64,000 nucleotides of DNA from Phocaeicola faecium (lineage in GTDB: Bacteria > Bacteroidota > Bacteroidia > Bacteroidales > Bacteroidaceae). The stretch's first letter is position 1. Every line of letters starts with the position of its first letter. Location of the stretch: positions 1 to 64,000 of the forward strand of contig NZ_JACSPQ010000009.1 of assembly GCF_014837055.1 (NCBI RefSeq). Direction: 5' to 3'. The position numbers were made by a program, and so were the translations under genes. Below, in pieces: positions 1 to 64,000 of the stretch. The notes beneath the pieces were generated by a model. The model worked only from the letters and a program-made list of their open reading frames with translations, ran no database searches and was not told the origin of the DNA.

Positions 1-20
1 TCCGAATCGACTACAAATAA

Positions 21-221
21 CACCGATTCGGAACTAATTCACAAAATTTGCAACGTGGTTTACCGAATGCTTACGATGTATTGATAGCTGGTAATGTCTC
101 AAAAGAAAATTCAGTACAAATTACACTCTCAGTTTCAGATTTGCCCGATAATGGAATTTACACTATAGTATTAACCAGTCCTAATCCTAATGATAGGGTA
201 TGGAGCCAATTTGAAAAATGA
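21..221 (+). pseudogene. 3' fragment of an unidentified secreted-type protein
   Basis: A reading frame is open from a stop codon at 18-20 to the TGA at 219-221 and has no plausible start. Its end (VSDLPDNGIYTIVLTSPN) looks like the beta-strand C-terminus of a small exported Bacteroidetes protein. The first bases of the window are open in a different frame with a similar low-complexity Ser/Thr/Asn composition, so a frameshift or truncation is possible. The stop overlaps the next start (ATGA). The family is not identified. Confidence 0.3.
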
Positions 222-472
222 ATGCCATGAGAATAATTTCTTTTGAAAAGCTCTGTGCCATTCATAACCAAATATACAGGCAAGGTACTGGCACACCAGA
301 AAAGTTTGCTAAGAAAGTAGGATTGTCAAAATCACAGTTAGGCAAATATCTGAACTATTTCAGATATGACTTAAAAGTGGATATCTTGTACGATAAATAC
401 CGACAAACTTATTATTATGACGGAGAAGACCTGTTCTCGGTATTGGAGACTACATTATTTCATAAGAAATAG
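218..472 (+). CDS. Small helix-turn-helix protein at the head of the peptide locus
   Basis: This 84-residue protein has a predicted HTH around residues 25-50 (TPEKFAKKVGLSKSQLGKYL) followed by a short wing-like segment rich in Tyr. Proteins of this kind often sit beside peptide-export operons in Bacteroidetes. It lies directly upstream of the ABC exporter gene but is separated from it by a strong terminator, so it is its own transcript. A role as regulator of the following peptide genes is inferred only from position. A DNA-binding function is likely from the HTH. Confidence 0.7.
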   Translation: MNAMRIISFEKLCAIHNQIYRQGTGTPEKFAKKVGLSKSQLGKYLNYFRYDLKVDILYDKYRQTYYYDGEDLFSVLETTLFHKK

Positions 473-478
473 TATACA

Positions 479-526
479 AAAATAGAAAAGCATGATAACT
501 GGACAATTATCATGCTTTTCTATTTT
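479..526 (+). terminator. Perfect 20-bp stem terminator
   Basis: The arms 479-498 and 507-526 are perfect inverted repeats with an 8-nt loop, and the right arm ends in a T-rich run. It closes the HTH gene and isolates it from the exporter operon. Confidence 0.85.
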
Positions 527-539
527 AGAATATCCTGCG

Positions 540-565
540 AGCGGATTGTAAGAATGGATATTTGC
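540..565 (+). promoter_or_regulatory. Promoter of the exporter operon with a shared AGCGGATTGTAA element
   Basis: AGCGGATTGTA begins at 540, and a TATTTG -7-like element has its TTTG at 561-564, exactly 21 bp after the start of the element. The same element with the same spacing occurs at 5661 before the second precursor gene. The exporter start codon is at 582. This is either a strong -33 region or an activator site. Confidence 0.55.
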
Positions 566-581
566 ATAAAAAATAAAAAAT

Positions 582-2780
582 ATGAAATTTCCATTTTACA
601 GACAGCTTGATGCTATGGACTGTGGTCCCACCTGCTTGCGCATGATAGCGAGATATTACGGGAAAAAATATTCCGTACAACAACTTCGCGAGAATTCCTA
701 TATCCAGCGCACAGGAGTGAATCTCCTGGGAATAAGTGAGGCAGCAGAAAGTATAGGGCTACGTACAACCGGAATACGTACGACTATAGACAAACTGAAG
801 CAGCAGTCTAAGCTGCCTTGTATCCTACACTGGAATCAGATGCACTTTGTAGTATTATATAAAGTAGAAAGATCGAAAGGGAAAACATATTTCCATATAG
901 CCGATCCGGCCTACGGTCTACTGAAGTATGAGGAAGAAGAACTGAAAAAATGCTGGATAAGTACACGCCAAGGAGGTATAGAAAAAGGCATTGCGATGCT
1001 GGTAGAAACAACACCGCAATTCTATGAAACAGAGCCGATAAGGTATGAGAAACTGTCGCTATGGTATCTGTCCCGTTATGTACGACCATACAAGAAAATG
1101 ATAATGCAACTATTTCTTGGCATACTTGGAGGCAGTATCCTACAGCTTATATTCCCATTCCTAACACAGACAATAGTGGATCAGGGTATCGGACACAGGA
1201 ACATGAGCTTCATAGAACTAATACTGGTAGCCCAGCTGATGCTTGTATTCAGCAGGACGCTGATAGAAGTAATCCGGCGATGCATACTGTTACATATAAG
1301 TACAAGAGTCAACGTAGCTCTCATATCGGATTTTCTAGTCAAACTAATGAAACTACCAATGCGTTTCTTTGACAGTAAACTTGCCGGTGACCTGATAAGG
1401 CGTATAGAAGATCACAGAACCATAGAAGTTTTTCTGACACAATCGGTATTGAATATTTTATTCTCTGTTCTGACCATAACCATTTTCGGTATTGTACTGG
1501 CCATATATAGTTGGAAAATATTCCTTGTGTTCCTGGCCTTCAGCATATTCTATATAGGATGGGTAAAACTGTTCATGAAGAAACGTGCAGACCTGAACAG
1601 AAAAAACTTTGAACAAATGGCACTGAATCAAGATAATCTGATGCAATTGGTGTATGGAATGCAGGATATCAAGCTACTTGGGTGTGAGAGGCAGAAACGA
1701 TGGGAATGGGAAAATATACAGGCTTCGTTATTTAGAATAAACCTCCGCTCGCTGAATCTTGGGCAATGGCAACAGGTTGGTGCTGTATTGATCAACGAGG
1801 TGAAAAACATACTGATAACCGTAATGTCTGCTACGGCAGTATTGAATGGTGATATAACACTTGGTATCATGCTCTCCATACAATACATTATCGGTCAAAT
1901 GCAGGGGCCTGTTGAACAGTTTGTATATTTCATGCAACAGTCACAGGATGCAACGCTGAGCTTAGAAAGGCTTGGGGAAATACATGGAAAGGAGAATGAA
2001 GAGTCTGAATCAATGCAAACGGTAAATCAAGTCTCAGGAAAAGATTCTATCTCATTAAGAGGACTACAGTTCACCTATGGTTCGGAGAAATCCAAGCGTA
2101 TCATAAAAGGCATTGATCTGGATATCCCAGCAGGAAAAACAACGGCAATTGTAGGACTGAGCGGTAGCGGAAAAACGACACTGATAAAGCTGATGCTCGG
2201 ATTCTATCCACCTACAGAGGGAAATATAATAGTCGGTGAGACACCCCTACAAAGAATCAGCTTCAAAGAATGGCGTAAACACTGTGGTGTGGTAATGCAG
2301 GAAGGATTCATATTCAGCGATACTATAGCTAATAACATAGCACCGGATGCAGATGTTATAGACCGGGAAAGGCTATTGTATGCGGTAAAGATGGCAAATA
2401 TAAAAGACTTTATAGAATCACTCCCTTTAAGGTATAATACCAGAATTGGAAGTACCGGACAAGGCTTAAGTCAAGGGCAGAAGCAACGTATACTGATCGC
2501 CAGAGCAATATACAGAAATCCGGATTACCTGTTCTTTGATGAAGCAACTAATGCCTTGGATACGGACAATGAAAAAACAATACAGGAGAATCTAAATCAG
2601 TTCTTTGAGGACAAGACTGTTGTCGTAGTGGCGCACCGCCTTAGTACAGTGAGAAATGCAGACCAGATAGTAGTATTGAAAGACGGAGTAATCACCGAGA
2701 AAGGAAATCATGAATCATTGATTTCAAAGCAAGGAGACTACTATAGACTGGTGAAGAATCAGTTGGAACTTAATGCGTAA
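582..2780 (+). CDS. Peptidase-containing ABC transporter (C39 bacteriocin-type exporter)
   Basis: This 732-residue inner-membrane protein cleaves double-glycine leaders and exports the mature peptide. Residues 1-130 form the C39 peptidase, with catalytic Cys14 in DAMDCGPTC, His88 and Asp108. A hydrophobic transmembrane domain covers roughly residues 160-440. The C-terminal ATPase has Walker A GLSGSGKTTL near residue 526, signature LSQGQKQR near 629 and Walker B YLFFDEAT near 649. The length is normal for the family. It is followed after 6 bp by the HlyD-type adaptor, and three GG-leader precursors lie in the same locus, so it is the probable exporter for all of them. Confidence 0.93.
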   Translation: MKFPFYRQLDAMDCGPTCLRMIARYYGKKYSVQQLRENSYIQRTGVNLLGISEAAESIGLRTTGIRTTIDKLKQQSKLPCILHWNQMHFVVLYKVERSKGKTYFHIADPAYGLLKYEEEELKKCWISTRQGGIEKGIAMLVETTPQFYETEPIRYEKLSLWYLSRYVRPYKKMIMQLFLGILGGSILQLIFPFLTQTIVDQGIGHRNMSFIELILVAQLMLVFSRTLIEVIRRCILLHISTRVNVALISDFLVKLMKLPMRFFDSKLAGDLIRRIEDHRTIEVFLTQSVLNILFSVLTITIFGIVLAIYSWKIFLVFLAFSIFYIGWVKLFMKKRADLNRKNFEQMALNQDNLMQLVYGMQDIKLLGCERQKRWEWENIQASLFRINLRSLNLGQWQQVGAVLINEVKNILITVMSATAVLNGDITLGIMLSIQYIIGQMQGPVEQFVYFMQQSQDATLSLERLGEIHGKENEESESMQTVNQVSGKDSISLRGLQFTYGSEKSKRIIKGIDLDIPAGKTTAIVGLSGSGKTTLIKLMLGFYPPTEGNIIVGETPLQRISFKEWRKHCGVVMQEGFIFSDTIANNIAPDADVIDRERLLYAVKMANIKDFIESLPLRYNTRIGSTGQGLSQGQKQRILIARAIYRNPDYLFFDEATNALDTDNEKTIQENLNQFFEDKTVVVVAHRLSTVRNADQIVVLKDGVITEKGNHESLISKQGDYYRLVKNQLELNA

Positions 2781-2786
2781 ATCAAT

Positions 2787-3929
2787 ATGAAAGAAGAAAC
2801 TGATGAAAAGAAGCAACCTGCGGGTGAGAACATAGAGCTATATTCGCGAGAGAGTTCGAGTGATATGCTTGGTGACATGCCAAACTGGCTGATTCATACA
2901 GGTAGCTATATCGTGTATGGTCTTATAATAGTGTTACTAGCAGGAAGTTATGTATTCAAGTACCCGGATGTAGTTACAACAGATATATCTATTGATGACT
3001 TTTCAAAAACAGAGTGGATAATGGCCAATGAAGATGGGATAATCGATGATTTCTTTGTAACAGATGGGGAAAAAGTAAAGAGAAATGACACCTTAGGTAT
3101 AATACGTAATACGGCATCTCTCGGTGATGTAAAAAAGTTCTGCAAGGTATTGACACGTGTCGAGTGGTTCTATAGGACAGACGATCCTTCGCTTCTTGAT
3201 GACTATCCGTTTGATCTGATTATGGGAGAAATGTCTTCCTCGTATGAGCAATTCACGGAAGCTGTACGTGCCAATGTCTTTGCCAGTAAATACAATGCGT
3301 ATGATTATAGAAGGAATTATCTCAAACAAGAAATAAGAATACTGATGAAAGACTCAACTAATAATGAACTTGCAATCCTGAATGCAAGAAGAAACTTGTT
3401 TGAAATGGAACTGGAACATAAAATGGAAACAGCCAAAAACAAGAGATTACTTGAACTGGCATACGAAAGAATGGTAAACAGCCTGAAATCGTGGGAGAAC
3501 AGATATCTAATAAAAAGTACAAACGATGGAAGAGTACTGCTGGGAAAAGGCTGGAGCATAAACAACCGTGTAGCTGTAGGTGATACAATCTGTTCGGTTA
3601 TATCAGAATATAAAGGGCATCCTAAAGGTCATATTAAACTAAACCAACATCAAGTGGCTGATATAGCCCAAGGAGATAAGGTAAACATTGAATTATCAAA
3701 ATACCCAACGCACACGTATGGATATCTGATAGGTGAAGTGAGTTCCGTGACCTATGTTCCTTCAAGTAAGAATTATGCTGTTGAAGTGGAACTAACTAAT
3801 GGAATGTATACAACTTCAAAATATGAAATTGATTATGAAGTAGGATTAGCTGGTCAGGCAGAAATAGTCACTTCAAGCCGTAGTATATTGAGCAGAATCT
3901 TTGGTCCGATCTATCAACTTTTAAAATAA
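2787..3929 (+). CDS. HlyD-family membrane fusion protein
   Basis: This 380-residue adaptor links the ABC exporter to an outer-membrane channel. A single membrane segment lies near residues 33-53 (IVYGLIIVLLAGSYVFKYP). After it come a lipoyl/barrel half (EDGIIDDFFVTDGEKVKRND), a helical hairpin near residues 180-230 and a second barrel half. It starts 6 bp after the exporter and ends 7 bp before the first precursor gene, so it is part of the same operon. No TolC-like partner is encoded in the window. Confidence 0.85.
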   Translation: MKEETDEKKQPAGENIELYSRESSSDMLGDMPNWLIHTGSYIVYGLIIVLLAGSYVFKYPDVVTTDISIDDFSKTEWIMANEDGIIDDFFVTDGEKVKRNDTLGIIRNTASLGDVKKFCKVLTRVEWFYRTDDPSLLDDYPFDLIMGEMSSSYEQFTEAVRANVFASKYNAYDYRRNYLKQEIRILMKDSTNNELAILNARRNLFEMELEHKMETAKNKRLLELAYERMVNSLKSWENRYLIKSTNDGRVLLGKGWSINNRVAVGDTICSVISEYKGHPKGHIKLNQHQVADIAQGDKVNIELSKYPTHTYGYLIGEVSSVTYVPSSKNYAVEVELTNGMYTTSKYEIDYEVGLAGQAEIVTSSRSILSRIFGPIYQLLK

Positions 3930-3936
3930 TAACATT

Positions 3937-4158
3937 ATGGAAAAGAAAAGCAAACGCATGAAAAACAAGGCTATAAACGCCTTAGAAAGAAACAATCACT
4001 CAAGTATACATGACGATGAAATGTTAGGACTGGATGAGTTATTCGGTGTTCAGGGTGGTGTTGACCGTGATAAAGAACAGGAGCATGTGGAAGAATCCTG
4101 TGGTTTAGGATGTTTTGGCAGAAATATTGTAATAAAAAAGACAAATGACAAACAATGA
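3937..4158 (+). CDS. GG-leader precursor peptide 1
   Basis: This 73-residue peptide has a charged leader ending in LFGVQGG (Gly40-Gly41) and a predicted 32-residue core with two cysteines in ESCGLGCFGR (Cys55 and Cys59). The leader fits cleavage by the C39 exporter encoded upstream. It lies 7 bp after the adaptor gene, and its last 14 bp overlap the next maturase gene, so the two are probably translationally coupled. The class is inferred from leader and neighbours. The modification on the core cannot be read from sequence. Confidence 0.8.
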   Translation: MEKKSKRMKNKAINALERNNHSSIHDDEMLGLDELFGVQGGVDRDKEQEHVEESCGLGCFGRNIVIKKTNDKQ

Positions 4159-5635
4159 CATATACATATTGAATCCACATTATCACCTTCGGAATGATAC
4201 GAGACGTATTCTTTTGTTTTCTAAGTTCCATACTAATGGAAAAAGTTCAAACAACTGGTACGGTTTCATTCATCCATTACAAGCCATAATGCTTGGATTT
4301 TTTACCTATAAGCGAAACTTGAAAGAGAATATCACGCTTTTAAGTCAATATTTCCATCGTACAGAATCTGAAATAGAACGCTATGTTATCCCGTTTATAA
4401 ATAATGATAAATTGTTGAGTACACATTGGCATAACACAGAAATAATATTCCCCAAGAATGTGTTGGTAAAAGCATCACAAAACGATACATATTTAGCACT
4501 TTCTCCTGACAGTTTTATTTGTCATGATTTAGATCTTATTAGTCGAAGATTATATAACGCACCATTGTCAATAACTTTAATGTTAACGAACAGGTGTGTA
4601 ACTCACTGTAATTACTGCTATGCTGATACACATACCAGAATTATGAATAGACTATCAACAGAACGTATATGTGAATTAATAGAAGAAGCAGGAAAACTTC
4701 AGATGAAAAGCGTCAATCTTATAGGTGGTGAGATTTTTTTACATCCTGATTGGGCATTGATATTAAAGAAAACTGTTGATTATAAAGTAGAAACTGAGTA
4801 TATATCCACCAAAATGCCTTTAACTTCTAATATAATAGATGCTCTATTATGGACAGGATATAAAGGTATTATACAGATATCCTTAGATTCATTAAATAGT
4901 GATGTATTAAAATCATCCTTGAATGTAGGTAATGATTATCTGAAATCTGTTATAAATGGTATAATGCTATTGGATGACAGCGGATTAAAATTTCAAGTAT
5001 CAACGGTCTTGACAACGTATAATTCAGATATAAAGATAATGACTGAATTATTCAGTTTCCTTTCAAAACTTAAAAATATTACAACATGGAATATCGTTAC
5101 TGTACATGATTCATTAAATTCTCAATTAAAAGATTTCCATTCATTAAAACCTTCTCATGAGCAACTGAATAAGCTATTTGAGGAACTAAAAGAAACTGTT
5201 AAATACTCGAAGATTAATGTCGCAATAGACGAAAACACATTGAACAAGGAATACTATTCTGACCAAGGAGGAAGTAAATATTTTAAAGGGAATAAATGTT
5301 CGGCTTTAAGTATGCAGTTTTTCATATTGCCTGATGGAAAGGTAACCATTTGCGAGCAACTTTACTGGCATCCATATTTTATCATAGGAGATGTATGCAA
5401 TAACAGTTTGAGCAGCGTTTGGAATTCTAAACGAGCAAAATTTTTGGCATATAGAGCCTGGAATGATATCCGTCCAACAAGTAAATGTTACGAATGCACA
5501 TTGAATAAAGAATGTTTTGAGCACAATAACCGTTGTTGGGTAGATATTATGAAAGCATACGGAAAAGATAATTATGATTACCCTGACCCAAGATGTGAGT
5601 TTGCGGATAAAATGAAAAATTATATTGGATATTGA
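4145..5635 (+). CDS. Radical SAM/SPASM peptide maturase 1
   Basis: This 496-residue enzyme has the radical SAM cluster motif CVTHCNYC at Cys151, Cys155 and Cys158. The C-terminal SPASM region, from about residue 385, is rich in cysteines (CSALSM, CEQLYW, KCYECTLNKEC). The first roughly 140 residues resemble the leader-recognition region seen before such domains. It overlaps precursor 1, which is its likely substrate. The usual chemistry is radical formation of a carbon-carbon, ether or thioether link in the core; which one is not predictable here. Codons are strongly AT-rich compared with the exporter. Confidence 0.88.
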   Translation: MTNNDIYILNPHYHLRNDTRRILLFSKFHTNGKSSNNWYGFIHPLQAIMLGFFTYKRNLKENITLLSQYFHRTESEIERYVIPFINNDKLLSTHWHNTEIIFPKNVLVKASQNDTYLALSPDSFICHDLDLISRRLYNAPLSITLMLTNRCVTHCNYCYADTHTRIMNRLSTERICELIEEAGKLQMKSVNLIGGEIFLHPDWALILKKTVDYKVETEYISTKMPLTSNIIDALLWTGYKGIIQISLDSLNSDVLKSSLNVGNDYLKSVINGIMLLDDSGLKFQVSTVLTTYNSDIKIMTELFSFLSKLKNITTWNIVTVHDSLNSQLKDFHSLKPSHEQLNKLFEELKETVKYSKINVAIDENTLNKEYYSDQGGSKYFKGNKCSALSMQFFILPDGKVTICEQLYWHPYFIIGDVCNNSLSSVWNSKRAKFLAYRAWNDIRPTSKCYECTLNKECFEHNNRCWVDIMKAYGKDNYDYPDPRCEFADKMKNYIGY

Positions 5636-5660
5636 TTATGTTTTGGGAGAAACTCTTAGT

Positions 5661-5685
5661 AGCGGATTGTAAAGGTGTACATTTG
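5661..5685 (+). promoter_or_regulatory. Promoter of precursor 2 with the shared AGCGGATTGTAA element
   Basis: AGCGGATTGTAA is at 5661-5672 and the -7 element TACATTTG is at 5678-5685. The TTTG starts 21 bp after the start of the element, exactly as in the promoter at 540. The start codon of precursor 2 follows 46 bp later at 5732. Confidence 0.65.
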
Positions 5686-5731
5686 TTTTGTGATAGACAA
5701 ACTATTATAATAATTTTAAAACTGAGGTATT

Positions 5732-5899
5732 ATGGAAAATTTGAATCAAAAAAAGGTTAAAGAAGAAAATGATTTAAAGAAAGAAGAAATTGTTCCTGCA
5801 GAAGATGTACTTACAAATGAGATGGAAGAAGAAGTTGAAGGTGGTAAACTTAACATTTGTATTTCTGGAAAGCTTGCTCTTGAAGATGCGAAAAGATAA
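5732..5899 (+). CDS. GG-leader precursor peptide 2 (55 residues)
   Basis: This short gene encodes MENLNQKKVKEEN through a leader very rich in Glu and Lys that ends EMEEEVEGG (Gly37-Gly38). The predicted 17-residue core is KLNICISGKLALEDAKR, with a single cysteine. The leader end closely resembles that of precursor 3 (EKEQLEGG). It has its own promoter and is followed by a hairpin before the second maturase gene, an arrangement that would give more precursor than enzyme. It is easy to miss because of its size. Confidence 0.8.
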   Translation: MENLNQKKVKEENDLKKEEIVPAEDVLTNEMEEEVEGGKLNICISGKLALEDAKR

Positions 5900-5932
5900 G
5901 AGGAGCCTCGTTAAAAGTTATAGCTAATATGC

Positions 5933-5962
5933 GAAGGTGCATCAAAAGATGTACCTTCTTTC
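5933..5962 (+). terminator. Attenuator-like terminator between precursor 2 and maturase 2
   Basis: The arms 5933-5943 and 5948-5958 pair over 11 bp with one G-U and an AAAA loop, followed by a T-rich run. Since no separate promoter is evident before the maturase at 5988, it probably works as a partial terminator. Confidence 0.75.
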
Positions 5963-5987
5963 TTATTAATTATTGATTTATGGGCTT

Positions 5988-7298
5988 ATGAAATGGTCAC
6001 AATTTAATTTCCTTTTCTATTCAAAGAAAATAGGTTATTATCTTCATAATACAAGAATGTTATCCTTAATAAAATTGGATAAAGAAAGTTATGACAAACT
6101 TTTGAAAATTCGTAAAAATCCTGATCGTGCAAAGTTTCTACTGAGTGAAACAGATTATACGTATTTTGTTAATGCAAAAGTTCTTGTATCGGAGCAAGAG
6201 GATAGTAATTATATAGAAAAAATGGAATATAAAAAGCGTAAAGATTCCTTTGCATCCACTTCGTTAGGCTTGGTTTTATGTCCAACATTGGCATGTAATT
6301 TTGCGTGCCCTTATTGTTATGAAAAAAAATTACCTACTAATGTTATGTCGGAGGTTGTTCAATCTCAATTGGTTAATTTTATCAACAAATATGTAGGTAA
6401 GTGTAAGTCTATAACTTTAGATTGGCATGGTGGAGAACCTCTTCTTGCATTTGAGACTATCAAACAAATATATTCTAAATTTGAGAGCGAATCTAAACTA
6501 CCAATATCATCATCTTCCATGGTTTCAAATGGATACCTTTTAAATGAGGATATTTGTAGTTATCTTGCATCTAAAAAACTAAATTATTTACAAATTACGA
6601 TTGATGGTAATAAATTTACTCACAATAAAACCCGCGTCTTAAAAAATGGGGGATCTTCTTTTGAGAAGATTGTTGAAAATATTGATATGGCTTTGGAACT
6701 AATGCCTAATTGTTGCATTGGTGTTAGGACTAATATTGGATTATTAAATAAAGATGAATATGTAGACCTTTATAATGAACTGTCAGAAAGGTGGAAAGAT
6801 AAAAACTGTTCTATTTATCATTCTTTTATCGTTGATAATAGCTATTATTCTAACTGCAATAAACAATGTTCACAGGAATTATCAACCAAAGAGAAAAATG
6901 ATTTTATGGTAAATTTAGCCCAAAATGGTATAGTTAAGAAAAAATTTATCTATCCTCAAAGAGATTGTAGTTTATATACTTGTACAAATAACAATTCATT
7001 TGTAATAGATCCTTTGGGATATTTATATAAATGTTGGGCAGATGTTGGTATACACGAACGTTCTGTTGGAAATTTGGTAAATGGAATTACTAATTATGAT
7101 ATTTTTTCCAGATTTATGGTTGGTTCCGATAAGTTTGCTGACGCTAATTGCCGTAAATGTACTTATTTACCTATATGTAATGGTGGATGTAATCTTTCTA
7201 GGGTTAGATCGTTGGAACGTAAAGTGCCATATAATAATTGTTCAATAGATAGTGAAGGCTTGACAAAATATCTAGAGACTTTTTTAGAAATGCGTTAA
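5988..7298 (+). CDS. Radical SAM/SPASM peptide maturase 2
   Basis: This 436-residue enzyme has the cluster motif CNFACPYC (Cys103, Cys107, Cys110). A SPASM C-terminus has cysteine-rich segments CSLYTC, KCWADVG and CRKCTYLPICNGGC. The ATG at 5988 was chosen over a TTG at 5973 because the resulting N-terminus MKWSQFNFLFYSKKIGYYLH aligns with maturase 3. The length is normal for SPASM peptide maturases. It sits downstream of precursor 2, its likely substrate, and is followed 10 bp later by an outer-membrane receptor gene. Codon use is AT-rich. Confidence 0.88.
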   Translation: MKWSQFNFLFYSKKIGYYLHNTRMLSLIKLDKESYDKLLKIRKNPDRAKFLLSETDYTYFVNAKVLVSEQEDSNYIEKMEYKKRKDSFASTSLGLVLCPTLACNFACPYCYEKKLPTNVMSEVVQSQLVNFINKYVGKCKSITLDWHGGEPLLAFETIKQIYSKFESESKLPISSSSMVSNGYLLNEDICSYLASKKLNYLQITIDGNKFTHNKTRVLKNGGSSFEKIVENIDMALELMPNCCIGVRTNIGLLNKDEYVDLYNELSERWKDKNCSIYHSFIVDNSYYSNCNKQCSQELSTKEKNDFMVNLAQNGIVKKKFIYPQRDCSLYTCTNNNSFVIDPLGYLYKCWADVGIHERSVGNLVNGITNYDIFSRFMVGSDKFADANCRKCTYLPICNGGCNLSRVRSLERKVPYNNCSIDSEGLTKYLETFLEMR

Positions 7299-7308
7299 AA
7301 ATTGAAAT

Positions 7309-9618
7309 ATGAGAAAGTTAGTTACATTATTGGTATTATTATTCAATACATTTATAATTAAGGCTCAGAGTATTTCAGGTTCTTTAATTGATGAGAGTGG
7401 AAATCCTATAAGTTTTGCCAATGTTGTGTTATTGAATCGTTGTGATTCTTCTTTTGTTCAAGGAACGATAAGTGATGAAAATGGAAACTTTAGTATAGGA
7501 CCATTTACTGATGAAAATATACTTAGAGTTTCATGTCTTGGTTTTTTACCAATAACAAAAGCTCATACAAATTCTCCGGTAACTATTGTGATGCAAGAAG
7601 ATATTAATCTATTGAGTGAAGTTGTTGTTAATGGTAATTTACCTGTGACCCGCATGAAAGGTGATGCTATGGTGACAAATGTGGAGAACAGTGTGTTGAG
7701 CAAGGCTGGTTCTGCCAATGATGTATTGACCAAAATACCGGGTATTACCAAAAAGCAGGATGCATTTGAGGTTTTCGGGAAAGGAACACCTCTTATATAT
7801 ATAAACGGCAGAAAACTGCATGACTTATCTGAGCTTGAGCAACTTAACTCTGATGAAATCAAGAATGTACAGGTTATCCGTAATCCCGGTTCAAGATATG
7901 ACGCAACCGTAAAAGCTGTTGTCCGTATTCAAACGGTTAAACGTCAAGGGGATGGTTTCGGATTCAATTTGCGCTCCAGCTATTATCAGTCGAAGAATAC
8001 GGATTTGATAGAACAGGCAAACTTCAATTACCGGCATGATAATTTGGATATTTTCGGTTCTATATATTATAATCAGATGGAAAGCTGGCAGGATTTCAGT
8101 ATGAAACTGGAAGAAAGAGGAACAAAAGTTTGGAATCATGATATGAAGAGCAATGGCGAGTTTTATTCAAAGATGCTAAACGGCAATGTCGGATTCAATT
8201 ATCAGCTGAATGACAATCATGCTTTCGGTATGAAATATAAGGCAGGAAAGACCCTGAATGAAGAAAATCCGCTTTCTAAAGAAACCGATATAAATGTTGA
8301 CAATGTATTCTACGACAACATAAAGGTAAACAGTTGTGATTACTATCATTACGATCCCGACCATGAACTGAATGCATACTATAACGGACAATTCGGAGAT
8401 ATGAATCTCGATTTCAATGCCGATTATCTTCAGAATGGCAAGCGTAGCAACTCCGTATTTCAGGAAACCAGCCAGACTTCGGAAAGCCGTGATGTTCATT
8501 CTGCCAATCGTGTAAAGAACCGGCTTGTGGCAGGAAAGCTGACTTTGTCACTCCCATTGGGTGGAGGTGCTTTTGCCGTGGGCAGTGAAGTAACCTATAC
8601 CCATAGAAATGACGACTATTTGAACGAAGAAAACTACGTGCCGTCTTCATTCAGTAAGATTGAGGAACTCAATGCTGCCGGATATGCGGAGTATAACCAC
8701 AGTTTTCCGTGGGGTGACTGGTCGCTTGGATTGAGGTATGAGCATGTCAAGTTTGACTATTATGAAGATGGCAAGCATGTGGACGAACAAAGCCGTACAT
8801 TTGATAACTTCTTTCCGAATATTTCATTCTCAACTCAATTGGGAAAAGTGCAGACACAGTTGAGCTACACGGCAAAAACCCAACGACCGACTTACAGCGA
8901 GTTGAGTAACAATATATTTTATTCAGACCGATTTACCCTTCAAAAAGGCAATCCCACACTTCGTCCTACCATTATACACGACCTGACACTTTCCGGTGTC
9001 TGGAGATTCCTACAGATATCATTGTCCTACTCTCAGACAAAGGACTGGATTCTTAATTGGGGAGAACTGGTAAATGAAGATGCCTCACTGACCATGCTGA
9101 GTCAACGCAACTGGGATAAGTCTGTTCCTATGTTTGCCGCATTTCTGTCCGCCTCCCCTAAAATCGGGTGCTGGTCTCCTATGCTGGGTATTGGTATGCA
9201 AAAGCAGTGGCTTACCATAGATTTTTTTAAGGAATCGAAAACTTTGGATAATCCCCTATTTACCGCTTCATTCAATAATACTTGGGAATTGCCACTTGGC
9301 TTTATGTTAGGTCTTGATTCATATATACAGAGTGCAGGTGCTACACAGAATATTTATTTTGAAAAACCGAACGGCTATGTGAACGTGTCGCTCAGAAAGA
9401 GTTTCTTGAATGATGCTTTGAGTGTTGAATTAAGAGGCAATGACATTTTCAATACGAATAAGATAAGCTATAGCATGTATAGCGGTGACTATTATCTGTA
9501 TCAAAAAAGCGTATGGGACAGACAGGAGTTTGCGGTGACAGTCCGTTACAAACTTAATGCAGCAAAGAGCAAGTACAAGGGAACGGGAGCCGGAAACAGC
9601 CAAAAGAGCCGTATGTAA
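7309..9618 (+). CDS. TonB-receptor-like outer membrane beta-barrel protein 1
   Basis: This 769-residue protein has a signal peptide (cleavage likely after FNTFIIKAQ). A carboxypeptidase-regulatory-like fold follows near residues 21-100 (GSLIDESGNPISFANVVLL), then a plug-like region near 105-210 (DVLTKIPGITKK, YINGRKL) and a long barrel to the end. The family (OMP_b-brl_3 type) is built like SusC/TonB-dependent receptors. It is downstream of maturase 2 in the same transcript, so it may bind or take up the peptide or serve immunity. Base composition seems to shift from AT-rich to more GC-rich at about 7660. Confidence 0.8.
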   Translation: MRKLVTLLVLLFNTFIIKAQSISGSLIDESGNPISFANVVLLNRCDSSFVQGTISDENGNFSIGPFTDENILRVSCLGFLPITKAHTNSPVTIVMQEDINLLSEVVVNGNLPVTRMKGDAMVTNVENSVLSKAGSANDVLTKIPGITKKQDAFEVFGKGTPLIYINGRKLHDLSELEQLNSDEIKNVQVIRNPGSRYDATVKAVVRIQTVKRQGDGFGFNLRSSYYQSKNTDLIEQANFNYRHDNLDIFGSIYYNQMESWQDFSMKLEERGTKVWNHDMKSNGEFYSKMLNGNVGFNYQLNDNHAFGMKYKAGKTLNEENPLSKETDINVDNVFYDNIKVNSCDYYHYDPDHELNAYYNGQFGDMNLDFNADYLQNGKRSNSVFQETSQTSESRDVHSANRVKNRLVAGKLTLSLPLGGGAFAVGSEVTYTHRNDDYLNEENYVPSSFSKIEELNAAGYAEYNHSFPWGDWSLGLRYEHVKFDYYEDGKHVDEQSRTFDNFFPNISFSTQLGKVQTQLSYTAKTQRPTYSELSNNIFYSDRFTLQKGNPTLRPTIIHDLTLSGVWRFLQISLSYSQTKDWILNWGELVNEDASLTMLSQRNWDKSVPMFAAFLSASPKIGCWSPMLGIGMQKQWLTIDFFKESKTLDNPLFTASFNNTWELPLGFMLGLDSYIQSAGATQNIYFEKPNGYVNVSLRKSFLNDALSVELRGNDIFNTNKISYSMYSGDYYLYQKSVWDRQEFAVTVRYKLNAAKSKYKGTGAGNSQKSRM

Positions 9619-9637
9619 ATTGATTAAGACTGTAAAA

Positions 9638-11965
9638 ATGAGAACTATCAGAACGTTATTAATATTGGTTTGTACACTTATTTCAGTTAGTGTATCGGCA
9701 CAAACCATAAGTGGAAAACTGATTGACGAGAACAGCCAGCCGTTGCCCTACGCCAATGTGGTGCTGCTGTCATTGCCGGATTCGGTATTTGTGGATGGGG
9801 CTACTTCGGACGACAAAGGAAACTTTATCCTGAAGGATTTATCTTCCCGAAGCTACCTGTTGCAGGTTTCATACATAGGTTACCAGCCGCAGTCCATACT
9901 ATTAGAAAATCTGGATCGGAAAATAAACTTAGGAGATATCCGGTTGGTGCAGGACGCCGTGGCTTTAAAAGGCGTAACGGTAACAGGCAGTAATGTGGTG
10001 GAAAAAATAGACCGGCAGATTGTCATCCCTTCTTCCAGACAGATCAAAGCGGCTACGTCCGGTTATGAGTTGCTGGGTCACATGCAGCTTCCGGGGCTGA
10101 AGGTGAACAGTATGGAAAGAAGTATTTCGACCGTAAGCGGAGGACGTGTGCAGTTGAGAATCAACGATATTGAAGCATCTACCGCACAGGTCCAAGCTCT
10201 GAGACCAGACGAGGTGCTGAGGGTAGAATACATTGACAATCCGGATATGCGGTATGCCAATACGGATGTGGAAGCCGTCATCAACTTTGTAGTGAAGCGC
10301 AGGGAGTCGGGCGTTGCGGGAGGATTCAATCTGACCAATGCCGTTACGACCGGTTTCGGCAATGACAATGTGTATATCAAGGTCAATCATAAGCTGTCGG
10401 AGTTCGGTTTCAACTACTATGTGAGCTATCGTGACTATAATGACCGTTTTGTGGATGAGGACCAGTCTTTCAGCCTTCCGGATGGAAACCGCAACCGTTA
10501 TCTGAAAGGTATAACTACTCCTTTCAATTACGCCGACCATTACCTGGAGTTGAATTATAATCTGACCAAACCGGAAAGATATGTATTCAATGCCTCTTTC
10601 ACGGACAATATTTTCCGTTCTCCCCATAACGATTACGGTCAGATTATCCGGGAGGAAGGCAAAAACGACATCTATAGTTTTACAAAGAAAATCAATAATT
10701 CCAATTCACCTTCCTTGGACCTGTATGGAAAAGTGTCGCTACCCAAGAAGCAGGAATTCCTACTGAATGTGGTAGGGACCTATATCAGTTCCGACTTTGA
10801 ACGGAACTACAATGAAGCGCTCAGCGAAGGAGGCACTCCATATTCTGAATACATCTACAGTACGGATGGAAAAAGATATTCATTGATTGGTGAAGGTATT
10901 TACAAGAAGAACTTCAAGGACGTGGCTTTAAGCGGCGGGTTGAAATACACGCTGGCGTACACCCATAATAAGTACAAGGGTGACGTAAACCAGACGGATG
11001 GGATGCACAGTTCGGACTTGTACGGTTATGTGCAGGTGAATGGAAAATGGAAGAAACTAAGCTACCTATTGGGCGTAGGCCTTTCAAGGCAAAGCTATGA
11101 TGAATCCGGAAAAGGGTATTCGTTCTATATGTTCCGCCCTTCGGTCTCATTATCCTACAAACTGTTTGAAGGAGCGACTCTTAAATATGTGTTTTCCAGC
11201 ACACCGAATGTGCCGTCGCTGTCATCACTCAGTGACATCCGTCAGCAGCTTACGGATATAGAGGTCAACCGTGGTAATCCCAATCTGAAGCCATACCGTT
11301 CTTACAGCAATACGCTTCAGCTTTCATGGGGAAACAAATGGGTGGACTTGCAGCTGAAAGGAGGCTATTATTTCAGCAAGAATCCAATCATGGAAGAGGT
11401 AAGCAGGGTGTCACAGCAAGACGGCAGCTATCTGTTCGAGTATGGTGTGGATAACCAAGACCGTTTTTCAAGGTTGAACGGGCAGCTCTATGCCAATGTG
11501 GACATTGTTCCTGATATGCTTTCACTCAGTCTCTATGGTGGTGTGAACAGATACGAGTCGAAAGGAAATGCCTATCTGCATACCTTCAACGCATGGTATG
11601 GTGGCGGCAATTTGTCATTCACTTATAAAAAGTTCTCGGCTTATGCGGTTGTCTCCAGCCGTTATAACACCTTGTTCGGTGAAACGGTCAGTTACGGTGA
11701 GAAAAACTGTATGCTTCAATGTTCATACAAAATCAAGCACTTCAATGTGGGTGCCGGTATGCTTTATCCCTTTAAGCCCAAAGGATGGAGCGGTGGCACG
11801 AAATTGCTGAGCAATGAGGTGCGGAAAGAAACTTGGTCTTTCATAAAGGATAACGGAAACATGTTCCTGCTCACTCTGTCATGGGATTTCAGTGTGGGAA
11901 AGAAACACCATGCAGGAACCAAGACCACGAACAATGTAGACCGGGAAACTGGTATTGTTATGTAA
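9638..11965 (+). CDS. TonB-receptor-like outer membrane beta-barrel protein 2
   Basis: This 775-residue protein is a second member of the same family as its neighbour. The ATG at 9638 was chosen because it gives a clean signal peptide (MRTIRTLLILVCTLISVSVS, then AQ). An upstream in-frame ATG at 9557 lies inside the previous gene. A regulatory-like domain (GKLIDENSQPLPYANVVLL) and a plug-like region precede the barrel. It starts 19 bp after the previous stop, so the two are one operon. Two different barrels may form a pair or recognise different peptides. Confidence 0.82.
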   Translation: MRTIRTLLILVCTLISVSVSAQTISGKLIDENSQPLPYANVVLLSLPDSVFVDGATSDDKGNFILKDLSSRSYLLQVSYIGYQPQSILLENLDRKINLGDIRLVQDAVALKGVTVTGSNVVEKIDRQIVIPSSRQIKAATSGYELLGHMQLPGLKVNSMERSISTVSGGRVQLRINDIEASTAQVQALRPDEVLRVEYIDNPDMRYANTDVEAVINFVVKRRESGVAGGFNLTNAVTTGFGNDNVYIKVNHKLSEFGFNYYVSYRDYNDRFVDEDQSFSLPDGNRNRYLKGITTPFNYADHYLELNYNLTKPERYVFNASFTDNIFRSPHNDYGQIIREEGKNDIYSFTKKINNSNSPSLDLYGKVSLPKKQEFLLNVVGTYISSDFERNYNEALSEGGTPYSEYIYSTDGKRYSLIGEGIYKKNFKDVALSGGLKYTLAYTHNKYKGDVNQTDGMHSSDLYGYVQVNGKWKKLSYLLGVGLSRQSYDESGKGYSFYMFRPSVSLSYKLFEGATLKYVFSSTPNVPSLSSLSDIRQQLTDIEVNRGNPNLKPYRSYSNTLQLSWGNKWVDLQLKGGYYFSKNPIMEEVSRVSQQDGSYLFEYGVDNQDRFSRLNGQLYANVDIVPDMLSLSLYGGVNRYESKGNAYLHTFNAWYGGGNLSFTYKKFSAYAVVSSRYNTLFGETVSYGEKNCMLQCSYKIKHFNVGAGMLYPFKPKGWSGGTKLLSNEVRKETWSFIKDNGNMFLLTLSWDFSVGKKHHAGTKTTNNVDRETGIVM

Positions 11966-11991
11966 CACTATCTCCAAAAATATATTTTAAT

Positions 11992-12048
11992 ACAGAATCC
12001 CCTTATTCCCCTAATAGTAAATCAACAAAGGGTAATAGAGGATTCTGT
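11992..12048 (+). terminator. Hairpin after the receptor genes
   Basis: The arms ACAGAATCC (11992-12000) and GGATTCTGT (12040-12048) pair perfectly around a partly paired interior. It lies 27 bp after the last receptor gene, before the oppositely oriented maturase 3. There is no clear T-run. Confidence 0.5.
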
Positions 12049-12218
12049 ATGGCTTTATACCTTAATTCGCGTTTTTAAGCAAAATCTTATTCTCTCTTAG
12101 ATTATTTTATCGAAATTCAATTGCTTTTGAATTTGATGAGCCTTGATGATTTATGGTTTGTAGTAATATAGTATCTGAATGATAAACAGCTAAGTATTTA
12201 AGATTGATTGAATTTTGA

Positions 12219-13520
12219 TTAAATATTTAAATGACTCCAATAGAGTTTCTCAATAACAATTCTTTTAGCATGTTCCATTTTCTGGGCGTTAGTACCATAA
12301 AAACAATAATCAGCATCTACTTCTTTTCTTTTTTGATAACAGCCTCTGTTACATATTGGAAAAATCGAACAAGACAAGCATCCCGTACTATTCTGAATAT
12401 ATTCTTTTTCCAATTCTTTTCTTAGCCATTGGATTGTTCCATTCTCCAAAAGAATTCCCTCATTAGGGGATGTTGAAAAGTTTCTTGCCGTACATTTAAA
12501 CACACGAGCATCGTAGTTTACTATAAACTGATTTTTCTTATCGGCATAACAAGGATTAAAAATTGTATTTGGACATGAATCTGGAGTTACGCATATATAA
12601 TTATGTTCTCTAAGTTTAGAAACAATCTCATCAACTTTGGTTAATACCTCCAGCTTGTCTGAATCTTGCCAGACTGCATGAATCGAGAATCTTAGATTTT
12701 GAATTTCATTTTTTGCCAAACCACTAAAATCAGATATAATTTCTTGATAAATAATTTCCGTCTTTTGAGATATATTATATCTAACAGAAACCTCAAATCC
12801 CTTTTTAAGGCATAACTTGATGTTCTGTAGTATTTGATCGTAAGTATTATGGTTCCCTTTAAGAAATTTCACCTTATTGTGACTCATCCTATTACCATCT
12901 AGGGTTATTTGAAATCGTTTTACATGATGCTCTTGACAAAAATCCAAGAACTTTTCTGTAATTAAATAACCGTTTGTTGTAAAGTTCGAAACTACATTTA
13001 CGTTAGAATTCTTAGTTATTTCTTGCAAGTCAGAAAGGAAAGTATATATAATGTCTTTATACATAAGAGGCTCTCCTCCAAACCAGTCTATTCTAATATT
13101 TTTCAATTCACTATTTGTGTCAAATTCTATTTTTATATACTTGATAATACTTTGAATAGTAGCAGCAGATATTTTACTTTTTCTAACATGTGTTTCGTAA
13201 CAGTACCAACAATTGAAGTTACAATTTAAAGTTGGATTTATGATAATATAAAGTAAAGATTTGTCACCTTTGCTTCGTTTTAATATATCATCGATAATTG
13301 AACTTTCATCAATATTTTCATCAATAATAAATTTATTGTCTGACAATAAATTATTGATCTTTTCACTGTATAACGCTGCCATACTCAGGTTTAGGAAAAA
13401 CTTTTCTTTTAACAATCCATACACTTCAGGTGTCAATGTTAGACAAGTATTGTAAAGTGTATTATAACCAATTATCTTATGGTTATATTCAAAAAAAGTA
13501 TTATATTTACTATCTTTCAT
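12219..13520 (-). CDS. Radical SAM/SPASM peptide maturase 3
   Basis: This 433-residue enzyme has the radical SAM cluster motif CNFNCWYC about 100 residues from the start. Its C-terminal SPASM cysteines include CLSCSIFPICNRGC. The start at 13520 (MKDSKYNTFFEYNHKIIGYN) was chosen because it aligns with the start of maturase 2; in-frame ATGs also exist at 13526 and 13559. It lies downstream of precursor 3 on the same strand with a 69-bp gap and is probably its dedicated enzyme. Confidence 0.87.
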   Translation of the reverse strand: MKDSKYNTFFEYNHKIIGYNTLYNTCLTLTPEVYGLLKEKFFLNLSMAALYSEKINNLLSDNKFIIDENIDESSIIDDILKRSKGDKSLLYIIINPTLNCNFNCWYCYETHVRKSKISAATIQSIIKYIKIEFDTNSELKNIRIDWFGGEPLMYKDIIYTFLSDLQEITKNSNVNVVSNFTTNGYLITEKFLDFCQEHHVKRFQITLDGNRMSHNKVKFLKGNHNTYDQILQNIKLCLKKGFEVSVRYNISQKTEIIYQEIISDFSGLAKNEIQNLRFSIHAVWQDSDKLEVLTKVDEIVSKLREHNYICVTPDSCPNTIFNPCYADKKNQFIVNYDARVFKCTARNFSTSPNEGILLENGTIQWLRKELEKEYIQNSTGCLSCSIFPICNRGCYQKRKEVDADYCFYGTNAQKMEHAKRIVIEKLYWSHLNI

Positions 13521-13589
13521 ATTCATAGAAAAAAGGGAAGGACATTCTATCCCTCCCATGATTAAATTACATAATAAATTCAGTAAAAA

Positions 13590-13805
13590 TCAACACCCGT
13601 GGCAATTGACGATGTTTATATCTGGATTCTGGGTATTTGAAGTTAAATCTTCAGCTTTCACACCTCCTTCCAACTGTTCCTTCTCTTGCTCTGTAAGTTT
13701 TTCTTCCTTGAGTGCATCATTTTCTTCTCTCACATCTTTTTTCTGTGTAGATTCTTCTGGTTTCATTTTTTCAAATTTTAAATTAAACAATAATTTCTTT
13801 GACAT
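13590..13805 (-). CDS. GG-leader precursor peptide 3
   Basis: This 71-residue peptide begins MSKKLLFNLKFEKMKPEE, a start typical of Bacteroidetes GG-leader peptides. The charged leader ends EKEQLEGG (Gly47-Gly48). The predicted 23-residue core ends with a Cys-His-Gly-Cys motif (NIVNCHGC). The start at 13805 was chosen over an upstream codon at 13904 that lies at the promoter. It is the first gene of a minus-strand unit with maturase 3. No exporter is encoded with it, so it probably uses the C39 exporter at 582. Confidence 0.8.
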   Translation of the reverse strand: MSKKLLFNLKFEKMKPEESTQKKDVREENDALKEEKLTEQEKEQLEGGVKAEDLTSNTQNPDINIVNCHGC

Positions 13806-13892
13806 AGCAAATGTACAAACAGAGAATCCGCTAGTAAGAGTTTTGAAGTTTCTTCTGATTACATTTTTATTTATATGAATATCAGGATGTTG

Positions 13893-13900
13893 CAAAGTTA
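13893..13900 (-). promoter_or_regulatory. Promoter -7 element of precursor 3
   Basis: On the minus strand TAACTTTG matches the Bacteroides -7 consensus and lies about 90 bp before the start codon at 13805. Two more ACTTTGA repeats directly upstream can supply the -33 TTTG. Confidence 0.6.
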
Positions 13901-14180
13901 TCAAAGTTCAAAGTATCAAGATACCTTACGCAGTATATAAGTTGATAACAACAGACATATATCATGGACCTGCTTGATTTTATTGGCAGAGGAAAACTTC
14001 TTTGTCAAATTTAGAATTTACTAATCAGCAACATAAGAATACTCATTTACTCCTTTATAAAGGAGAAGAACTTGAAAAACTTTATTTTCTATTCAATTTT
14101 ACATAGAATTTATACAGAACAAGAAACAGGGCTATTGGTTGTCAGTGGTTCCAAAACCTTATTCAATATAATATCTAATA
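13901..14180. other. Intergenic region between the peptide locus and the mobilisation genes
   Basis: About 280 bp of AT-rich sequence. The only clear structure is a perfect 16-bp palindrome at 14050-14065 (CTCCTTTATAAAGGAG), placed downstream of the minus-strand gene that ends at 14181. No convincing gene was seen. Confidence 0.5.
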
Positions 14181-15155
14181 TCATAATAAGTAGAAATTCA
14201 TTGATTTCACAATTCTTACATACAACCTTAAAAACACATCCTGACACATCTTTACATCCGGAAAATAAACAAACGATTTCCGAGCAAAAGAGAGACAAGC
14301 AAACGGTCTGATATCACAAGCATCCATATCCGGATAACGCTTCTTTATCTGTTCGGAAACCGTTTTATTCAATGCAGCCACAAGGTTAGCCAAGCGGATA
14401 GGATTCCATTGCAACATTTCTAAAATGACCATTCCATCTCTCTTTTCAACGATTACGGCATAATCATCCTGCACATTACGGACATAATAACATATAAAAT
14501 CAAAGGCTTCAGATACCTCATCCCCTACATGAATGCCGATGATACGCTTTTCTTTCTCCACAGAGGAAAAGCACTTTTCTATCTGCTTCAGCACGTAACC
14601 GCATACAACGGGAGAAGAAGAAGCCAACAGGTAAGCCGGTGCATCCGGTTCTCCCCCCTTTTCAATGGAGTGGAACACACAAGGATTCCAACACAAGTGG
14701 ATGACGCTGCCCTGACAATCCCCATGCAAAGAAGCGGCACAGTTCCTATTGTTAAACAACAGACGAGATTCTTTTTTCTCCAGATCGAACTGGAAAAGGT
14801 TTCTAACTTTATCCGCTTTTGCCAAATCATACAGCAGGTACCCCTGCAAACCGGAAGTATGGCGAATTTTCGCACAACCTTGACTTTCCTCCACATCAAA
14901 CAAATAATCAATGATCTGTTCCTTCGTACAGCTTGCGGAAAAGGAAAACTCATCTTGTTCGTCTTTGGGCTGAAAGGTCAGCAACAAGGCCAACTGCATG
15001 GGGCTTATCTCTGAGAAGTTATACAATTCGATGCAGGAGACCACATCCTTTTTCGGAGAGAACAGCACATATCCCCTGCCGTTTATCTTATACCTTAACA
15101 TAAAATCTCCCTGCTCGATGGGCAGGTAATCATTTAGAATAGTACGGTAATTCAT
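14181..15155 (-). CDS. Unknown protein downstream of the relaxase
   Basis: This 324-residue soluble protein belongs to no family that I can name. It follows the relaxase gene by 32 bp on the same strand, so it is probably co-transcribed with it. A central segment (VIHLCWNPCVFHSIEKGG) followed about 50 residues later by RIIGIHVGDEVSEAFDFI has the order of a degenerate Toprim-like fold, but this is weak. Cysteines are unusually frequent. A role in mobilisation or DNA processing is inferred only from position. Confidence 0.6.
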   Translation of the reverse strand: MNYRTILNDYLPIEQGDFMLRYKINGRGYVLFSPKKDVVSCIELYNFSEISPMQLALLLTFQPKDEQDEFSFSASCTKEQIIDYLFDVEESQGCAKIRHTSGLQGYLLYDLAKADKVRNLFQFDLEKKESRLLFNNRNCAASLHGDCQGSVIHLCWNPCVFHSIEKGGEPDAPAYLLASSSPVVCGYVLKQIEKCFSSVEKEKRIIGIHVGDEVSEAFDFICYYVRNVQDDYAVIVEKRDGMVILEMLQWNPIRLANLVAALNKTVSEQIKKRYPDMDACDIRPFACLSFARKSFVYFPDVKMCQDVFLRLYVRIVKSMNFYLL

Positions 15156-15187
15156 CGTATTTTAAGTTTAATAATTATTTACATCTG

Positions 15188-16588
15188 TCACAAGGAAAAG
15201 CCTTGCTCATTCTTGCATTTCTTCTTTTTCTTGGACGGGATGAAATCATCCTCATCAGGCTTCTTGCTGCCGCCCGTTACTTCCACATCTGGTATATAAG
15301 GAATCGAACCATGCTGCATATACATTGATTCCCGTTCCACCCTTTCACGGAACTCCCCTACCCTATCAATATGCGGCGACATCCCTGCTGCCATACCGTC
15401 AAAATGCTTTTGTATATTCCGGTAGGTCAGCTTGCGAGAAATGTCAGAGCCCTTGAACATTTGAGGGCTGTCAATGCCGGACATGCCGAACGAGATGCCA
15501 TATACACCGCTTGCATTCTCATGTTCCTGCACCTGAATGCCTTCCTGCTCCAGCTTTTCCTTAAACTGCCGGTAACTGTCCGAACCGTTCAATGCCATGA
15601 ACACATGGTCATAGAGATAGTGTTTCTGCTCATCGGAACTCATGCCCTTATCGTCAAAGCGGATATGTCCGAAACGGTATTTCATGGGCAGTGAGGTATC
15701 TTTGACATAGAAGGATGTGTCTTTCATGCCATAGACATAATAAGACTTGTCTTTCTTCGTGACCAAACGCATATACAGTCCTTCATGCTCCAGATTCTTT
15801 CGGAAATCTGCCGTATTCTCAGAAAAGGCATACACGCGGTCAAGCTGATGAAGCAGTTCGTCTTTAAGCAAAGGCTTGAAGAATCCTCCTTTTTCCAGTA
15901 TATGGAAAAGATCATCATATAACTCATCACCAAGCAGAACCAGCCATTCTTCATTGGATAACGTAATTTCATTAATCGGTTTTCCGGAAGACTGCAAGGC
16001 ATCCGCATGACGTAGCAAGGACGAAACCTTATCCCGGTAAGCATAACTGCGCAAAGCCTTTTTCATGGCTGCATCAAAATAATAAATACGATAATGGGAT
16101 TCCCCTAAAGTGGTTTTGGCAGAATGACCGTTCTCTACCGGTGTCAATCCGTATTTACGTTCCAGTTCACGGGAGATCTTTTCCGAACGGCGGAAGTTAT
16201 TGCCTGAAGGAACGCTTCTTCCATCTTCGTCTACCGTAGTCAGAAGGACATGCACATGCTGATGAGCTTTATCAGTATTCAATACAACGGCGTAACAGCA
16301 TTTACCGTATCCCATCCGTTGGACGTATTCATTGGTCAGCGAAAGCCATTTCTTATCTGTAAGCGTTTCTCCGGGAAATAAGCTAAGGATAAACTCGGCA
16401 TAGGTCAGTTTTACCCGTTCATTCATTCTTGCTATCAACTGCATATATTCCGGTATGGTTTGCAGTCCGTCACCTGTCGAGGTGAACAATACCCGTGCGT
16501 CACCTTGCTCTATCTTCGTAAGCTGATAAGCTACTTTACGTACCATTACAGCCGAAGAAGAAAACGAAGGCTGTATCTCTGCTATCAT
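15188..16588 (-). CDS. MOBP-like relaxase / mobilisation nuclease
   Basis: This 466-residue protein would nick oriT and lead the strand into the recipient. The N-terminal third carries the relaxase metal motif HQHVHVLL (His109, His111, His113) after a segment YAVVLNTDKAHQHVH typical of MobA/VirD2-like enzymes. The C-terminal half has no named domain. It overlaps the MobC-like gene by 4 bp (ATGA), showing translational coupling. The tra operon on the other strand supplies the coupling protein and the secretion channel. Confidence 0.87.
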   Translation of the reverse strand: MIAEIQPSFSSSAVMVRKVAYQLTKIEQGDARVLFTSTGDGLQTIPEYMQLIARMNERVKLTYAEFILSLFPGETLTDKKWLSLTNEYVQRMGYGKCCYAVVLNTDKAHQHVHVLLTTVDEDGRSVPSGNNFRRSEKISRELERKYGLTPVENGHSAKTTLGESHYRIYYFDAAMKKALRSYAYRDKVSSLLRHADALQSSGKPINEITLSNEEWLVLLGDELYDDLFHILEKGGFFKPLLKDELLHQLDRVYAFSENTADFRKNLEHEGLYMRLVTKKDKSYYVYGMKDTSFYVKDTSLPMKYRFGHIRFDDKGMSSDEQKHYLYDHVFMALNGSDSYRQFKEKLEQEGIQVQEHENASGVYGISFGMSGIDSPQMFKGSDISRKLTYRNIQKHFDGMAAGMSPHIDRVGEFRERVERESMYMQHGSIPYIPDVEVTGGSKKPDEDDFIPSKKKKKCKNEQGFSL

Positions 16589-16893
16589 AAAAGATTCTGT
16601 TTTATACGGTCAATATCCGAAAGGTATTCATTCATACGAGTTAAGGATTTCCGTATGTTTTCATCTACAGGAAGCATAATCACATACTTCACCAACTGGT
16701 TGATATTAGCTCCAATCTTCTTCAGTTCATACACCGTTTGAATGTCTGTTTTAGTAGTTAAATTACCTTGTAAAGACACTTCACGAATGTATGAAGAAAC
16801 GGATTTACCAACTGAGTTAGCCCGTTTAACCAGTTTATCCTTTTCCTCTTCTGTCATGCGAATGACTATACTTTTCGTCTTGTTTTCTTTCAT
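16585..16893 (-). CDS. MobC-like relaxosome accessory protein
   Basis: This 102-residue protein begins with a ribbon-helix-helix-like segment (KSIVIRMTEEEKDKLVKRAN) and has the MobC-type conserved KKIGANINQL. Such proteins bind near oriT and open the DNA for the relaxase. It is the first gene of the minus-strand mobilisation unit and its stop overlaps the relaxase start. Confidence 0.85.
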   Translation of the reverse strand: MKENKTKSIVIRMTEEEKDKLVKRANSVGKSVSSYIREVSLQGNLTTKTDIQTVYELKKIGANINQLVKYVIMLPVDENIRKSLTRMNEYLSDIDRIKQNLL

Positions 16894-17100
16894 TGCATAC
16901 TATCTGTTAATACTGTAACCGCATGGGTGAGCAAAGCGAACGGATTTCGACTGCTCGGCTGTCGCAAGGATTTTGTATATACAAAAACATACCTTGCATT
17001 TCACAAAGATAATGATATATTTCAATATGTAAAAACATACGATGATTTGTTGCCGATTTCTTAACCTGCATTAAGAATACACAGTCAATATACAAGCCTG
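16894..17100. other. Probable oriT / mobilisation control region
   Basis: The region lies just upstream of the MobC and relaxase genes, the usual oriT place. It holds a GC-richer block (16921-16970) and a perfect 16-bp palindrome TTTTGTATATACAAAA at 16971-16986. The nick site cannot be assigned from sequence alone. Position and palindrome support the call. Confidence 0.5.
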
Positions 17101-17409
17101 CACAATACAAATGCAACAAAGTAACAATGTTACATCATATCATAGTTTCATCTTATACAAATAGCAAATATTACTTAGTTGCTTATGTAATATAGTTACT
17201 TACTTAATTAATTATATAAGTATGTAATATATTAATTAATTAATTACGAATATATATAAGAATGTAATAAATTGATTACTTAATTTTATTCTTATTTACT
17301 TTATAAATTACGTAATTAATCAAGATACTAAGAAATAGCTAAATTTCGTTGTTGATAAAGAAATAAATTACTATATTTGCAACGTGCTTAATCAATAAAG
17401 GAATTAAAG
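17101..17409 (+). promoter_or_regulatory. Very AT-rich upstream region and promoter of parA
   Basis: The stretch 17140-17340 is almost pure A/T, with repeated TTAATTAATTA-like and TATATAAG motifs, and has no gene. The -7 element TATATTTG is at 17372-17379, 38 bp before the parA start. The AT tract could be a partition site, a melting region or a binding region for ParA/ParB-type proteins, but nothing shows which. Confidence 0.5.
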
Positions 17410-18105
17410 ATGGGACAGACATTGCCAGGCATAACAGTTGCCTTTGAAAACCCCAAAGGCGGGGTAGGGAAGTCTACACTGACCGCCTTGTTCGCCGGTT
17501 ACATCCAATCCATGAGTGAGGATGGAGAAGGACTGGCCGTTGCAGTTGTGGATATCGATGACATGCAGAATACGATCGGAAGGTTGCGTGAGAATGAGAC
17601 TTCGGAAGATGGGGATAAAGAAAACGAATATCAGGTTATCAACATCTCATCCTCCGAGTTTATCAATCAACTGGACTTTTTGAAAGACAGCTTTGACATT
17701 ATCTTAGTTGATTTTCCGGGAAACCTGAAACAGAACGGCGTGATAGAAGCGTTACATTTCATTGATGTCATTGTCATTCCGTTCGAGCCGAACAATACGG
17801 ATTTGTCGGCCACGCTCTATTTCTATAACAACATTTATAAGGACATACTTTCAGCCCGGCGCAAATTGGGGCAAAAGACAACGGTGCGTGGAGCCATGAA
17901 TCGTGTCATGCCGAATGTTCTGGAGTTCAAGGAAATCATGGCGAACAAGAGTGCGCTTCCATTCGAGCTGATGGATAACTACATCAAAGATTCGAGGGTG
18001 GACTACCAGAGGAACCTGTCGACACTCAGCAATGCGTACCATCATCCGTGTGACGCATTCTGTGAGGAAGTGTTGGAACTGATTAGCAACCACATTAAAA
18101 ATTAA
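17410..18105 (+). CDS. ParA-family ATPase (TraA-like)
   Basis: This 231-residue protein has a deviant Walker A motif NPKGGVGKST at residues 14-23 and a second motif IILVDFPGN, where the usual DxP/G motif lies. The length suits the small ParA/MinD-like ATPases at the head of Bacteroidales conjugative elements (TraA in CTnDOT). It probably takes part in partition or in positioning the transfer machinery. The next gene follows after 5 bp. Confidence 0.85.
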   Translation: MGQTLPGITVAFENPKGGVGKSTLTALFAGYIQSMSEDGEGLAVAVVDIDDMQNTIGRLRENETSEDGDKENEYQVINISSSEFINQLDFLKDSFDIILVDFPGNLKQNGVIEALHFIDVIVIPFEPNNTDLSATLYFYNNIYKDILSARRKLGQKTTVRGAMNRVMPNVLEFKEIMANKSALPFELMDNYIKDSRVDYQRNLSTLSNAYHHPCDAFCEEVLELISNHIKN

Positions 18106-18110
18106 TTCAC

Positions 18111-18548
18111 ATGAAAGGAAATACATCCCAGGCAATGAAGGATCTCTTGATGCAAAGCGCAAAGCAGAAGGAGCAGGAGGTAAAGGAAACGACAAGTGTA
18201 GCGGCAAATCCGGAAACGGAAACAACGGAAAACAAACCTTCAGAAATGATCGAAAAAACTGTAGAAGCAGAAGAAAAGCAGCCTAAAGATACGGCGGAAC
18301 CGTCCTCCAACGAGCCGGCAACGAACGCCAACGTGCGGAAAAGGAAATTCTCGGACTACCTGCAAGACCGGAAGATAAAAGGGAACGAAGTCATCCGCAT
18401 ATCCAGCGACACGCACAGGACGCTCAAGCGCATTTCAACGGCAACGGGAGTCAGCATGTACATCCTTGCATCCAACATCCTTGACATCGTATGCGAAGAA
18501 CACAATAAGGAGATACAGAGTCTCTTAAAAAAATACATGAGCATGTAA
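18111..18548 (+). CDS. DUF3408-type protein (TraB-like), probable ParA partner
   Basis: This 145-residue protein has a long charged, low-complexity N-terminus (Glu, Lys, Thr) and a C-terminal helical domain from about residue 80 (RKFSDYLQDRKIKGNEVIRI, then a ribbon-helix-helix-like THRTLKRISTATGVSMYILA). DUF3408 proteins follow ParA genes in conjugative transposons. It probably binds DNA as the partner of the ATPase. The role is inferred from the family and from gene order. Confidence 0.8.
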   Translation: MKGNTSQAMKDLLMQSAKQKEQEVKETTSVAANPETETTENKPSEMIEKTVEAEEKQPKDTAEPSSNEPATNANVRKRKFSDYLQDRKIKGNEVIRISSDTHRTLKRISTATGVSMYILASNILDIVCEEHNKEIQSLLKKYMSM

Positions 18549-18593
18549 CGAAGATACTTCCGGAAAAAGCTATCTGCCTTAGAAGCCATATAG

Positions 18594-18631
18594 GGATGAA
18601 TCCACCACAGACGGGGTTCATCCTTTTTTTT
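18594..18631 (+). terminator. Terminator of the parA operon
   Basis: A 10-bp stem (18594-18603 with 18614-18623, one G-U) is followed by a run of T from 18622. It separates the parA operon from the origin region. Confidence 0.85.
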
Positions 18632-18816
18632 GTTTAAAAATCGTTACAACCAAGGACACTTTTACACTTCAAACGCCCCATTCATCATCCCTGCAATGTT
18701 AAATAATGTAATAGCATAAAACCTTTCCCCTAAAAAATTTTTCCGAAAGTATGTTATGGTCAGTCGAAACATTTGTTTTCCCATATTTTAGGTTTTTAGG
18801 CAATTATGAATTTGTG

Positions 18817-19125
18817 GGACAGTTGTACACATCTAAAATGGGGAAAATTAGTGCTAGCATATTGAATATTAGTGTATTGCGGAACATCTGCTTCAAAACA
18901 GACAAGGACAGTTATACACATCTGGGAGAATAGTCTGGACAGTTATACACATCTACATCGGGGAACAAGGACAGTTATACACATCTAAATCAGGGATTAA
19001 GGACAGTTATACACATCTAAATCAGGGATCAAGGACAGTTATACACATCTAAATCGGGAAGTAAGGACACCTGTACACATCTAGAGAGGGGAAAAAGGCA
19101 CAAGTATGGACAGTTATACACAACT
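18817..19125 (+). repeat. Iteron array, probable origin of replication
   Basis: Eight copies of an 18-bp iteron, GGACAGTTATACACATCT, start at 18817, 18906, 18937, 18969, 19001, 19033, 19065 and 19108. Copies starting at 18937, 18969, 19001, 19033 and 19065 are exactly 32 bp apart, about three helical turns, so the initiator would bind one face. Copies at 18817, 19065 and 19108 are degenerate. Each full copy contains TTATACACA, identical to the E. coli oriC R2 DnaA box. The array lies directly before the initiator gene, as in iteron plasmids. Confidence 0.88.
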
Positions 19126-19194
19126 GATCGGGAGGGCAAATGCAGGACCGGCAAGTAAAAGCTCCAAAGAAGCGACTGATTGAAAAAAAATCCC

Positions 19195-19202
19195 TATATT
19201 TG
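19195..19202 (+). promoter_or_regulatory. Promoter -7 element of the initiator gene
   Basis: TATATTTG matches the Bacteroides -7 consensus and lies 18 bp before the initiator ATG at 19221, with a purine-rich ATAGGAG just upstream of the start. The last iteron ends 70 bp before it, so initiator bound there could repress its own gene. Confidence 0.65.
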
Positions 19203-19220
19203 TGGTCGTTATAGGAGATT

Positions 19221-20345
19221 ATGGAGATAGTGGAAAAAGAACTGAGCCGCGTGCCACGAAGCCTGAACGAATCTTCCAATACAGAAGTATTGGAAGTGTT
19301 ATTCGATTCTGCGGGATCCATTATGTCAGACATCATCATCTATGCCGCATCCTCACAGATGAAAGACCTGTTCGGTGAATGTTGGTTTACGATCAATGAT
19401 TTCTGCAAGGCAATGGGTTATGAACGCACGCGCCTACAACGGAAGTTGCCGCAAGATGTGTTGGAGAAGCTTTTCGGGAACCAGTCTCCCATATACATGA
19501 CCGAACAGAACGGGCGGAAAATCGAGCACCCCATTGAAAACTCCTTTGAAGCGGCCATCTACCGGTTAGGAACCTCCAACCTTACCGTCGCCTATTCCAA
19601 AGACGGGAAATCCAAGTATAAGTTCATCCAGATATTCGACAGCTTTGAAATCAAGGATGACTTCTCAACCAAGAAGAAAACGAAACGGGTCTACAACATC
19701 CATCTGAGCAAAGACCTGCTGAATACACTGTTCACGGAATACAACCTGATTGAGCTGAAGGATTACCGGAAACTTCCGAACCGCAAAGGCTACCGCAAGT
19801 TCTATCTGAACCTGACCCGGATGATTTATCTTATCAAATATAAGATCGAGCAGGGAAACGAGCCTTGCTTTACGGCTACTGTAGACCAGCTTGCCGACAT
19901 ATTTGAAGTGAACATCACCAATAATGCAGACCGCAAAAAGAAGGTGACCAGCATCTTGAATGCAATCAACAAGAATTTAGAAGTTACGAAATTCAAGTTT
20001 CAGTATGTCAAGGGAGAAGGGGACCGATGGGCTTACACCGTGCAATTTCTGTTTGAAGAAGAAACGCTCAACTACTTTGACGAAAAACTGAAAGCCGTCC
20101 TTTTATCCAAATACTACGAAAACCTACAAAGCGAGTTCCTTAAAAAGATAGGCATACACATCAGCCAGCACTACCGTTATAAAGAGGAATTCAAAATAGG
20201 GTCAGGACAATACTATCAACCATTCATCGAATGGGCTTATTCAGAAGAAGATCGCCCGCTCAAAGAGAACGTCTATCGAGATACCTACATCAAGGTATTA
20301 GGTGTCGCCCCTAAGAACTTTGACCTGCCAACTCTAAAAATCTAA
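19221..20345 (+). CDS. Plasmid-type replication initiator protein
   Basis: This 374-residue protein follows the iteron array by 95 bp. The central part (residues 150-280) has segments resembling paired winged helices of Rep_3-like initiators (VYNIHLSKDLLNTLFTEYN, FYLNLTRMIYLIKYKIEQG). It probably binds the iterons and recruits host DnaA and helicase. Its presence with parA says the element can replicate outside the chromosome. The exact initiator family is not certain. Confidence 0.8.
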   Translation: MEIVEKELSRVPRSLNESSNTEVLEVLFDSAGSIMSDIIIYAASSQMKDLFGECWFTINDFCKAMGYERTRLQRKLPQDVLEKLFGNQSPIYMTEQNGRKIEHPIENSFEAAIYRLGTSNLTVAYSKDGKSKYKFIQIFDSFEIKDDFSTKKKTKRVYNIHLSKDLLNTLFTEYNLIELKDYRKLPNRKGYRKFYLNLTRMIYLIKYKIEQGNEPCFTATVDQLADIFEVNITNNADRKKKVTSILNAINKNLEVTKFKFQYVKGEGDRWAYTVQFLFEEETLNYFDEKLKAVLLSKYYENLQSEFLKKIGIHISQHYRYKEEFKIGSGQYYQPFIEWAYSEEDRPLKENVYRDTYIKVLGVAPKNFDLPTLKI

Positions 20346-20356
20346 AATTAAATTCC

Positions 20357-20364
20357 TATATTTG
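20357..20364 (+). promoter_or_regulatory. Promoter of the Crp-like gene
   Basis: TATATTTG at 20357-20364 fits the -7 consensus. Transcription would start at about 20371 and give a leader of about 200 nt before the ATG at 20574. Confidence 0.65.
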
Positions 20365-20368
20365 CAAC

Positions 20369-20573
20369 GGATTGTCTGAAAAGGCAGTCCGTTTTTTACA
20401 TACATACGCTTGCTCAACCAAAGAGTGGCATCTAAAAGTTAAACAACAGCAAGCGCGTACCTGTACCGAAAATTCAAATCGGTGCGGGGCGTGCTTCTGT
20501 TGTGGGCAAGCCACTGCCCAGGTTGAGAGGTGCGCTTCCGCACCGATATATACCCAATTAACTAAATTAGACA
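20369..20573 (+). ncRNA. Structured 5' leader of the Crp-like gene
   Basis: The leader opens with a short terminator-like hairpin (20369-20392, then a T-run). Its 3' part folds into a 10-bp perfect stem, 20478-20487 with 20538-20547, enclosing a hairpin with arms TGGGCA (20503-20508) and TGCCCA (20515-20520). The GC content is higher than around it. It may be a regulatory leader, an attenuator or a small RNA. An open frame passes through it but does not look like a protein. Confidence 0.5.
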
Positions 20574-21173
20574 ATGAAGAAAGAAATAGCGATAGCCAAC
20601 CTGATTGACGAAACTATTCTTAAAATGGGCATACATTCCCATGTACGGATGACCGAAGGTGAGAAGGCGTTTATTAACGAGCACTTTGAGCCTATAACCG
20701 TCAAGAAAGGAGAGCATGTAGTGAACAAGGGAGAAGAAGTTCTCTACCTGTATTATCTGGAAAAAGGAAATATAAAGTTATGGTTTCCCGACAAGGAGAA
20801 CCGGGAGATAACCGCCAAATTCGTAGAAGAAAAAGAGTTTATCAACTTTTTCCTGTCACACAATACACATTATGCCTATTACAACGTAAAAGCCTTGTCT
20901 CCATGCAAAATATGGCGGATGGAGAAAAGCAAGCTGCACGATTTTTACAACCTTTCATTCAGTTTCAATAAGCTGGCCAGAATCCATCTGGAGCGTTCGA
21001 TTATCCACAAAATTGAACGGGAAAACGGGTTCCACACACTGAGTGCGGAAGAACGCTATAAACGACTGCTTGAAACTGAACGGTGGCTGCTGCAATATTT
21101 TTCACTGAAAGACATCGCCAGTTACCTCGGCATCACCCCACAGGCATTAAGCAATGTCCGGAAAAGGATATAA
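20574..21173 (+). CDS. Crp/Fnr-family transcription regulator
   Basis: This 199-residue protein has an N-terminal cyclic-nucleotide-binding fold (about residues 30-120, EPITVKKGEHVVNKGEEVLY) and a C-terminal Crp-type HTH (SLKDIASYLGITPQALSNVR). It sits between the replication initiator and the tra operon, so it may control transfer. A palindrome of 8-3-8 bp lies upstream of the tra promoter at 21313-21331 and is a possible target. The ligand is not predictable; many Bacteroidetes members lack the cAMP-binding residues. Confidence 0.85.
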   Translation: MKKEIAIANLIDETILKMGIHSHVRMTEGEKAFINEHFEPITVKKGEHVVNKGEEVLYLYYLEKGNIKLWFPDKENREITAKFVEEKEFINFFLSHNTHYAYYNVKALSPCKIWRMEKSKLHDFYNLSFSFNKLARIHLERSIIHKIERENGFHTLSAEERYKRLLETERWLLQYFSLKDIASYLGITPQALSNVRKRI

Positions 21174-21205
21174 AACAGAAATACGACATCAACACAAGCC
21201 GGTAT

Positions 21206-21223
21206 GGACAGTTATACACAACT
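21206..21223 (+). repeat. Isolated ninth iteron copy upstream of the tra operon
   Basis: GGACAGTTATACACAACT lies within a 26-bp stretch (21202-21227) identical to 19104-19129, the last copy of the origin array. It is 2 kb from the array, beyond the initiator and Crp-like genes. Confidence 0.8.
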
Positions 21224-21312
21224 GATCCGTTCCGGCTAATTTATTGTAGAATAATTCCCCACTTCCAATCCAACAAAAGGCGGAAATTTTAATGCAGATT
21301 AAAGATATGAGG

Positions 21313-21370
21313 AAGTCATTAAAAATGACTTTCACAAAGTTTGTTTCGTTATATATAATCTATATGTTTG
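21313..21370 (+). promoter_or_regulatory. tra operon promoter with palindromic operator
   Basis: The palindrome AAGTCATT-AAA-AATGACTT is at 21313-21331, a -33-type TTTG at 21340-21343 and a -7 element TATGTTTG at 21363-21370, with 19 bp between them as in the Bacteroides consensus. The palindrome centre is about 55 bp before the expected start of transcription, a place used by activators. The first tra gene starts at 21488. Confidence 0.6.
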
Positions 21371-21487
21371 TAAGCGGAAACAAGTAAAACCGAGCACTTG
21401 ATTCAATTAAATTAGATATTACTTACAAATTGAATATACAGATGAACAATTATATATATCAACTTAACAAACTTATATTGATTACAT

Positions 21488-22048
21488 ATGGAATGGATAA
21501 GAATTGCTGCGGTAACAGTAGCGGTATTATTGCTGGGAATTAAGGACACTTACGCACAACAGCATTACAAGGGGGTTTCTGCCCTTGAACTGAATTACGG
21601 AACCAACATTTTTGGTAACGCTGACAATTTTGTCAATCTTTCCTATTCCCGATACATCAACCGGAAAAGTTATTGGAAAATAGGAGCTAATTACTTTGAA
21701 AAGACATACGAGTATTCCATCACGCTTCCAGAAAGTGAAACCACACTCACGCGGGAAACGAAAGCTAAAGACATATATATAGACGGGAACTATCATTACA
21801 CCCTCGCCAGTAATCTAAAATCCGTATATTGGGGATTAAACATCGGCGCATTTACTGGAGTCGAACACAAAAAACATTCAGATAAAGAATACCAGTTCAT
21901 TATCGGTCCTAAAGTCGGCACGGAAATGGAGGTATTCATCCTTCCGCGAATGGCCTTGTTAGCCAGCGTACAACAATATTGGAATCCCTTCTCATTCCAT
22001 GAATGGAATACGGTCTGGAACATAGGAATCAAGGCATTGTTATATTAG
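21488..22048 (+). CDS. traO: TraO-like outer membrane conjugation protein
   Basis: This 186-residue protein has a signal peptide (cleavage likely after KDTYA) and alternating beta strands typical of a small outer-membrane barrel (LNYGTNIFGNADNFVNLSYS, GPKVGTEMEVFILPRMALLA). It resembles TraO of CTnDOT-type systems. Here it heads the operon, whereas in CTnDOT traO lies near the end. The gene name is by family resemblance. Confidence 0.7.
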   Translation: MEWIRIAAVTVAVLLLGIKDTYAQQHYKGVSALELNYGTNIFGNADNFVNLSYSRYINRKSYWKIGANYFEKTYEYSITLPESETTLTRETKAKDIYIDGNYHYTLASNLKSVYWGLNIGAFTGVEHKKHSDKEYQFIIGPKVGTEMEVFILPRMALLASVQQYWNPFSFHEWNTVWNIGIKALLY

Positions 22049-22063
22049 TATAATCACTGTATC

Positions 22064-22276
22064 ATGTTGACAAGCATATTGTTATCCGCCACAGATGTGA
22101 GCGGACTGATCGCACTGTACCGTGAAATAGGGGCATATTTAGTCGGAGTCGGTTTTGTCTGTGCCGGATTAGCCGTATTGAAGAAGCTGATAACCAATCA
22201 TGAACGGACAAAAGAAGCTGTCATCACCTATGTCATTGCTCTTGTTGTCTGGCTAACCGTATGGCAGCTGTTATGA
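22064..22276 (+). CDS. Small two-helix membrane protein, VirB2-like (a)
   Basis: This 70-residue protein has two membrane helices joined by a short charged loop (LITNHERTKE). The pattern matches the TraE-like proteins at 22638 and 25896. It has no signal peptide. It could be a pilin-like subunit or a membrane anchor. The stop overlaps the start of the next gene. Confidence 0.65.
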   Translation: MLTSILLSATDVSGLIALYREIGAYLVGVGFVCAGLAVLKKLITNHERTKEAVITYVIALVVWLTVWQLL

Positions 22277-22617
22277 GTACGGCAGACCTGATCATCATGG
22301 CCGCGATATGCCTCCTATTCCTATTTTACTTTCGGAAAAAACGCCGGAAGAATGAAGAGCCTGAAAAGAAGTCTGAACACAACACGGATGGGAAGGGGAA
22401 TCAAGGAGACCAGACAGGTGCAATCCCGGTCATCCACGTCATCTTTCAGAAAGAGGTCGAGGAAGAAGAGCTTGCCGCAGAGATAGCAGACATGTACCTG
22501 CACGGACGGGCTTTCTATTACACCGGAAAACACGCTACAGATACACGGAAGGAAGATACCGTATATGTACGGCATAAGGACGTACAATGGAACAAACTGA
22601 AAAACATTCATGTATAA
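22273..22617 (+). CDS. Single-helix membrane protein of unknown role in the tra operon
   Basis: This 114-residue protein has one N-terminal membrane helix (LIIMAAICLLFLFYF) and a cytoplasmic Lys/Glu-rich tail ending in a small folded segment. The ATG at 22273 was chosen for its ATGA overlap with the upstream gene; an in-frame ATG at 22261 also exists. The family is not recognised. Its position between small tra genes suggests a role in the channel. Confidence 0.6.
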   Translation: MSTADLIIMAAICLLFLFYFRKKRRKNEEPEKKSEHNTDGKGNQGDQTGAIPVIHVIFQKEVEEEELAAEIADMYLHGRAFYYTGKHATDTRKEDTVYVRHKDVQWNKLKNIHV

Positions 22618-22637
22618 TCATTTAATATTTAAAAGGT

Positions 22638-22982
22638 ATGAACATCATTAAAGCATCGACTGAGAAAGCAAAAAAAGTCATCAACCGTTACGGGAAAGGA
22701 CTTCTTACCCTGTTTGTATTCTGTACCCTGCTAGGGACAGCCGAAATTTCTTTGGCACAGAGCGGACTGAAAATCAACAGCTTGTCTGAAGTGACTGACA
22801 CTGCCAAAGAAGGAGCAGACACCATTCTTGATGTAGCCAAATACATCCTTGCAGCCGTGCTTGGTATCGCTTTGGTATTTGTCATCTATTCATTAGCCAC
22901 CAACAACCCTCACGCAAAGGAGTATCTTTTGGGGTGGATTATCGCAGTAGTAGTCATCATGGTAGCCTTCCTGATTATCTGA
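22638..22982 (+). CDS. traE: DUF4134-type TraE-like pilin subunit (VirB2-like, b)
   Basis: This 114-residue protein has a long N-terminal signal-type helix (LLTLFVFCTLLGTAEISLAQ) and then two membrane helices around a short loop (SLATNNPHAKEYLLGW). The layout matches VirB2 pilins and the DUF4134/TraE family. It is followed by TraF (VirB3-like) and VirB4, the usual order of type IV systems. Confidence 0.78.
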   Translation: MNIIKASTEKAKKVINRYGKGLLTLFVFCTLLGTAEISLAQSGLKINSLSEVTDTAKEGADTILDVAKYILAAVLGIALVFVIYSLATNNPHAKEYLLGWIIAVVVIMVAFLII

Positions 22983-22985
22983 CCT

Positions 22986-23300
22986 ATGAGAACCATGCGA
23001 AAAATCAACAAACCAATCCGCTTTTTCGGGCTTTCTTCGGGTCAGTTCGCCATTTTCATGCTGTTTGTGGCCATCACCATAATCGTGAGCATCTTCAAGC
23101 AGTTTCATCCGATACTTATCATCGGCATCATATCTGCAATACTGTTCTTCTCAGCCATGCTGTTTAAAACCCTGAAAAAAGAGCACAAAGCAGGCAATCC
23201 AGACTACCTGAGCGGACTGAGCATCCGAAGTGCGACACCCAGACGGATAACGGACAAGAAAAGAATATTCAAATTCATTTTAAACCCCGAAAGCCCATGA
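22986..23300 (+). CDS. traF: TraF-like (DUF4133, VirB3-like) membrane protein
   Basis: This 104-residue protein has a short amphipathic start, KINKPIRFFGLSSGQF, and two adjacent membrane helices, then a basic tail. This is the DUF4133/TraF layout and corresponds to VirB3. The stop overlaps the start of the VirB4-like gene (ATGA at 23297), so the two are coupled. Confidence 0.82.
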   Translation: MRTMRKINKPIRFFGLSSGQFAIFMLFVAITIIVSIFKQFHPILIIGIISAILFFSAMLFKTLKKEHKAGNPDYLSGLSIRSATPRRITDKKRIFKFILNPESP

Positions 23301-25903
23301 TTGGAATCATCTTACTATTGACAGCCGTTATCTGCCTGTTGAGCCTGCTGATAGCTTTGATTTATGTCAGGCAGACAGAAATCCGCCTGACGGACAAATC
23401 CGTGGATTTGGGAGATGTGCTGCCCATACAGACCATCACAGAGGATGCGATCATCAACGGGAATGGTGACATCACGGTCGGTTACCGCCTGTTCCTTCCC
23501 GAAGTGTTCACTCTGTCAGAAAATGACGCGCAATATATCCATGAACGGTTGGAAGCCTTATTTAAGATGCTTCCGGCAGGGACGGTCGTGCACCAGCAGG
23601 CATTTTATTATAAAGGGGAATATCACAACACAGAATATTCCACCAATGCCTTGGTTTCGGAAAACAACCGTCACTTTGAGGGGAAAGAAATCCTGAATAG
23701 CTATACCAACCTGTACGTTACATTTACAAACGGCAAACGGAACGGCAAGATACGCAAAAACGCATCCGGCACATCGCTCATGCGGAAGCTGCACTACCCG
23801 TTTAAACAACCGTTTAAGGACTATAGGGAAAGATTATCCGAAATGGAATCCTTTCTGCTGAACTTTGAGAACGGGCTTGCCTCCATCCAGCAGTTTGAGA
23901 TACGGAAGATGAACAGCCAGGAGCTCAACAATGCCATATACGATTACATCAACCTCTCCTATGAGACCCCCACTGACGATGCCACGCTGAAAACGGTCAA
24001 TCCGATGGCAATCAATCAGAACGGGGACATGAAAATCGGGCAACAGTTCGTAGCGATGCTGTCTCTCACAAATGAAGGGGAGCATCTGCATGAACTGGTC
24101 GTTCCGCATACCGGCAAGTCGAAATCCTACGGTGGACAGATAGAAGTGCCGGACAGTATCAAAAGCAAATGCTCGATGCTTTATCCGGTAGGTTTGGGCT
24201 TGCCGTTCGACCACATTGTGAATGTGGTGATAGAGATCACAGACCCAGATGCCACGGTGACTGCCATCGGTGCTGAAAAAGACGCATTGAATTACATCAC
24301 CAACTTCTATCCTCCGGCTTCAGAAAAGCAGCGCGAACAGGAAGCCTTCTGCAACGAAATCACCAAATTCGATTATCAGACCGCATATACGGCTTTCAAT
24401 GTCATCGTGAACGACACGGACAAGACCACCCTCATGCGCAAAATCGCATTGGTACAGCAGGGTTATTCCTTCATGAACCAAAGCAGTTGTTATGTGGAGA
24501 ATGCGGAACTGTGCAACCTGTTTTTCACGAACATTCCCGGCAATGCGAGAGCCAACTACCGGGGATTCATCAACACCACGAAACAGGCCATCTGCTATTT
24601 GCAGAAAGAAGGGATGTATTTGTCTGACAGCAAAGGACACATCTACAATGACCGTTTCGGCACACCCGTCAGAATCAACCTGTGGGATTACCCCACCTTG
24701 AACAACAAGAACCGCATCGTTATCGGTCCGTCCGGTTCGGGAAAATCATTCTGGCTGAACAACTATATCCTGCAAAGCTATGAGCTTGGCAGGGATGTCA
24801 TGATTATCGACATCGGAGGTTCGTACCGTTCGATGATTGCGCTGAACCGGGGCAAGTATTTCGATTCAACGGAACAGAAGAAATTCGCGTTTAACCCATT
24901 CCTCTGCGACCGGGACAAAAACGGCAAATACCTGTATATCGACACCTCGGATGCCGAATCTGCGGATGACCTCATCAAGACCATCGTAGCCATCATCAGC
25001 TATATCTGGAAAGCCCGTGAGCCGATGCTTCCGGCAGAAAGTGCCATCCTCCGGAAATCCATTATCGGATTCTATGATTATGTGAACAACTCATCGATAG
25101 GGGAGAAGCACGAACGGATATTCCCATGCCTGACCGCATACCGGAAATTCCTGCAAGACGTATTCAGCAACCGCATGAGCGAGTTTGAAAAACAGAAATT
25201 CGAGATTGAGGAACTGATACTGCTTCTGGAGCCATATACAGAGGGAGAAATGAGTTTCCTGCTCAACGCAAAGGAAAACGTAGACATCGTGCATGACCGT
25301 CTCATCGCGTTCGACATGGAAGATGCCAGCAAGAAAGAATACTTCCCATTGGTTGCTATTATCACCCTTCAGATGATTGTCGACAAAATCAAGAAACGGC
25401 AGGGCTTCATGAAGGAACTGATTATAGACGAAGCATTGGATTTTCTTCAGGACGAGAAGTTTGGAGACTTTATCGCCTACTTGTACCGCACGTTCCGGAA
25501 AAAGGAAGGAAGCATCACCCTTGCCGCACAGAACATCCTTTTCCTGAAGAACATGCCGCCAAGCATCAAAGACTCCATCATCATCAACTGTGCAACCAAG
25601 ATTATCTTAGACCATTCGGAACACCGGCAAAACTTGCCGGAAGTGCAAGCTGTACTATCCATCACGGACGAAGAACTGTTCATGATAGAATCCCTCCAGC
25701 GGACGGAACGTTGGCGTGAATTCTTCATCAAAATGTCGAATGACGCTTTCATTTTCCGCAATGAAGTCTCAGAATTTGCGGCAGTCGCATTTGACTCCCG
25801 TCAGGCTACGGTTGTCCGGCTGAAACAGCTGTTTCAGGAAACCGGTTCCACCTATACGGCCATCAACCTGTATTTAGAAGAAAGGAGGCGGCGGTATGGA
25901 TGA
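23297..25903 (+). CDS. traG: TraG-like VirB4-family conjugation ATPase
   Basis: This 868-residue protein powers assembly of the conjugation channel. One N-terminal membrane helix is followed by the VirB4 N-domain. The motor domain has Walker A GPSGSGKSFW near residue 477 and Walker B ELIIDEALDF near residue 707. The length fits the family. The end overlaps the next gene by 8 bp. Confidence 0.93.
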   Translation: MIGIILLLTAVICLLSLLIALIYVRQTEIRLTDKSVDLGDVLPIQTITEDAIINGNGDITVGYRLFLPEVFTLSENDAQYIHERLEALFKMLPAGTVVHQQAFYYKGEYHNTEYSTNALVSENNRHFEGKEILNSYTNLYVTFTNGKRNGKIRKNASGTSLMRKLHYPFKQPFKDYRERLSEMESFLLNFENGLASIQQFEIRKMNSQELNNAIYDYINLSYETPTDDATLKTVNPMAINQNGDMKIGQQFVAMLSLTNEGEHLHELVVPHTGKSKSYGGQIEVPDSIKSKCSMLYPVGLGLPFDHIVNVVIEITDPDATVTAIGAEKDALNYITNFYPPASEKQREQEAFCNEITKFDYQTAYTAFNVIVNDTDKTTLMRKIALVQQGYSFMNQSSCYVENAELCNLFFTNIPGNARANYRGFINTTKQAICYLQKEGMYLSDSKGHIYNDRFGTPVRINLWDYPTLNNKNRIVIGPSGSGKSFWLNNYILQSYELGRDVMIIDIGGSYRSMIALNRGKYFDSTEQKKFAFNPFLCDRDKNGKYLYIDTSDAESADDLIKTIVAIISYIWKAREPMLPAESAILRKSIIGFYDYVNNSSIGEKHERIFPCLTAYRKFLQDVFSNRMSEFEKQKFEIEELILLLEPYTEGEMSFLLNAKENVDIVHDRLIAFDMEDASKKEYFPLVAIITLQMIVDKIKKRQGFMKELIIDEALDFLQDEKFGDFIAYLYRTFRKKEGSITLAAQNILFLKNMPPSIKDSIIINCATKIILDHSEHRQNLPEVQAVLSITDEELFMIESLQRTERWREFFIKMSNDAFIFRNEVSEFAAVAFDSRQATVVRLKQLFQETGSTYTAINLYLEERRRRYG

Positions 25904-26114
25904 CGCGACACAAGGACTGAATGAAATCCTGAATTGGTCAGGCGATTTCAACAGCCAGTCTTACGCATTGGCCGGAAGCATCGCATCCGCCATGCTCGGA
26001 GTAGCCCTGATATTCGTAGTCTGGGCATTGGCCACTAAAAAAGACAATGCCAAAAGCTACCTGATAGCTTGGTTTGTCTGTGTGGTATTCACTTTATTAT
26101 TCATCCTCAAATAA
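25896..26114 (+). CDS. Small two-helix membrane protein, VirB2-like (c)
   Basis: This 72-residue protein has two helices around a short loop (VVWALATKKDNAKSYLIAW), close to the TraE-like protein at 22638 but without its signal segment. It overlaps the VirB4 gene. A third such protein in one operon suggests a minor subunit or inner-membrane partner of the pilin. Confidence 0.68.
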   Translation: MDDATQGLNEILNWSGDFNSQSYALAGSIASAMLGVALIFVVWALATKKDNAKSYLIAWFVCVVFTLLFILK

Positions 26115-26124
26115 GAAAAGACAA

Positions 26125-26721
26125 ATGAAAAGGACACTTCTTGTATTCGGTCTTATTGTCGTCTTGTTCTGCACGAACATCCGTCAGGCACACGCACAGT
26201 TTGTCGTGTCAGACCCCGGTCATACCGCACTGAACGCCACAGAATGGATAACCAACGTCAAGCAATGGATATCCCAAATCAATGAAATGATCGATGCCCA
26301 GGAACTACGGTTAGGTCTACAGAAGATAGACCAGTTAAAAGAGCTGCAATCTCTCAAAGAGCTTGCCGACCTGTTGGATGACGTGGCTTGCCTGAGCAGT
26401 GAGTACAGTTTCTACCTGAATGTCGGTTCCAACTACCATTGCCTGAAATTCCTGAACTTCCAGCGCGTAACCGTGAATCTCAGTCTGAGCACTGACCTGC
26501 TTTTTAAGGTAGCCACGGTGACCAGTTATTTCTCCATGAACTCGGAAGGACGCATGTCGTTTATCGAACAAGTGAAGGAATCTGTCGAGAAGGCTTCGGA
26601 ACAAATGAGAGAATTCAACGAATCGGTACGATCTACCGTTATCTACAAATCATTGAAAGGGCATAACCGGAAAACCTATTATCAAGGACGGTTGGCCGCT
26701 TACACACGTTATACCAATTAG
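26125..26721 (+). CDS. traI: TraI-like (DUF4141, VirB5-like) periplasmic protein
   Basis: This 198-residue protein has a signal peptide (MKRTLLVFGLIVVLFCTNIR, cleaved near AHA) and a mostly helical body (ATEWITNVKQWISQINEMID), as in DUF4141 proteins. The start at 26125 was chosen because it begins the signal peptide; an upstream in-frame start at 26074 lies in the previous gene. VirB5-like proteins cap or initiate the pilus. Confidence 0.78.
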   Translation: MKRTLLVFGLIVVLFCTNIRQAHAQFVVSDPGHTALNATEWITNVKQWISQINEMIDAQELRLGLQKIDQLKELQSLKELADLLDDVACLSSEYSFYLNVGSNYHCLKFLNFQRVTVNLSLSTDLLFKVATVTSYFSMNSEGRMSFIEQVKESVEKASEQMREFNESVRSTVIYKSLKGHNRKTYYQGRLAAYTRYTN

Positions 26722-26726
26722 CCGTT

Positions 26727-27776
26727 ATGAATCAAGACAACTTTTTATGGGGCTTGCAGATAACAGACGGGCTGACGATGGAACTCGTTTCCCAAATGAC
26801 CGTCATTGCCTTCGGAGTGGGTGTCATCTGCTTCATCTGCAACATCGCTTACAACTATCTGGCGCATGGAGCCAGCCAGTTATTGAATCCGAACGAAGAC
26901 AAGTTTCCGGACATGATGGAAATCGCCCGTTGCCTTGTCCTGTTCTTCTGCCTGACTTTGTATAAGCCCATCGCCCAGACGATTGTCGGGACAATGGAAG
27001 TCATCAACGAAGCCACCTCGCTCACTTCGGACAGGGCACAGGAGTTTGCACAATTCATGGCACAGTCGGCTACCGAACAGGGGGAGATGATTGCCGAGTA
27101 CGACAAACACGCTTTAGAGTCGGAAGTTGCCGCAGGAGAGGACACGACCGGTGCCATGCAACAGGAGTTGGACAAAATGGATGAAGAGGATGAAATGACG
27201 GGCGTTCGCTCCAGCGTGGAGAAAATCGCCCAACTGCTCAATCCTGCCAATCTGGTTACACTAGTACTGCACGCGGTAGCTGCCTTGCTCGTCGGCATCA
27301 TCCAAATCATTATCTTGGGGCTTGGCGTAGTCATCGTCAAGATTCTGGTCATTCTCGGTCCGTTTGTGTTTGCCGCAAGCATGTTGCCCGTTTTCCAGAA
27401 GCAACTAAGCATATGGTTCGGAACGCTCTGTTCCGCATGTATGGTATTTACAGTAATCAATATCCTCAACCAGATCATGTGGCAAACCCTAAAAGCCATC
27501 TATACGGAAAGTGCAGACACGGTAGATGCAGCCACCCAGCAGCTTCAGTATCTCGGACTTGACTTGGCGATGATTGGTGCCTATTGCAGTTGCTTCTGGT
27601 TATCCTCAAAGATTGTAGGACACAGCGATGCCGGAAAAATCATCTCTAAAACCGTCTCCATCGTAACGACAGCTGCCACGATTGCGCTGATGGGTGGAGC
27701 CGCTGCCGGAAAGCTCACCAATGTAGGAGCCGCCGCTAGTGCAGGAGAAAGCATCATAGACAATAATAAAAAGTGA
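26727..27776 (+). CDS. traJ: TraJ-like (VirB6-like) polytopic membrane protein
   Basis: This 349-residue protein has six or more membrane segments, with a long hydrophobic run at about residues 188-235 and another pair near 255-325. An acidic loop lies between (EQGEMIAEYDKH, ELDKMDEEDEM). It fits TraJ of CTnDOT-type elements, the VirB6-like part of the inner-membrane channel. It is 5 bp after TraI. Confidence 0.83.
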   Translation: MNQDNFLWGLQITDGLTMELVSQMTVIAFGVGVICFICNIAYNYLAHGASQLLNPNEDKFPDMMEIARCLVLFFCLTLYKPIAQTIVGTMEVINEATSLTSDRAQEFAQFMAQSATEQGEMIAEYDKHALESEVAAGEDTTGAMQQELDKMDEEDEMTGVRSSVEKIAQLLNPANLVTLVLHAVAALLVGIIQIIILGLGVVIVKILVILGPFVFAASMLPVFQKQLSIWFGTLCSACMVFTVINILNQIMWQTLKAIYTESADTVDAATQQLQYLGLDLAMIGAYCSCFWLSSKIVGHSDAGKIISKTVSIVTTAATIALMGGAAAGKLTNVGAAASAGESIIDNNKK

Positions 27777-27783
27777 AAACATT

Positions 27784-28467
27784 ATGGACTTGACAAAATT
27801 CAAAGGAGCAGATGATACTGTCAGACTGACCATCCGGCTTTCCATCGGCTATTGTATCCTATTGACAGCCGCTTTTGTAAGCTGCATCATCTACCTGACC
27901 GTAAAGATAGAGAAAGCCTACAGCCAGGCATTGGTCATCGACAAGAACGGGGAAGTATATGAGACAAGCAGCCTACCAGCCGGTTCCATGCGCAAATACG
28001 AGTATCTCAACCACGTGAAAACCTTCGTTACCCACTGGTATGCATTCGATGAAAGCACGTATGAAGGCAACATATCCCTTGCGCTGAACCTTATCGGGAA
28101 CAAGGGAAAAGAACTGTTGAACGAATACAATGACGTGAACATGCTCAATTCGCTTATCCAGAAAAACATCCGGTACGGTGTCACCATCAAGGACGTGGAA
28201 ATCCATACGAATACCATTCCCGTATCAGGAAAGATACTGTTCACCCAGACCGGCTACCGGGCAAGAGGGAGCGTATCGCGCGACATTGAAGCCGAATTTA
28301 CCCTTTATGACGTATCGCGAAGCGAAGACAATGCGCACGGGGCAAAGATAGAGGACTGGATTGTCCGTTATTCAGAGCCGGTGGAAAACGGCGATGACCT
28401 GCTCCACCAGACAAGCCCCTCCACTGCGGATGAGAATGAACCCAATCCTGAAAACTCAAACAGATAA
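27784..28467 (+). CDS. traK: TraK-like (VirB8-like) bitopic membrane protein
   Basis: This 227-residue protein has a short cytoplasmic start, one membrane helix near residues 20-40 and a periplasmic NTF2-like domain. This layout fits VirB8 and the TraK family. It follows TraJ by 7 bp and precedes TraM, the usual order. Confidence 0.82.
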   Translation: MDLTKFKGADDTVRLTIRLSIGYCILLTAAFVSCIIYLTVKIEKAYSQALVIDKNGEVYETSSLPAGSMRKYEYLNHVKTFVTHWYAFDESTYEGNISLALNLIGNKGKELLNEYNDVNMLNSLIQKNIRYGVTIKDVEIHTNTIPVSGKILFTQTGYRARGSVSRDIEAEFTLYDVSRSEDNAHGAKIEDWIVRYSEPVENGDDLLHQTSPSTADENEPNPENSNR

Positions 28468-28470
28468 GCC

Positions 28471-29748
28471 ATGAACATGAAAGATTTATTGAAAGACAAG
28501 AACAAGCTGCTGGTGGTCATACCCATCCTGTTAGGCATCCTGTTTATTTATGTGTTCTTCCTGCACGGTTCCGGTCAGGAAACGCAGGAATCATCCGATA
28601 ACCGCACAGCGGAAACCCTGTTGGAACCCGAATCGCGTGTTGCCGAGAAAGCCGCCAACAAAATGGAAGCCTATAAGCAAGACGAAAGGGAGAAACAGGA
28701 ACAAGCCCGCCTTCAGGAAGCCTCACGTGTCAGAGGTTCTGACTTCTATTTTGAAATGCAGAACCGGGAAGAAAAATATGACGAAGCGACACTTGAACGT
28801 ATCCGAAGGATGCATAAAGACCCGTATTCAGAAGTCATGAAAGAATACGGTGGAGGAAAAGACGGACGTTTTTCCCGGCAACTGGAAGCCCAACTAAACG
28901 GGTTGGAAGATGAAGAAGCCCTGAACGAGATTATCCGGAAAGCCAAGAAAAACGCGCGCATCCGGAAAGACCTTGCAGAATCAAGTGCATACCGTGAAAA
29001 GATGTATGAGCGAATTTCCGGGTATGACAAAGAAGAACAAGCACCGGCAAGCCAACCCGTCTCTTCAGACACCATGAACAACCGGGTACAACACGCTCCC
29101 ATTTATTTGGCTGGAAATGGGAAGCGGATGCGCAGACAACGCTCCGCACTTCCCAAAAGCAGCAACCTTATCAAAGCCTGCATTCACGGAGACCAGACCA
29201 TTGTCACGGGCAGCACAGTACGGATGCGCCTGTTGGAAGACGTGCATGTATCAGGAATGAAGATACCTGCTAACACGCTGTTCTACGGCACCGCCACATT
29301 AGGAGCCAGCCGATTAGATATTGTCATCAACAACCTGAAAGTCGGAAACAGCATCAACCCAGTCTCCTTCCTTGTTTTCGACAATGATGCGATGGAAGGG
29401 CTGAACCTGCCGAACAACATGAAGGCGACAGCGGCCAAACGCATGGAGCAGGGGCTTGTGCAGAACATTGACATGCCGCTCTCCAGTATCGGAACAATGA
29501 CCAGTGAGGTCACAAGTGCCATCAACGCCACGACACAGATAGCTAAGCAAATCTTGAACATGAGCCTGTCGCAGACCAAAGTACATCTGAAAAGCAACTA
29601 TATCATGTACATACAGGAAGAAAGCGAGGAATCAAAGCTCAAACGGGAAGCCGTCCAGCAAGAACTGCAAAAGCTATACAGCCAACTGGAGCAGGAGAAA
29701 GAGAAAAAGAAGTCTCACCCTTTAAAAACACTCATAGACAAGTTATGA
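28471..29748 (+). CDS. traM: TraM-like (DUF3714, VirB10-like) protein
   Basis: This 425-residue protein has one membrane helix near residues 13-30 (LLVVIPILLGILFIYVFF) and a long charged coiled periplasmic stretch. A folded C-terminal domain (from about residue 230, IKACIHGDQTIVTGSTVRM) resembles the VirB10/TrbI core. The final residues form a Lys/Glu-rich coil. It would span the periplasm and link inner and outer complexes. Confidence 0.83.
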   Translation: MNMKDLLKDKNKLLVVIPILLGILFIYVFFLHGSGQETQESSDNRTAETLLEPESRVAEKAANKMEAYKQDEREKQEQARLQEASRVRGSDFYFEMQNREEKYDEATLERIRRMHKDPYSEVMKEYGGGKDGRFSRQLEAQLNGLEDEEALNEIIRKAKKNARIRKDLAESSAYREKMYERISGYDKEEQAPASQPVSSDTMNNRVQHAPIYLAGNGKRMRRQRSALPKSSNLIKACIHGDQTIVTGSTVRMRLLEDVHVSGMKIPANTLFYGTATLGASRLDIVINNLKVGNSINPVSFLVFDNDAMEGLNLPNNMKATAAKRMEQGLVQNIDMPLSSIGTMTSEVTSAINATTQIAKQILNMSLSQTKVHLKSNYIMYIQEESEESKLKREAVQQELQKLYSQLEQEKEKKKSHPLKTLIDKL

Positions 29749-29921
29749 CCGACATACTCAACTATCTGTTGGCGCTATCCGCAATTTTCTTCGGCTACCG
29801 CATCTATATATCACGAAGGAAGGGGAAAAGTTTCCGAGAAATCCGTCCGCTGACCCTCTCGTTCGTTATCTGTGTTCTCCTTTTATGGGGAATCACCGTA
29901 TTCACCGCATTTTTCAATTAA
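29745..29921 (+). CDS. Small two-helix membrane protein between TraM and TraN
   Basis: This 58-residue protein begins MTDILNYLLALSAIFFGYRI, has a basic loop (SRRKGKSFREIRP) and a second helix ending ITVFTAFFN. The start overlaps the TraM stop (ATGA at 29745). It is too short for many gene finders. Its fixed place in the operon suggests a real tra component, but the family is unknown. Confidence 0.68.
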   Translation: MTDILNYLLALSAIFFGYRIYISRRKGKSFREIRPLTLSFVICVLLLWGITVFTAFFN

Positions 29922-29933
29922 AATCACAGAGAC

Positions 29934-31049
29934 ATGAAAAAGATAAAAATCGCATACATGCTGTTCGGATTGCTCTGTTGTCTGTCCGCATCCGCACAAG
30001 AGACTGAGACACCCCGGAAAGAGGCAATCACCCAAAAGGACATCCGCATCTCTTTCGACTATGTGAAGCACCTTGTCTTTCCCGTACAGGTGTCGGACAT
30101 TGCCATCGGAAAAGAAAACCTGATACTGGCTGAACGGGTGGAGGAAGCCCCACATATCGTCCGGTTGTCCGCACAGGCCGAGGATTTTGAAGAAGAAACG
30201 AACCTTACCGTTGTCTGCATTGACGGAAGCGTCTACACCTATCACGTCACTTACCAGTCCGGCGATAAGACGGACACCTGTCCGGTCATTTATGAAGACA
30301 ACGGCAAATGGCAGCACCATGACTACCGGGCGGAAGTAAGCGACCTGCATGTCACCGAGTTCTTTTTCCCGGAAGATGTCGTTTACGGTACCCCAGGCAA
30401 CGAAATGTCATTCAGCCTTTCCACCTACAACAACCAGTTGAAAGTAATTACAGCACCCGATGCCGTAGCGTATTCCAACCTGTTTGTCATCGACAAGGAT
30501 ATGAACACCTACCATATCACAATCCGGAGAAACGAAACAGCATCCTACACCTATAACTTCGACAACGCGCGCCAATATACGGCTCATGTAGACGTAAATA
30601 GCCAAGAAATGGAGAAGTGCATCCGTGAGCTAAGGACAAAAGAACGGAACATTTTCAGTCTGGGTGTCATCAAGAACAAGTTTGAGCTTTCAATGGCCAA
30701 TCTCTATGTACACAATGATTTCATGTTCTTTGTCTTTGACGTAAGAAACAATTCCCACATTGATTACGACATCGAGTTTGTGAAATGCTTCCAACGTGAC
30801 CTGAAGAAAAGCAAGAACGCCATCCAGCAGGAAACGGCCATAGACCCCGTTTACCTGAAGGACTTTGAGACCAAAATCAAGGGGAAGAGCCGGAACCGCC
30901 TGATACTCGGATTCCAGAAATTCACCATCCCGGATGACAAAGTTTTTGAAATCGAGATGTATGAGAGAAACGGCGGACGCCACATGAAGCTCGCTGTATT
31001 CAATGAATATATCCTATCCGCAGAACCCTTATATAAAGAACGCCCATGA
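29934..31049 (+). CDS. traN: TraN-like (DUF4138, VirB9-like) protein
   Basis: This 371-residue protein has a signal peptide (MKKIKIAYMLFGLLCCLSAS, then AQ) and a beta-rich body (YVKHLVFPVQVSDIAIGKEN). These are marks of the DUF4138/TraN family, the VirB9-like partner of TraM in the outer core complex. The stop overlaps the start of the next gene by 4 bp. Confidence 0.86.
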   Translation: MKKIKIAYMLFGLLCCLSASAQETETPRKEAITQKDIRISFDYVKHLVFPVQVSDIAIGKENLILAERVEEAPHIVRLSAQAEDFEEETNLTVVCIDGSVYTYHVTYQSGDKTDTCPVIYEDNGKWQHHDYRAEVSDLHVTEFFFPEDVVYGTPGNEMSFSLSTYNNQLKVITAPDAVAYSNLFVIDKDMNTYHITIRRNETASYTYNFDNARQYTAHVDVNSQEMEKCIRELRTKERNIFSLGVIKNKFELSMANLYVHNDFMFFVFDVRNNSHIDYDIEFVKCFQRDLKKSKNAIQQETAIDPVYLKDFETKIKGKSRNRLILGFQKFTIPDDKVFEIEMYERNGGRHMKLAVFNEYILSAEPLYKERP

Positions 31050-32509
31050 CCCTAAAAGAAGCACTGGATTCCTATCAGTTTGACAACGTAGGACAATTCA
31101 ACGGTATTGCCCGTTCGCTCGGCTACCAGACTGAATATAAAGATAGATATTTCCGTTTCCACAAAGACGGGGAAGAAACTATCCTGCACATCGATCAGAT
31201 ACGGGCAATAGCCGGAAGCAAGCCCGATAACTCCTTACGGGAGCAATCTAAGGAACGTGTTTCCGGGATTTTCGACAAAGACCGGGCCAACGACCCCGCA
31301 TACGCTGCTGAACTGGAACAGAAGGGTATCAGCATCATCCGGTGGGAAAATCTGAAAGGGCAGGACAAGGACGGATTTACCGTTATCGACCACCGTCACA
31401 AGGTATGCTATACCGGTCAATCCTTATACGAGTACGCCCATAAAAACGGGAACATTCTTGACGGTAAAGGAACGAGACTGGAGAAAGGCATCCTGTCAGA
31501 TATGATGGAGATTAACGGCAAACAGGGCAAGCTGCGGTTCAGTGAAAACGGCATATCCGTGTTCTACCGTAAAGAGACGCTGACCATTCCCGATAAGATA
31601 TTAGGGAAAAAGCTCAGCAAGAAAGACAAGGAGCTTCTGCTTGCAGGAGAGATTGTCCCCCTTACGGTCAAGAAAAAAGACCTGATGCTGCAAGTGGATA
31701 AAGACCTGAATTCCGTCATCGTCCGTTCCAATCAAGAGATACGGATTCCTGAAGCCATCGGACAAACATCCGAATATCAAGGATATAAACTGACCAAAGC
31801 GGACAAATACCTGCTTGCCAACGGACATACGCTTGAAAACATACTGATGCACAGCAAAGAAGGGTATTTCATTGCAGATGTCCGGCTGACCGATGACAAA
31901 AAAGGCATCCAGTTCACCAACATACAGAGCCTTACACCGTCAAAAGCACAGGAACTGATAAAAGAAATGACACCCAAACTAGGCTCATCCACCCAACGGG
32001 ATATCCCTAATGAAGAACGCTCGACACGTGACATGGAAGCCGAATTAAGGGAAGCCATCGAAAAAAAAGACTTCGAGAAGCTACAAAGCCTGAAAGAAGA
32101 AGGCTACCGCCCCAGTGAAGAATACATCCGTGGAATCGCCAAGGAAAAAGGACTGGATGAACGTCAGACCGCGTCCGTCTATCAGGTATTCGGCATTGCT
32201 ACCGAAATGAAAAACGAACAGGAAAGCATAGCCCAAAAGCTTTATGAAGCCGCATTGAAAAACGATTTCGTGACGATACAGGAAATACAATCCGGCGGTT
32301 ACCGGCTGCGCAATGACGATCTCACCCACATGCGTGAATCCGGCGTACAGTCCAACACCCTCATCGCCATACAGAAAATATTCGGGCTAAAAGCCCAAGA
32401 AAAGAACATGGGAGACGTGCGACTTGCCAACAGTGCAAAACCGGAAAATGCCAAAGACATGGTACGCCCCATAGCCAGCACCATCAACCGTGCATTCAAT
32501 GACCTTTAA
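31046..32509 (+). CDS. DUF4099/DUF3945-type protein of conjugative elements
   Basis: This 487-residue soluble protein has a DUF3945-like central part (KKLSKKDKELLLAGEIVPL and YKLTKADKYLLANGHTLENI, two related segments). The C-terminal part contains related helical segments (LREAIEKKDFEKLQSLKEEG and KLYEAALKNDFVTIQEIQSG), each about 40 residues. A third similar segment occurs at the end of the ArdC-like protein nearby. The function is unknown. Family members travel with Bacteroidales mobile elements. Confidence 0.7.
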   Translation: MTLKEALDSYQFDNVGQFNGIARSLGYQTEYKDRYFRFHKDGEETILHIDQIRAIAGSKPDNSLREQSKERVSGIFDKDRANDPAYAAELEQKGISIIRWENLKGQDKDGFTVIDHRHKVCYTGQSLYEYAHKNGNILDGKGTRLEKGILSDMMEINGKQGKLRFSENGISVFYRKETLTIPDKILGKKLSKKDKELLLAGEIVPLTVKKKDLMLQVDKDLNSVIVRSNQEIRIPEAIGQTSEYQGYKLTKADKYLLANGHTLENILMHSKEGYFIADVRLTDDKKGIQFTNIQSLTPSKAQELIKEMTPKLGSSTQRDIPNEERSTRDMEAELREAIEKKDFEKLQSLKEEGYRPSEEYIRGIAKEKGLDERQTASVYQVFGIATEMKNEQESIAQKLYEAALKNDFVTIQEIQSGGYRLRNDDLTHMRESGVQSNTLIAIQKIFGLKAQEKNMGDVRLANSAKPENAKDMVRPIASTINRAFNDL

Positions 32510-32521
32510 AAAAGCAATACA

Positions 32522-32722
32522 ATGGATTACGAAGAACTGGTACAGAAAAATCAGGCAGGAGAAATCAGCGATTTAGAGTTCCTGCTGGCGCAAGAAGAAC
32601 TTGCGCAAGCCTACAAGGAGGCAATGAAAGAAAGCCTTCAGGAGATAAATGACGAGACAGCCAGAAAATGGCTGCTCCAGTATGAAAACGATAAATTATA
32701 CGGACATGGAGACAGCTGGTGA
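32522..32722 (+). CDS. Small acidic protein of unknown function
   Basis: This 66-residue protein, MDYEELVQKNQAGEISDLEF, is helical and rich in Glu. It lies 12 bp after the DUF3945-like gene and overlaps the start of the ArdC-like gene, so translational coupling is likely. No family is recognised. Confidence 0.6.
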   Translation: MDYEELVQKNQAGEISDLEFLLAQEELAQAYKEAMKESLQEINDETARKWLLQYENDKLYGHGDSW

Positions 32723-33899
32723 CAAAGCATTGAAACTGTTCGCAGACTTAATGGTAGAGAAAATCCACCAAGTCGAGGACAACTGGCACAAGCCTTGGCT
32801 ATCCACCCAAGGCGGAGGATTGCCACAGAACATAGAAGGGCGTGCATACAATGGTGTAAATTCCTTCATGCTGTTTCTACTTTCGGAAAAAATGAATTAT
32901 TCCCTTCCGGTATATATGACCTTCATGCAAGCGAAGGAGAGCGGAGTGAATGTCCTGAAAGGAGAAAAATCATTTCCGGTCATCTATTGGAACTTCTCCA
33001 TTAAAGACAAGGAAGGGCGGAAAATCACGCTTGACCAATACAGGGCACTGAGCAAGGAAGAGCAAGAACGGTACAAAGTTACCCCTTTCATGAAAACTTA
33101 CAACGTATTCAACGTGCATCAGACCAACCTGCAAGAAATACACCCGGAGAAATGGGAATCCCTGAAAGAGAAGTTTCAGGCACCGGCCTTAAAGGATGAA
33201 CAGGGAATGTTTACCATGCCTCTGTTGGACGCTCTGATGCGCGAACAGAAATGGATTTGCCCGATTCAACAACAGGTAGGTGACAAAGCCTATCATGTCC
33301 GGGGAGAAAACGGGTACATCGTCATACCGAAAAAAGGTCAGTTCAACAGCGGCGAGAATTTCTATTCGACCCTGCTGCACGAAATGGCACATTCCACCGG
33401 GGAACCTGCATACTTGAACCGTGAAAAAGGCAGGATTTTCGGTGACGAAAAATATGCAAGGGAAGAACTGGTAGCCGAACTCACTGCGGCAACTACCGGT
33501 CAGGCGATGGGCATATCCACCCATATCCGCGAAGAGAACGCCATGTATCTAAAGAACTGGCTTGCCGCACTGAAGGAAGATCCGAAATTCATCTATTCCC
33601 TTTTGTCTGACGTAGGCAAAGCCAGCGGCATGATTCAGGAAGTAAGCCAATCCATGCACCCCTACCTAAGCCCAGAGGAACGCTTTCTGACAGCCGTACT
33701 CAAACATGACGGAAAGGAGCTTGAAGAAATGAAGAAAGACGGTTTCATACCTTCGGAAAAAAACATCGAAAGGGCAAGGACAAACGGCATTACGGAAACC
33801 GGAAGCGAATTGCTTGCAAACATCTATGAAATTGCCGTTCCTCCAACGATTGAAACGGCAACCGTCCATAAAGGTTATGAGCCACAACTCGGATTATAG
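32706..33899 (+). CDS. ArdC-like antirestriction protein (zinc metallopeptidase fold)
   Basis: This 397-residue protein has an N-terminal single-stranded-DNA-binding region typical of ArdC (residues 5-110, GGLPQNIEGRAYNGVNSFML) and a peptidase-like domain with HEMAHSTG. ArdC proteins protect incoming DNA in the recipient. The start at 32706 was chosen as the conserved N-terminus. The C-terminal tail carries a segment (LTAVLKHDGKELEEMKKDGF) like those in the DUF3945-like neighbour. Confidence 0.82.
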   Translation: METAGDKALKLFADLMVEKIHQVEDNWHKPWLSTQGGGLPQNIEGRAYNGVNSFMLFLLSEKMNYSLPVYMTFMQAKESGVNVLKGEKSFPVIYWNFSIKDKEGRKITLDQYRALSKEEQERYKVTPFMKTYNVFNVHQTNLQEIHPEKWESLKEKFQAPALKDEQGMFTMPLLDALMREQKWICPIQQQVGDKAYHVRGENGYIVIPKKGQFNSGENFYSTLLHEMAHSTGEPAYLNREKGRIFGDEKYAREELVAELTAATTGQAMGISTHIREENAMYLKNWLAALKEDPKFIYSLLSDVGKASGMIQEVSQSMHPYLSPEERFLTAVLKHDGKELEEMKKDGFIPSEKNIERARTNGITETGSELLANIYEIAVPPTIETATVHKGYEPQLGL

Positions 33900-33927
33900 A
33901 TTATAAACAACTTAAAAAACAATCATT

Positions 33928-34257
33928 ATGTTTACAGGAGAAATCATCGGTTATGTCGGTGCGGATGCACGCACCAACAAGAACGGGAAAGGATTCAATT
34001 TCCACGTATCACACAAATTCAGAAACGCGGACAGTGAAGAACAGACCTTATGGGTATGCTGCTTCGTGAACTTTGAAAGCAAAGTAATGGAATACCTGAA
34101 GAAAGGCACGCAAGTCTATGTATGCGGAGATGTCTACGCCGATGTGTTCCATAAAGAGGACGGCAGTCATGTCCCTTCCGTCAGCCTGAATATCTCGCGC
34201 ATCGAGCTCTTGGGCAAAGCGGATAAGAAAGAAGAATCAACGGTATCCCAATCTTAA
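33928..34257 (+). CDS. Single-stranded DNA-binding protein (OB fold), tra operon copy
   Basis: This 109-residue protein has the SSB pattern (GYVGADARTNKNGKGFNFHV, LWVCCFVNFESKVMEYLKKG). It lies between the antirestriction and coupling-protein genes and could coat the transferred strand. A second SSB gene lies at 51682. Confidence 0.85.
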   Translation: MFTGEIIGYVGADARTNKNGKGFNFHVSHKFRNADSEEQTLWVCCFVNFESKVMEYLKKGTQVYVCGDVYADVFHKEDGSHVPSVSLNISRIELLGKADKKEESTVSQS

Positions 34258-34267
34258 CAAGCAGACG

Positions 34268-36193
34268 ATGGAAAGAGAAAAGAAAGACCTGTCATTTATC
34301 CTGATTCTGCTCTCCACCCTGATAGGCATCGCCGTACTTTTCCAATGGGCAATAGTGAACGGTCTGTATATGCCGCACGGCAATCCGTCACTGTGGGAAA
34401 AGCTGATGGAGAAAGGCATGATGTTCCGGTTCCTGTACGTCATCCTCATCAGCGGGCTTGCCTTTCTCTTTCCGGTCGGTATGCCAAAAGACGAAAGCCG
34501 GAAATGGTTTTATGCCAGCATGACGCTGCTGACCGCTTCGATGTTGGTCATCGGATTCAGCCGTCTTTCCCATTGGTACAACCTGTTCGTTTTCCCATGC
34601 CTGTTTGCCGCCTATACCTTGTTGGTCATCAAAACCCTTCCATACTTCATCCGCAAGCACGTCAAATCTGAGGAAAGCATCTTCGGTCTGAGCAATGAGG
34701 AATCACCGTTCTACTTCCGGTTTGAGACAGCGAATGGTCCGCTGACCATCCACAAACCCCAACAGAACATCTATATCGATGGCGGTCCGGGGTCTGGGAA
34801 GTCTGAAAGTTGGATAAAAGGCATGATTTACCAGTGTGCTGAACGCAATTATGCCGGATTCATCTATGACTGGGAAGGAGACCCTACCAAAGCCAACTCG
34901 CCCATTCTCTCACGCATAGCCTACGGGAGCATCGAGCACTTCAAGAAACAAGGCAGGGAAGTACCCGGCTTCGCCTACATCAACTTCGTGGATATGTCCC
35001 GTACAGTCCGGGTGAATGTTCTTTCGCCACGCTACATGTACAAAGGCAACGAATCCCTGTTTATCCGGAACATCATCACGACATTGATGAAGAACCTCGA
35101 AGCCAGTTGGAAGGAAAAGACCGACTTTTGGGCTAACAACGCTATCAATTATGTCTATTCAATCGCTTACAAGTGCTTCAAGGAACGTGAGCAAGGCATC
35201 TGCACGCTTCCTCATGTCATTGCTTTTGCTCTTTCTGACAGCGATCTTGTGTTTCACTGGCTTTCAGAAGACCCGGAAATCGCACTGAACATGTCATCGA
35301 TGCTGACCGCATGGAAACTTGGCGCCCAACAGCAGACTGCCGGTGCCGTTTCATCCGCACAGACTCCGCTTGTCCTGCTGAACAACAAGTACATTTTCTG
35401 GGTATTATCTCCCTTGCCTGAAGAAGAGTTCTCATTAGACATCACCAACAAGGAACATCCTACGCTGCTCTGCGTTGGCAATGCACCCACCATCAAGGAA
35501 GCCGTATCTCCGGCAATCTCCTGCATCGGAAGCGTGCTCATGTCGCAGATGAACAATCCGGGCAAGGCGACCAGCGTGTTCATGGTGGACGAGTTCCCCA
35601 CCATCCTCCTGCAAGGAATAGACACCTTCATCGGAACAGCCCGAAAGCACAACGTATCGACCATCCTTGCCGTGCAGGATTTCAACCAAGCGATCCGTGA
35701 TTACGGCGAGAAAAGCGCGAATATCCTGAAAGCCTCCTGCGGGACACAAGCCTACGGCATGACCGGAAACGAAAAGACCGCCAAGGACATTGAAAGCCTC
35801 TTAGGAGAACAGAAGGAAGCACAACAGTCTTATTCACATCAGGAAAGCGGAAGCAACAGCATGACCGAAAGCCTGCAAAAAGAAAAGGTGCTGAAAGCCC
35901 GTGAAGTGGCCGGTCAGTCTGCCGGTCATTTCACCGGGAAAATTGCCGGTGGGAAACCGCCCTATTTCAGCGTCCAATTCCAAATGTGCCGGTTTGAGGA
36001 ACAAGAAATACCCCGTTTCTCTTTTCCGGTCAAGCTTGGAAAGGGAAAGGAGAAACTGGAACTGGAGATACTGGAAGAAATCGTACAGCAGAACTACATC
36101 AGAATCATCAGCGATGTGAATGCCATCCTTAACAACGTGGCAGACCGGTTGAAGAACCAAACCGCAAACACAACCAACCAACGGAAACAATAA
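34268..36193 (+). CDS. VirD4-like type IV coupling protein
   Basis: This 641-residue ATPase hands the relaxosome to the channel. Four hydrophobic N-terminal helices (residues 10-130) are followed by Walker A GGPGSGKSE near residue 172, the YDWEGDP segment near 200, and Walker B VFMVDEFPT near residue 437. The length and order match the Bacteroidales coupling proteins. It comes 10 bp after the SSB gene. Confidence 0.92.
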   Translation: MEREKKDLSFILILLSTLIGIAVLFQWAIVNGLYMPHGNPSLWEKLMEKGMMFRFLYVILISGLAFLFPVGMPKDESRKWFYASMTLLTASMLVIGFSRLSHWYNLFVFPCLFAAYTLLVIKTLPYFIRKHVKSEESIFGLSNEESPFYFRFETANGPLTIHKPQQNIYIDGGPGSGKSESWIKGMIYQCAERNYAGFIYDWEGDPTKANSPILSRIAYGSIEHFKKQGREVPGFAYINFVDMSRTVRVNVLSPRYMYKGNESLFIRNIITTLMKNLEASWKEKTDFWANNAINYVYSIAYKCFKEREQGICTLPHVIAFALSDSDLVFHWLSEDPEIALNMSSMLTAWKLGAQQQTAGAVSSAQTPLVLLNNKYIFWVLSPLPEEEFSLDITNKEHPTLLCVGNAPTIKEAVSPAISCIGSVLMSQMNNPGKATSVFMVDEFPTILLQGIDTFIGTARKHNVSTILAVQDFNQAIRDYGEKSANILKASCGTQAYGMTGNEKTAKDIESLLGEQKEAQQSYSHQESGSNSMTESLQKEKVLKAREVAGQSAGHFTGKIAGGKPPYFSVQFQMCRFEEQEIPRFSFPVKLGKGKEKLELEILEEIVQQNYIRIISDVNAILNNVADRLKNQTANTTNQRKQ

Positions 36194-36228
36194 TGAAAAT
36201 ACAAACGAACCATTTAAATTTTTGAAAT

Positions 36229-36660
36229 ATGAAAAAGCATTATCAAGCATTCTTAGCGATTTTATGCACAACCTTGTGCATCATGACCTCGTGCAACAGC
36301 GAAAACGATCCATCCGTAACAGACAGCGGAAGCATATACCGGGTAGTCGTGGAAGTCAACGGAAACAGCCCTAAAGGGAACCTGCATCTGTATAACCTTG
36401 ACGGAGTAGCGTTCAGGAACGAGCAGACCGGAGAACGGACGGAGCAAGTCAATGAGAGTTTCACCAGCCGGACGTCTTACGTCACAGACGGAAAAGTCTG
36501 CAAAATCACAGCACAAGGCATCCTGTATTCAAAAGAAGATGCGAGGCTTACCATGAACGTGTATAAAGACGGAGAGACGGTATTCAGTCAATCCAAACAG
36601 CTGACTGCTGTTCCGGGTACAGACACCACCATTGACCTAGTGTACAGTACCGTAAAATGA
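36229..36660 (+). CDS. Lipoprotein of unknown function at the end of the tra operon
   Basis: This 143-residue protein has a lipoprotein signal (LCIMTSC) and a short beta-rich body. It is 35 bp after the coupling protein. It may replace the TraQ-type protein of CTnDOT elements, but no clear similarity is visible. Confidence 0.65.
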   Translation: MKKHYQAFLAILCTTLCIMTSCNSENDPSVTDSGSIYRVVVEVNGNSPKGNLHLYNLDGVAFRNEQTGERTEQVNESFTSRTSYVTDGKVCKITAQGILYSKEDARLTMNVYKDGETVFSQSKQLTAVPGTDTTIDLVYSTVK

Positions 36661-36665
36661 AAATT

Positions 36666-36699
36666 CCTCTGTCCGATACCTGCCTATATCGGGCAGAGG
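36666..36699 (+). terminator. Hairpin after the lipoprotein gene
   Basis: The arms 36666-36678 and 36687-36699 pair over 13 bp with one G-U. No T-run follows, so it may be an RNA-stability hairpin more than a terminator. Confidence 0.5.
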
Positions 36700-36790
36700 C
36701 ACAACTGCCCGCCGCATGGGGTGATACCCTAAGAAAAGCCTTACCATAGCAAAAAAACATGCGCTTTTTTTCTCTGCTTGAAAGAAAATT

Positions 36791-36811
36791 ATTATCTTTG
36801 TGAAAGATAAT
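36791..36811 (+). promoter_or_regulatory. Promoter with overlapping palindrome
   Basis: The inverted repeat ATTATCTTT-GTG-AAAGATAAT covers 36791-36811 and includes a -7 element TATCTTTG (36793-36800). A repressor bound here would block the promoter of the ATPase gene at 36842. Confidence 0.6.
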
Positions 36812-36841
36812 TTTTGTTATTTATAATTCCAGAAGAAACCG

Positions 36842-38230
36842 ATGAGATTTGACAGATTCATAGACAGACAGGATTTGTTGGAACGGATTAAGGGAGCGTT
36901 CCAACGGCAGCATCCACAATTCGTTGTCATTTATGGCAGGCGACGCATCGGGAAATCCACGCTCATTAAGGAAATCCTGATGGAAAATGATGTGTATTTC
37001 CTCAGTGACCAGACCAATGAAGCCAACCAGCGGATACTGTTCGCCAAATCCGTTTCCGACATCATCCCCCGTTTCGACAAGGTGGTTTACCCTGATTGGG
37101 AAACGTTGCTGTTGGAACTGAATGGACGGATAACCCGGCGTATTGTGGTCTGTCTGGATGAATTTCCGTATATGGTCAAAAGCTGTGCTGCACTTCCCTC
37201 TGTCATCCAGAAGCTGCTGAACGGAAGGACGCTCAGGTTCGACCTGATTGTCTGCGGCTCTTCGCAACAACTGATGCAAGGTTATGTATTGGACAGGAAA
37301 GAACCGCTATATGGTCTGGCTGACGAGATTATCAGATTGGAACCTATACCTGTTCCGTATATCTGCCAGGCATTGGGCGTGGATGAGACGACTGCGGTGG
37401 AAGAATACGCCGTTTGGGGCGGGATTCCCAGATATTGGGAGCTGAGAGCTGATTATCCGGACCTGTACACCGCCATAAGAAGATTGGTTTTAGACACTAA
37501 AGGAATATTGGCGGAGGAGCCCCAAAGACTTCTCCGGGATGACCTTCGCGACACGGTGCAGACCTCCACTATCCTTTCCATCATTGGCAACGGCGTGAAC
37601 AGGATTACCGAGATTGCGGCACGTGCCGGAAAAGAAGCCACCCAAATATCCGAACCGTTAAGCAAGCTCCGTGAGTTGGGGTATGTCAGACGGGAAGTCC
37701 CTTTCGGCGAGAGCGAGAAAAAAAGCAAGAAAGGCATCTACCGCATCAACGACAACATGCTGCAATTCTATTACCGGTTTGTCGCGCCTCACCGTTCCAT
37801 CCTTGAATTGGGGCGTGTTGATCGGGTCATGAGCCTCGTTGAATCGCAATTCAACCAATATGTCGGCGACTGTTGGGAACATCTCTGCCGCCAGTTCGTG
37901 AGCGGCAATGAGATTGACGGAATCGCATACGGCATGGCTTCCAGATGGTGGGGGAAAATATTCCCGGATGACGGCAAGGCAGGGAAGATGGCTGAACTGG
38001 ATGTCGTGGCTGAATCCTTTGACAAAAGACACATCCTTATCGGAGAGTGCAAATGGACGGGTGGGGAGGATGCCCAAAGGCTGCTCCACGACTTATCCGA
38101 AAAAGCCCGGTGCCTCCCGTTCGTCAAGGACAATCAGGAAGTGCATTTCGTCCTGTTTCTGAAACGGGAACCTGTACACAAAGAAGCCGTCCGCTATTTC
38201 CTGCCGGAAGATATTCTAAAGAGTCTCTAA
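36842..38230 (+). CDS. Archaeal-type AAA ATPase with DUF234-like nuclease domain
   Basis: This 462-residue protein has an N-terminal ATPase with Walker A YGRRRIGKST near residues 31-40 and Walker B VVCLDEFPY near 105. The winged helix from about residue 240 (EIAARAGKEATQISEPLSKL) is followed by a C-terminal DUF234 restriction-endonuclease-like part with ELDVVAES and GECKW, the D...ExK signature. Such proteins are widespread and poorly understood, sometimes thought to be toxins or defence factors. It has its own palindromic promoter. It is probably accessory cargo. Confidence 0.8.
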   Translation: MRFDRFIDRQDLLERIKGAFQRQHPQFVVIYGRRRIGKSTLIKEILMENDVYFLSDQTNEANQRILFAKSVSDIIPRFDKVVYPDWETLLLELNGRITRRIVVCLDEFPYMVKSCAALPSVIQKLLNGRTLRFDLIVCGSSQQLMQGYVLDRKEPLYGLADEIIRLEPIPVPYICQALGVDETTAVEEYAVWGGIPRYWELRADYPDLYTAIRRLVLDTKGILAEEPQRLLRDDLRDTVQTSTILSIIGNGVNRITEIAARAGKEATQISEPLSKLRELGYVRREVPFGESEKKSKKGIYRINDNMLQFYYRFVAPHRSILELGRVDRVMSLVESQFNQYVGDCWEHLCRQFVSGNEIDGIAYGMASRWWGKIFPDDGKAGKMAELDVVAESFDKRHILIGECKWTGGEDAQRLLHDLSEKARCLPFVKDNQEVHFVLFLKREPVHKEAVRYFLPEDILKSL

Positions 38231-38248
38231 CCCTACAACACCAACAAG

Positions 38249-39265
38249 ATGAAAGTAGACTTCAATCAGATAAAGACCGCCATTTCCTTACCGGATTTCC
38301 TGTTGCAGTTGGGATGGAAGTTCGTCAGCGGATCGTCAAATGCCTGCCCGAAGATGAGCAACGGCACACACACGATCGTCATCAAGCGCAACGCACAGAA
38401 TCAGTACACCTATTGGGATGTACACAGTGACAGCATTCGTGGAAGAAGCATCCTTGACTTCATGCAGGAACACCTGCTTGAAACGACCGGAAAAAGACCG
38501 TCATTGCGAGAGGTAGGGGAGATACTACAGAAATACATAAACACCAACCGGATTGTCACGCCCGAACAAAGCAGGTATGATGTAGGAAACACTTCCATGA
38601 ACATGAATGAACTGCAATTCTATCTGAACCAACTGAAGCCTTACAGCGGCAATTACCTTCAGAAAAGAGGCATCAAGAAAGAAAGCATCGAGAGCAAAGT
38701 GTTTCAGAACACCTTCTTCATCCGCGAAGTGCGGAACAAAGGAAGCGTCTACCGGAATGTCTGCGTAAAAATGTACAGCGAAAGGGGAGTGGAAGCCATC
38801 TCCCAGCGGAACGAAAACTTCAAGGGCATCATCGGCGGAAAGTTCGACTGTCTTGCCACAAGCTCACACGACAAAAGCCGTCCGATTGACATCCTGTATG
38901 TAGGTGAATCCATCATTGACTGCATTTCGCATTACCAGTTAAAACAAGAAAATACACCGATGAACCTCGTATATGTATCTACCGAAGGCACACTGACCGA
39001 AGGGCAGATGCGTCTGCTCCGCATCATCCTTGACAAAAATGAAGTGAAGGCGATGCGCACGATATTCGACAACGACAAGCAAGGGTATAAGTACACCCTA
39101 TGGATGCAGCGTTACTTCTATGGGAAAGACATCGACACGGAAAGCATGAGTACAGCGGAACTGGCGGCAGAGGTGGCGATGTTGGAAAGTGCGGAACTGC
39201 CGGAACACAAGGACTGGAATGATGACTTGAAAATCGTCTATAACATAACAGAGGAATCACATTAA
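38249..39265 (+). CDS. DUF3991/Toprim-domain protein (primase-like)
   Basis: This 338-residue protein has an N-terminal zinc-finger-like region without the full cysteine set, a DUF3991-like middle and a C-terminal Toprim domain with YVGESIIDC (acidic Glu) and IFDNDKQGYKY (DxD). It resembles the primase-like proteins of Bacteroidales conjugative elements that may prime the second strand after transfer. It follows the ATPase by 18 bp. Confidence 0.78.
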   Translation: MKVDFNQIKTAISLPDFLLQLGWKFVSGSSNACPKMSNGTHTIVIKRNAQNQYTYWDVHSDSIRGRSILDFMQEHLLETTGKRPSLREVGEILQKYINTNRIVTPEQSRYDVGNTSMNMNELQFYLNQLKPYSGNYLQKRGIKKESIESKVFQNTFFIREVRNKGSVYRNVCVKMYSERGVEAISQRNENFKGIIGGKFDCLATSSHDKSRPIDILYVGESIIDCISHYQLKQENTPMNLVYVSTEGTLTEGQMRLLRIILDKNEVKAMRTIFDNDKQGYKYTLWMQRYFYGKDIDTESMSTAELAAEVAMLESAELPEHKDWNDDLKIVYNITEESH

Positions 39266-39296
39266 TACAAACGAGCTATAAAAATCCTAATATTTT

Positions 39297-40127
39297 ATGA
39301 CCTATAATGACAATCAAATACTAAGATACTTGTATGGTCTTGATGAAAACCGGGATTATCCCCAAAGTATAAAACGGTTCTTAAACAGTATAGGCAGCAT
39401 AATTGATGAAGACCGTGAAGCTGCCATTGATGAATTATACAGAATAAAAAACAACTGTAAGAAGTTAGCTGTCTTATCTAAAAGTTTCGTGACAGCTATG
39501 GATAAATCATATATGAAATTTACACAATTCCATATAGATATATTAGCTGAATGTGACGGAGAGAATGGCGTTGTGAAAAGCCCATATTTCATTGAGGGAT
39601 GCTTTGTCATATACTCAATAAAGAATGGCTCCCTATCGCTATGGGTATTCCAGAACCTTCCGAACGCCAACAATAACTTAATGGCTATACCTACATTTTA
39701 CATTGTAGCAAGTCCCAAAGACAGAATACAAGGTGCCGGTCATCAATTGGACTGCATGATAATTCCAATAATAGACAACTTGTATGAAACGAATTTAAGG
39801 GATTACATTGATATGGTTTTGGACTACCTTTGCCTTAGACAATGGGCGGAAATTGAAATATCAGAAATACAAACAAAACAAAAGAAAAATGTAAAGGGCA
39901 AGAAAATAAGCCTTATCCAAAACGGCATATCATACTTTGTCTTTGACAGCAAATGGTTTACTGAAATATGTAATAACAAAGAGTTTATTGTTAGCGGACA
40001 TTTCAGGCTACAACCATATGGCGATGGCACCAAGAAACTTATTTGGATTAATGAATTTAAAAAGCACGGCTACCATAGAAAGGCTTTAATAGAAAAGGCT
40101 AATGAAGGAGAAGATTTTCTTTCTTAA
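39297..40127 (+). CDS. Unknown 276-residue protein
   Basis: The protein is soluble and has no signal peptide or membrane helix. It begins MTYNDNQILRYLYGLDENRD and has no domain I recognise. A C-terminal segment (FRLQPYGDGTKKLIWINEFK) resembles part of a nuclease- or protease-associated fold, but weakly. The gene is more AT-rich than the tra operon and lies 31 bp after the Toprim gene, so it may be recent cargo in the same transcript. Confidence 0.55.
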   Translation: MTYNDNQILRYLYGLDENRDYPQSIKRFLNSIGSIIDEDREAAIDELYRIKNNCKKLAVLSKSFVTAMDKSYMKFTQFHIDILAECDGENGVVKSPYFIEGCFVIYSIKNGSLSLWVFQNLPNANNNLMAIPTFYIVASPKDRIQGAGHQLDCMIIPIIDNLYETNLRDYIDMVLDYLCLRQWAEIEISEIQTKQKKNVKGKKISLIQNGISYFVFDSKWFTEICNNKEFIVSGHFRLQPYGDGTKKLIWINEFKKHGYHRKALIEKANEGEDFLS

Positions 40128-40302
40128 ATGCAAGCATACAAGTGGAAGTACCAATCCATCTGTAGATGAGAACAATATAATAACAAAACTAAAGAAAACT
40201 CTTGGATTACTTAATACAAACTATCTGATACACATGATCATGAAAGATGAAAAAAATAACAAAGCCCTAAATTGCGAAAGTCGGGGCTTAGTGAATAAAA
40301 AA

Positions 40303-40331
40303 AGAAGGTGCGCTTTTTTGACACACCTTCT
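40303..40331. terminator. Bidirectional terminator between convergent genes
   Basis: The arms AGAAGGTG (40303-40310) and CACCTTCT (40324-40331) pair perfectly. An A-rich run lies before it and the loop is T-rich. It separates the plus-strand backbone from the minus-strand cargo. Confidence 0.6.
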
Positions 40332-40358
40332 ATAACTATATATAAATTACTTCTTTTA

Positions 40359-41468
40359 TCAAAATTCATTGGGAATACGCCCCCCAGCAGGAGGATTAGG
40401 ATTCCCATTATTTAACTGAGCTTGTAATTGCAATCTTTCCTGCTCTGTTAATTTATTATTATATTGATCATAAACAACATCATCCAACTCACGATATACA
40501 TCGGAACGTGCCGTATATGGTAAATAAAAAGTATTAGGAAATCTTCTATCCAAATCACTCAAACCACTTCTTTGTCCTTCAAAAGTAGAACCATCTTTTT
40601 TAGTCATAACAGGAATAGAAGGATCTTCTGCAAAATCGTCTGAAGAATAAAGCATTATTGAACCAAAATCAAAACCTCCGATGCAATAATAATTTTGATT
40701 GTTAATCTGGAAATTATGTTCCTTTCCTGCTTGTATATTATTCCAGTTGATATTAATATAATTATCTCTATCATATCGACATTGTTCATGGTTCAATCCT
40801 ATCGCATGACCAATTTCATGAGCGGCAATCCCCATATTACAACCAAGATATGCCAAACGAACTCGTTGCATACCTCCAACACGTCCTACACTTGAAGAAT
40901 TTCCTTCTCCATTGCAAAAATAAATATAAGGATATTCTATTCCATATACCGGATCTGTTGTTGGCTGACCTGTAGCATTATAAAAACGCACATTTGTTTT
41001 TTCTTCCCAATGTCTCAAAGCCTGTTGAATAATATACTTTGTTTCGGGAGCCAACTGATTATCAATTCCATATCCACTTGGAGCATATACAAATCTGACC
41101 ATAGCCCAAAGATTATATGCAGTAGGATAAATACCATTATTCCTTGTAAGACTTTCAGGGACAAAAGAATACCCAGACATAGGGCTTATTGGTATTAAAT
41201 TAGCCGAATCAATTTCTACAGGAGCATCCACAATACTTCCTGTCTTATCTAACAACTCTAATTGAGCTTTTGACAAAACTATATCCTCTTGCCAAAAGTA
41301 TTCTCCATTTTTCAACTCAACAGTAGCACCAGAGTTTAACTTGATCAGCTTAGAGCTTTCACTAGTTGGACTTAATTCACCTCCCGTTTCAATTAAATCA
41401 TCTGATTGACATGAAACAAATAGAGAAATGAACATCAATGCGACGAATTTAAAATTTAACTTTCTCAT
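40359..41468 (-). CDS. Astacin-family zinc metalloprotease lipoprotein
   Basis: This 369-residue protein is exported as a lipoprotein (lipobox LFVSC, Cys20). It carries the astacin zinc motif HEIGHAIGLNHEQCR near residue 217 and the Met-turn SIMLYSS. The length is normal for a secreted astacin with a propeptide-like N-terminal 100 residues. Its likely substrates are surface or host proteins. It follows a DUF4377 lipoprotein gene on the same strand by 24 bp. Confidence 0.87.
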   Translation of the reverse strand: MRKLNFKFVALMFISLFVSCQSDDLIETGGELSPTSESSKLIKLNSGATVELKNGEYFWQEDIVLSKAQLELLDKTGSIVDAPVEIDSANLIPISPMSGYSFVPESLTRNNGIYPTAYNLWAMVRFVYAPSGYGIDNQLAPETKYIIQQALRHWEEKTNVRFYNATGQPTTDPVYGIEYPYIYFCNGEGNSSSVGRVGGMQRVRLAYLGCNMGIAAHEIGHAIGLNHEQCRYDRDNYININWNNIQAGKEHNFQINNQNYYCIGGFDFGSIMLYSSDDFAEDPSIPVMTKKDGSTFEGQRSGLSDLDRRFPNTFYLPYTARSDVYRELDDVVYDQYNNKLTEQERLQLQAQLNNGNPNPPAGGRIPNEF

Positions 41469-41492
41469 AACAAAATAAATTTGAGGTTACTA

Positions 41493-41858
41493 TTATTTTT
41501 TCCAAAGAATCTCTACTAATCTATAGTTTATATTAGATACATCCATCGGAGGATTAAATAAATGGATTTTCTCAACTCTTAAACAATATTCAAAACCTTC
41601 TTCGTAAACAAATCCATCTATCACAGATAAAGGACCAATAACATAAAAAACATCCTCTCCTTCTTCCCTTACTCTCAATCCTTTAACTGGCTTAACATCC
41701 TCAGATACCCCCCAAGGCACATATTCACCAACTTCACTTGCTACATACATTGTAACAATCTCAGACCAATCTTCATTTGTTTTATCATCACAGGCAAAAC
41801 ACAACAGCATACACAATGCTATAAAAATATTAACAATAGTTCTTTTTAATGACTCCAT
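41493..41858 (-). CDS. DUF4377-type lipoprotein
   Basis: This 121-residue protein has a lipoprotein signal (CMLLCFAC) and a DUF4377-like body ending with VIDGFVYEEGFEYCLRVEKI and PPMDVSNINYRLVEIL. The start at 41858 was chosen over an upstream codon because it begins the signal peptide. It is the first gene of the astacin operon. DUF4377 has no known function. Confidence 0.75.
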   Translation of the reverse strand: MESLKRTIVNIFIALCMLLCFACDDKTNEDWSEIVTMYVASEVGEYVPWGVSEDVKPVKGLRVREEGEDVFYVIGPLSVIDGFVYEEGFEYCLRVEKIHLFNPPMDVSNINYRLVEILWKK

Positions 41859-41876
41859 AATTATATTATTTTTTCG

Positions 41877-41898
41877 CAAATATACTATATACATTGTA
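41877..41898 (-). promoter_or_regulatory. Operator-promoter A of the astacin operon
   Basis: On the minus strand the order is TACAAT-N4-ATAGTA-TATTTG, that is a palindromic site with one imperfect arm abutting the -7 element. The same layout occurs at 45036-45057 and 47808-47829. Confidence 0.5.
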
Positions 41899-41956
41899 TA
41901 TAACAAATATTTTTGATTTTTATTACCAGAAATATGTTTTTTAATATATATATTAT

Positions 41957-41964
41957 ATATTTGC
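41957..41964 (+). promoter_or_regulatory. Promoter of the oxoamine synthase gene
   Basis: A -7 element TATATTTG lies about 25 bp before the ATG at 41988, in an AT-rich stretch divergent from promoter A. The upstream sequence is a poor match to the TACAAT-N4-ATTGTA palindrome. Confidence 0.5.
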
Positions 41965-41987
41965 AATACAATATAAACTTTATAACA

Positions 41988-43229
41988 ATGGAGAAGAACT
42001 ATTATTCACTTAAAGATTTTGAGTTGTCACTCAAAGAAAATGCCATTGAAAGGGCAAATGACTTTCAAAAGTATATCAATCAACTAAACGGTTTTGGTTG
42101 TAAAAGTTATTGGATTGCCTCACACACAGGAATTGGGGCAACCATGAACATTGAAGGATATGATAAACCTGTTATCAGCTTTATAGCGAATGACTATTTA
42201 GGCATGTCGCAAAGGGAAGAAACCATTTATGCCGGAATCGAAGCCTTAAAGAAATACGGAACAGGGGCATGTGCAGCGCAAGTAATAGGAGGCTATTTAG
42301 ACATACACAAACAGCTGGAAGAAGAAATTGCTTCGTTTGTCGGACAAGAAGATGCCATCTTGTTTTCTTCCGGATTCGGAGCCAATGCCGGCATACTCAG
42401 AGCGTTATTAGGGAAAAACGACATTGCGCTTACCGACCCGTTTATCCATACCAGCACGTTAGCCGGACTGCATGGAACTAACATAAAACGTATAGGGCAT
42501 AATGATTTGGAGTATCTGGAAATGGTATTAAAGGAGGTAAAAGACCAATACGAAACAAAACTTGTCATTATCGATGGAGTATATTCGCAAGACGGCGACC
42601 TGTCCGCACTCCCGGGAATTATCGCCCTTTGCAAGAAATACGATGCGATGTTGATGGTGGACGATGCGCACGGCATCGGCGTGATGGGCGCGAACGGCAG
42701 GGGAACCGCAGAACATTTTGACTGTTTGGGGCAAATAGATATTATAACAGGAACATTCAGCAAATCGTTCGGCTGTGTGGGAGGCTTTGCAGCGGCTTCA
42801 AAGAAACTCATCCAATACCTCCGTTTCTATGCCGACAGCAATGTATTTTCGGCTGCGCCGACACCCCAAGTTACGGCATCCGTATTAAAAGCACTTGAAC
42901 TAATCAAAACCCGACCGGAAATTCGCCAAAAACTATGGGACAATACCAACTACCTGCGGAAAGAACTGATGGAAAGAGGATTCGACATAGGAAAATCCGT
43001 ATCCCCCATCTTCCCTATTATGGTAAGAGATAATAAAAAAGTCTATCAGATAGCCAAAATGTTGCAGGAAAGAGGTATCTTTACCATTGCTATTGTATAT
43101 CCGGCGGTCCGGACTAAGGAAGCAAGATTACGCGTCAGCATCCTGTCTACCCACGAGAAAGAACATCTTGATTGCTTGGTCAGTGCACTGGAGGAAATCA
43201 ACCAAACTATACCAATAAAAAAACAATAA
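41988..43229 (+). CDS. Alpha-oxoamine synthase (serine palmitoyltransferase/AONS family)
   Basis: This 413-residue PLP enzyme joins an amino acid to an acyl-CoA with loss of CO2. Seen are the family segments SFIANDYLGMS, GYLDIHKQLEEEIA, VDDAHGIGVMG and TFSKSFGCVGG, with the PLP lysine at Lys259. The family contains serine palmitoyltransferase, 8-amino-7-oxononanoate synthase, KBL and aminoketone signal synthases. No biotin genes are nearby, so a lipid or amino-ketone product is more likely. The ATG at 41988 gives the family-like N-terminus. It is accessory, since it lies among mobile cargo. Confidence 0.83.
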   Translation: MEKNYYSLKDFELSLKENAIERANDFQKYINQLNGFGCKSYWIASHTGIGATMNIEGYDKPVISFIANDYLGMSQREETIYAGIEALKKYGTGACAAQVIGGYLDIHKQLEEEIASFVGQEDAILFSSGFGANAGILRALLGKNDIALTDPFIHTSTLAGLHGTNIKRIGHNDLEYLEMVLKEVKDQYETKLVIIDGVYSQDGDLSALPGIIALCKKYDAMLMVDDAHGIGVMGANGRGTAEHFDCLGQIDIITGTFSKSFGCVGGFAAASKKLIQYLRFYADSNVFSAAPTPQVTASVLKALELIKTRPEIRQKLWDNTNYLRKELMERGFDIGKSVSPIFPIMVRDNKKVYQIAKMLQERGIFTIAIVYPAVRTKEARLRVSILSTHEKEHLDCLVSALEEINQTIPIKKQ

Positions 43230-43399
43230 TGAAACAGACAACTATATGGTCTATATTCATTAAGAAAAGCAATTAAACTTGTAAACAAGGTAATATTTTT
43301 ATTGATAAATATATCTCATGCACTATAAGTCAGAGACATACAGAATAATGACAAGTCATTAATTATCAATATTCAATATAATCCCTATTACAAAGAAAT

Positions 43400-43470
43400 C
43401 ACTTGAAACACAAATTTTAGGGGAGTCATATTTACAATAAACAACTCCTTTAAAATTTGTGCCACAAGTG
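43400..43470. repeat. Large 71-nt imperfect palindrome
   Basis: The arms CACTTG-AAA-18 nt and 18 nt-CCA-CAAGTG pair with symmetrical bulges: 43409-43426 pairs with 43444-43461 (two mismatches) and 43400-43405 pairs with 43465-43470. The loop has 17 nt. No T-run follows. It stands in a 500-bp gene-free region after the oxoamine synthase. It may be a terminator, an RNA structure or a miniature palindromic element. Confidence 0.6.
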
Positions 43471-43737
43471 ACAATATCTATTCACGCCTGCGGTTCTATA
43501 TTTTACCCAATACATAGAGGATATAACAAACATATCTTTATCAAAATACATTGGATATTTATGTTGGAGCAATACAATATAAAAACAGAGTTTATATGAA
43601 CAATAATAAGATATTCAGTAACAATGACAATTAATGTAAAAAGAAAGAACCTTATTCATATTATAGAAAGTTATTATTACGACAAACGTATATTTCTCTT
43701 GATAATCAATCCAACACATTTTGCAATGTTTATACTA
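43471..43737. other. AT-rich gene-free stretch
   Basis: No convincing gene, promoter or repeat was seen between the palindrome and the end of the minus-strand lipoprotein gene. The open frame on the plus strand there lies antisense to that gene and has no ribosome-binding site. Confidence 0.4.
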
Positions 43738-44190
43738 CTAATTTGTCATATTGCAAGTATATTCCTGATAATTTTTATAGTGTTGATTAGGATATTCCAA
43801 AGGATCGTCCCAGGTTTCATATATACATAACTGAGAAGAAGTTAACTCAACTATCTCCCAAAAACAGTCTAAATCCAAATATATATACTTAAAATTAGGA
43901 GTTGTGAAAGTCCAATGAAAATACGAGATTCGATCTTCCTGTTTTCCATCAACATAGATTGCTTTCTCCTTATAAATTCCCTGCCCATTCTTTTTAAAAA
44001 CATAACTTGCATATATATCAATCTCTGTTCCATCACTAAGTACAGAGTGATATTGTCTATTCCATTCTTTTTCCGTTAAGTTAGTTATTATAGCATTCCC
44101 ACTTTCGCCATAATATCCGTTTTTCTCTATGCAGCCTAAAAAAATGACAAAAAAAGAGACTGCTACAACAATATTAATCGACCTTTTCAT
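43738..44190 (-). CDS. Small lipoprotein of unknown function
   Basis: This 150-residue protein has a lipoprotein signal (VIFLGC) and a beta-rich body. The start at 44190 was chosen because it begins the signal (MKRSINIV). It lies 68 bp after the next upstream gene on the same strand and probably shares its transcript. No family is recognised. Confidence 0.68.
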   Translation of the reverse strand: MKRSINIVVAVSFFVIFLGCIEKNGYYGESGNAIITNLTEKEWNRQYHSVLSDGTEIDIYASYVFKKNGQGIYKEKAIYVDGKQEDRISYFHWTFTTPNFKYIYLDLDCFWEIVELTSSQLCIYETWDDPLEYPNQHYKNYQEYTCNMTN

Positions 44191-44258
44191 ATCCTCAAAA
44201 TTAACGAATAGAGGATGACATATATAGCACATCCCCTATTCATTTATAACCACCACTG

Positions 44259-45008
44259 TCAATCCGTAAAATTAATCTGCACTGAAGCACCAGAGCTCAA
44301 AGTCCTCCCAGTCGCAGTAAAATCCCAAAAAGTAGAAGCAGAACCACTAGTCCACGTATAAGCTACATACCCTGTTGAGCTTGTCCCTGATAAGACTAAT
44401 CCAGACGAATGATTATTCGTACACTCAGCGCCAGAAGTATTACATTTCAACTCAACCAAATAATAACCAAAAGATATTATTTGTATATTTGTATGGATTG
44501 TAGACCCAGCCGTGAAAGAAGCGAAACCGGATTTTACAAAACTTGATAAAGAAATCGATTGATAAGTAGCTCTAGACAATGGCATGTCATATTTGGCTTT
44601 TTCAATTTCAGTAGGGCAATCATGATTCAATTCCTTAACATAAGTTTCTCCACCATAAGTAGAATAAACAATCTTACTTATCTCAGGATCCTTAGCATAA
44701 GCTTGAAGTTGATCATTCAACTCTTGCAAACCCTTTTCAAACCGCTGATAATTGGCAGGACTTACTTTTTTAAGTTCCAACCAATCATTATCAGTCAAAT
44801 AAGACATAACAGACGTTCGTTTGTTTTCATTAATGTAATATTCATCAGTAGAACGATTAATGTCTACAAACTTTGAAAGAATCTGAGCATCAGTTTGATA
44901 ATCCCTCATGACAGGAGATTCTGCTACGATTTCTTCATCTTGCGAACAAGATGTGAAAGCCATACCGCTTAATAACAGTAAAGCAAACGGAAAGAACATT
45001 TTTCTCAT
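44259..45008 (-). CDS. Secreted lipoprotein of unknown function
   Basis: This 249-residue protein has a lipoprotein signal (MAFTSC), a helical N-terminal half (WLELKKVSPANYQRFEKGLQ) and a Ser/Thr/Gly-rich beta C-terminal half (SGLVLSGTSSTGYVAYTWTS) resembling an exported effector-like or adhesin-like domain. The start at 45008 (MRKMFFPFALLLLSGMAF) gives the signal peptide. It is first in a two-gene unit behind promoter C. Confidence 0.68.
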   Translation of the reverse strand: MRKMFFPFALLLLSGMAFTSCSQDEEIVAESPVMRDYQTDAQILSKFVDINRSTDEYYINENKRTSVMSYLTDNDWLELKKVSPANYQRFEKGLQELNDQLQAYAKDPEISKIVYSTYGGETYVKELNHDCPTEIEKAKYDMPLSRATYQSISLSSFVKSGFASFTAGSTIHTNIQIISFGYYLVELKCNTSGAECTNNHSSGLVLSGTSSTGYVAYTWTSGSASTFWDFTATGRTLSSGASVQINFTD

Positions 45009-45035
45009 AATAGAACTATTTTTAAATTTGCAATA

Positions 45036-45057
45036 CAAATATACAATTTATATTGTA
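45036..45057 (-). promoter_or_regulatory. Operator-promoter C with perfect TACAAT-N4-ATTGTA palindrome
   Basis: TACAAT-TTAT-ATTGTA occupies 45042-45057 and directly abuts the minus-strand -7 element TATTTG (45036-45041). It drives the lipoprotein pair. It matches the palindrome upstream of the TetR gene (48444-48459) in both arms and spacer length. Confidence 0.65.
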
Positions 45058-45223
45058 TATAATAAGAGAAAACATTTGTTTTATTGAAAAAATATATTAT
45101 ATTTCATATAATTTATCACTACTTAAATATTACATAACAATAACATTTTTCTACCCTTCAAAAACGACACCAAATAATATCTAAACCAAAAGATTTGAAT
45201 TAAAAACAAGATTTCTGTACCCG

Positions 45224-46765
45224 TTATAGACTGTATGTCAGCAGCAACTGAAAACTGAGCTGTTTGCTGTCTATAAAGAAACCGTAAGCAGAGAGCGATG
45301 AGGATATTCCCACGCTCCTGTTATAAAGGGTGCTTCTGCGGAACCAGTCACACCGGGCGGTAAGAGACAGATTGTTCCACACCTTGTAATCGATTTGTCC
45401 CTCAAGGTGATAGAAAGTGCCTCGCGAACTGTCGCCCTCTACATCAACAGGAGGGTCGGCCGGATTGGGAGAATAACCCTTGTCTGAATACCAGTCATTC
45501 CGTGAATGCAGCCTGTAGAACTGATTGTTCAGGGAAAATGAGATTTTATCGTCACACACAGAACCTTTTAATTTCAATTTAGCCGAAAATCCCGAACCCC
45601 AATTATAATTGCGATGGTAAAACCGATAAAAATCGCTGAGAACGCCACCCAGCAGAATGCCGTTTACATGCCCCGCCACGTGAAGCGTAAAACGAGGCAG
45701 TTGATAACCAAACATAATGCCTCCGCCTGCCGATGCCGGAGTGCCGAGCTTGTAAGGGACGACACAAGGCTCCAAGACACCCGGCGTATAATCGGTACGT
45801 ATGGTATCTGAGTCGAAAAAATCGAAATGCTGGTACAGCCCCAGCGTGAGGTTGCATCTTTTAGTGTCGATAACTTCTTTAGTGAATAAGCTGCCTATGA
45901 TTTCCACCCGGCTGAACACGGGTTGCGTTTTCATTACATTCAGTTCCATCAAAAGTGAAAAATAGTCGTATGGCTTTCTGGAGGAGGAATAACGGTCGCC
46001 ATACTCCAAATCAATGCGAGCGCTTGCCCCTGCTTTTAGAAGGCAGTCGTTGTCATGGGATGTCAAAAGGCGCGTTCCCAGCGAAACGTCAAGTTTGTAA
46101 GGAGGATTTCCAAATTCTTTTCCGGCAATCGATTTCCTCTCCCAAGCCTCTCCAGTAAGGATACGGGTCAGCCCTCTCATGGGTGAAAGCAGGAAAGACA
46201 AGGCTTCCCGCCCGAAGCGTTCACTTCCTGAAGTACGGTTGTCTAACATAAGGTCGGAAGTGCGGTAAAACACTTCTCCCAAGGCTGCACCACCTATAGG
46301 GGTAGCTATAATATCGTTCTTCGATGGGTATTCACTTTCCATAAACAACTCCCACATGGCACTTCCTCCTAAAGCAAAGAGTTCCGATTGCCAAAAATTA
46401 AATCCATTTGCCCGTCCAGCGTTGAAATACAAAGAGCCATGATAGGGATGGGCAAACATGTTTGTACTTAGATGGTCGTTGTCCCAGTCAAACCCATGCT
46501 TGAAGTTTGCCTTTATGGTTTTCAGCGAAATATACGAATAATGCCCCTTCAATACGTATCTGTCGAATGCCCAAAGCCCTACGTTTAGCCCGAATGTTTC
46601 ACCGACCGCCCTCCAGAAATGCTTCTTCTTACAATTAGTAGTATCACAGAAATGAGACATTTTTCCATTGCCTATTTTGTATAGAAACAAACTGTCAATA
46701 GACTGGGATTGCACATTAAAAACAGCCCCAATTAATACCGCTAAAAGCAAGAATATTCGAATCAT
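45224..46765 (-). CDS. DUF3943-type outer membrane protein
   Basis: This 513-residue protein has a signal peptide (MIRIFLLLAVLIGAVFNVQS) and the DUF3943 segment FDWDNDHLSTNMFAHPYHGS near residue 90, followed by a barrel-like C-terminal half with alternating strands. DUF3943 proteins are predicted outer-membrane proteins without a known role. Its GC content is higher than that of its neighbours, so it may have a different origin or be older cargo. Confidence 0.8.
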   Translation of the reverse strand: MIRIFLLLAVLIGAVFNVQSQSIDSLFLYKIGNGKMSHFCDTTNCKKKHFWRAVGETFGLNVGLWAFDRYVLKGHYSYISLKTIKANFKHGFDWDNDHLSTNMFAHPYHGSLYFNAGRANGFNFWQSELFALGGSAMWELFMESEYPSKNDIIATPIGGAALGEVFYRTSDLMLDNRTSGSERFGREALSFLLSPMRGLTRILTGEAWERKSIAGKEFGNPPYKLDVSLGTRLLTSHDNDCLLKAGASARIDLEYGDRYSSSRKPYDYFSLLMELNVMKTQPVFSRVEIIGSLFTKEVIDTKRCNLTLGLYQHFDFFDSDTIRTDYTPGVLEPCVVPYKLGTPASAGGGIMFGYQLPRFTLHVAGHVNGILLGGVLSDFYRFYHRNYNWGSGFSAKLKLKGSVCDDKISFSLNNQFYRLHSRNDWYSDKGYSPNPADPPVDVEGDSSRGTFYHLEGQIDYKVWNNLSLTARCDWFRRSTLYNRSVGISSSLSAYGFFIDSKQLSFQLLLTYSL

Positions 46766-46871
46766 AACCTAGATGGATTTACAGTATTTTTCACGATAAA
46801 ATTTACGTCATGACGCTATAAATATGAATCATCTTATTAAAAACCTCATGATACAATTACTCCCAAAGTGC

Positions 46872-46901
46872 CATTATGAGATCTTTTCAGTTCTCATAAT
46901 G
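46872..46901 (-). terminator. Hairpin after the beta-gamma-crystallin gene
   Basis: The arms 46872-46881 and 46892-46901 pair perfectly, and further pairs extend outward to about 46858 and 46914. It lies about 75 bp beyond the minus-strand stop at 46977. Confidence 0.55.
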
Positions 46902-46976
46902 ACACCCGGGAGAGTAAATTGAATCAATTGCATATTCTTATAAACAAAGCAATAGATTCAGGGAAATTACAAGATA

Positions 46977-47765
46977 TCAAAAAGAAGGTTGATATTGCCC
47001 TTTTTGCGCAAAAAAGAATTTAAAGGAACTCATTTTGTCATTAAATCCGGGTAAGCTACTATACCTTTTCACTTCAGCGGCTGCTGCAATACAAGTGATA
47101 GTCCTATCAGAGAAACCATGATCATCATATCCTATAAATACAGCATCAATATTGGTGCATGGATATTCAAACGAGCCTAACTTAAGTGTTTGATTAGGAT
47201 CATTAGGTAAATTATTTGTCAAGACAAGAGATGAACATTTATCATTAAATCCATTTACGTCTTTTAAATTGGTAACTTCTACTGACTTTTCAGATTCAGT
47301 TAAAGCAAATGTCAGATTCCTATCTTTAAAATCACGATCATCATATAATACAACAGTTGCAAGATCATCATATCCTGCACGCGTCATATCCCCATTGGAT
47401 TCTATTCTGGTAGTGGGAATCTCTTTAATAAGCGTAATTCCTTCTGAATCGAAAGCTGTTTGTAAGTTTTCATAGAGTATAATACTACTTGAATCCTTTA
47501 CAAATATCGATAATTCAGTATTATCTTTAAGTTCCTGACTGTATATCTGTGAGAACTCTTCATCCAAGAATATGAAATCACCATTTTCATCATAAGCAAT
47601 AGGAACATTCTGAAAAACATTGCCTTTATAAGTAATGTTCAGAAATTCTTGCGGTTCAGGTTTTACTTCCCCTTCCTGCGGAACAACTTCTTCATTGCTA
47701 CATGCAGTAAAACACAATAGCGTAACCACTAAAATACTTTGAAACAAAAAAATGAACTTCTTCAT
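46977..47765 (-). CDS. Lipoprotein with beta-gamma-crystallin domain
   Basis: This 262-residue protein has a lipoprotein signal (LLCFTAC) and a C-terminal domain with two Greek-key motifs. Each ends in the calcium-type signature: GFNDKCSS and GFNDKMSS, preceded by VVLYDDRDFKDRNL and FIGYDDHGFSDRTI. Beta-gamma-crystallin domains of bacteria bind calcium and stabilise surface proteins or toxins. The start at 47765 was chosen as the beginning of the signal. It has its own promoter D. Confidence 0.8.
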   Translation of the reverse strand: MKKFIFLFQSILVVTLLCFTACSNEEVVPQEGEVKPEPQEFLNITYKGNVFQNVPIAYDENGDFIFLDEEFSQIYSQELKDNTELSIFVKDSSSIILYENLQTAFDSEGITLIKEIPTTRIESNGDMTRAGYDDLATVVLYDDRDFKDRNLTFALTESEKSVEVTNLKDVNGFNDKCSSLVLTNNLPNDPNQTLKLGSFEYPCTNIDAVFIGYDDHGFSDRTITCIAAAAEVKRYSSLPGFNDKMSSFKFFFAQKGQYQPSF

Positions 47766-47807
47766 AAACAATAAATTTAATAGATTAAACAATAGAATCA
47801 AGCGATA

Positions 47808-47836
47808 CAAATATGCAATATATATTTTATATTGTA
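47808..47836 (-). promoter_or_regulatory. Operator-promoter D of the crystallin gene
   Basis: On the minus strand, TAAAAT-N4-ATTGCA-TATTTG shows the same palindrome plus -7 layout with one mismatch per arm, and one more TACAAT half-site lies 1 bp further upstream (47831-47836). Confidence 0.5.
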
Positions 47837-48443
47837 ATGAATTTATACATTTTTAAATTATACTGATTACTTTAAATTATGCAACCACATAACAATCAGT
47901 ATAAAAACTGGAAGGTCAATCACCCAATTACCCAATTTATGGTGAATGACTATGCACGACACAAAGCATAAAGATCATGACACAAATCCATACTATATAC
48001 AGCCTAGAAATCGAGTATATCACAAAATGATAAATAGTAGACATTATATCGAATAAGGTTTTAGTGTGCTGATAATCATAAGTCCTATTCCCATTCTGTA
48101 TAAACTCTTAGATAAAACAAGAATTAGAGGGAGAAAAATCTTTTTTGGTCGTAAAAAGCACCATCTATTTTTCCTTTAACAAAAGGATAACACAAGAATA
48201 TAGTCAAAAGCAGCATAATGTCCAACTCTACAAAATCACCCTATAACTATCTTGAAATTAGCTAAGTTTTAAACTAAGTAAAACACGTAAGAAATTACAA
48301 AAGAATTGTAGATTACCTGAAGAACTAAGCACATGAAAAAGTTGTCTAATAGACAAGCCCATCCTATCAATTTTATAAATCATGACAGAAAATAATAAAA
48401 AGTCAATTAAATCGCAAAGAAATTGCAGAAAAAAACATATATT
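47837..48443. other. Gene-free region before the TetR gene
   Basis: About 600 bp of AT-rich sequence. A minus-strand open frame of 81 residues at 48258-48503 lacks a ribosome-binding site and overlaps the operator, and is not accepted. Nothing else was recognised. Confidence 0.4.
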
Positions 48444-48459
48444 TACAATCGAAATTGTA
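48438..48459 (+). promoter_or_regulatory. Palindromic operator upstream of the TetR gene
   Basis: TACAAT-CGAA-ATTGTA occupies 48444-48459, overlapping a -7-like TATATTTA at 48438-48445. The TetR ATG is at 48578. The same palindrome stands at promoter C. Confidence 0.6.
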
Positions 48460-48577
48460 TAATCAGCAACTCGTACCAAAAAAGCAAGATTACACATCTG
48501 CACCTTAAAAACGTCTTGATCGTTTGGTCAATGTGCTGAAGAAAAATCAAACAAATAATACCAATTTTAAAAGTGAC

Positions 48578-49297
48578 ATGGAACACATCAGAAGAAAAAG
48601 AAGAAGTAATAAAGAAATTGAAGACACTATTATAGAAGTAGCAACCCAATCTATTATAGAGAAAGGCTTTAATGGAATTACAGCTACGGGCATCATGCAA
48701 AAAGCCTCGATAGAACCCGTACAGTTCTATCGGAGATACAATGATCTGAACGGATTCATTGATGAATATGTAAAAAGATTCGATTATTGGTTTAGCGATG
48801 TTGCAAAATCATACAGCAACATAAACGATGATAAAGAACAATACAAGAAAATCATCTGTGGATTGCTTGACTCATTGCTTGACAACAAAATCATGCAACA
48901 ACTACTTGTATGGGAATTGACTGAACATAATCCAACAAGTAGACGAACAGCCCAATTAAGGGAGTTGCATACCCTTCCTTTATGTTCAAAATACTCTAAG
49001 ATATTTGAGGAGTCAGACATTGATATAGTGGCTATTTCTGCATTTTTGATAGGAGGCATTTATTACCTTGTACTACACAAAGATTTATCCACTTTTAGTG
49101 GAATTGATCTGAATAAAAAAGGAGATAAAGAAAGACTATATAAAGCCATCAATCAATTATCAGAAATTCTTTTCTCATCCATATATCCATCAAAGGAAAC
49201 TGTTGAGATTGCAAAAAAAATGAAAGCAGACAATATTTCAACCGATAAGATTATGGAATATACCAATTTGTCGGAAGAACTTATAAATTCCCTATAA
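48578..49297 (+). CDS. TetR-family transcription regulator
   Basis: This 239-residue protein has an N-terminal TetR HTH (IEDTIIEVATQSIIEKGFNG, then ITATGIMQKASIEPVQFYRR) and a helical ligand domain. The ATG at 48578 was chosen; the upstream codon at 48524 is TTG. A palindrome matching those at cargo promoters lies 119 bp upstream. It is a candidate regulator of the lipoprotein and protease cargo. Ligand and sense of control are unknown. Confidence 0.82.
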   Translation: MEHIRRKRRSNKEIEDTIIEVATQSIIEKGFNGITATGIMQKASIEPVQFYRRYNDLNGFIDEYVKRFDYWFSDVAKSYSNINDDKEQYKKIICGLLDSLLDNKIMQQLLVWELTEHNPTSRRTAQLRELHTLPLCSKYSKIFEESDIDIVAISAFLIGGIYYLVLHKDLSTFSGIDLNKKGDKERLYKAINQLSEILFSSIYPSKETVEIAKKMKADNISTDKIMEYTNLSEELINSL

Positions 49298-49327
49298 AAT
49301 ATCTACTTGAATATATTATCTTATTAA

Positions 49328-49366
49328 GAGCCATATATACTCTATCTTTGAGTAATAATATGGCTC
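49328..49366. terminator. Bidirectional terminator between convergent genes
   Basis: GAGCCATAT (49328-49336) pairs with ATATGGCTC (49358-49366), with an inner ACTC/GAGT pairing. It separates the TetR gene from the minus-strand maintenance genes. Confidence 0.65.
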
Positions 49367-49378
49367 ATTCAATAAAAT

Positions 49379-49687
49379 TTACTGAAGATAAATAGGCTCA
49401 GTGCCCTTATTGTACATATACATCGGGTCATTACGGAATCCCTCAAAGCACACATTAAAATCATCAAAATCCCGCTCTGTAGCCCAACGAACTTTATCGT
49501 CAAAGGAGACATACCGTCTCATATTGATAGCATCCAACAAAGAAACACAATCCCCCGGTTCAACCGCCAATGCAACCACAAAAGATGTCTTGTCCGGGTA
49601 GATATATCCCAGCATCCTTTCATTAAGTACCACTAGGCGGATAACATATTCACCCAACTTCGGTATATTGTTCAGTCTAACTTCCAT
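49379..49687 (-). CDS. Unknown small protein of the maintenance block
   Basis: This 102-residue protein (MEVRLNNIPKLGEYVIRLVV) is soluble, acidic and without a family I recognise. It is the last gene of a minus-strand row shared by many Bacteroidales mobile elements. Gene order is the only hint to a role in plasmid upkeep. Confidence 0.6.
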   Translation of the reverse strand: MEVRLNNIPKLGEYVIRLVVLNERMLGYIYPDKTSFVVALAVEPGDCVSLLDAINMRRYVSFDDKVRWATERDFDDFNVCFEGFRNDPMYMYNKGTEPIYLQ

Positions 49688-49714
49688 AATCCATTACTCT
49701 ATTTTAATGATTCA

Positions 49715-49948
49715 TCACTTCCGGAAAAAATACTCTATCGCCGAATGCACCAAGATATAGTGGGTGTCCGTCTGTCTGCACCGGTCGGCATAAGGATTGG
49801 GGAACTGCAATGCCAAAGAATCATAGACATGCGGAAGCTCCTTTTTGATGCGATTGACAAGAAGCCTGTAAGAGCAGCGTCTTGAACGGCGCATAAGGCA
49901 CAGCCATTCCTGCATGGTCAGCAGCGTACAATTCGTTTCGTAAGTCAT
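49715..49948 (-). CDS. Small basic protein of the maintenance block
   Basis: This 77-residue protein begins MTYETNCTLLTMQEWLCLMR and is rich in Arg and Cys (RRSRRCSYRLLVNRIKKELP), a sequence pattern seen in small proteins of Bacteroidales conjugative elements. The start at 49948 was chosen as the family-like start. The function is unknown. Confidence 0.6.
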   Translation of the reverse strand: MTYETNCTLLTMQEWLCLMRRSRRCSYRLLVNRIKKELPHVYDSLALQFPNPYADRCRQTDTHYILVHSAIEYFFRK

Positions 49949-50000
49949 AGGATAACAGTTTTTAGCAGGGTAGGGAATAACCCTACCCATGAATTATCAG

Positions 50001-50552
50001 TTACACAATCTCAATCTCATGCACCTGCAAGAACGAATGCGTGTTCCATTCGGCAAGCATCGGTTCCACATCTTCAAATTGCCTGACCTCAACACCTGTC
50101 ATCTCCCTGATTACAGAAGCTACTTCTTCAAAATCTTCAAAGTACCCACACCCTCTGCCCTCGCTGTACATCATGTATCTGGCAGAGAAGAATAGACCTT
50201 CCGCATCATTCGTTTGGAAGATTTCCATACCCGGTTCTTCCGTATAATAATACGTATGCAACCCGTATTTGTCGGCAATCCTTTGCATCAGTTCCTCACA
50301 AGCGCACCAAGCGGTTACCGTTGAGAGCCGGACTCCCACAAGCCCATTACTGACCTCATGAAGTTCATCGTCAAGATAAGAAACCTCACCTCTGCATGGA
50401 ATATCCATATCGCATGATTCAGGCAACAAGGCTTTCCTCACAGAAACCAGCCAACAATCGACGCTTACAGCCTGTTCCAAATCAACCAATAACCTGCGTG
50501 CATTCTCTGTTGCACCCACAAACAAATAATCCGTTGAACACCAATTTGGCAT
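50001..50552 (-). CDS. Api92/DUF1281-like protein
   Basis: This 183-residue protein begins MPNWCSTDYLFVG, the typical start of the Api92-like ferredoxin-fold family on phages and mobile elements. The length is normal. The start at 50552 was chosen over one 24 bp upstream because of that motif. The function is unknown. It ends close to its neighbour at 49948. Confidence 0.72.
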   Translation of the reverse strand: MPNWCSTDYLFVGATENARRLLVDLEQAVSVDCWLVSVRKALLPESCDMDIPCRGEVSYLDDELHEVSNGLVGVRLSTVTAWCACEELMQRIADKYGLHTYYYTEEPGMEIFQTNDAEGLFFSARYMMYSEGRGCGYFEDFEEVASVIREMTGVEVRQFEDVEPMLAEWNTHSFLQVHEIEIV

Positions 50553-50556
50553 AACA

Positions 50557-50913
50557 TTACATTTTAAATTTAACAACTATGGATTCATCTCTCACAAAAA
50601 GGGATTTCAGGCAATCATCTACAGTCTGACCCTCCGGCAATTCACAATCCACCTCAGCCGTAATCCCGTGAAATTCCAGTTCCGCAATTTCCGAAAGGGT
50701 AAAATACCCCCATTCCCATTCAAGGATATGGCAATACCCAAAGAAAATCCAATCCTCGTCTTTTTGTTTCTCTGCTTCGGTAACAAGCCACACGGCAGAA
50801 GTGAACGGCATGAAAAACTTGGCAATTACAGTAGCCTCAAACCCCTTTCCCTCTTTGGAATACAAAGAAGCGGAAGCAAATGCACCCAGCATCGAATCTG
50901 TTATCTGTATCAT
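50557..50913 (-). CDS. DUF2958-type protein
   Basis: This 118-residue protein has the DUF2958 pattern (VIAKFFMPFTSAVWLVTEAE, FFGYCHILEWEWGYFTLSEI). The upstream in-frame codon at 50919 is TTG, so ATG at 50913 is preferred. DUF2958 proteins ride on conjugative elements and have no assigned role. It is the first gene behind leader repeat 1. Confidence 0.72.
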   Translation of the reverse strand: MIQITDSMLGAFASASLYSKEGKGFEATVIAKFFMPFTSAVWLVTEAEKQKDEDWIFFGYCHILEWEWGYFTLSEIAELEFHGITAEVDCELPEGQTVDDCLKSLFVRDESIVVKFKM

Positions 50914-50937
50914 ACGCAAAGAATTAAAAAATTAAAC

Positions 50938-51228
50938 TTGATTTATGCTTCAGCCAGATTTAAAGACCTTTTTCTGAAAAACTTCCGTCCCGTCCTTTTC
51001 CTCTCAGCCGACTTTTTTTTGAAGCGATTCATGCCCCATCCGAGTTTATGAGCCTTTTCCTACGGCAAAACAAACGGATGGAAAAGGGGAAATACGAAAA
51101 ATTTTGAGAGGGAAAAATGTTGGAAAGGCGAGGACTTCATCGTTATTTTTCCTGAAGCAAAGGCTCTGACGGAATTTTTCATTTTCCCCTCACATCAGAA
51201 ATTTGCCGACGGGAAAAGGCTTTCACGG
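50938..51228 (-). repeat. Leader repeat 1, upstream of the DUF2958 gene
   Basis: This roughly 290-bp stretch is matched by 54761-55045 in the same orientation, with many identical blocks (for example TACGAAAAATTTTGA and GGGAAAAATGTTGG). It lies directly upstream of a minus-strand operon. The plus-strand open frames through it are not thought to be genes. Confidence 0.75.
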
Positions 51229-51648
51229 ATGGGGTGGACTGCCAAAAAAACGGGAGTGCAGGAGAGACAAGGAAAAAGACGGGACGGAATGGGGAAAGAA
51301 ATGACTGAAACGGAATCCGATGCTGGGAAAGAAACCCATGAAACACTAAATTATATGGAAAGCTGACAGACAGCTTTCAAGGGGTCAGACAACGGGCTGC
51401 CGGAACAGACATCAGGAATGGCCGTGTACGGAAAGGGCATCAGAAGTTGTTAAGGCTATAGCCTTAGCTCTGAAGAGGAACATCCGGACACCGTCTTTCG
51501 TCTGTTCCTCCCGGATGGCATATACAGTTCCGTGAGCCAGTGAGCGGATCTGTACATGTCATTCACACGGGACAGCCATTCCGCTACAGGGTGGGTGGGA
51601 CATCGATGCGTACACGCAAACAGTTTCCGTCCGCCGTGCAAAAAGAAA
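51229..51648. other. Gene-free region beyond leader repeat 1
   Basis: About 400 bp. It contains no convincing gene. The minus-strand frame that crosses it starts inside the SSB gene. Confidence 0.35.
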
Positions 51649-51665
51649 AGCGGCTTGAAGCCGCT
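51649..51665 (-). terminator. Terminator of the second SSB gene
   Basis: AGCGGCTT-G-AAGCCGCT is a near-perfect palindrome, followed on the minus strand by TTTTCTTTTT. It lies 17 bp beyond the SSB stop. Confidence 0.75.
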
Positions 51666-51681
51666 TCGTAAGGCTGAAGGA

Positions 51682-52059
51682 TCATTTCTTCCTTCTGGAT
51701 GCCCGTTTTTTGGGGGCGGGTACTTCTTCCTCCTCTTTTTCAGGAGTAGGATAGAATTTGACACCTGCAAAAACAATGCGGTTCCGCTTTCTCTTCGTTT
51801 CCTGATCAAACCATTCTTCGGGTTTGAAGAATCCCTCTACAGTAATCAGCGTGCCCTTCTTCAACACCTCAAAGGTATCGATGGCTTCATTATTACGCCA
51901 GGCTTCCACATTGACGAATGAAGAAACATATTTCCCGTCTCTCTCCGGTCTGCTGATAGCTACAGCGAATCTGGCTACGCTTGCCTTCTCAAAATTCATG
52001 ATTTCTGCATCCTTACCGATGAAACCTGATACTGCGAATGAATTTTCCAACTTTTTCAT
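51682..52059 (-). CDS. ssb: Single-stranded DNA-binding protein, second copy
   Basis: This 125-residue protein has an OB fold (SFAVSGFIGKDAEIMNFEKA, FVNVEAWRNNEAIDTFEVLK) and a basic Lys/Arg-rich tail (PAPKKRASRRKK) in place of the usual acidic SSB tip. The tail suggests a different partner from the host SSB. It differs from the 109-residue SSB in the tra operon. Confidence 0.83.
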   Translation of the reverse strand: MKKLENSFAVSGFIGKDAEIMNFEKASVARFAVAISRPERDGKYVSSFVNVEAWRNNEAIDTFEVLKKGTLITVEGFFKPEEWFDQETKRKRNRIVFAGVKFYPTPEKEEEEVPAPKKRASRRKK

Positions 52060-52905
52060 AACTGTAATTTTTTAAAGTTAATAAATCATTTTTACAGTGC
52101 AAACACCGGATGACGGCTTTAGGGTACACCAAGAAACCCGTTTGAAATACGCTTTTTTATCCTTAAAAAAGGAAGATTTTGAATGGAATTATTGGTTAAG
52201 ATGGCAGCAAATAATTTGCGCTTAAATACGCTTTCCTAAGAGGGAAGGAAGATTTCAGCCAAATAGAAGAACGGTATTTGCGAATCGTCCCTAACCCCTG
52301 AAGGGTTAGCGTCATACGAAATTTGCACAAGGAAAAATGATTTGACTTCCAGAAATAACAGGGAAAGGGGGAAAATCCAGTATCAGGTTCGGCAAGGATG
52401 CTATTCAGCAGTCAAGGCAAGCGGAGTTCCACTTTTGCATATCCTTAATTAAAAGGAGAGGGACGGGGAATATTCCATTACAGCACATAAAAGTCTGGCG
52501 CAACAATGAAGTTCCACCTGAAACATGTCAGGAAAGGCACGCCGATTACCGTAGAGATACACAAGCCACATAACGGTTTGGAAACGAAAAGAAAGCACTG
52601 CCGGACAATGCAGGTGCCTACCATAAGGCACACCGAAAAAGAAGAGGAAGAGCCGCCCCTACCCAGCTAAAGAAATCCTTCAGCCCTACGAAGCCTTACC
52701 GAAATCAAAAGGCACGGCGGACACTACCGCTCTCCCTTACATGTAAGGGGGTTGACGGGTCATCCTCCGGCAGTATGCAGCCCTACCGATAATGGGGTGG
52801 GTGGGGACTATTGGATTAAGTAAAAATACTTCCCGAAAGCCTTTTTTGCTACTTTTTGGGGTGACTGCCAAAAAGTAGAGCAACCGCCCGCAACCCTTCA
52901 GGACA
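52060..52905. other. 850-bp region without convincing genes
   Basis: The stretch has a small hairpin at 52291-52309 (CTAACCC, GGGTTAG) and a second hairpin at 52849-52878 (arms CTACTTTTTGG and CCAAAAAGTAG) just beyond the minus-strand SLOG gene. Short minus-strand frames at 52449 and 52737 lack starts that look real. It may be leader and terminator sequence only. Confidence 0.4.
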
Positions 52906-53544
52906 TCAGAACAGGTTACGGACAACCACCCGTTTGCCATTCAATGCCTTTCGGACAGTGTATGCAGTTCCTCCACAGGAAAAGCCGTCCCAATAGGCTA
53001 TCAGGACACTTGAATGCAGCAGCATAAAATCATTGCGTTTGAGATAGCATTCAGGGCTATAACTTTCGGAAAGAATGACTGCCGCATCCGCTTCCTCCAG
53101 AATCCACTTGTACCGCAGCTTGGCTGACTGGCTGAAAAGTGCATCCTGCCCGTTGAACGGCACGGCAACCACCAGCACCATGTCCGGGCAATTCCGTTTT
53201 TCCGACAATACGGCTTCGGCTGCCAGCGTATCGAATCCGACTGCCCCACCCGTATAAAACAAGCGGTAGCCCGAAGCGTAACACGCACGGATTTCCGACA
53301 ACAGGCAGGGCAATACCCGATTGGGATTACCCTGCAACTTCCGATGACCGCTGAAAGCCACAGAACGCTTTCTCAGCCATTCGGCGCAATGCTTCCGGCA
53401 TTCTTCCAATGAAGCCGCCTCCGTTTCATAGACAATACATCCCACCATGAACCTGTAACGGCATACGGATACGTCACCGAACAAGCCGTTACTTATTTCG
53501 GTGACAGTTTCTGTTCCTATATTCTCAAAAAAGTTTTCCCTCAT
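52906..53544 (-). CDS. SLOG-family protein (DUF1273/YpsA-like)
   Basis: This 212-residue protein has a Rossmann-like C-terminal domain with VAFSGHRKL, YTGGAVGFDTLAAEAV and ADAAVILSE, the nucleotide-binding pattern of SLOG/YpsA proteins. It overlaps the RadC gene upstream by 20 bp, so it is translationally coupled to it. Such proteins may sense nucleotides; the partner is unknown. Confidence 0.75.
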   Translation of the reverse strand: MRENFFENIGTETVTEISNGLFGDVSVCRYRFMVGCIVYETEAASLEECRKHCAEWLRKRSVAFSGHRKLQGNPNRVLPCLLSEIRACYASGYRLFYTGGAVGFDTLAAEAVLSEKRNCPDMVLVVAVPFNGQDALFSQSAKLRYKWILEEADAAVILSESYSPECYLKRNDFMLLHSSVLIAYWDGFSCGGTAYTVRKALNGKRVVVRNLF

Positions 53545-54136
53545 CCTGATAACTGTAATAGGTATCGTTTGCCACAATGATATGGTCAAGCAAGCGGATG
53601 TTCAACGCTTCTCCTGCCTTGCGCATACATTCGGTCAGTTTATCATCCTCCGCACTCGGTCTGTTGTTTCCGCTTGGGTGGTTATGGCAAAGCACCATTG
53701 CCGTAGCCTTAGCCAACAACGCTTCTCTCAGCACGATGCGGACATCCACCTGCGTAGAAGCATATCCACCGCAAGAGATACGTTTCTTGCCTATCACTTT
53801 TGCCGACTGGTTCAGAAGAAGCACCCAACATTCCTCCGTCACGATGTCGCCGACAATCGGCTGCATAATTTCAAAAGCATCCCTACTGCATCGAATCTGA
53901 AAGCCGTTGAGCGATTTCGGCGCACACCGCTTGTAAAGTTCGATTGCCGCCATTGCCACCTGCCTGCGTGCAGGGGTCATGGAATCAAGCACCGCATTGA
54001 GGTCAAACCTCTCGTCAGTCCGCATTTCCTTTTCCCTTACCTTACCTGCCATCCGCTCGCTATTGGTCAGGATATACACAAGTTCCGTATTCTCCATAAC
54101 CCGATATTCACCGTTAATTTCAAAATTTCCTTTCAT
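53525..54136 (-). CDS. RadC-like JAMM protein
   Basis: This 203-residue protein has the RadC-type JAB domain with HNHPSG and the paired downstream D residues (SAEDDKLTE, LLDHIIV). It lacks the N-terminal HhH part of chromosomal RadC, as do mobile-element copies. The exact function of RadC proteins is unsettled. Confidence 0.83.
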   Translation of the reverse strand: MKGNFEINGEYRVMENTELVYILTNSERMAGKVREKEMRTDERFDLNAVLDSMTPARRQVAMAAIELYKRCAPKSLNGFQIRCSRDAFEIMQPIVGDIVTEECWVLLLNQSAKVIGKKRISCGGYASTQVDVRIVLREALLAKATAMVLCHNHPSGNNRPSAEDDKLTECMRKAGEALNIRLLDHIIVANDTYYSYQDEGKLF

Positions 54137-54164
54137 GATTTACGATTTAAAGATTACTATTCCG

Positions 54165-54731
54165 TTAGTTGCAATGAAAAATGGTTTTACCCAAGAAGAA
54201 ACCTCCCAAGATTTCAGCACCGAATTTCTCCAGTTGAAGCGCAAACCTCGCATACGAAAACCCTTTAGTCAAAACGTCGTCAAACACCAGCACTTTCTTC
54301 CCGTTGAAAAACTCCTTGTCAAAGTCAACCACCTGCACATTCCGTATGTTTTTTTCGTCAAACCGCTCATGCACCCCCAAGCGGTTTCCCTCGATACGGA
54401 TATGGTCGTATGCGTTGATGGCTCCTGACAGACCGCACACCTTTTCCGCGAATTTTCTATATCTTTTCTCGTTCTTCGCTGCCGAAGAAGCGGGTACACA
54501 TGCAAAAACGATATTCCTTGTCTCCTTACCGAAAAACCTCACCAGTGCGGATGCCGTGATTTCCGCCACGCTTTCATAGGCTCTCCCGTCTTTGAAGTCC
54601 CAAACGAGATGCCTTATCTGCCAATCCCGTGCGCTTGCATTCTTATACTGCATGGGCAAATAGTCATAAAAAGCGTACATCAGCTTCCGCCATTGCCGTT
54701 CCAAACTTGGGTATTTTCCTTTCTGTGCCAT
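54165..54731 (-). CDS. ComF-like phosphoribosyltransferase
   Basis: This 188-residue protein has the PRPP-binding motif VLVFDDVLTKGFSY near residues 145-160 and an N-terminal half without zinc cysteines. It heads the RadC/SLOG unit behind leader repeat 2. ComF proteins help DNA uptake; on an element it may act on incoming DNA or on nucleotides. Confidence 0.75.
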   Translation of the reverse strand: MAQKGKYPSLERQWRKLMYAFYDYLPMQYKNASARDWQIRHLVWDFKDGRAYESVAEITASALVRFFGKETRNIVFACVPASSAAKNEKRYRKFAEKVCGLSGAINAYDHIRIEGNRLGVHERFDEKNIRNVQVVDFDKEFFNGKKVLVFDDVLTKGFSYARFALQLEKFGAEILGGFFLGKTIFHCN

Positions 54732-54760
54732 AGTCTGCGATTCTTAGGGTTGAACTTCCT

Positions 54761-55045
54761 GATTTATGCTTCGGCAAGATTCAAAGACCTTTTTTCAGAT
54801 TTCCCTTTCCGTCCTTTTCCTTCTGCCGACTTTTTTTTAAAAGCGGGTTCTGCCCCGACTGAGTTCATGAGCCTTTTTTCACGGCAAATACGAACTAATG
54901 AAAGGTGGAATACGAAAAATTTTGATAGGGAAAAATGTTGGGAATCCAAGCCTTCATCGTTATTTTTCCCGAAGCAAAGGCATCGCCGGAATTTGTTCAT
55001 TTCCACCACTCATCATACCTTTGCCGAAGAAAAAAGGCTTCCCGG
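54761..55045 (-). repeat. Leader repeat 2, upstream of the phosphoribosyltransferase gene
   Basis: This is the second copy of the roughly 290-bp leader repeat at 50938-51228, in the same orientation, with many shared blocks. It precedes a minus-strand unit as does the first. Between the two copies lie 3.5 kb of maintenance genes. Confidence 0.75.
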
Positions 55046-55323
55046 TCGGGACAGGACTTCATACAAGAAAGGGGAGGCAGAAAGGGGGAAAAGGACGGAA
55101 AGGAATAGGCAACATATACCGCTTTACGCATAAGGGATAGCAGAGTAAAGCCCACAGCCACAGCGAGGACTTGCAACGGATAGCCCGGCGGCTTGCCGAT
55201 ATGCCCCATATAAATTTTTCCGAAAGTAAAACCTGCCACACCCATAGCTCGGAATCAAAAGAAACAAAAGGCTACCTCCACAAAGAAAACATCATAAAAC
55301 CTGCACAATTAAAAATAATTCCC

Positions 55324-55654
55324 TATATTTGCACTTGCATTCAGCTATGAATCCCTCTGGGTTCTTTCATTTATTACAATCCCACCGTATTTATTCCACT
55401 ATCAATTGGGGATGACATCCGTCCCTTTATAAAATCCTCATGCTCCGCCGGGCTACAGAGGCACACCTACAATGCATTCGTTTATTATCAAGTAACAGTT
55501 GTTTTCAGGTAACATTTTGCATTATGAGAAAGACAGAAACGTATTTCAGGTATTTAAGTCACGAAACCGGGCAAGCCTATAAACGCTGCCCTCTCCCTAT
55601 GAGAATCAACGTACAACACATTTTATTCACATAAACCATATAAACATAGAAACA
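55324..55654 (+). promoter_or_regulatory. Promoter and long leader of the wHTH gene
   Basis: The -7 element TATATTTG is at 55324-55331. The ATG follows at 55655, so the leader is about 320 nt. No open frame in it looks real. The region may hold regulatory RNA; no clear hairpin set was found by eye. Confidence 0.45.
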
Positions 55655-55873
55655 ATGGAAAGTAATCTAATCGGAAAGAATGCAGGCACTATCTGGAATA
55701 TCCTGCATGAGAGCAATGAAAAAGTGGAAGTAGCCAGACTGAAAAAGGAATCACATCTGACAGATGATGAGTTCTGGGCAGCAATCGGATGGCTTTCACG
55801 CGAAAGCAAACTGGTCTATGCGACCGAAAAGAAAGGACGCAAGAATATCGGGTATTATGCATTGACCGAGTAA
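55655..55873 (+). CDS. Winged-helix protein (DUF2582-like)
   Basis: This 72-residue protein has a single winged-helix domain (AGTIWNILHESNEKVEVARL, FWAAIGWLSRESKLVYATEK), as in DUF2582. It is flanked by a long leader and by a perfect terminator, so it is a single-gene unit. It is probably a small DNA-binding protein. Confidence 0.78.
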   Translation: MESNLIGKNAGTIWNILHESNEKVEVARLKKESHLTDDEFWAAIGWLSRESKLVYATEKKGRKNIGYYALTE

Positions 55874-55889
55874 TCCCCTGCCAGTATGA

Positions 55890-55928
55890 AAAAAGGCTTG
55901 TCCGCCAATGAAACGGACAAGCCTTTTT
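55890..55928 (+). terminator. Perfect 15-bp terminator of the wHTH gene
   Basis: The arms 55890-55904 and 55914-55928 pair perfectly, with a T-run in the right arm and a 9-nt loop. Confidence 0.9.
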
Positions 55929-55973
55929 CTTTCTATAGATCCTGATTATTTATCCTAAGGATTATACGAGAAA

Positions 55974-56675
55974 TCAACTGTTTATCAATTTCTCTATCCA
56001 CTCGTTAAAGTGTCTACATTCGGCACGGAGCGTTTCAACCCCAATCTGTTTGGTCACATTTTTACCCGTAACAGGCTTGTTATAATTGTAGTGTGTCTTT
56101 TTATCTCCCTCTATTGCCTTGATAATACGCTTACTTGGAGCTGTGGAAGGGCCATTGTTAATAAGTTCCGGATTGCCACCTGCATCAAGCAAGGCCTTTT
56201 CGAGTTGCTTGCAACGCTTGTCACAACCGGGATAATATCTTGCTATATGCGCGATTCCGCAAAATAAAAGGGATTCAAACTCATGCAACTGAATATAAGG
56301 GATGAAACGTTCGTCATTTATGTCTTTCGCAAAATCTGTTTCCAAAGAATTTACGCGAGCGTAAGGATTGCCAATCCTTTGAGCAACCGCATAACCGGGA
56401 AAATCATTTGGAAGAGCATAAAGGTCAAACATCGTTGTAAAGATATGCCTTGCATACTCATCGTCTTTTTTCGTTTGACGCAAAAGACCAATATCTGTCA
56501 CTGCGTGGTTGTAACTTAACATTCCCCCATGTGCATTCTTTTTCTTATTGGTTGTAATTAAGATTCCTTTTACACTTTTCACCCCCTGTTCCTTAAGATA
56601 TGGCCGCAAGACTTCTTCAACAAATCCCTGTTCGGTTTGTCCTTCACAAAGGACATGGATGATTTTATCTTTCAT
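55974..56675 (-). CDS. DUF4276-type protein, partner of the AAA ATPase
   Basis: This 233-residue protein begins with IIHVLCEGQTEQGFVEEVLR, the EGxTE motif of DUF4276, a Toprim/OLD-nuclease-like fold. Its start overlaps the stop of the ATPase gene (ATGA, 56672-56675), so the two are coupled. ATPase plus DUF4276 pairs behave like OLD-type defence modules. The nuclease role is inferred. Confidence 0.78.
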   Translation of the reverse strand: MKDKIIHVLCEGQTEQGFVEEVLRPYLKEQGVKSVKGILITTNKKKNAHGGMLSYNHAVTDIGLLRQTKKDDEYARHIFTTMFDLYALPNDFPGYAVAQRIGNPYARVNSLETDFAKDINDERFIPYIQLHEFESLLFCGIAHIARYYPGCDKRCKQLEKALLDAGGNPELINNGPSTAPSKRIIKAIEGDKKTHYNYNKPVTGKNVTKQIGVETLRAECRHFNEWIEKLINS

Positions 56676-57796
56676 ACAGGACGCCCTCCTATGATATTTT
56701 TATCCCACAATTCACCAACTGTATATTTCTGAAGCCAAAGATGATAATCCTCATCACTAAGATGGGTTACAGAAGTAGATTGCGTGTCCTTATTCATTTC
56801 TATAATTGATATGTCATCAATATCAAAATGATCAACCAAATCTTTGCTCTGTGTCGCGATGATTATTTGCGCGTGTATGGATGCGTCCTTTATCATCTCG
56901 GCCAGTTGAGTAATGGCATATGGATGCAGCCCAAGTTCAGGCTCGTCCAATATAATGACTTTCGGCATTGTCTGAACCGGCTGCAAAAGCAATGCCGCCA
57001 ATGCAATGAATCTGATGGAACCGTCTGAAAACTGGTAAGCGTTAAAACGGTAATCCGAAGCGGAATTATCCATCCAACGCAAAGATACAAATCCACCGGC
57101 CGGTTCCAAATAGAAATCCTGAAACTGTGGAATCACATCATGCACGTATTCAACAATCCTGTTGTAGGAATTTTTATAGTTTTCCCGTAAAAACAGTAAA
57201 AAAGAAGGCAGGTTATTTCCATGTGACTGAAGATAATTGCTCGTTTCAACAGGACAAACTTGTCGTAAAGGCCCCTCAGCAGATGAATCATGAAACTGGT
57301 AAACCTTACAAGAAGATAGCATCTGACATATGGTCTTGGCTACTAGATCCCCACTTTCCACTAGAGCGGACTCTTTAAAATTAGGCTCTAAAGCAACCTC
57401 ATAAGGCTTTTCTTCCCTCTCACGATGCCACACGATACGTTCTTCCGTGATAATCAATCTGTCTGGTCGCGCATTGGTTAAATCGAAGCTATAAGTATCT
57501 ACGGATTTTTTATCTGCAAATTTCAATTCTCCCGACATTACCGGTGTCCTCTTCGGACCATAATACAACAATGCGCTTGATGTCCCTGAAATTTCCACAT
57601 ATTTTCCAAACGCTTTGCTCATCATATAGCTTAACATTTGGAAAAAACTGATGATATTACTTTTTCCTGCACCGTTAGCACCCAACAAAATATTCACATC
57701 ACCTAATTTCAATGTGACAGGATTATCAAAAGAGATAGATTTATAACCTCTAATCGTTACTTCCTGCAATTTAGTCCTTAGAGTCTTTACCATCAC
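56672..57796 (-). CDS. AAA-15/21-type ATPase of a probable defence pair
   Basis: This 374-residue ATPase has Walker A LLGANGAGKSN near residue 33 and the Walker B/signature IILDEPELGLHP near residue 275, in the ABC-ATPase (OLD/Rad50-like) style. It has no membrane segment. It is first of a two-gene operon with DUF4276. The position next to insertion sequences and at the edge of the element fits a defence island. Confidence 0.83.
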   Translation of the reverse strand: MMVKTLRTKLQEVTIRGYKSISFDNPVTLKLGDVNILLGANGAGKSNIISFFQMLSYMMSKAFGKYVEISGTSSALLYYGPKRTPVMSGELKFADKKSVDTYSFDLTNARPDRLIITEERIVWHREREEKPYEVALEPNFKESALVESGDLVAKTICQMLSSCKVYQFHDSSAEGPLRQVCPVETSNYLQSHGNNLPSFLLFLRENYKNSYNRIVEYVHDVIPQFQDFYLEPAGGFVSLRWMDNSASDYRFNAYQFSDGSIRFIALAALLLQPVQTMPKVIILDEPELGLHPYAITQLAEMIKDASIHAQIIIATQSKDLVDHFDIDDISIIEMNKDTQSTSVTHLSDEDYHLWLQKYTVGELWDKNIIGGRPV

Positions 57797-57818
57797 ACCC
57801 TTAATTTAAGTTAGGTTG

Positions 57819-57826
57819 CAAAGTTA
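57819..57826 (-). promoter_or_regulatory. Promoter of the AAA/DUF4276 pair
   Basis: On the minus strand TAACTTTG matches the -7 consensus, 23 bp before the ATPase start. Confidence 0.6.
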
Positions 57827-58524
57827 GTATAAATTCAAATGCAAACGAAAAGTTGATGCAAAAAACGATAAACAATCGGCACACAAAATACTATAAATCA
57901 GAAAACAGAGAAAGGTCTACAATTCTTTATCATTTGCTGGATTCCTATTCTGGATATAGTTTATTGACCTTATATTCAACGAAAAAATTTCATCTTACAC
58001 CAAACAGACGATACTGAAGGTAGAAAGGAAAAAGTCCAAGAAAGTTATAACGGAAAGAATTCATCTACACTAAATATGCTTGTTTAGGAACTCTGCCTTA
58101 TACCAGCATTAGAAACCGTTATAAAATGGATTAAATACATCAGCTGCTACAAATAAAGGCCAGCATTTCAAGCAGGATGATTCTAAACATGAGAAGATTC
58201 AAGCAGATTGAAGTGCTGCATCTGCAAATCCGGTTGTTTCGTTCCAGCAACAATGTTATCTCACGGTATAAAATATTGTTCTCTATATAAAGTGGGAAGG
58301 AAAAGTTTCTCCCTCAATTACATTATAGTAATGTATCGGAAAGCAATTACGTTATATATACTAACTTTCCATTATTATAAGAATAAATTAAACGATCCCT
58401 ATCTTAGTTGGGAAATTTCCTTCGTTTTAGCTGCTGAATCTTATTTTCGAAAGAACATCTAAAAATACAAATAACCAACTAATTCGCGATACTTTGTATA
58501 TGAATTAGTTGGCTAGTATTATGC
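57827..58524. other. 700-bp AT-rich region left of the insertion sequences
   Basis: No convincing gene. The plus-strand frame of 84 residues at 58208 has no ribosome-binding site. At 58475-58512 the arms CCAACTAATTC and GAATTAGTTGG make a hairpin that recurs at 61577-61616. Confidence 0.4.
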
Positions 58525-58594
58525 TACTTAGTCGTCCCTTAAAAATATTTTTATTTACTGTTATTCAGTTATTTAATCAATAAAAGTCTTTGAT

Positions 58595-58640
58595 AATTCT
58601 GCAAGTTTTCTTATCTTTAGGTTAAGAAACTTGCAGAATT
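58595..58640 (+). promoter_or_regulatory. Hairpin just before the IS-A transposase start
   Basis: AATTCTGCAAGTTT (58595-58608) pairs with AAACTTGCAGAATT (58627-58640) and the ATG follows one base later. Such a hairpin would hide the start in read-through transcripts and lower transposase output. Confidence 0.6.
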
Positions 58641-58641
58641 T

Positions 58642-59949
58642 ATGATTAAAAATACGCATAATAGCCCTTCTTTATTCAGTAACCTATCTGACATGCTGAA
58701 CCAATCGCCCCCACTTTACCAGTTGGCTGACAAAATAGCTTGGGAAAAATTTGAAACAGCTTTTCAGCCTTTGTATTGTCAAGACAACGGTCGTCCCGGT
58801 AAGCCAATCCGTTTAATGTGTGGCTTGCTCATTCTGAAACACCTTCGTAATCTGTCAGATGAGTCATTGGTAGAACAATGGAGTGAAAACGCTTATTATC
58901 AGTATTTTTGTGGGATGCAGGAGTTCACTCCGTCTGCTCCATGTGCCTCTTCAGAACTGGTTCATTTCCGCAAGCGTATCGGTGAAGAGGGGATTGAACT
59001 TATTTTTCAGGAAAGCATCCGTGTGAATAACGAGGATGATGGAGACCATCATCATGATACGGCCTTCATTGATTCTACAGTTCAGAAAAAGAATGTCACT
59101 TACCCCACGGATGCAAAGTTGCATAAGAAGATCGTGAAAAAAGTCCTTGGCATTGTGAAAAAGCTGGGCCTTCCCCTGCGTCAAAGCTACACCTTTGTGT
59201 TGAAGGATATTTATCGTGACCAGCGTTTTCGGAATCATCCCAGGAACAGGAAAAAAGCCCTCAGGGCAGACAGGCGTTTACGTACAATAGCCGGAAGGTT
59301 AGTCAGGGAGCTGAAGCGTAATCTTAAAGAGAATCACGATTATGACAAACTGCTCGGACTCTTTGAAACCATTCTTTCCCAAAAGCGTAACAGTCGGAAA
59401 AAGGTCTATTCCATTCATGAGCCAGAGGTGCAATGTATCAGCAAGGGCAAAGAACATAAGAAATACGAATTCGGCAACAAGGTATCCATCATACGTTCCG
59501 TCACAGGTATCATTCTGGGAGCCATGTCCTTTCGCAATGAATATGACGGTCATACCATCGAGTCTTCCCTGGAACAGGTGGAACGGTTAACCGGGCGAAA
59601 AATCAAAGTGCTGACCGGTGACAGAGGATACAGAGGCAAGAAGGAAATTAACGGGACGAAGATTATGATTCCCGATATACCCAAGAAATCAGACAGCCGT
59701 TATCAGAAGCAGAAAAAACATAAACTCTTCTGCAAGCGTGCAGGTATAGAATCGACGATAGGTCACTTAAAGTCAGATTACCGATTTGGCCGCAACTTTT
59801 ATAAGGGTGTGGTGGGAGATACTGTGAACGTGCTTCTGGCAGCAGCGACCTATAACTTCAGAAGAGCCATGAAAACTCTTTGGTACATGATTCAAAAAAT
59901 ATGCAAGATACTGTGGTTGAACAATATCTCGCAAAAGTGGGCTTTTTAA
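58642..59949 (+). CDS. IS5-family DDE transposase (IS-A)
   Basis: This 435-residue transposase has a DUF772-type N-terminus (GRPGKPIRLMCGLLILKHLR), the catalytic segments DTAFIDSTVQKKN and LTGDRGYRGKKE, and a C-terminal C/K/R-rich HKLFCKRAGIESTIGHLKS with the catalytic Glu. The length suits the family. It has no frameshift and probably still works. Confidence 0.88.
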   Translation: MIKNTHNSPSLFSNLSDMLNQSPPLYQLADKIAWEKFETAFQPLYCQDNGRPGKPIRLMCGLLILKHLRNLSDESLVEQWSENAYYQYFCGMQEFTPSAPCASSELVHFRKRIGEEGIELIFQESIRVNNEDDGDHHHDTAFIDSTVQKKNVTYPTDAKLHKKIVKKVLGIVKKLGLPLRQSYTFVLKDIYRDQRFRNHPRNRKKALRADRRLRTIAGRLVRELKRNLKENHDYDKLLGLFETILSQKRNSRKKVYSIHEPEVQCISKGKEHKKYEFGNKVSIIRSVTGIILGAMSFRNEYDGHTIESSLEQVERLTGRKIKVLTGDRGYRGKKEINGTKIMIPDIPKKSDSRYQKQKKHKLFCKRAGIESTIGHLKSDYRFGRNFYKGVVGDTVNVLLAAATYNFRRAMKTLWYMIQKICKILWLNNISQKWAF

Positions 59950-60143
59950 GGGACGACTACTTAGGGATATTCAGTAAATGTCCCCCAAAAATAAAATGGC
60001 ATATGAAGTGATTATGGTCTATCATTTTCATATGCCATTTTTATTGTCATTTTTTCGTGTATTCTCACATAATTCTATCCGACAGGACATAACACTCCTG
60101 AAGAAGCCAAATGACCTCTTCTTATTCTGTCAGTAAAATCATA

Positions 60144-61502
60144 TCATGCCGCTTTAACTGTCCTGTTCCTGATCCTGTCAATCATCAGTACGGCATTTGC
60201 CGTATGTATTCCGAAGAAAATCCACAGGATTTCCGTCTTCCTGTTCCGTGCCCTTATCCTCGAGAGCGAGTAATGCTGCTTCTGTGTGCCGAAGCTGCCT
60301 TCAAGCCGGGTGGCCCTCTCCCTTGAAAGTTCACTTCTGAGAACCTTCCTCAAGAATTCATCCCTGGCCGCCCTTCCCTTGCGTACGAAGGAAGTGGAGA
60401 TTCCGTATTTCGTACAGAACTTCCTGTTGGCGTTATTGGCATAGATGGAATCGGCTGCCACGCATCTTACCCTCACGTTCATGAGCTTCTGCTGCATGCG
60501 GATGCAGTCCTTCAGGCGTATGCCCTCGTTGAAAGCCTTGAACGAGAGGTGTTCGATGAACGATATGCCGTCTATCTGTATATTGTTGACCTTCGCACCG
60601 AACTCGACGGATTTCGTTTCCTTGCCTCTTACGATGGGACGTACATAATGACGGTCAATGCTGACGATACGGTCACTGACTTTCCGTCCTTCAAACATTT
60701 CCTTTTCCTGTACAAGAACCTTTCTGATGATGGAAAGCCGCTTCCGGTAATCCTGAGTATACCGGAGTGAGCCCCCATGCTCCCTGTGAATTCCATCCCA
60801 CTGCATGAGAAGTTTTTCAAGAAGCCTGATCATACGACGCTTGAGCATCCTTGTCCTTGATGCCTTTCTCTTTCTTTTCTTACAGTAGGACAGATAAGCC
60901 TTGGCAACATCATCATATTTGTTGCGCGGACGTCTTATGCCCAGATTCCTGCAATGACGACACATATGCCTGTAGAGCCATGAGAGGCTTTCCCAAAGGA
61001 GTTTCATGTCTGTGGGAAAACGCATGTGGCTTTCGTAGCATGTGGCATCGGTCATGCACACGTGAAGGTTCTCAAGATAAGGCTTCCAGTGTGAGGCCAG
61101 CACTTCCTGGAGGGATTCAATGTCAAGACGGGATGCCATCTCATTGCGGATGGCACTGACTATCTTGTAGTTGGTTATGGGAAAGGACGGGTCTATCATG
61201 ATTCCGCAGAACATCTGGTAGTGTATGTTACCGTTCAGATGTTCCACCAGCTGTCTGTCGGAGAATCCGGTGTATGCCTTCAGGACCATGAGGGCAATCT
61301 TTGCCGCAGGGCTGAAGATGTTCCTGCGTCCCAGTCGCTGTTCCGACAGGCCCAGGGCTTTTGCCATACGCTCAAACGGAAACACCGAGTGAAGCCTGCC
61401 AAGCTCACTCTCGTTAAAACTCTTGCGGTATTTTTCCAGAATATCAAATTCTGTAAAGCCCAAAGTAGGGTGAATTTCTGAAATATTTTGTACTTTTGCC
61501 AT
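60144..61502 (-). CDS. DUF772/DDE transposase of IS-B (IS1182-like)
   Basis: This 452-residue transposase begins MAKVQNISEIHPTLGFTEFD; the start at 61502 was chosen over an upstream frame that reads through a hairpin. Segments are FPFERMAKALGL, a DDE start CMTDATCYESHMRFPTDMKL, AADSIYANNANRKFC and the C-terminal ATRLEGSFGTQKQHYSL. It has no internal stop. The sub-family is tentative. Confidence 0.82.
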   Translation of the reverse strand: MAKVQNISEIHPTLGFTEFDILEKYRKSFNESELGRLHSVFPFERMAKALGLSEQRLGRRNIFSPAAKIALMVLKAYTGFSDRQLVEHLNGNIHYQMFCGIMIDPSFPITNYKIVSAIRNEMASRLDIESLQEVLASHWKPYLENLHVCMTDATCYESHMRFPTDMKLLWESLSWLYRHMCRHCRNLGIRRPRNKYDDVAKAYLSYCKKRKRKASRTRMLKRRMIRLLEKLLMQWDGIHREHGGSLRYTQDYRKRLSIIRKVLVQEKEMFEGRKVSDRIVSIDRHYVRPIVRGKETKSVEFGAKVNNIQIDGISFIEHLSFKAFNEGIRLKDCIRMQQKLMNVRVRCVAADSIYANNANRKFCTKYGISTSFVRKGRAARDEFLRKVLRSELSRERATRLEGSFGTQKQHYSLSRIRARNRKTEILWIFFGIHTANAVLMIDRIRNRTVKAA

Positions 61503-61514
61503 ATCTTGGTTGGA

Positions 61515-61560
61515 GTATTTCCCCCGTTTTGGCTGCCAAACCTCATTTTCGGGGGAATAC
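61515..61560 (-). promoter_or_regulatory. Hairpin before the IS-B transposase start
   Basis: GTATTTCCCCCG (61515-61526) pairs with CGGGGGAATAC (61550-61560) with one bulge, and TTTGGC/CCAAA forms an inner pair. It lies 13 bp before the ATG and may limit expression. Confidence 0.55.
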
Positions 61561-61561
61561 C

Positions 61562-61631
61562 TAAAGATACAAAAAAGCCAGCTAATTCGCAACACTTTGT
61601 GTATGAATTAGTTGGCTAATTTTATATTATT
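61562..61631. repeat. 70-bp direct repeat with hairpin, copy in IS-B
   Basis: This stretch (GCTAATTCGC, ACTTTGTGTATGAATTAGTT) is close to 58461-58530, which lies left of IS-A. Each copy contains an 11-12-bp hairpin. The left copy may be a remnant of an earlier related element or a shared terminator. Confidence 0.6.
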
Positions 61632-61760
61632 TACTGAATGTCCCTACTTAATGAATATCCCTATATTGACGGTGAGCTAAAATGAGTCATAGAACATCTA
61701 TCAATCATTGCACTTATATGCTTAATAGATACGATTGAATGCTTTATCATCAGACTTTGT

Positions 61761-62384
61761 TCATTCCTTTTTATCCCTCAAAGCATAAAAATCTTTTACA
61801 TAATATATTTTCATATTATTATTAAATCTTATTTCACCTATTATATCAGACTCATCTTTTACAATTGGAATATAAACTCTATACCCTTCATTATTTTTAT
61901 ATATAGACATCGAATTCATGTCATATTGTATTTGAGCATTAGGGAATGTGTTCCAATACCATCTCATATTATAAAAAACATCTTTTATAGAGAAATCTTT
62001 TTTTAGAAAAAAAACCTGTACACTATCAGCAAAAAAACTACTATATGCTTTGTAGTCTTTATTATAAACTGAATTTGTATAGTTTTGCATTATTTCATGT
62101 AATTTCCTCATTTCTAGAGAAGTAAGTTCTCGTTGAAGAATATCTTTTTTAATATGAGACAATTGCCCTCCAGAATCACTATTTAAAGACAATATAAAAT
62201 CTAAATTACTTTTATCCAATACAAAATTCTGTTCAAATAAAGAATAAATTATCCTATTCCTCTCTTCGATTTGAACTTTTAGCCCCTTTGCATATCTTAA
62301 ACCATATAATAAAACGGCTAACAAACACAATATAATAAACCCTACAATAGAGAATAATACAATTATTTTATTTTTTTTCATCAT
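61761..62384 (-). CDS. Membrane-anchored protein of unknown function
   Basis: This 207-residue protein has one N-terminal membrane helix (IIVLFSIVGFIILCLLAVLL), a coil, and a C-terminal half with segments such as YTNSVYNKDYKAYSSFFADS resembling an NTF2/SnoaL-like fold. It overlaps the upstream gene by 17 bp. It is AT-rich. No family is recognised. Confidence 0.6.
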   Translation of the reverse strand: MMKKNKIIVLFSIVGFIILCLLAVLLYGLRYAKGLKVQIEERNRIIYSLFEQNFVLDKSNLDFILSLNSDSGGQLSHIKKDILQRELTSLEMRKLHEIMQNYTNSVYNKDYKAYSSFFADSVQVFFLKKDFSIKDVFYNMRWYWNTFPNAQIQYDMNSMSIYKNNEGYRVYIPIVKDESDIIGEIRFNNNMKIYYVKDFYALRDKKE

Positions 62385-62610
62385 CCAAAATTTTAATCTG
62401 TAATTCTAGTACTTCAATCTTATTATTTAATTTCAAAATTTCTAAATCTTTCATCTGTTTTTCATTCATGCACTTAAATTGCTGATCAAGCAACTTTATA
62501 TCACAATTCATTTTTGTAATAATAACTCCCGCTGTATATCCTAATCCCATAACCCATGCTACAATTGATATAATGCCGAAGATATTCTTTAAATTTTTTA
62601 TATATTTCAT
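62368..62610 (-). CDS. Small membrane/coiled-coil protein of unknown function
   Basis: This 80-residue protein has one membrane helix (IFGIISIVAWVMGLGYTAGV) and a Lys/Glu/Leu-rich coiled-coil tail (LEILKLNNKIEVLELQIKIL). It precedes and overlaps the gene above and is co-transcribed with it. The pair is of unknown role. Confidence 0.58.
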   Translation of the reverse strand: MKYIKNLKNIFGIISIVAWVMGLGYTAGVIITKMNCDIKLLDQQFKCMNEKQMKDLEILKLNNKIEVLELQIKILDDEKK

Positions 62611-62662
62611 ATATCCTCACTTCCATTATAGATTCCCTAAAAAATAAAAAACAATTCCGCAA

Positions 62663-62730
62663 CATAAGTTCAAGATAAAAAGTAAAATTATGAAAATTAG
62701 TGACATAGCGATAAAAGCATTGAACTTATG
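62663..62730. repeat. Inverted repeat before the IS982-type remnant
   Basis: CATAAGTTCA (62663-62672) and TGAACTTATG (62721-62730) are perfect inverted repeats 48 bp apart. They lie just before the decayed transposase. Confidence 0.5.
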
Positions 62731-62750
62731 ATGCTAAATATTACATTCAA

Positions 62751-63495
62751 ATGATTACCACTATGTCCTCAGAGGCTAAAGTTACGGAGATTTATTGTAT
62801 GGCGGATGATTTTTGCAAAGAATTTGCCAAGATACAAGAAAAATACATGGTTGACGACAAGAATCGCAAACATCGGAACAAGCCCAACCGGATGAGCGAT
62901 GCAGAAATCATGGTCATTCTGATTCTGTTCCATTCAGGAGGTTTTCGATGTTTCAAGCATTATTATAAAGAGTATGTCTGCAAGCATCTGACGCATCTCT
63001 TCCCAAAACGTGTGTCCTACAACCGTTTTGTGAAGTTGGAGAAAGAAGTCTTGTTACAGCTTACTGTCTTCATCAAGGAAGTCTTGCTAGGTACTTGTAC
63101 CGATATCAGCTTTGTGGATTCCACGCCGTTGCGTGTATACCGGAATCAGCGCATCCTGATACACAATACTTTCAGGGGATTACAGAACGTAGAAATGTTC
63201 AATGGGATGGTTCTTCGGATTCAAACTACACCTGATCATCAATGACAAAGACGAAATCCTTAATTTTATGTTCACACCGAGAAATATGGATGATCGTGAG
63301 CAACTGAAACAGGCAGGATTTCTGAAGGCATAAAGGGCAATCTCTGTGCGGACAAGCATTGCTTGAGAACCTTTTCCTTAACGGCATACAGTTGATAACC
63401 AAAGTAAAGAACAATATGAAGAATTCCCTGATGAGCGTAGTGGACAAAATTCTGTTTAAGAAAAGAACTTTGATAGAAATAGTTTACACCATCTA
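62751..63495 (+). pseudogene. Decayed IS982-type transposase
   Basis: The first 150 residues (SEAKVTEIYCMADDFCKEFA, SDAEIMVILILFHSGGFRCF, DISFVDSTPLRVYRN) match IS982 transposases. Near 63205 the frame shifts, after which WFFGFKLHLIINDKDEILNF continues in another frame until a stop at about 63333. A later frame carries LFLNGIQLITKVKNNMKNSL. The C-terminal part is missing. The start may be at 62763. Confidence 0.82.
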
Positions 63496-64000
63496 AGCGT
63501 AGATATCAATGTCTTTGTTTTCTTCTTCCTCGATCACTTGGCAGAGGAAGAAAGGTATATTTCCTCAGATTAATCATTGTAACAAACGACTTTCTGTGAT
63601 GTATAAGTTTTTTTGAGCGTATATTTGGCTTTTGTAGAGAAAACTTTCTGCGTTATCCTACAAATTCTATAATTTCTCTAATACTTCTTCGGTATGTAGA
63701 ATACACGTACATAATTGCAGAATCCTAGCCACCTATTATATTCTTCCGTGTCATTCTGCACTTCATTTTCCGACTTGTTGTCAAATCCGTAGCGGAACAC
63801 AAGATATTTCTTTCAACGCATACAGGTTCATGTTCTAGAAACACTTGTATCTGCTCTCATCAGCATTAAGGATATAGCCACCAAAGTCTTTCTTATCATA
63901 ATCATCAAACATGTAATTTACTATTGCTAGTTTATGATGTTAATAACCGTGTAGCGTGAAACGAAGTGTCTTAGTATATAATTGTCATATTCAATTAATC
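63496..64000. other. Decayed sequence at the right end of the window
   Basis: No intact gene. On the minus strand a broken frame reads FDDYDKKDFGGYILNADESR near 63840-63920 and stops soon after, which suggests the remnant of an old gene. The region is AT-rich. Confidence 0.35.

What the first reader, a model, noticed from the sequence alone, without database searches (positions are those of the whole stretch)
582..13900. One C39 exporter and three GG-leader precursors, each with its own radical SAM maturase
Seen: three small genes (3937-4158, 5732-5899, 13590-13805) end their leaders in GG and each lies beside a radical SAM/SPASM gene. Only one C39-peptidase transporter is present. Known: C39 exporters remove GG leaders. 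Inferred: one exporter handles three different cores (32, 17 and 23 residues, with 2, 1 and 2 cysteines), giving a mixed set of modified peptides. Cores and order look unlike well-studied RiPP classes.
Basis: partly seen in the sequence, partly recalled or inferred. Interest (0 to 1): 0.85.

Follow-up and report, generated by a model that had tools for sequence, protein, structure and literature searches.

The report
Three-peptide RiPP locus sharing one exporter
A gut Bacteroidales bacterium carries three different small peptides, each beside its own peptide-modifying enzyme, with a single cutting exporter; a DNA switch in front of the exporter and of the two add-on peptides suggests that they are turned on together.

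Summary
Confirmed and extended. Window 582-13766 holds one C39 exporter (the only Peptidase_C39 match in the genome), a HlyD-like adaptor, three GG-leader precursors (A1-A3), three radical SAM maturases and two PF14905 outer-membrane barrels. A3 most likely starts at 13766, not 13805.

A1 belongs to a conserved family: core motif CGLGC[FY], intact beside the rSAM1 homologue in 19 of 79 named loci. A2 and A3 have weaker support: short shared core patterns in one distant relative each. A related locus shows the same plan with other cassettes.

New here: a promoter pattern, CGGA[TC]T-N9-[TG]AnnTTTG, occurs three times in the 64 kb, before the exporter, A2 and A3 only. In 26 loci, window included, a relaxed form gives 22 sites at spacing 9 against 0-4 at other spacings. 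In 17 of 21 sites an upstream half-site completes a dyad. A small winged-helix gene (218-472) co-occurs with the cluster. Maturases without a CGLGC precursor are followed by a barrel in 16 of 21 cases; CGLGC maturases in 0 of 20.

The kind (GG-leader, radical SAM, PCAT clusters in Bacteroidales) is published; the cassette regulon is the new variant. Cleavage, chemistry and activity are untested.

The parts
218..472 (+). HTH84: small winged-helix protein, candidate regulator
   Evidence: Homologues in 17 of 20 named loci with a CGLGC precursor, L091 included; in 8 of 8 genus genomes with a CGLGC-clade rSAM1 and 1 of 53 others; model pLDDT 87.7, three helices plus a two-strand wing; weak best folds (E 0.02) are winged-helix regulators
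531..564 (+). Promoter-like site before the exporter: TATCC-N7-GGATT, N9, GATATTTG
582..2780 (+). C39-peptidase ABC exporter (PCAT)
   Evidence: Pfam PF03412/PF00664/PF00005; sole PF03412 match in the genome
2787..3929 (+). HlyD-like membrane fusion protein
   Evidence: TIGR01843 E 6e-18, below cut-off; syntenic in relatives
3937..4158 (+). Precursor A1; core VDRDKEQEHVEESCGLGCFGRNIVIKKTNDKQ
   Evidence: CGLGC[FY] family beside rSAM1
4145..5635 (+). rSAM1, radical SAM/SPASM maturase with N-terminal RRE-like domain
5652..5685 (+). Promoter-like site before A2
   Evidence: no clear left half-site
5732..5899 (+). Precursor A2; core KLNICISGKLALEDAKR
   Evidence: C-[IV]-[ST]-G-[KQ]-[IL] shared with two of three tandem precursors beside the rSAM2 relative L112
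5973..7298 (+). rSAM2, radical SAM/SPASM maturase
   Evidence: PF04055, TIGR04085 53 bits; order-level relatives
7309..9618 (+). OMP1, PF14905 outer-membrane barrel with CarboxypepD_reg and plug
   Evidence: Plug below cut-off; starts 11 bases after rSAM2
9557..11965 (+). OMP2, second PF14905 barrel
   Evidence: 60% identical relative in L026
12219..13559 (-). rSAM3, radical SAM maturase
   Evidence: PF04055; 46% identical relative in L107
13590..13766 (-). Precursor A3 (corrected start); core VKAEDLTSNTQNPDINIVNCHGC
   Evidence: Core and leader resemble the precursor beside an rSAM3 relative (30% identical) in G640
13808..13841 (-). Promoter-like site before A3
   Evidence: no clear left half-site

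Best explanation
This is a modular RiPP locus of a Phocaeicola-type Bacteroidales. A constant module (HTH84 regulator, C39 exporter, HlyD adaptor, precursor A1, maturase rSAM1) is combined with exchangeable cassettes, each a GG-leader precursor, its own radical SAM maturase and usually a PF14905 outer-membrane barrel (here A2-rSAM2-OMP1/OMP2 and A3-rSAM3). A dimeric winged-helix regulator, most likely HTH84, binds a dyad just upstream of the -7 element of the exporter operon, of A2 and of A3, so that the exporter and all cargo are switched on together. Each maturase recognises its leader (rSAM1 through an RRE-like domain) and installs a cysteine-anchored cross-link, probably a thioether, in its own core. 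The single C39 exporter cuts every leader after GG and exports the cores. The most likely use is antagonism or communication among close relatives, with each barrel serving the matching peptide as receptor or immunity partner. Shown by sequence: the parts, A1's conservation, different cassettes beside a near-identical exporter, the promoter pattern, a single C39 exporter. Inferred: regulator identity and binding, cross-link type, cleavage, activity, role of the barrels.
For: Single Peptidase_C39 match in the genome. CGLGC[FY] precursor intact beside rSAM1 in 19 of 79 named loci, 18 of the 24 with at least 43% identity, plus L091 out of frame. rSAM1 model spans SuiB including the N-terminal domain. 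A2's CISGKL matches two of three tandem precursors beside the nearest rSAM2 relative, followed by a barrel and a C39 exporter. An A3-like core beside an rSAM3 relative turned up at a site of the strict promoter pattern. B. caecigallinarum L033/L018 keeps the exporter at 97% protein identity but carries other cassettes, again three precursor-maturase pairs. Promoter: 3 of 3 window sites before cluster units; in 26 clade loci 22 sites at spacing 9 against 0-4 at 11 other spacings, no peak in 54 other loci; half-site at spacer 7 or 9 in 17 of 21 sites, shuffle mean 0.7, maximum 5. HTH84 in 8 of 8 genus genomes with a CGLGC-clade rSAM1 and 1 of 53 others. Intact maturases without a CGLGC precursor have a same-strand barrel as next recognised gene within 400 bp in 16 of 21, CGLGC maturases in 0 of 20.
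Against: No experiment. The window's A2 and A3 sites and both L042 sites lack a clear left half-site. 13 of 26 clade loci have no site of this pattern, a fourteenth (L043) has one that is not before a cluster gene, and P. vulgatus (L035) has one before an accessory precursor but none before its exporter. The pattern was drawn from about seven of the sites later counted, and spacers 7 and 9 were chosen after looking. rSAM2 and rSAM3 have only distant relatives (38%; 46%); the shared A2 pattern is six residues in two peptides; A3's core is not conserved in its closest maturase relative, L107. Window rSAM3 itself is not followed by a same-strand barrel; in L036 and L038 a barrel does lie 0.7-0.8 kb after the CGLGC maturase, behind a small C39-like gene. 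In P. sartorii (L091) A1 is out of frame and rSAM1 interrupted. HTH84 binding to the dyad is guilt by association only; three of seven genome-wide pattern sites are unexplained.
Confidence: 0.6

Rival explanations
1. The constant CGLGC peptide is mainly a signal (pheromone) for the HTH84/TPR regulatory genes, and only the accessory cassettes make effectors.
For: CGLGC is invariant among intact A1 relatives while accessory cores vary; CGLGC maturases are never directly followed by a barrel (0 of 20); TPR-like genes stand upstream of HTH84 in the 5 loci picked (L018's match is below the Pfam cut-offs).
Against: No sensor for an exported peptide is identified; TPR proteins are large families; the window's own TPR gene, if any, lies beyond the contig end.
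Confidence: 0.25
2. The PF14905 barrels are the outer-membrane exit of the exporter instead of TolC, not receptors or immunity partners.
For: Order precursor-rSAM-barrel-C39 recurs in distant Bacteroidota; no TolC-type domain among the cluster proteins scanned; PMC10352776 counts an OMP among transport genes of such clusters.
Against: Barrels have CarboxypepD_reg and (in OMP1, below cut-off) plug matches of TonB-dependent receptor type. Barrel genes with the same promoter and no radical SAM match in the stretches examined exist (G055 C17, G000 C10; precursors were not searched systematically there). 20 of 20 CGLGC maturases have no barrel directly after them.
Confidence: 0.25
3. A2 and A3 cassettes are relics or passengers of a mobile region and are not made.
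For: Conjugation genes follow at about 15-36 kb; A2 and A3 lack close relatives; broken copies of related genes exist elsewhere (L091; the L042 accessory precursor and maturase).
Against: All three precursors and maturases are open; both cassettes keep an exact-spacing promoter site; GG precursors beside other maturases recur in many of the loci.
Confidence: 0.13
4. The common promoter merely reflects duplication of one cassette, not shared control.
For: A2 and A3 upstream regions match at 16 of 17 positions in this genome.
Against: The exporter site and sites in other loci differ in flanks but keep spacing 9 and show paired changes in the two half-sites.
Confidence: 0.08

Closest known systems
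Bacteroidales GG-motif radical SAM/PCAT BGCs, notably BGC2 of Phocaeicola vulgatus (PMC10352776; abstract, sections 13, 14, 16 and found passages seen; figures and supplements not seen)
   Same: Radical SAM as only modifying enzyme class, PCAT, MFP, an OMP not in tandem with them, a TPR gene, GG precursor. The P. vulgatus ATCC 8482 locus L035/L020 is homologous to the window's constant module.
   Different: In the parts seen: no shared promoter, no HTH84, no CGLGC family, no cassette exchange. That L035 is BGC2 is my inference.
SuiB/streptide and SkfB type RRE-radical SAM-SPASM maturases
   Same: Near full-length fold match of rSAM1, N-terminal domain included.
   Different: About 13-16% identity; the A1 core has no Trp for a Lys-Trp link (that link recalled); product unknown.
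PapB/Clo7bot/CefB/TIGR04463 peptide maturases
   Same: rSAM2 and rSAM3 score best with these and related profiles.
   Different: 105-189 bits against cut-offs of 340-600.
Thuricin CD (PMC12093266; title and start of abstract in the search listing only)
   Same: Two precursor peptides and two radical SAM enzymes in one system.
   Different: A two-component sactibiotic; here three dissimilar cores, three maturases, a HlyD adaptor and barrels.
Bacteroidetocins (PMC6671954, start of abstract in the search listing only; leader and PCAT as told in PMC10352776)
   Same: Bacteroidales peptides with predicted GG leader and PCAT.
   Different: Unmodified, related to class IIa bacteriocins.

Membership tests
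GG-leader radical SAM RiPP cluster exported by a PCAT (Bacteroidales) | C39-peptidase ABC exporter | tested here: met
   single match in genome
GG-leader radical SAM RiPP cluster exported by a PCAT (Bacteroidales) | GG-leader precursor next to a radical SAM gene, conserved in relatives | tested here: met
   A1: (19 of 79). A2, A3: one relative each, weaker
GG-leader radical SAM RiPP cluster exported by a PCAT (Bacteroidales) | Leader cut after GG and modified core released | not testable with these tools
   needs mass spectrometry
SPASM-domain peptide maturases (rSAM1, rSAM2) | Radical SAM core plus SPASM domain | tested here: met
   rSAM1: PF13186; CX3CX2C plus six invariant and one nearly invariant further cysteines in 62 aligned sequences. 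rSAM2: TIGR04085 53 bits over cut-off 27
SPASM-domain peptide maturases (rSAM3) | SPASM domain | tested here: inconclusive
   No SPASM model among the 25 of 49 rows shown, no PF13186 match
TIGR04149-type and other curated NCBIfam precursor families | Precursor matches the family model | tested here: not met
   A1, A2, A3: no NCBIfam family reported up to E 10 (HMMER filters drop most weak matches)
Known radical SAM RiPP equivalogs (PapB, CefB, Clo7bot, TIGR04463, CXXX-repeat TIGR04115) | Score above curated cut-off | tested here: not met
   All three maturases below every equivalog cut-off in the rows shown; TIGR04115 55-56 bits of 350 for rSAM2 and rSAM3, not among rSAM1's rows; 25 rows per protein shown
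Streptide (SuiB) class | Lys-Trp cross-link motif in the core (recalled) | tested here: not met
   A1, A2 and A3 cores contain no Trp
NHLP or TIGR01193 bacteriocin exporter models | Score above curated cut-off | tested here: not met
   441.7 of 853.3 and 383.3 of 523.85 bits; Pfam Peptidase_C39 is met

The most novel reading that the evidence does not exclude
A plug-in RiPP regulon: one constant exporter-regulator-CGLGC module serves interchangeable precursor-maturase-barrel cassettes that join the system simply by carrying the same dyad promoter; unlinked barrel genes with that promoter but no maturase act as stand-alone receptor or immunity genes, and the constant CGLGC peptide is the common signal or core product.
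Probability: 0.35. Interest if true: 0.78.

Novelty: new variant of a known kind. Interest (0 to 1): 0.58.

Why it matters
The constant module has a homologue in P. vulgatus ATCC 8482, a common human gut species, and the products are unknown. The promoter and the CGLGC motif give sequence handles for finding such cassettes without relying on enzyme similarity: the strict promoter pattern led to a precursor-maturase cassette and to a barrel gene in other genomes. If the cassettes truly plug into one exporter and one regulator, this is a natural system for swapping modified peptides, testable by simple gene removals, and it makes the role of PF14905 barrels in peptide clusters testable.

Tried and rejected
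TIGR04149-like membership: rejected, no NCBIfam match for the precursors. Start of A3 at 13805: rejected because the promoter-like site ends at 13808. Plasmid copy: megablast of 582-13766 against the plasmid collection gave no match. Integrase on contig C11: none of 23 matches in the genome lies there, so 'ICE' was not concluded; only conjugation genes are reported. An exact 16-base form of the shared element was too narrow (126 of 129 loci without a match, the other three being this genome's own) and was replaced by the spacing-9 pattern. In one search my identity list was one entry short, so its printed identities slip towards the end and the script stopped at L111; identities are taken, and one search covers L111. 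The automatic precursor caller found a precursor in 36 of 80 loci, at least two of them doubtful (L045, L079; left in its 'rest' group) and missed L042 and L047, known. Precursor calling around rSAM2 and rSAM3 relatives gave a regex hit in 18 of 47 short loci, several of them spurious. Literature searches listed no paper on the CGLGC family or this promoter; none of the five listed held 'CGLGC'; preprints and most subscription journals are not held. The VIA-align list is a second look at Foldseek matches; families absent from it are not excluded.
Full report
WHAT IS THERE. The window is the first 64 kb of contig C11 (77,014 bases) of a 3.48 Mb genome. From 582 to 13766 lie a C39 exporter, a HlyD-like adaptor, precursor A1, rSAM1, precursor A2, rSAM2, two PF14905 barrels and, on the other strand, rSAM3 with precursor A3. 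C39, HlyD, A1 and rSAM1 are nearly contiguous (gaps of 6 and 7 bases; A1 and rSAM1 overlap). From about 15 kb follow a relaxase, a NikA-like protein, a ParA-like ATPase, TraG, TraM, DUF4138, ArdC and a coupling protein, so the cluster sits beside conjugation genes; no Phage_integrase match lies on this contig.

ONE EXPORTER. Peptidase_C39 has one match in the whole genome, the gene at 582. If the three peptides leave through a C39 exporter, it has to be this one.

A2 AND A3. rSAM2 has matches in 18 of 393 order genomes, own included, at E 1e-45; the best other is 38% identical. Beside that one three tandem GG precursors end in NIHCVTGKIK, NLYCVTGQLK and DFYCDAGIIR, to be compared with A2's LNICISGKLA: C-[IV]-[ST]-G-[KQ]-[IL] holds for the first two. 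A barrel and a C39 exporter follow. rSAM3 has matches in 33 of 301 family genomes, own included, at E 1e-35. Its closest relative seen, in L107, is 46% identical; the precursor there shares the leader style but not the core. A precursor in G640, VKAIDEQKMNPAEGGLGCDCGC, next to a 30% identical rSAM3 relative, resembles A3, VKAEDLTSNTQNPDINIVNCHGC. Both are thus probably members of wider precursor-maturase groups with fast-changing cores, but each rests on one relative.

CASSETTE EXCHANGE. In B. caecigallinarum (L033 = L018) the exporter protein is 97% identical and the DNA 86% identical over window 76-3930. Then colinearity ends: its next cassette is different, the CGLGC pair comes later at 63% identity, and a third pair follows. 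It too has one exporter and three precursor-maturase pairs on its contig. In other loci the accessory pairs differ in kind (rSAM1-like, rSAM2-like, rSAM3-like). One search asked for the next recognised gene (seven profiles) after each maturase. Of 21 intact maturases without a CGLGC precursor, 16 have a same-strand PF14905 barrel within 400 bp (17 of 22 with the frame-broken L042 gene); the misses are window rSAM3 (its barrel neighbour is convergent), L040, L043 (second), L045 (second) and L048. Of 20 CGLGC maturases none has a barrel next; in L036 and L038 one lies 0.7-0.8 kb on, behind a small C39-like gene. Fragments in L035, L036, L042, L074, L083 and L091 were left out, and L018 stands for L033.

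A SHARED PROMOTER. The upstream regions of A2 and A3 share ACTCTTA(G/C)TAGCGGATT, the only exact matches in the genome. A related site stands before C39. The common form is CGGA[TC]T-N9-[TG]AnnTTTG; TAnnTTTG is the Bacteroides -7 element (recalled). The 64 kb window has exactly three such sites, before C39, A2 and A3; over the window and 79 loci spacing 9 gives 13 sites, 11 of them before cluster genes (not those in L043 and L067), and other spacings 4-15 give 0-4. Genome-wide there are 7 sites (1 for the pattern read backwards): these three, one before a barrel on contig C10 next to a second HTH84 gene, and three not studied. With the first positions relaxed, 26 clade loci (window's first 20 kb included) give 22 sites at spacing 9 against 0-4 at each of 11 other spacings; 54 other loci show no peak (5 at spacing 9, 0-10 elsewhere). 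Twenty-one of the 22 stand before cluster genes: three exporters, three A1 genes, one barrel, one large gene in L087 (taken for a TPR gene by size and position, not scanned), and 13 accessory or own precursors, one of which (L042) has an interrupted frame. Thirteen of the 26 loci have no site. Leaving out the L043 site, 17 of 21 carry a matching half-site 7 or 9 bases upstream (2000 shuffles: mean 0.7, maximum 5), with both AGTCC..GGACT and AATCC..GGATT pairs. The window's A2 and A3 sites and the two L042 sites do not. The pattern was noticed on about seven of these sites and the spacers after looking, so the counts are not fully independent. A more independent look is the strict pattern AGTCC-N9-GGACT-N9-TAnnTTTG in 399 family genomes: 6 sites in 5 genomes (1 for the pattern read backwards). 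One is the P. vulgatus accessory cassette; one is the same place in the unnamed close relative G008, where no GG precursor was read; one is the G640 cassette, whose locus also holds the exporter, HTH84 and a CGLGC precursor; one stands before a barrel (G055 C17); two in G533 lie on contigs that hold an HTH84 relative (37%) or a C39 exporter (39%), before small proteins without a GG leader.

REGULATOR. HTH84 (218-472) has homologues in 17 of the 20 named CGLGC loci, L091 counted (missing in L047, L074, L107). It occurs in 8 of the 8 genus genomes with an rSAM1 of the CGLGC clade (47% or more; G026 broken; in G008 the precursor rests on an A1 match) and in 1 of the 53 others, G041, where no cluster gene was seen on its 6 kb contig (hypergeometric 3e-9). 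Its model is a winged helix whose weak best matches are regulators of ArsR, MarR and related types (best E 0.02). TPR-like genes stand upstream of HTH84 in the 5 loci picked for a Pfam scan, in L018 below the cut-offs. The window's contig begins too late to show one.

MECHANISM. Most likely HTH84 activates the exporter operon and the cassettes together; each maturase cross-links its own core through cysteine; the C39 domain cuts after GG; the barrels serve individual accessory peptides. These steps are inferred from sequence patterns and family knowledge. Signal against toxin, and receptor against exit for the barrels, stay open.

KNOWN OR NEW. Fernandez-Cantos et al. (PMC10352776) reported GG-precursor, radical SAM, PCAT clusters in Bacteroidales and a P. 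vulgatus cluster (BGC2) with PCAT, MFP, a separate OMP and a TPR gene (abstract, sections 13, 14, 16 and passages seen). The window's constant module is homologous to a P. vulgatus locus, so the kind is known. The CGLGC family, the cassette layout, the dyad promoter, HTH84 and the barrel pairing were not found in the listings of seven searches or in the parts of that paper seen.

Noticed in passing
L172 6087-9106 (G000 contig C10, about 52.1-55.1 kb): The same genome has a second HTH84 gene (82% identical), divergent from a promoter site and a PF14905-type barrel (OMP1 relative) that reads in two overlapping frames; no radical SAM match in the 16 kb stretch.
   Followed up: partly
L020 10103-10648, L075 11502-12062 and others: In 7 of 20 CGLGC loci a small C39-like gene starts within 13 bases of the maturase end. 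In the two read it seems by eye to lack the DCG cysteine and the histidine of the exporter domain, so it may be a non-cutting leader binder. None was found in the window.
   Followed up: partly
L091 (Phocaeicola sartorii): The A1 homologue is out of frame at CGLGC and rSAM1 is interrupted: decay or assembly error.
   Followed up: no
L053, L054, L059: A sister group has precursors with repeats of the CTVSGSGT type and the order precursor-rSAM-barrel-C39.
   Followed up: no
L051 9129-9918 (Ancylomarina): Three very similar tandem GG precursors before one maturase.
   Followed up: no
window 14181-15155 (-): 324-aa protein without any Pfam match between the cluster and the relaxase.
   Followed up: partly
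L180 and L181 (genome G533): Two further sites of the dyad promoter in another genus of the family, on contigs with an HTH84 relative or a C39 exporter, before small secreted-looking proteins without a GG leader.
   Followed up: partly
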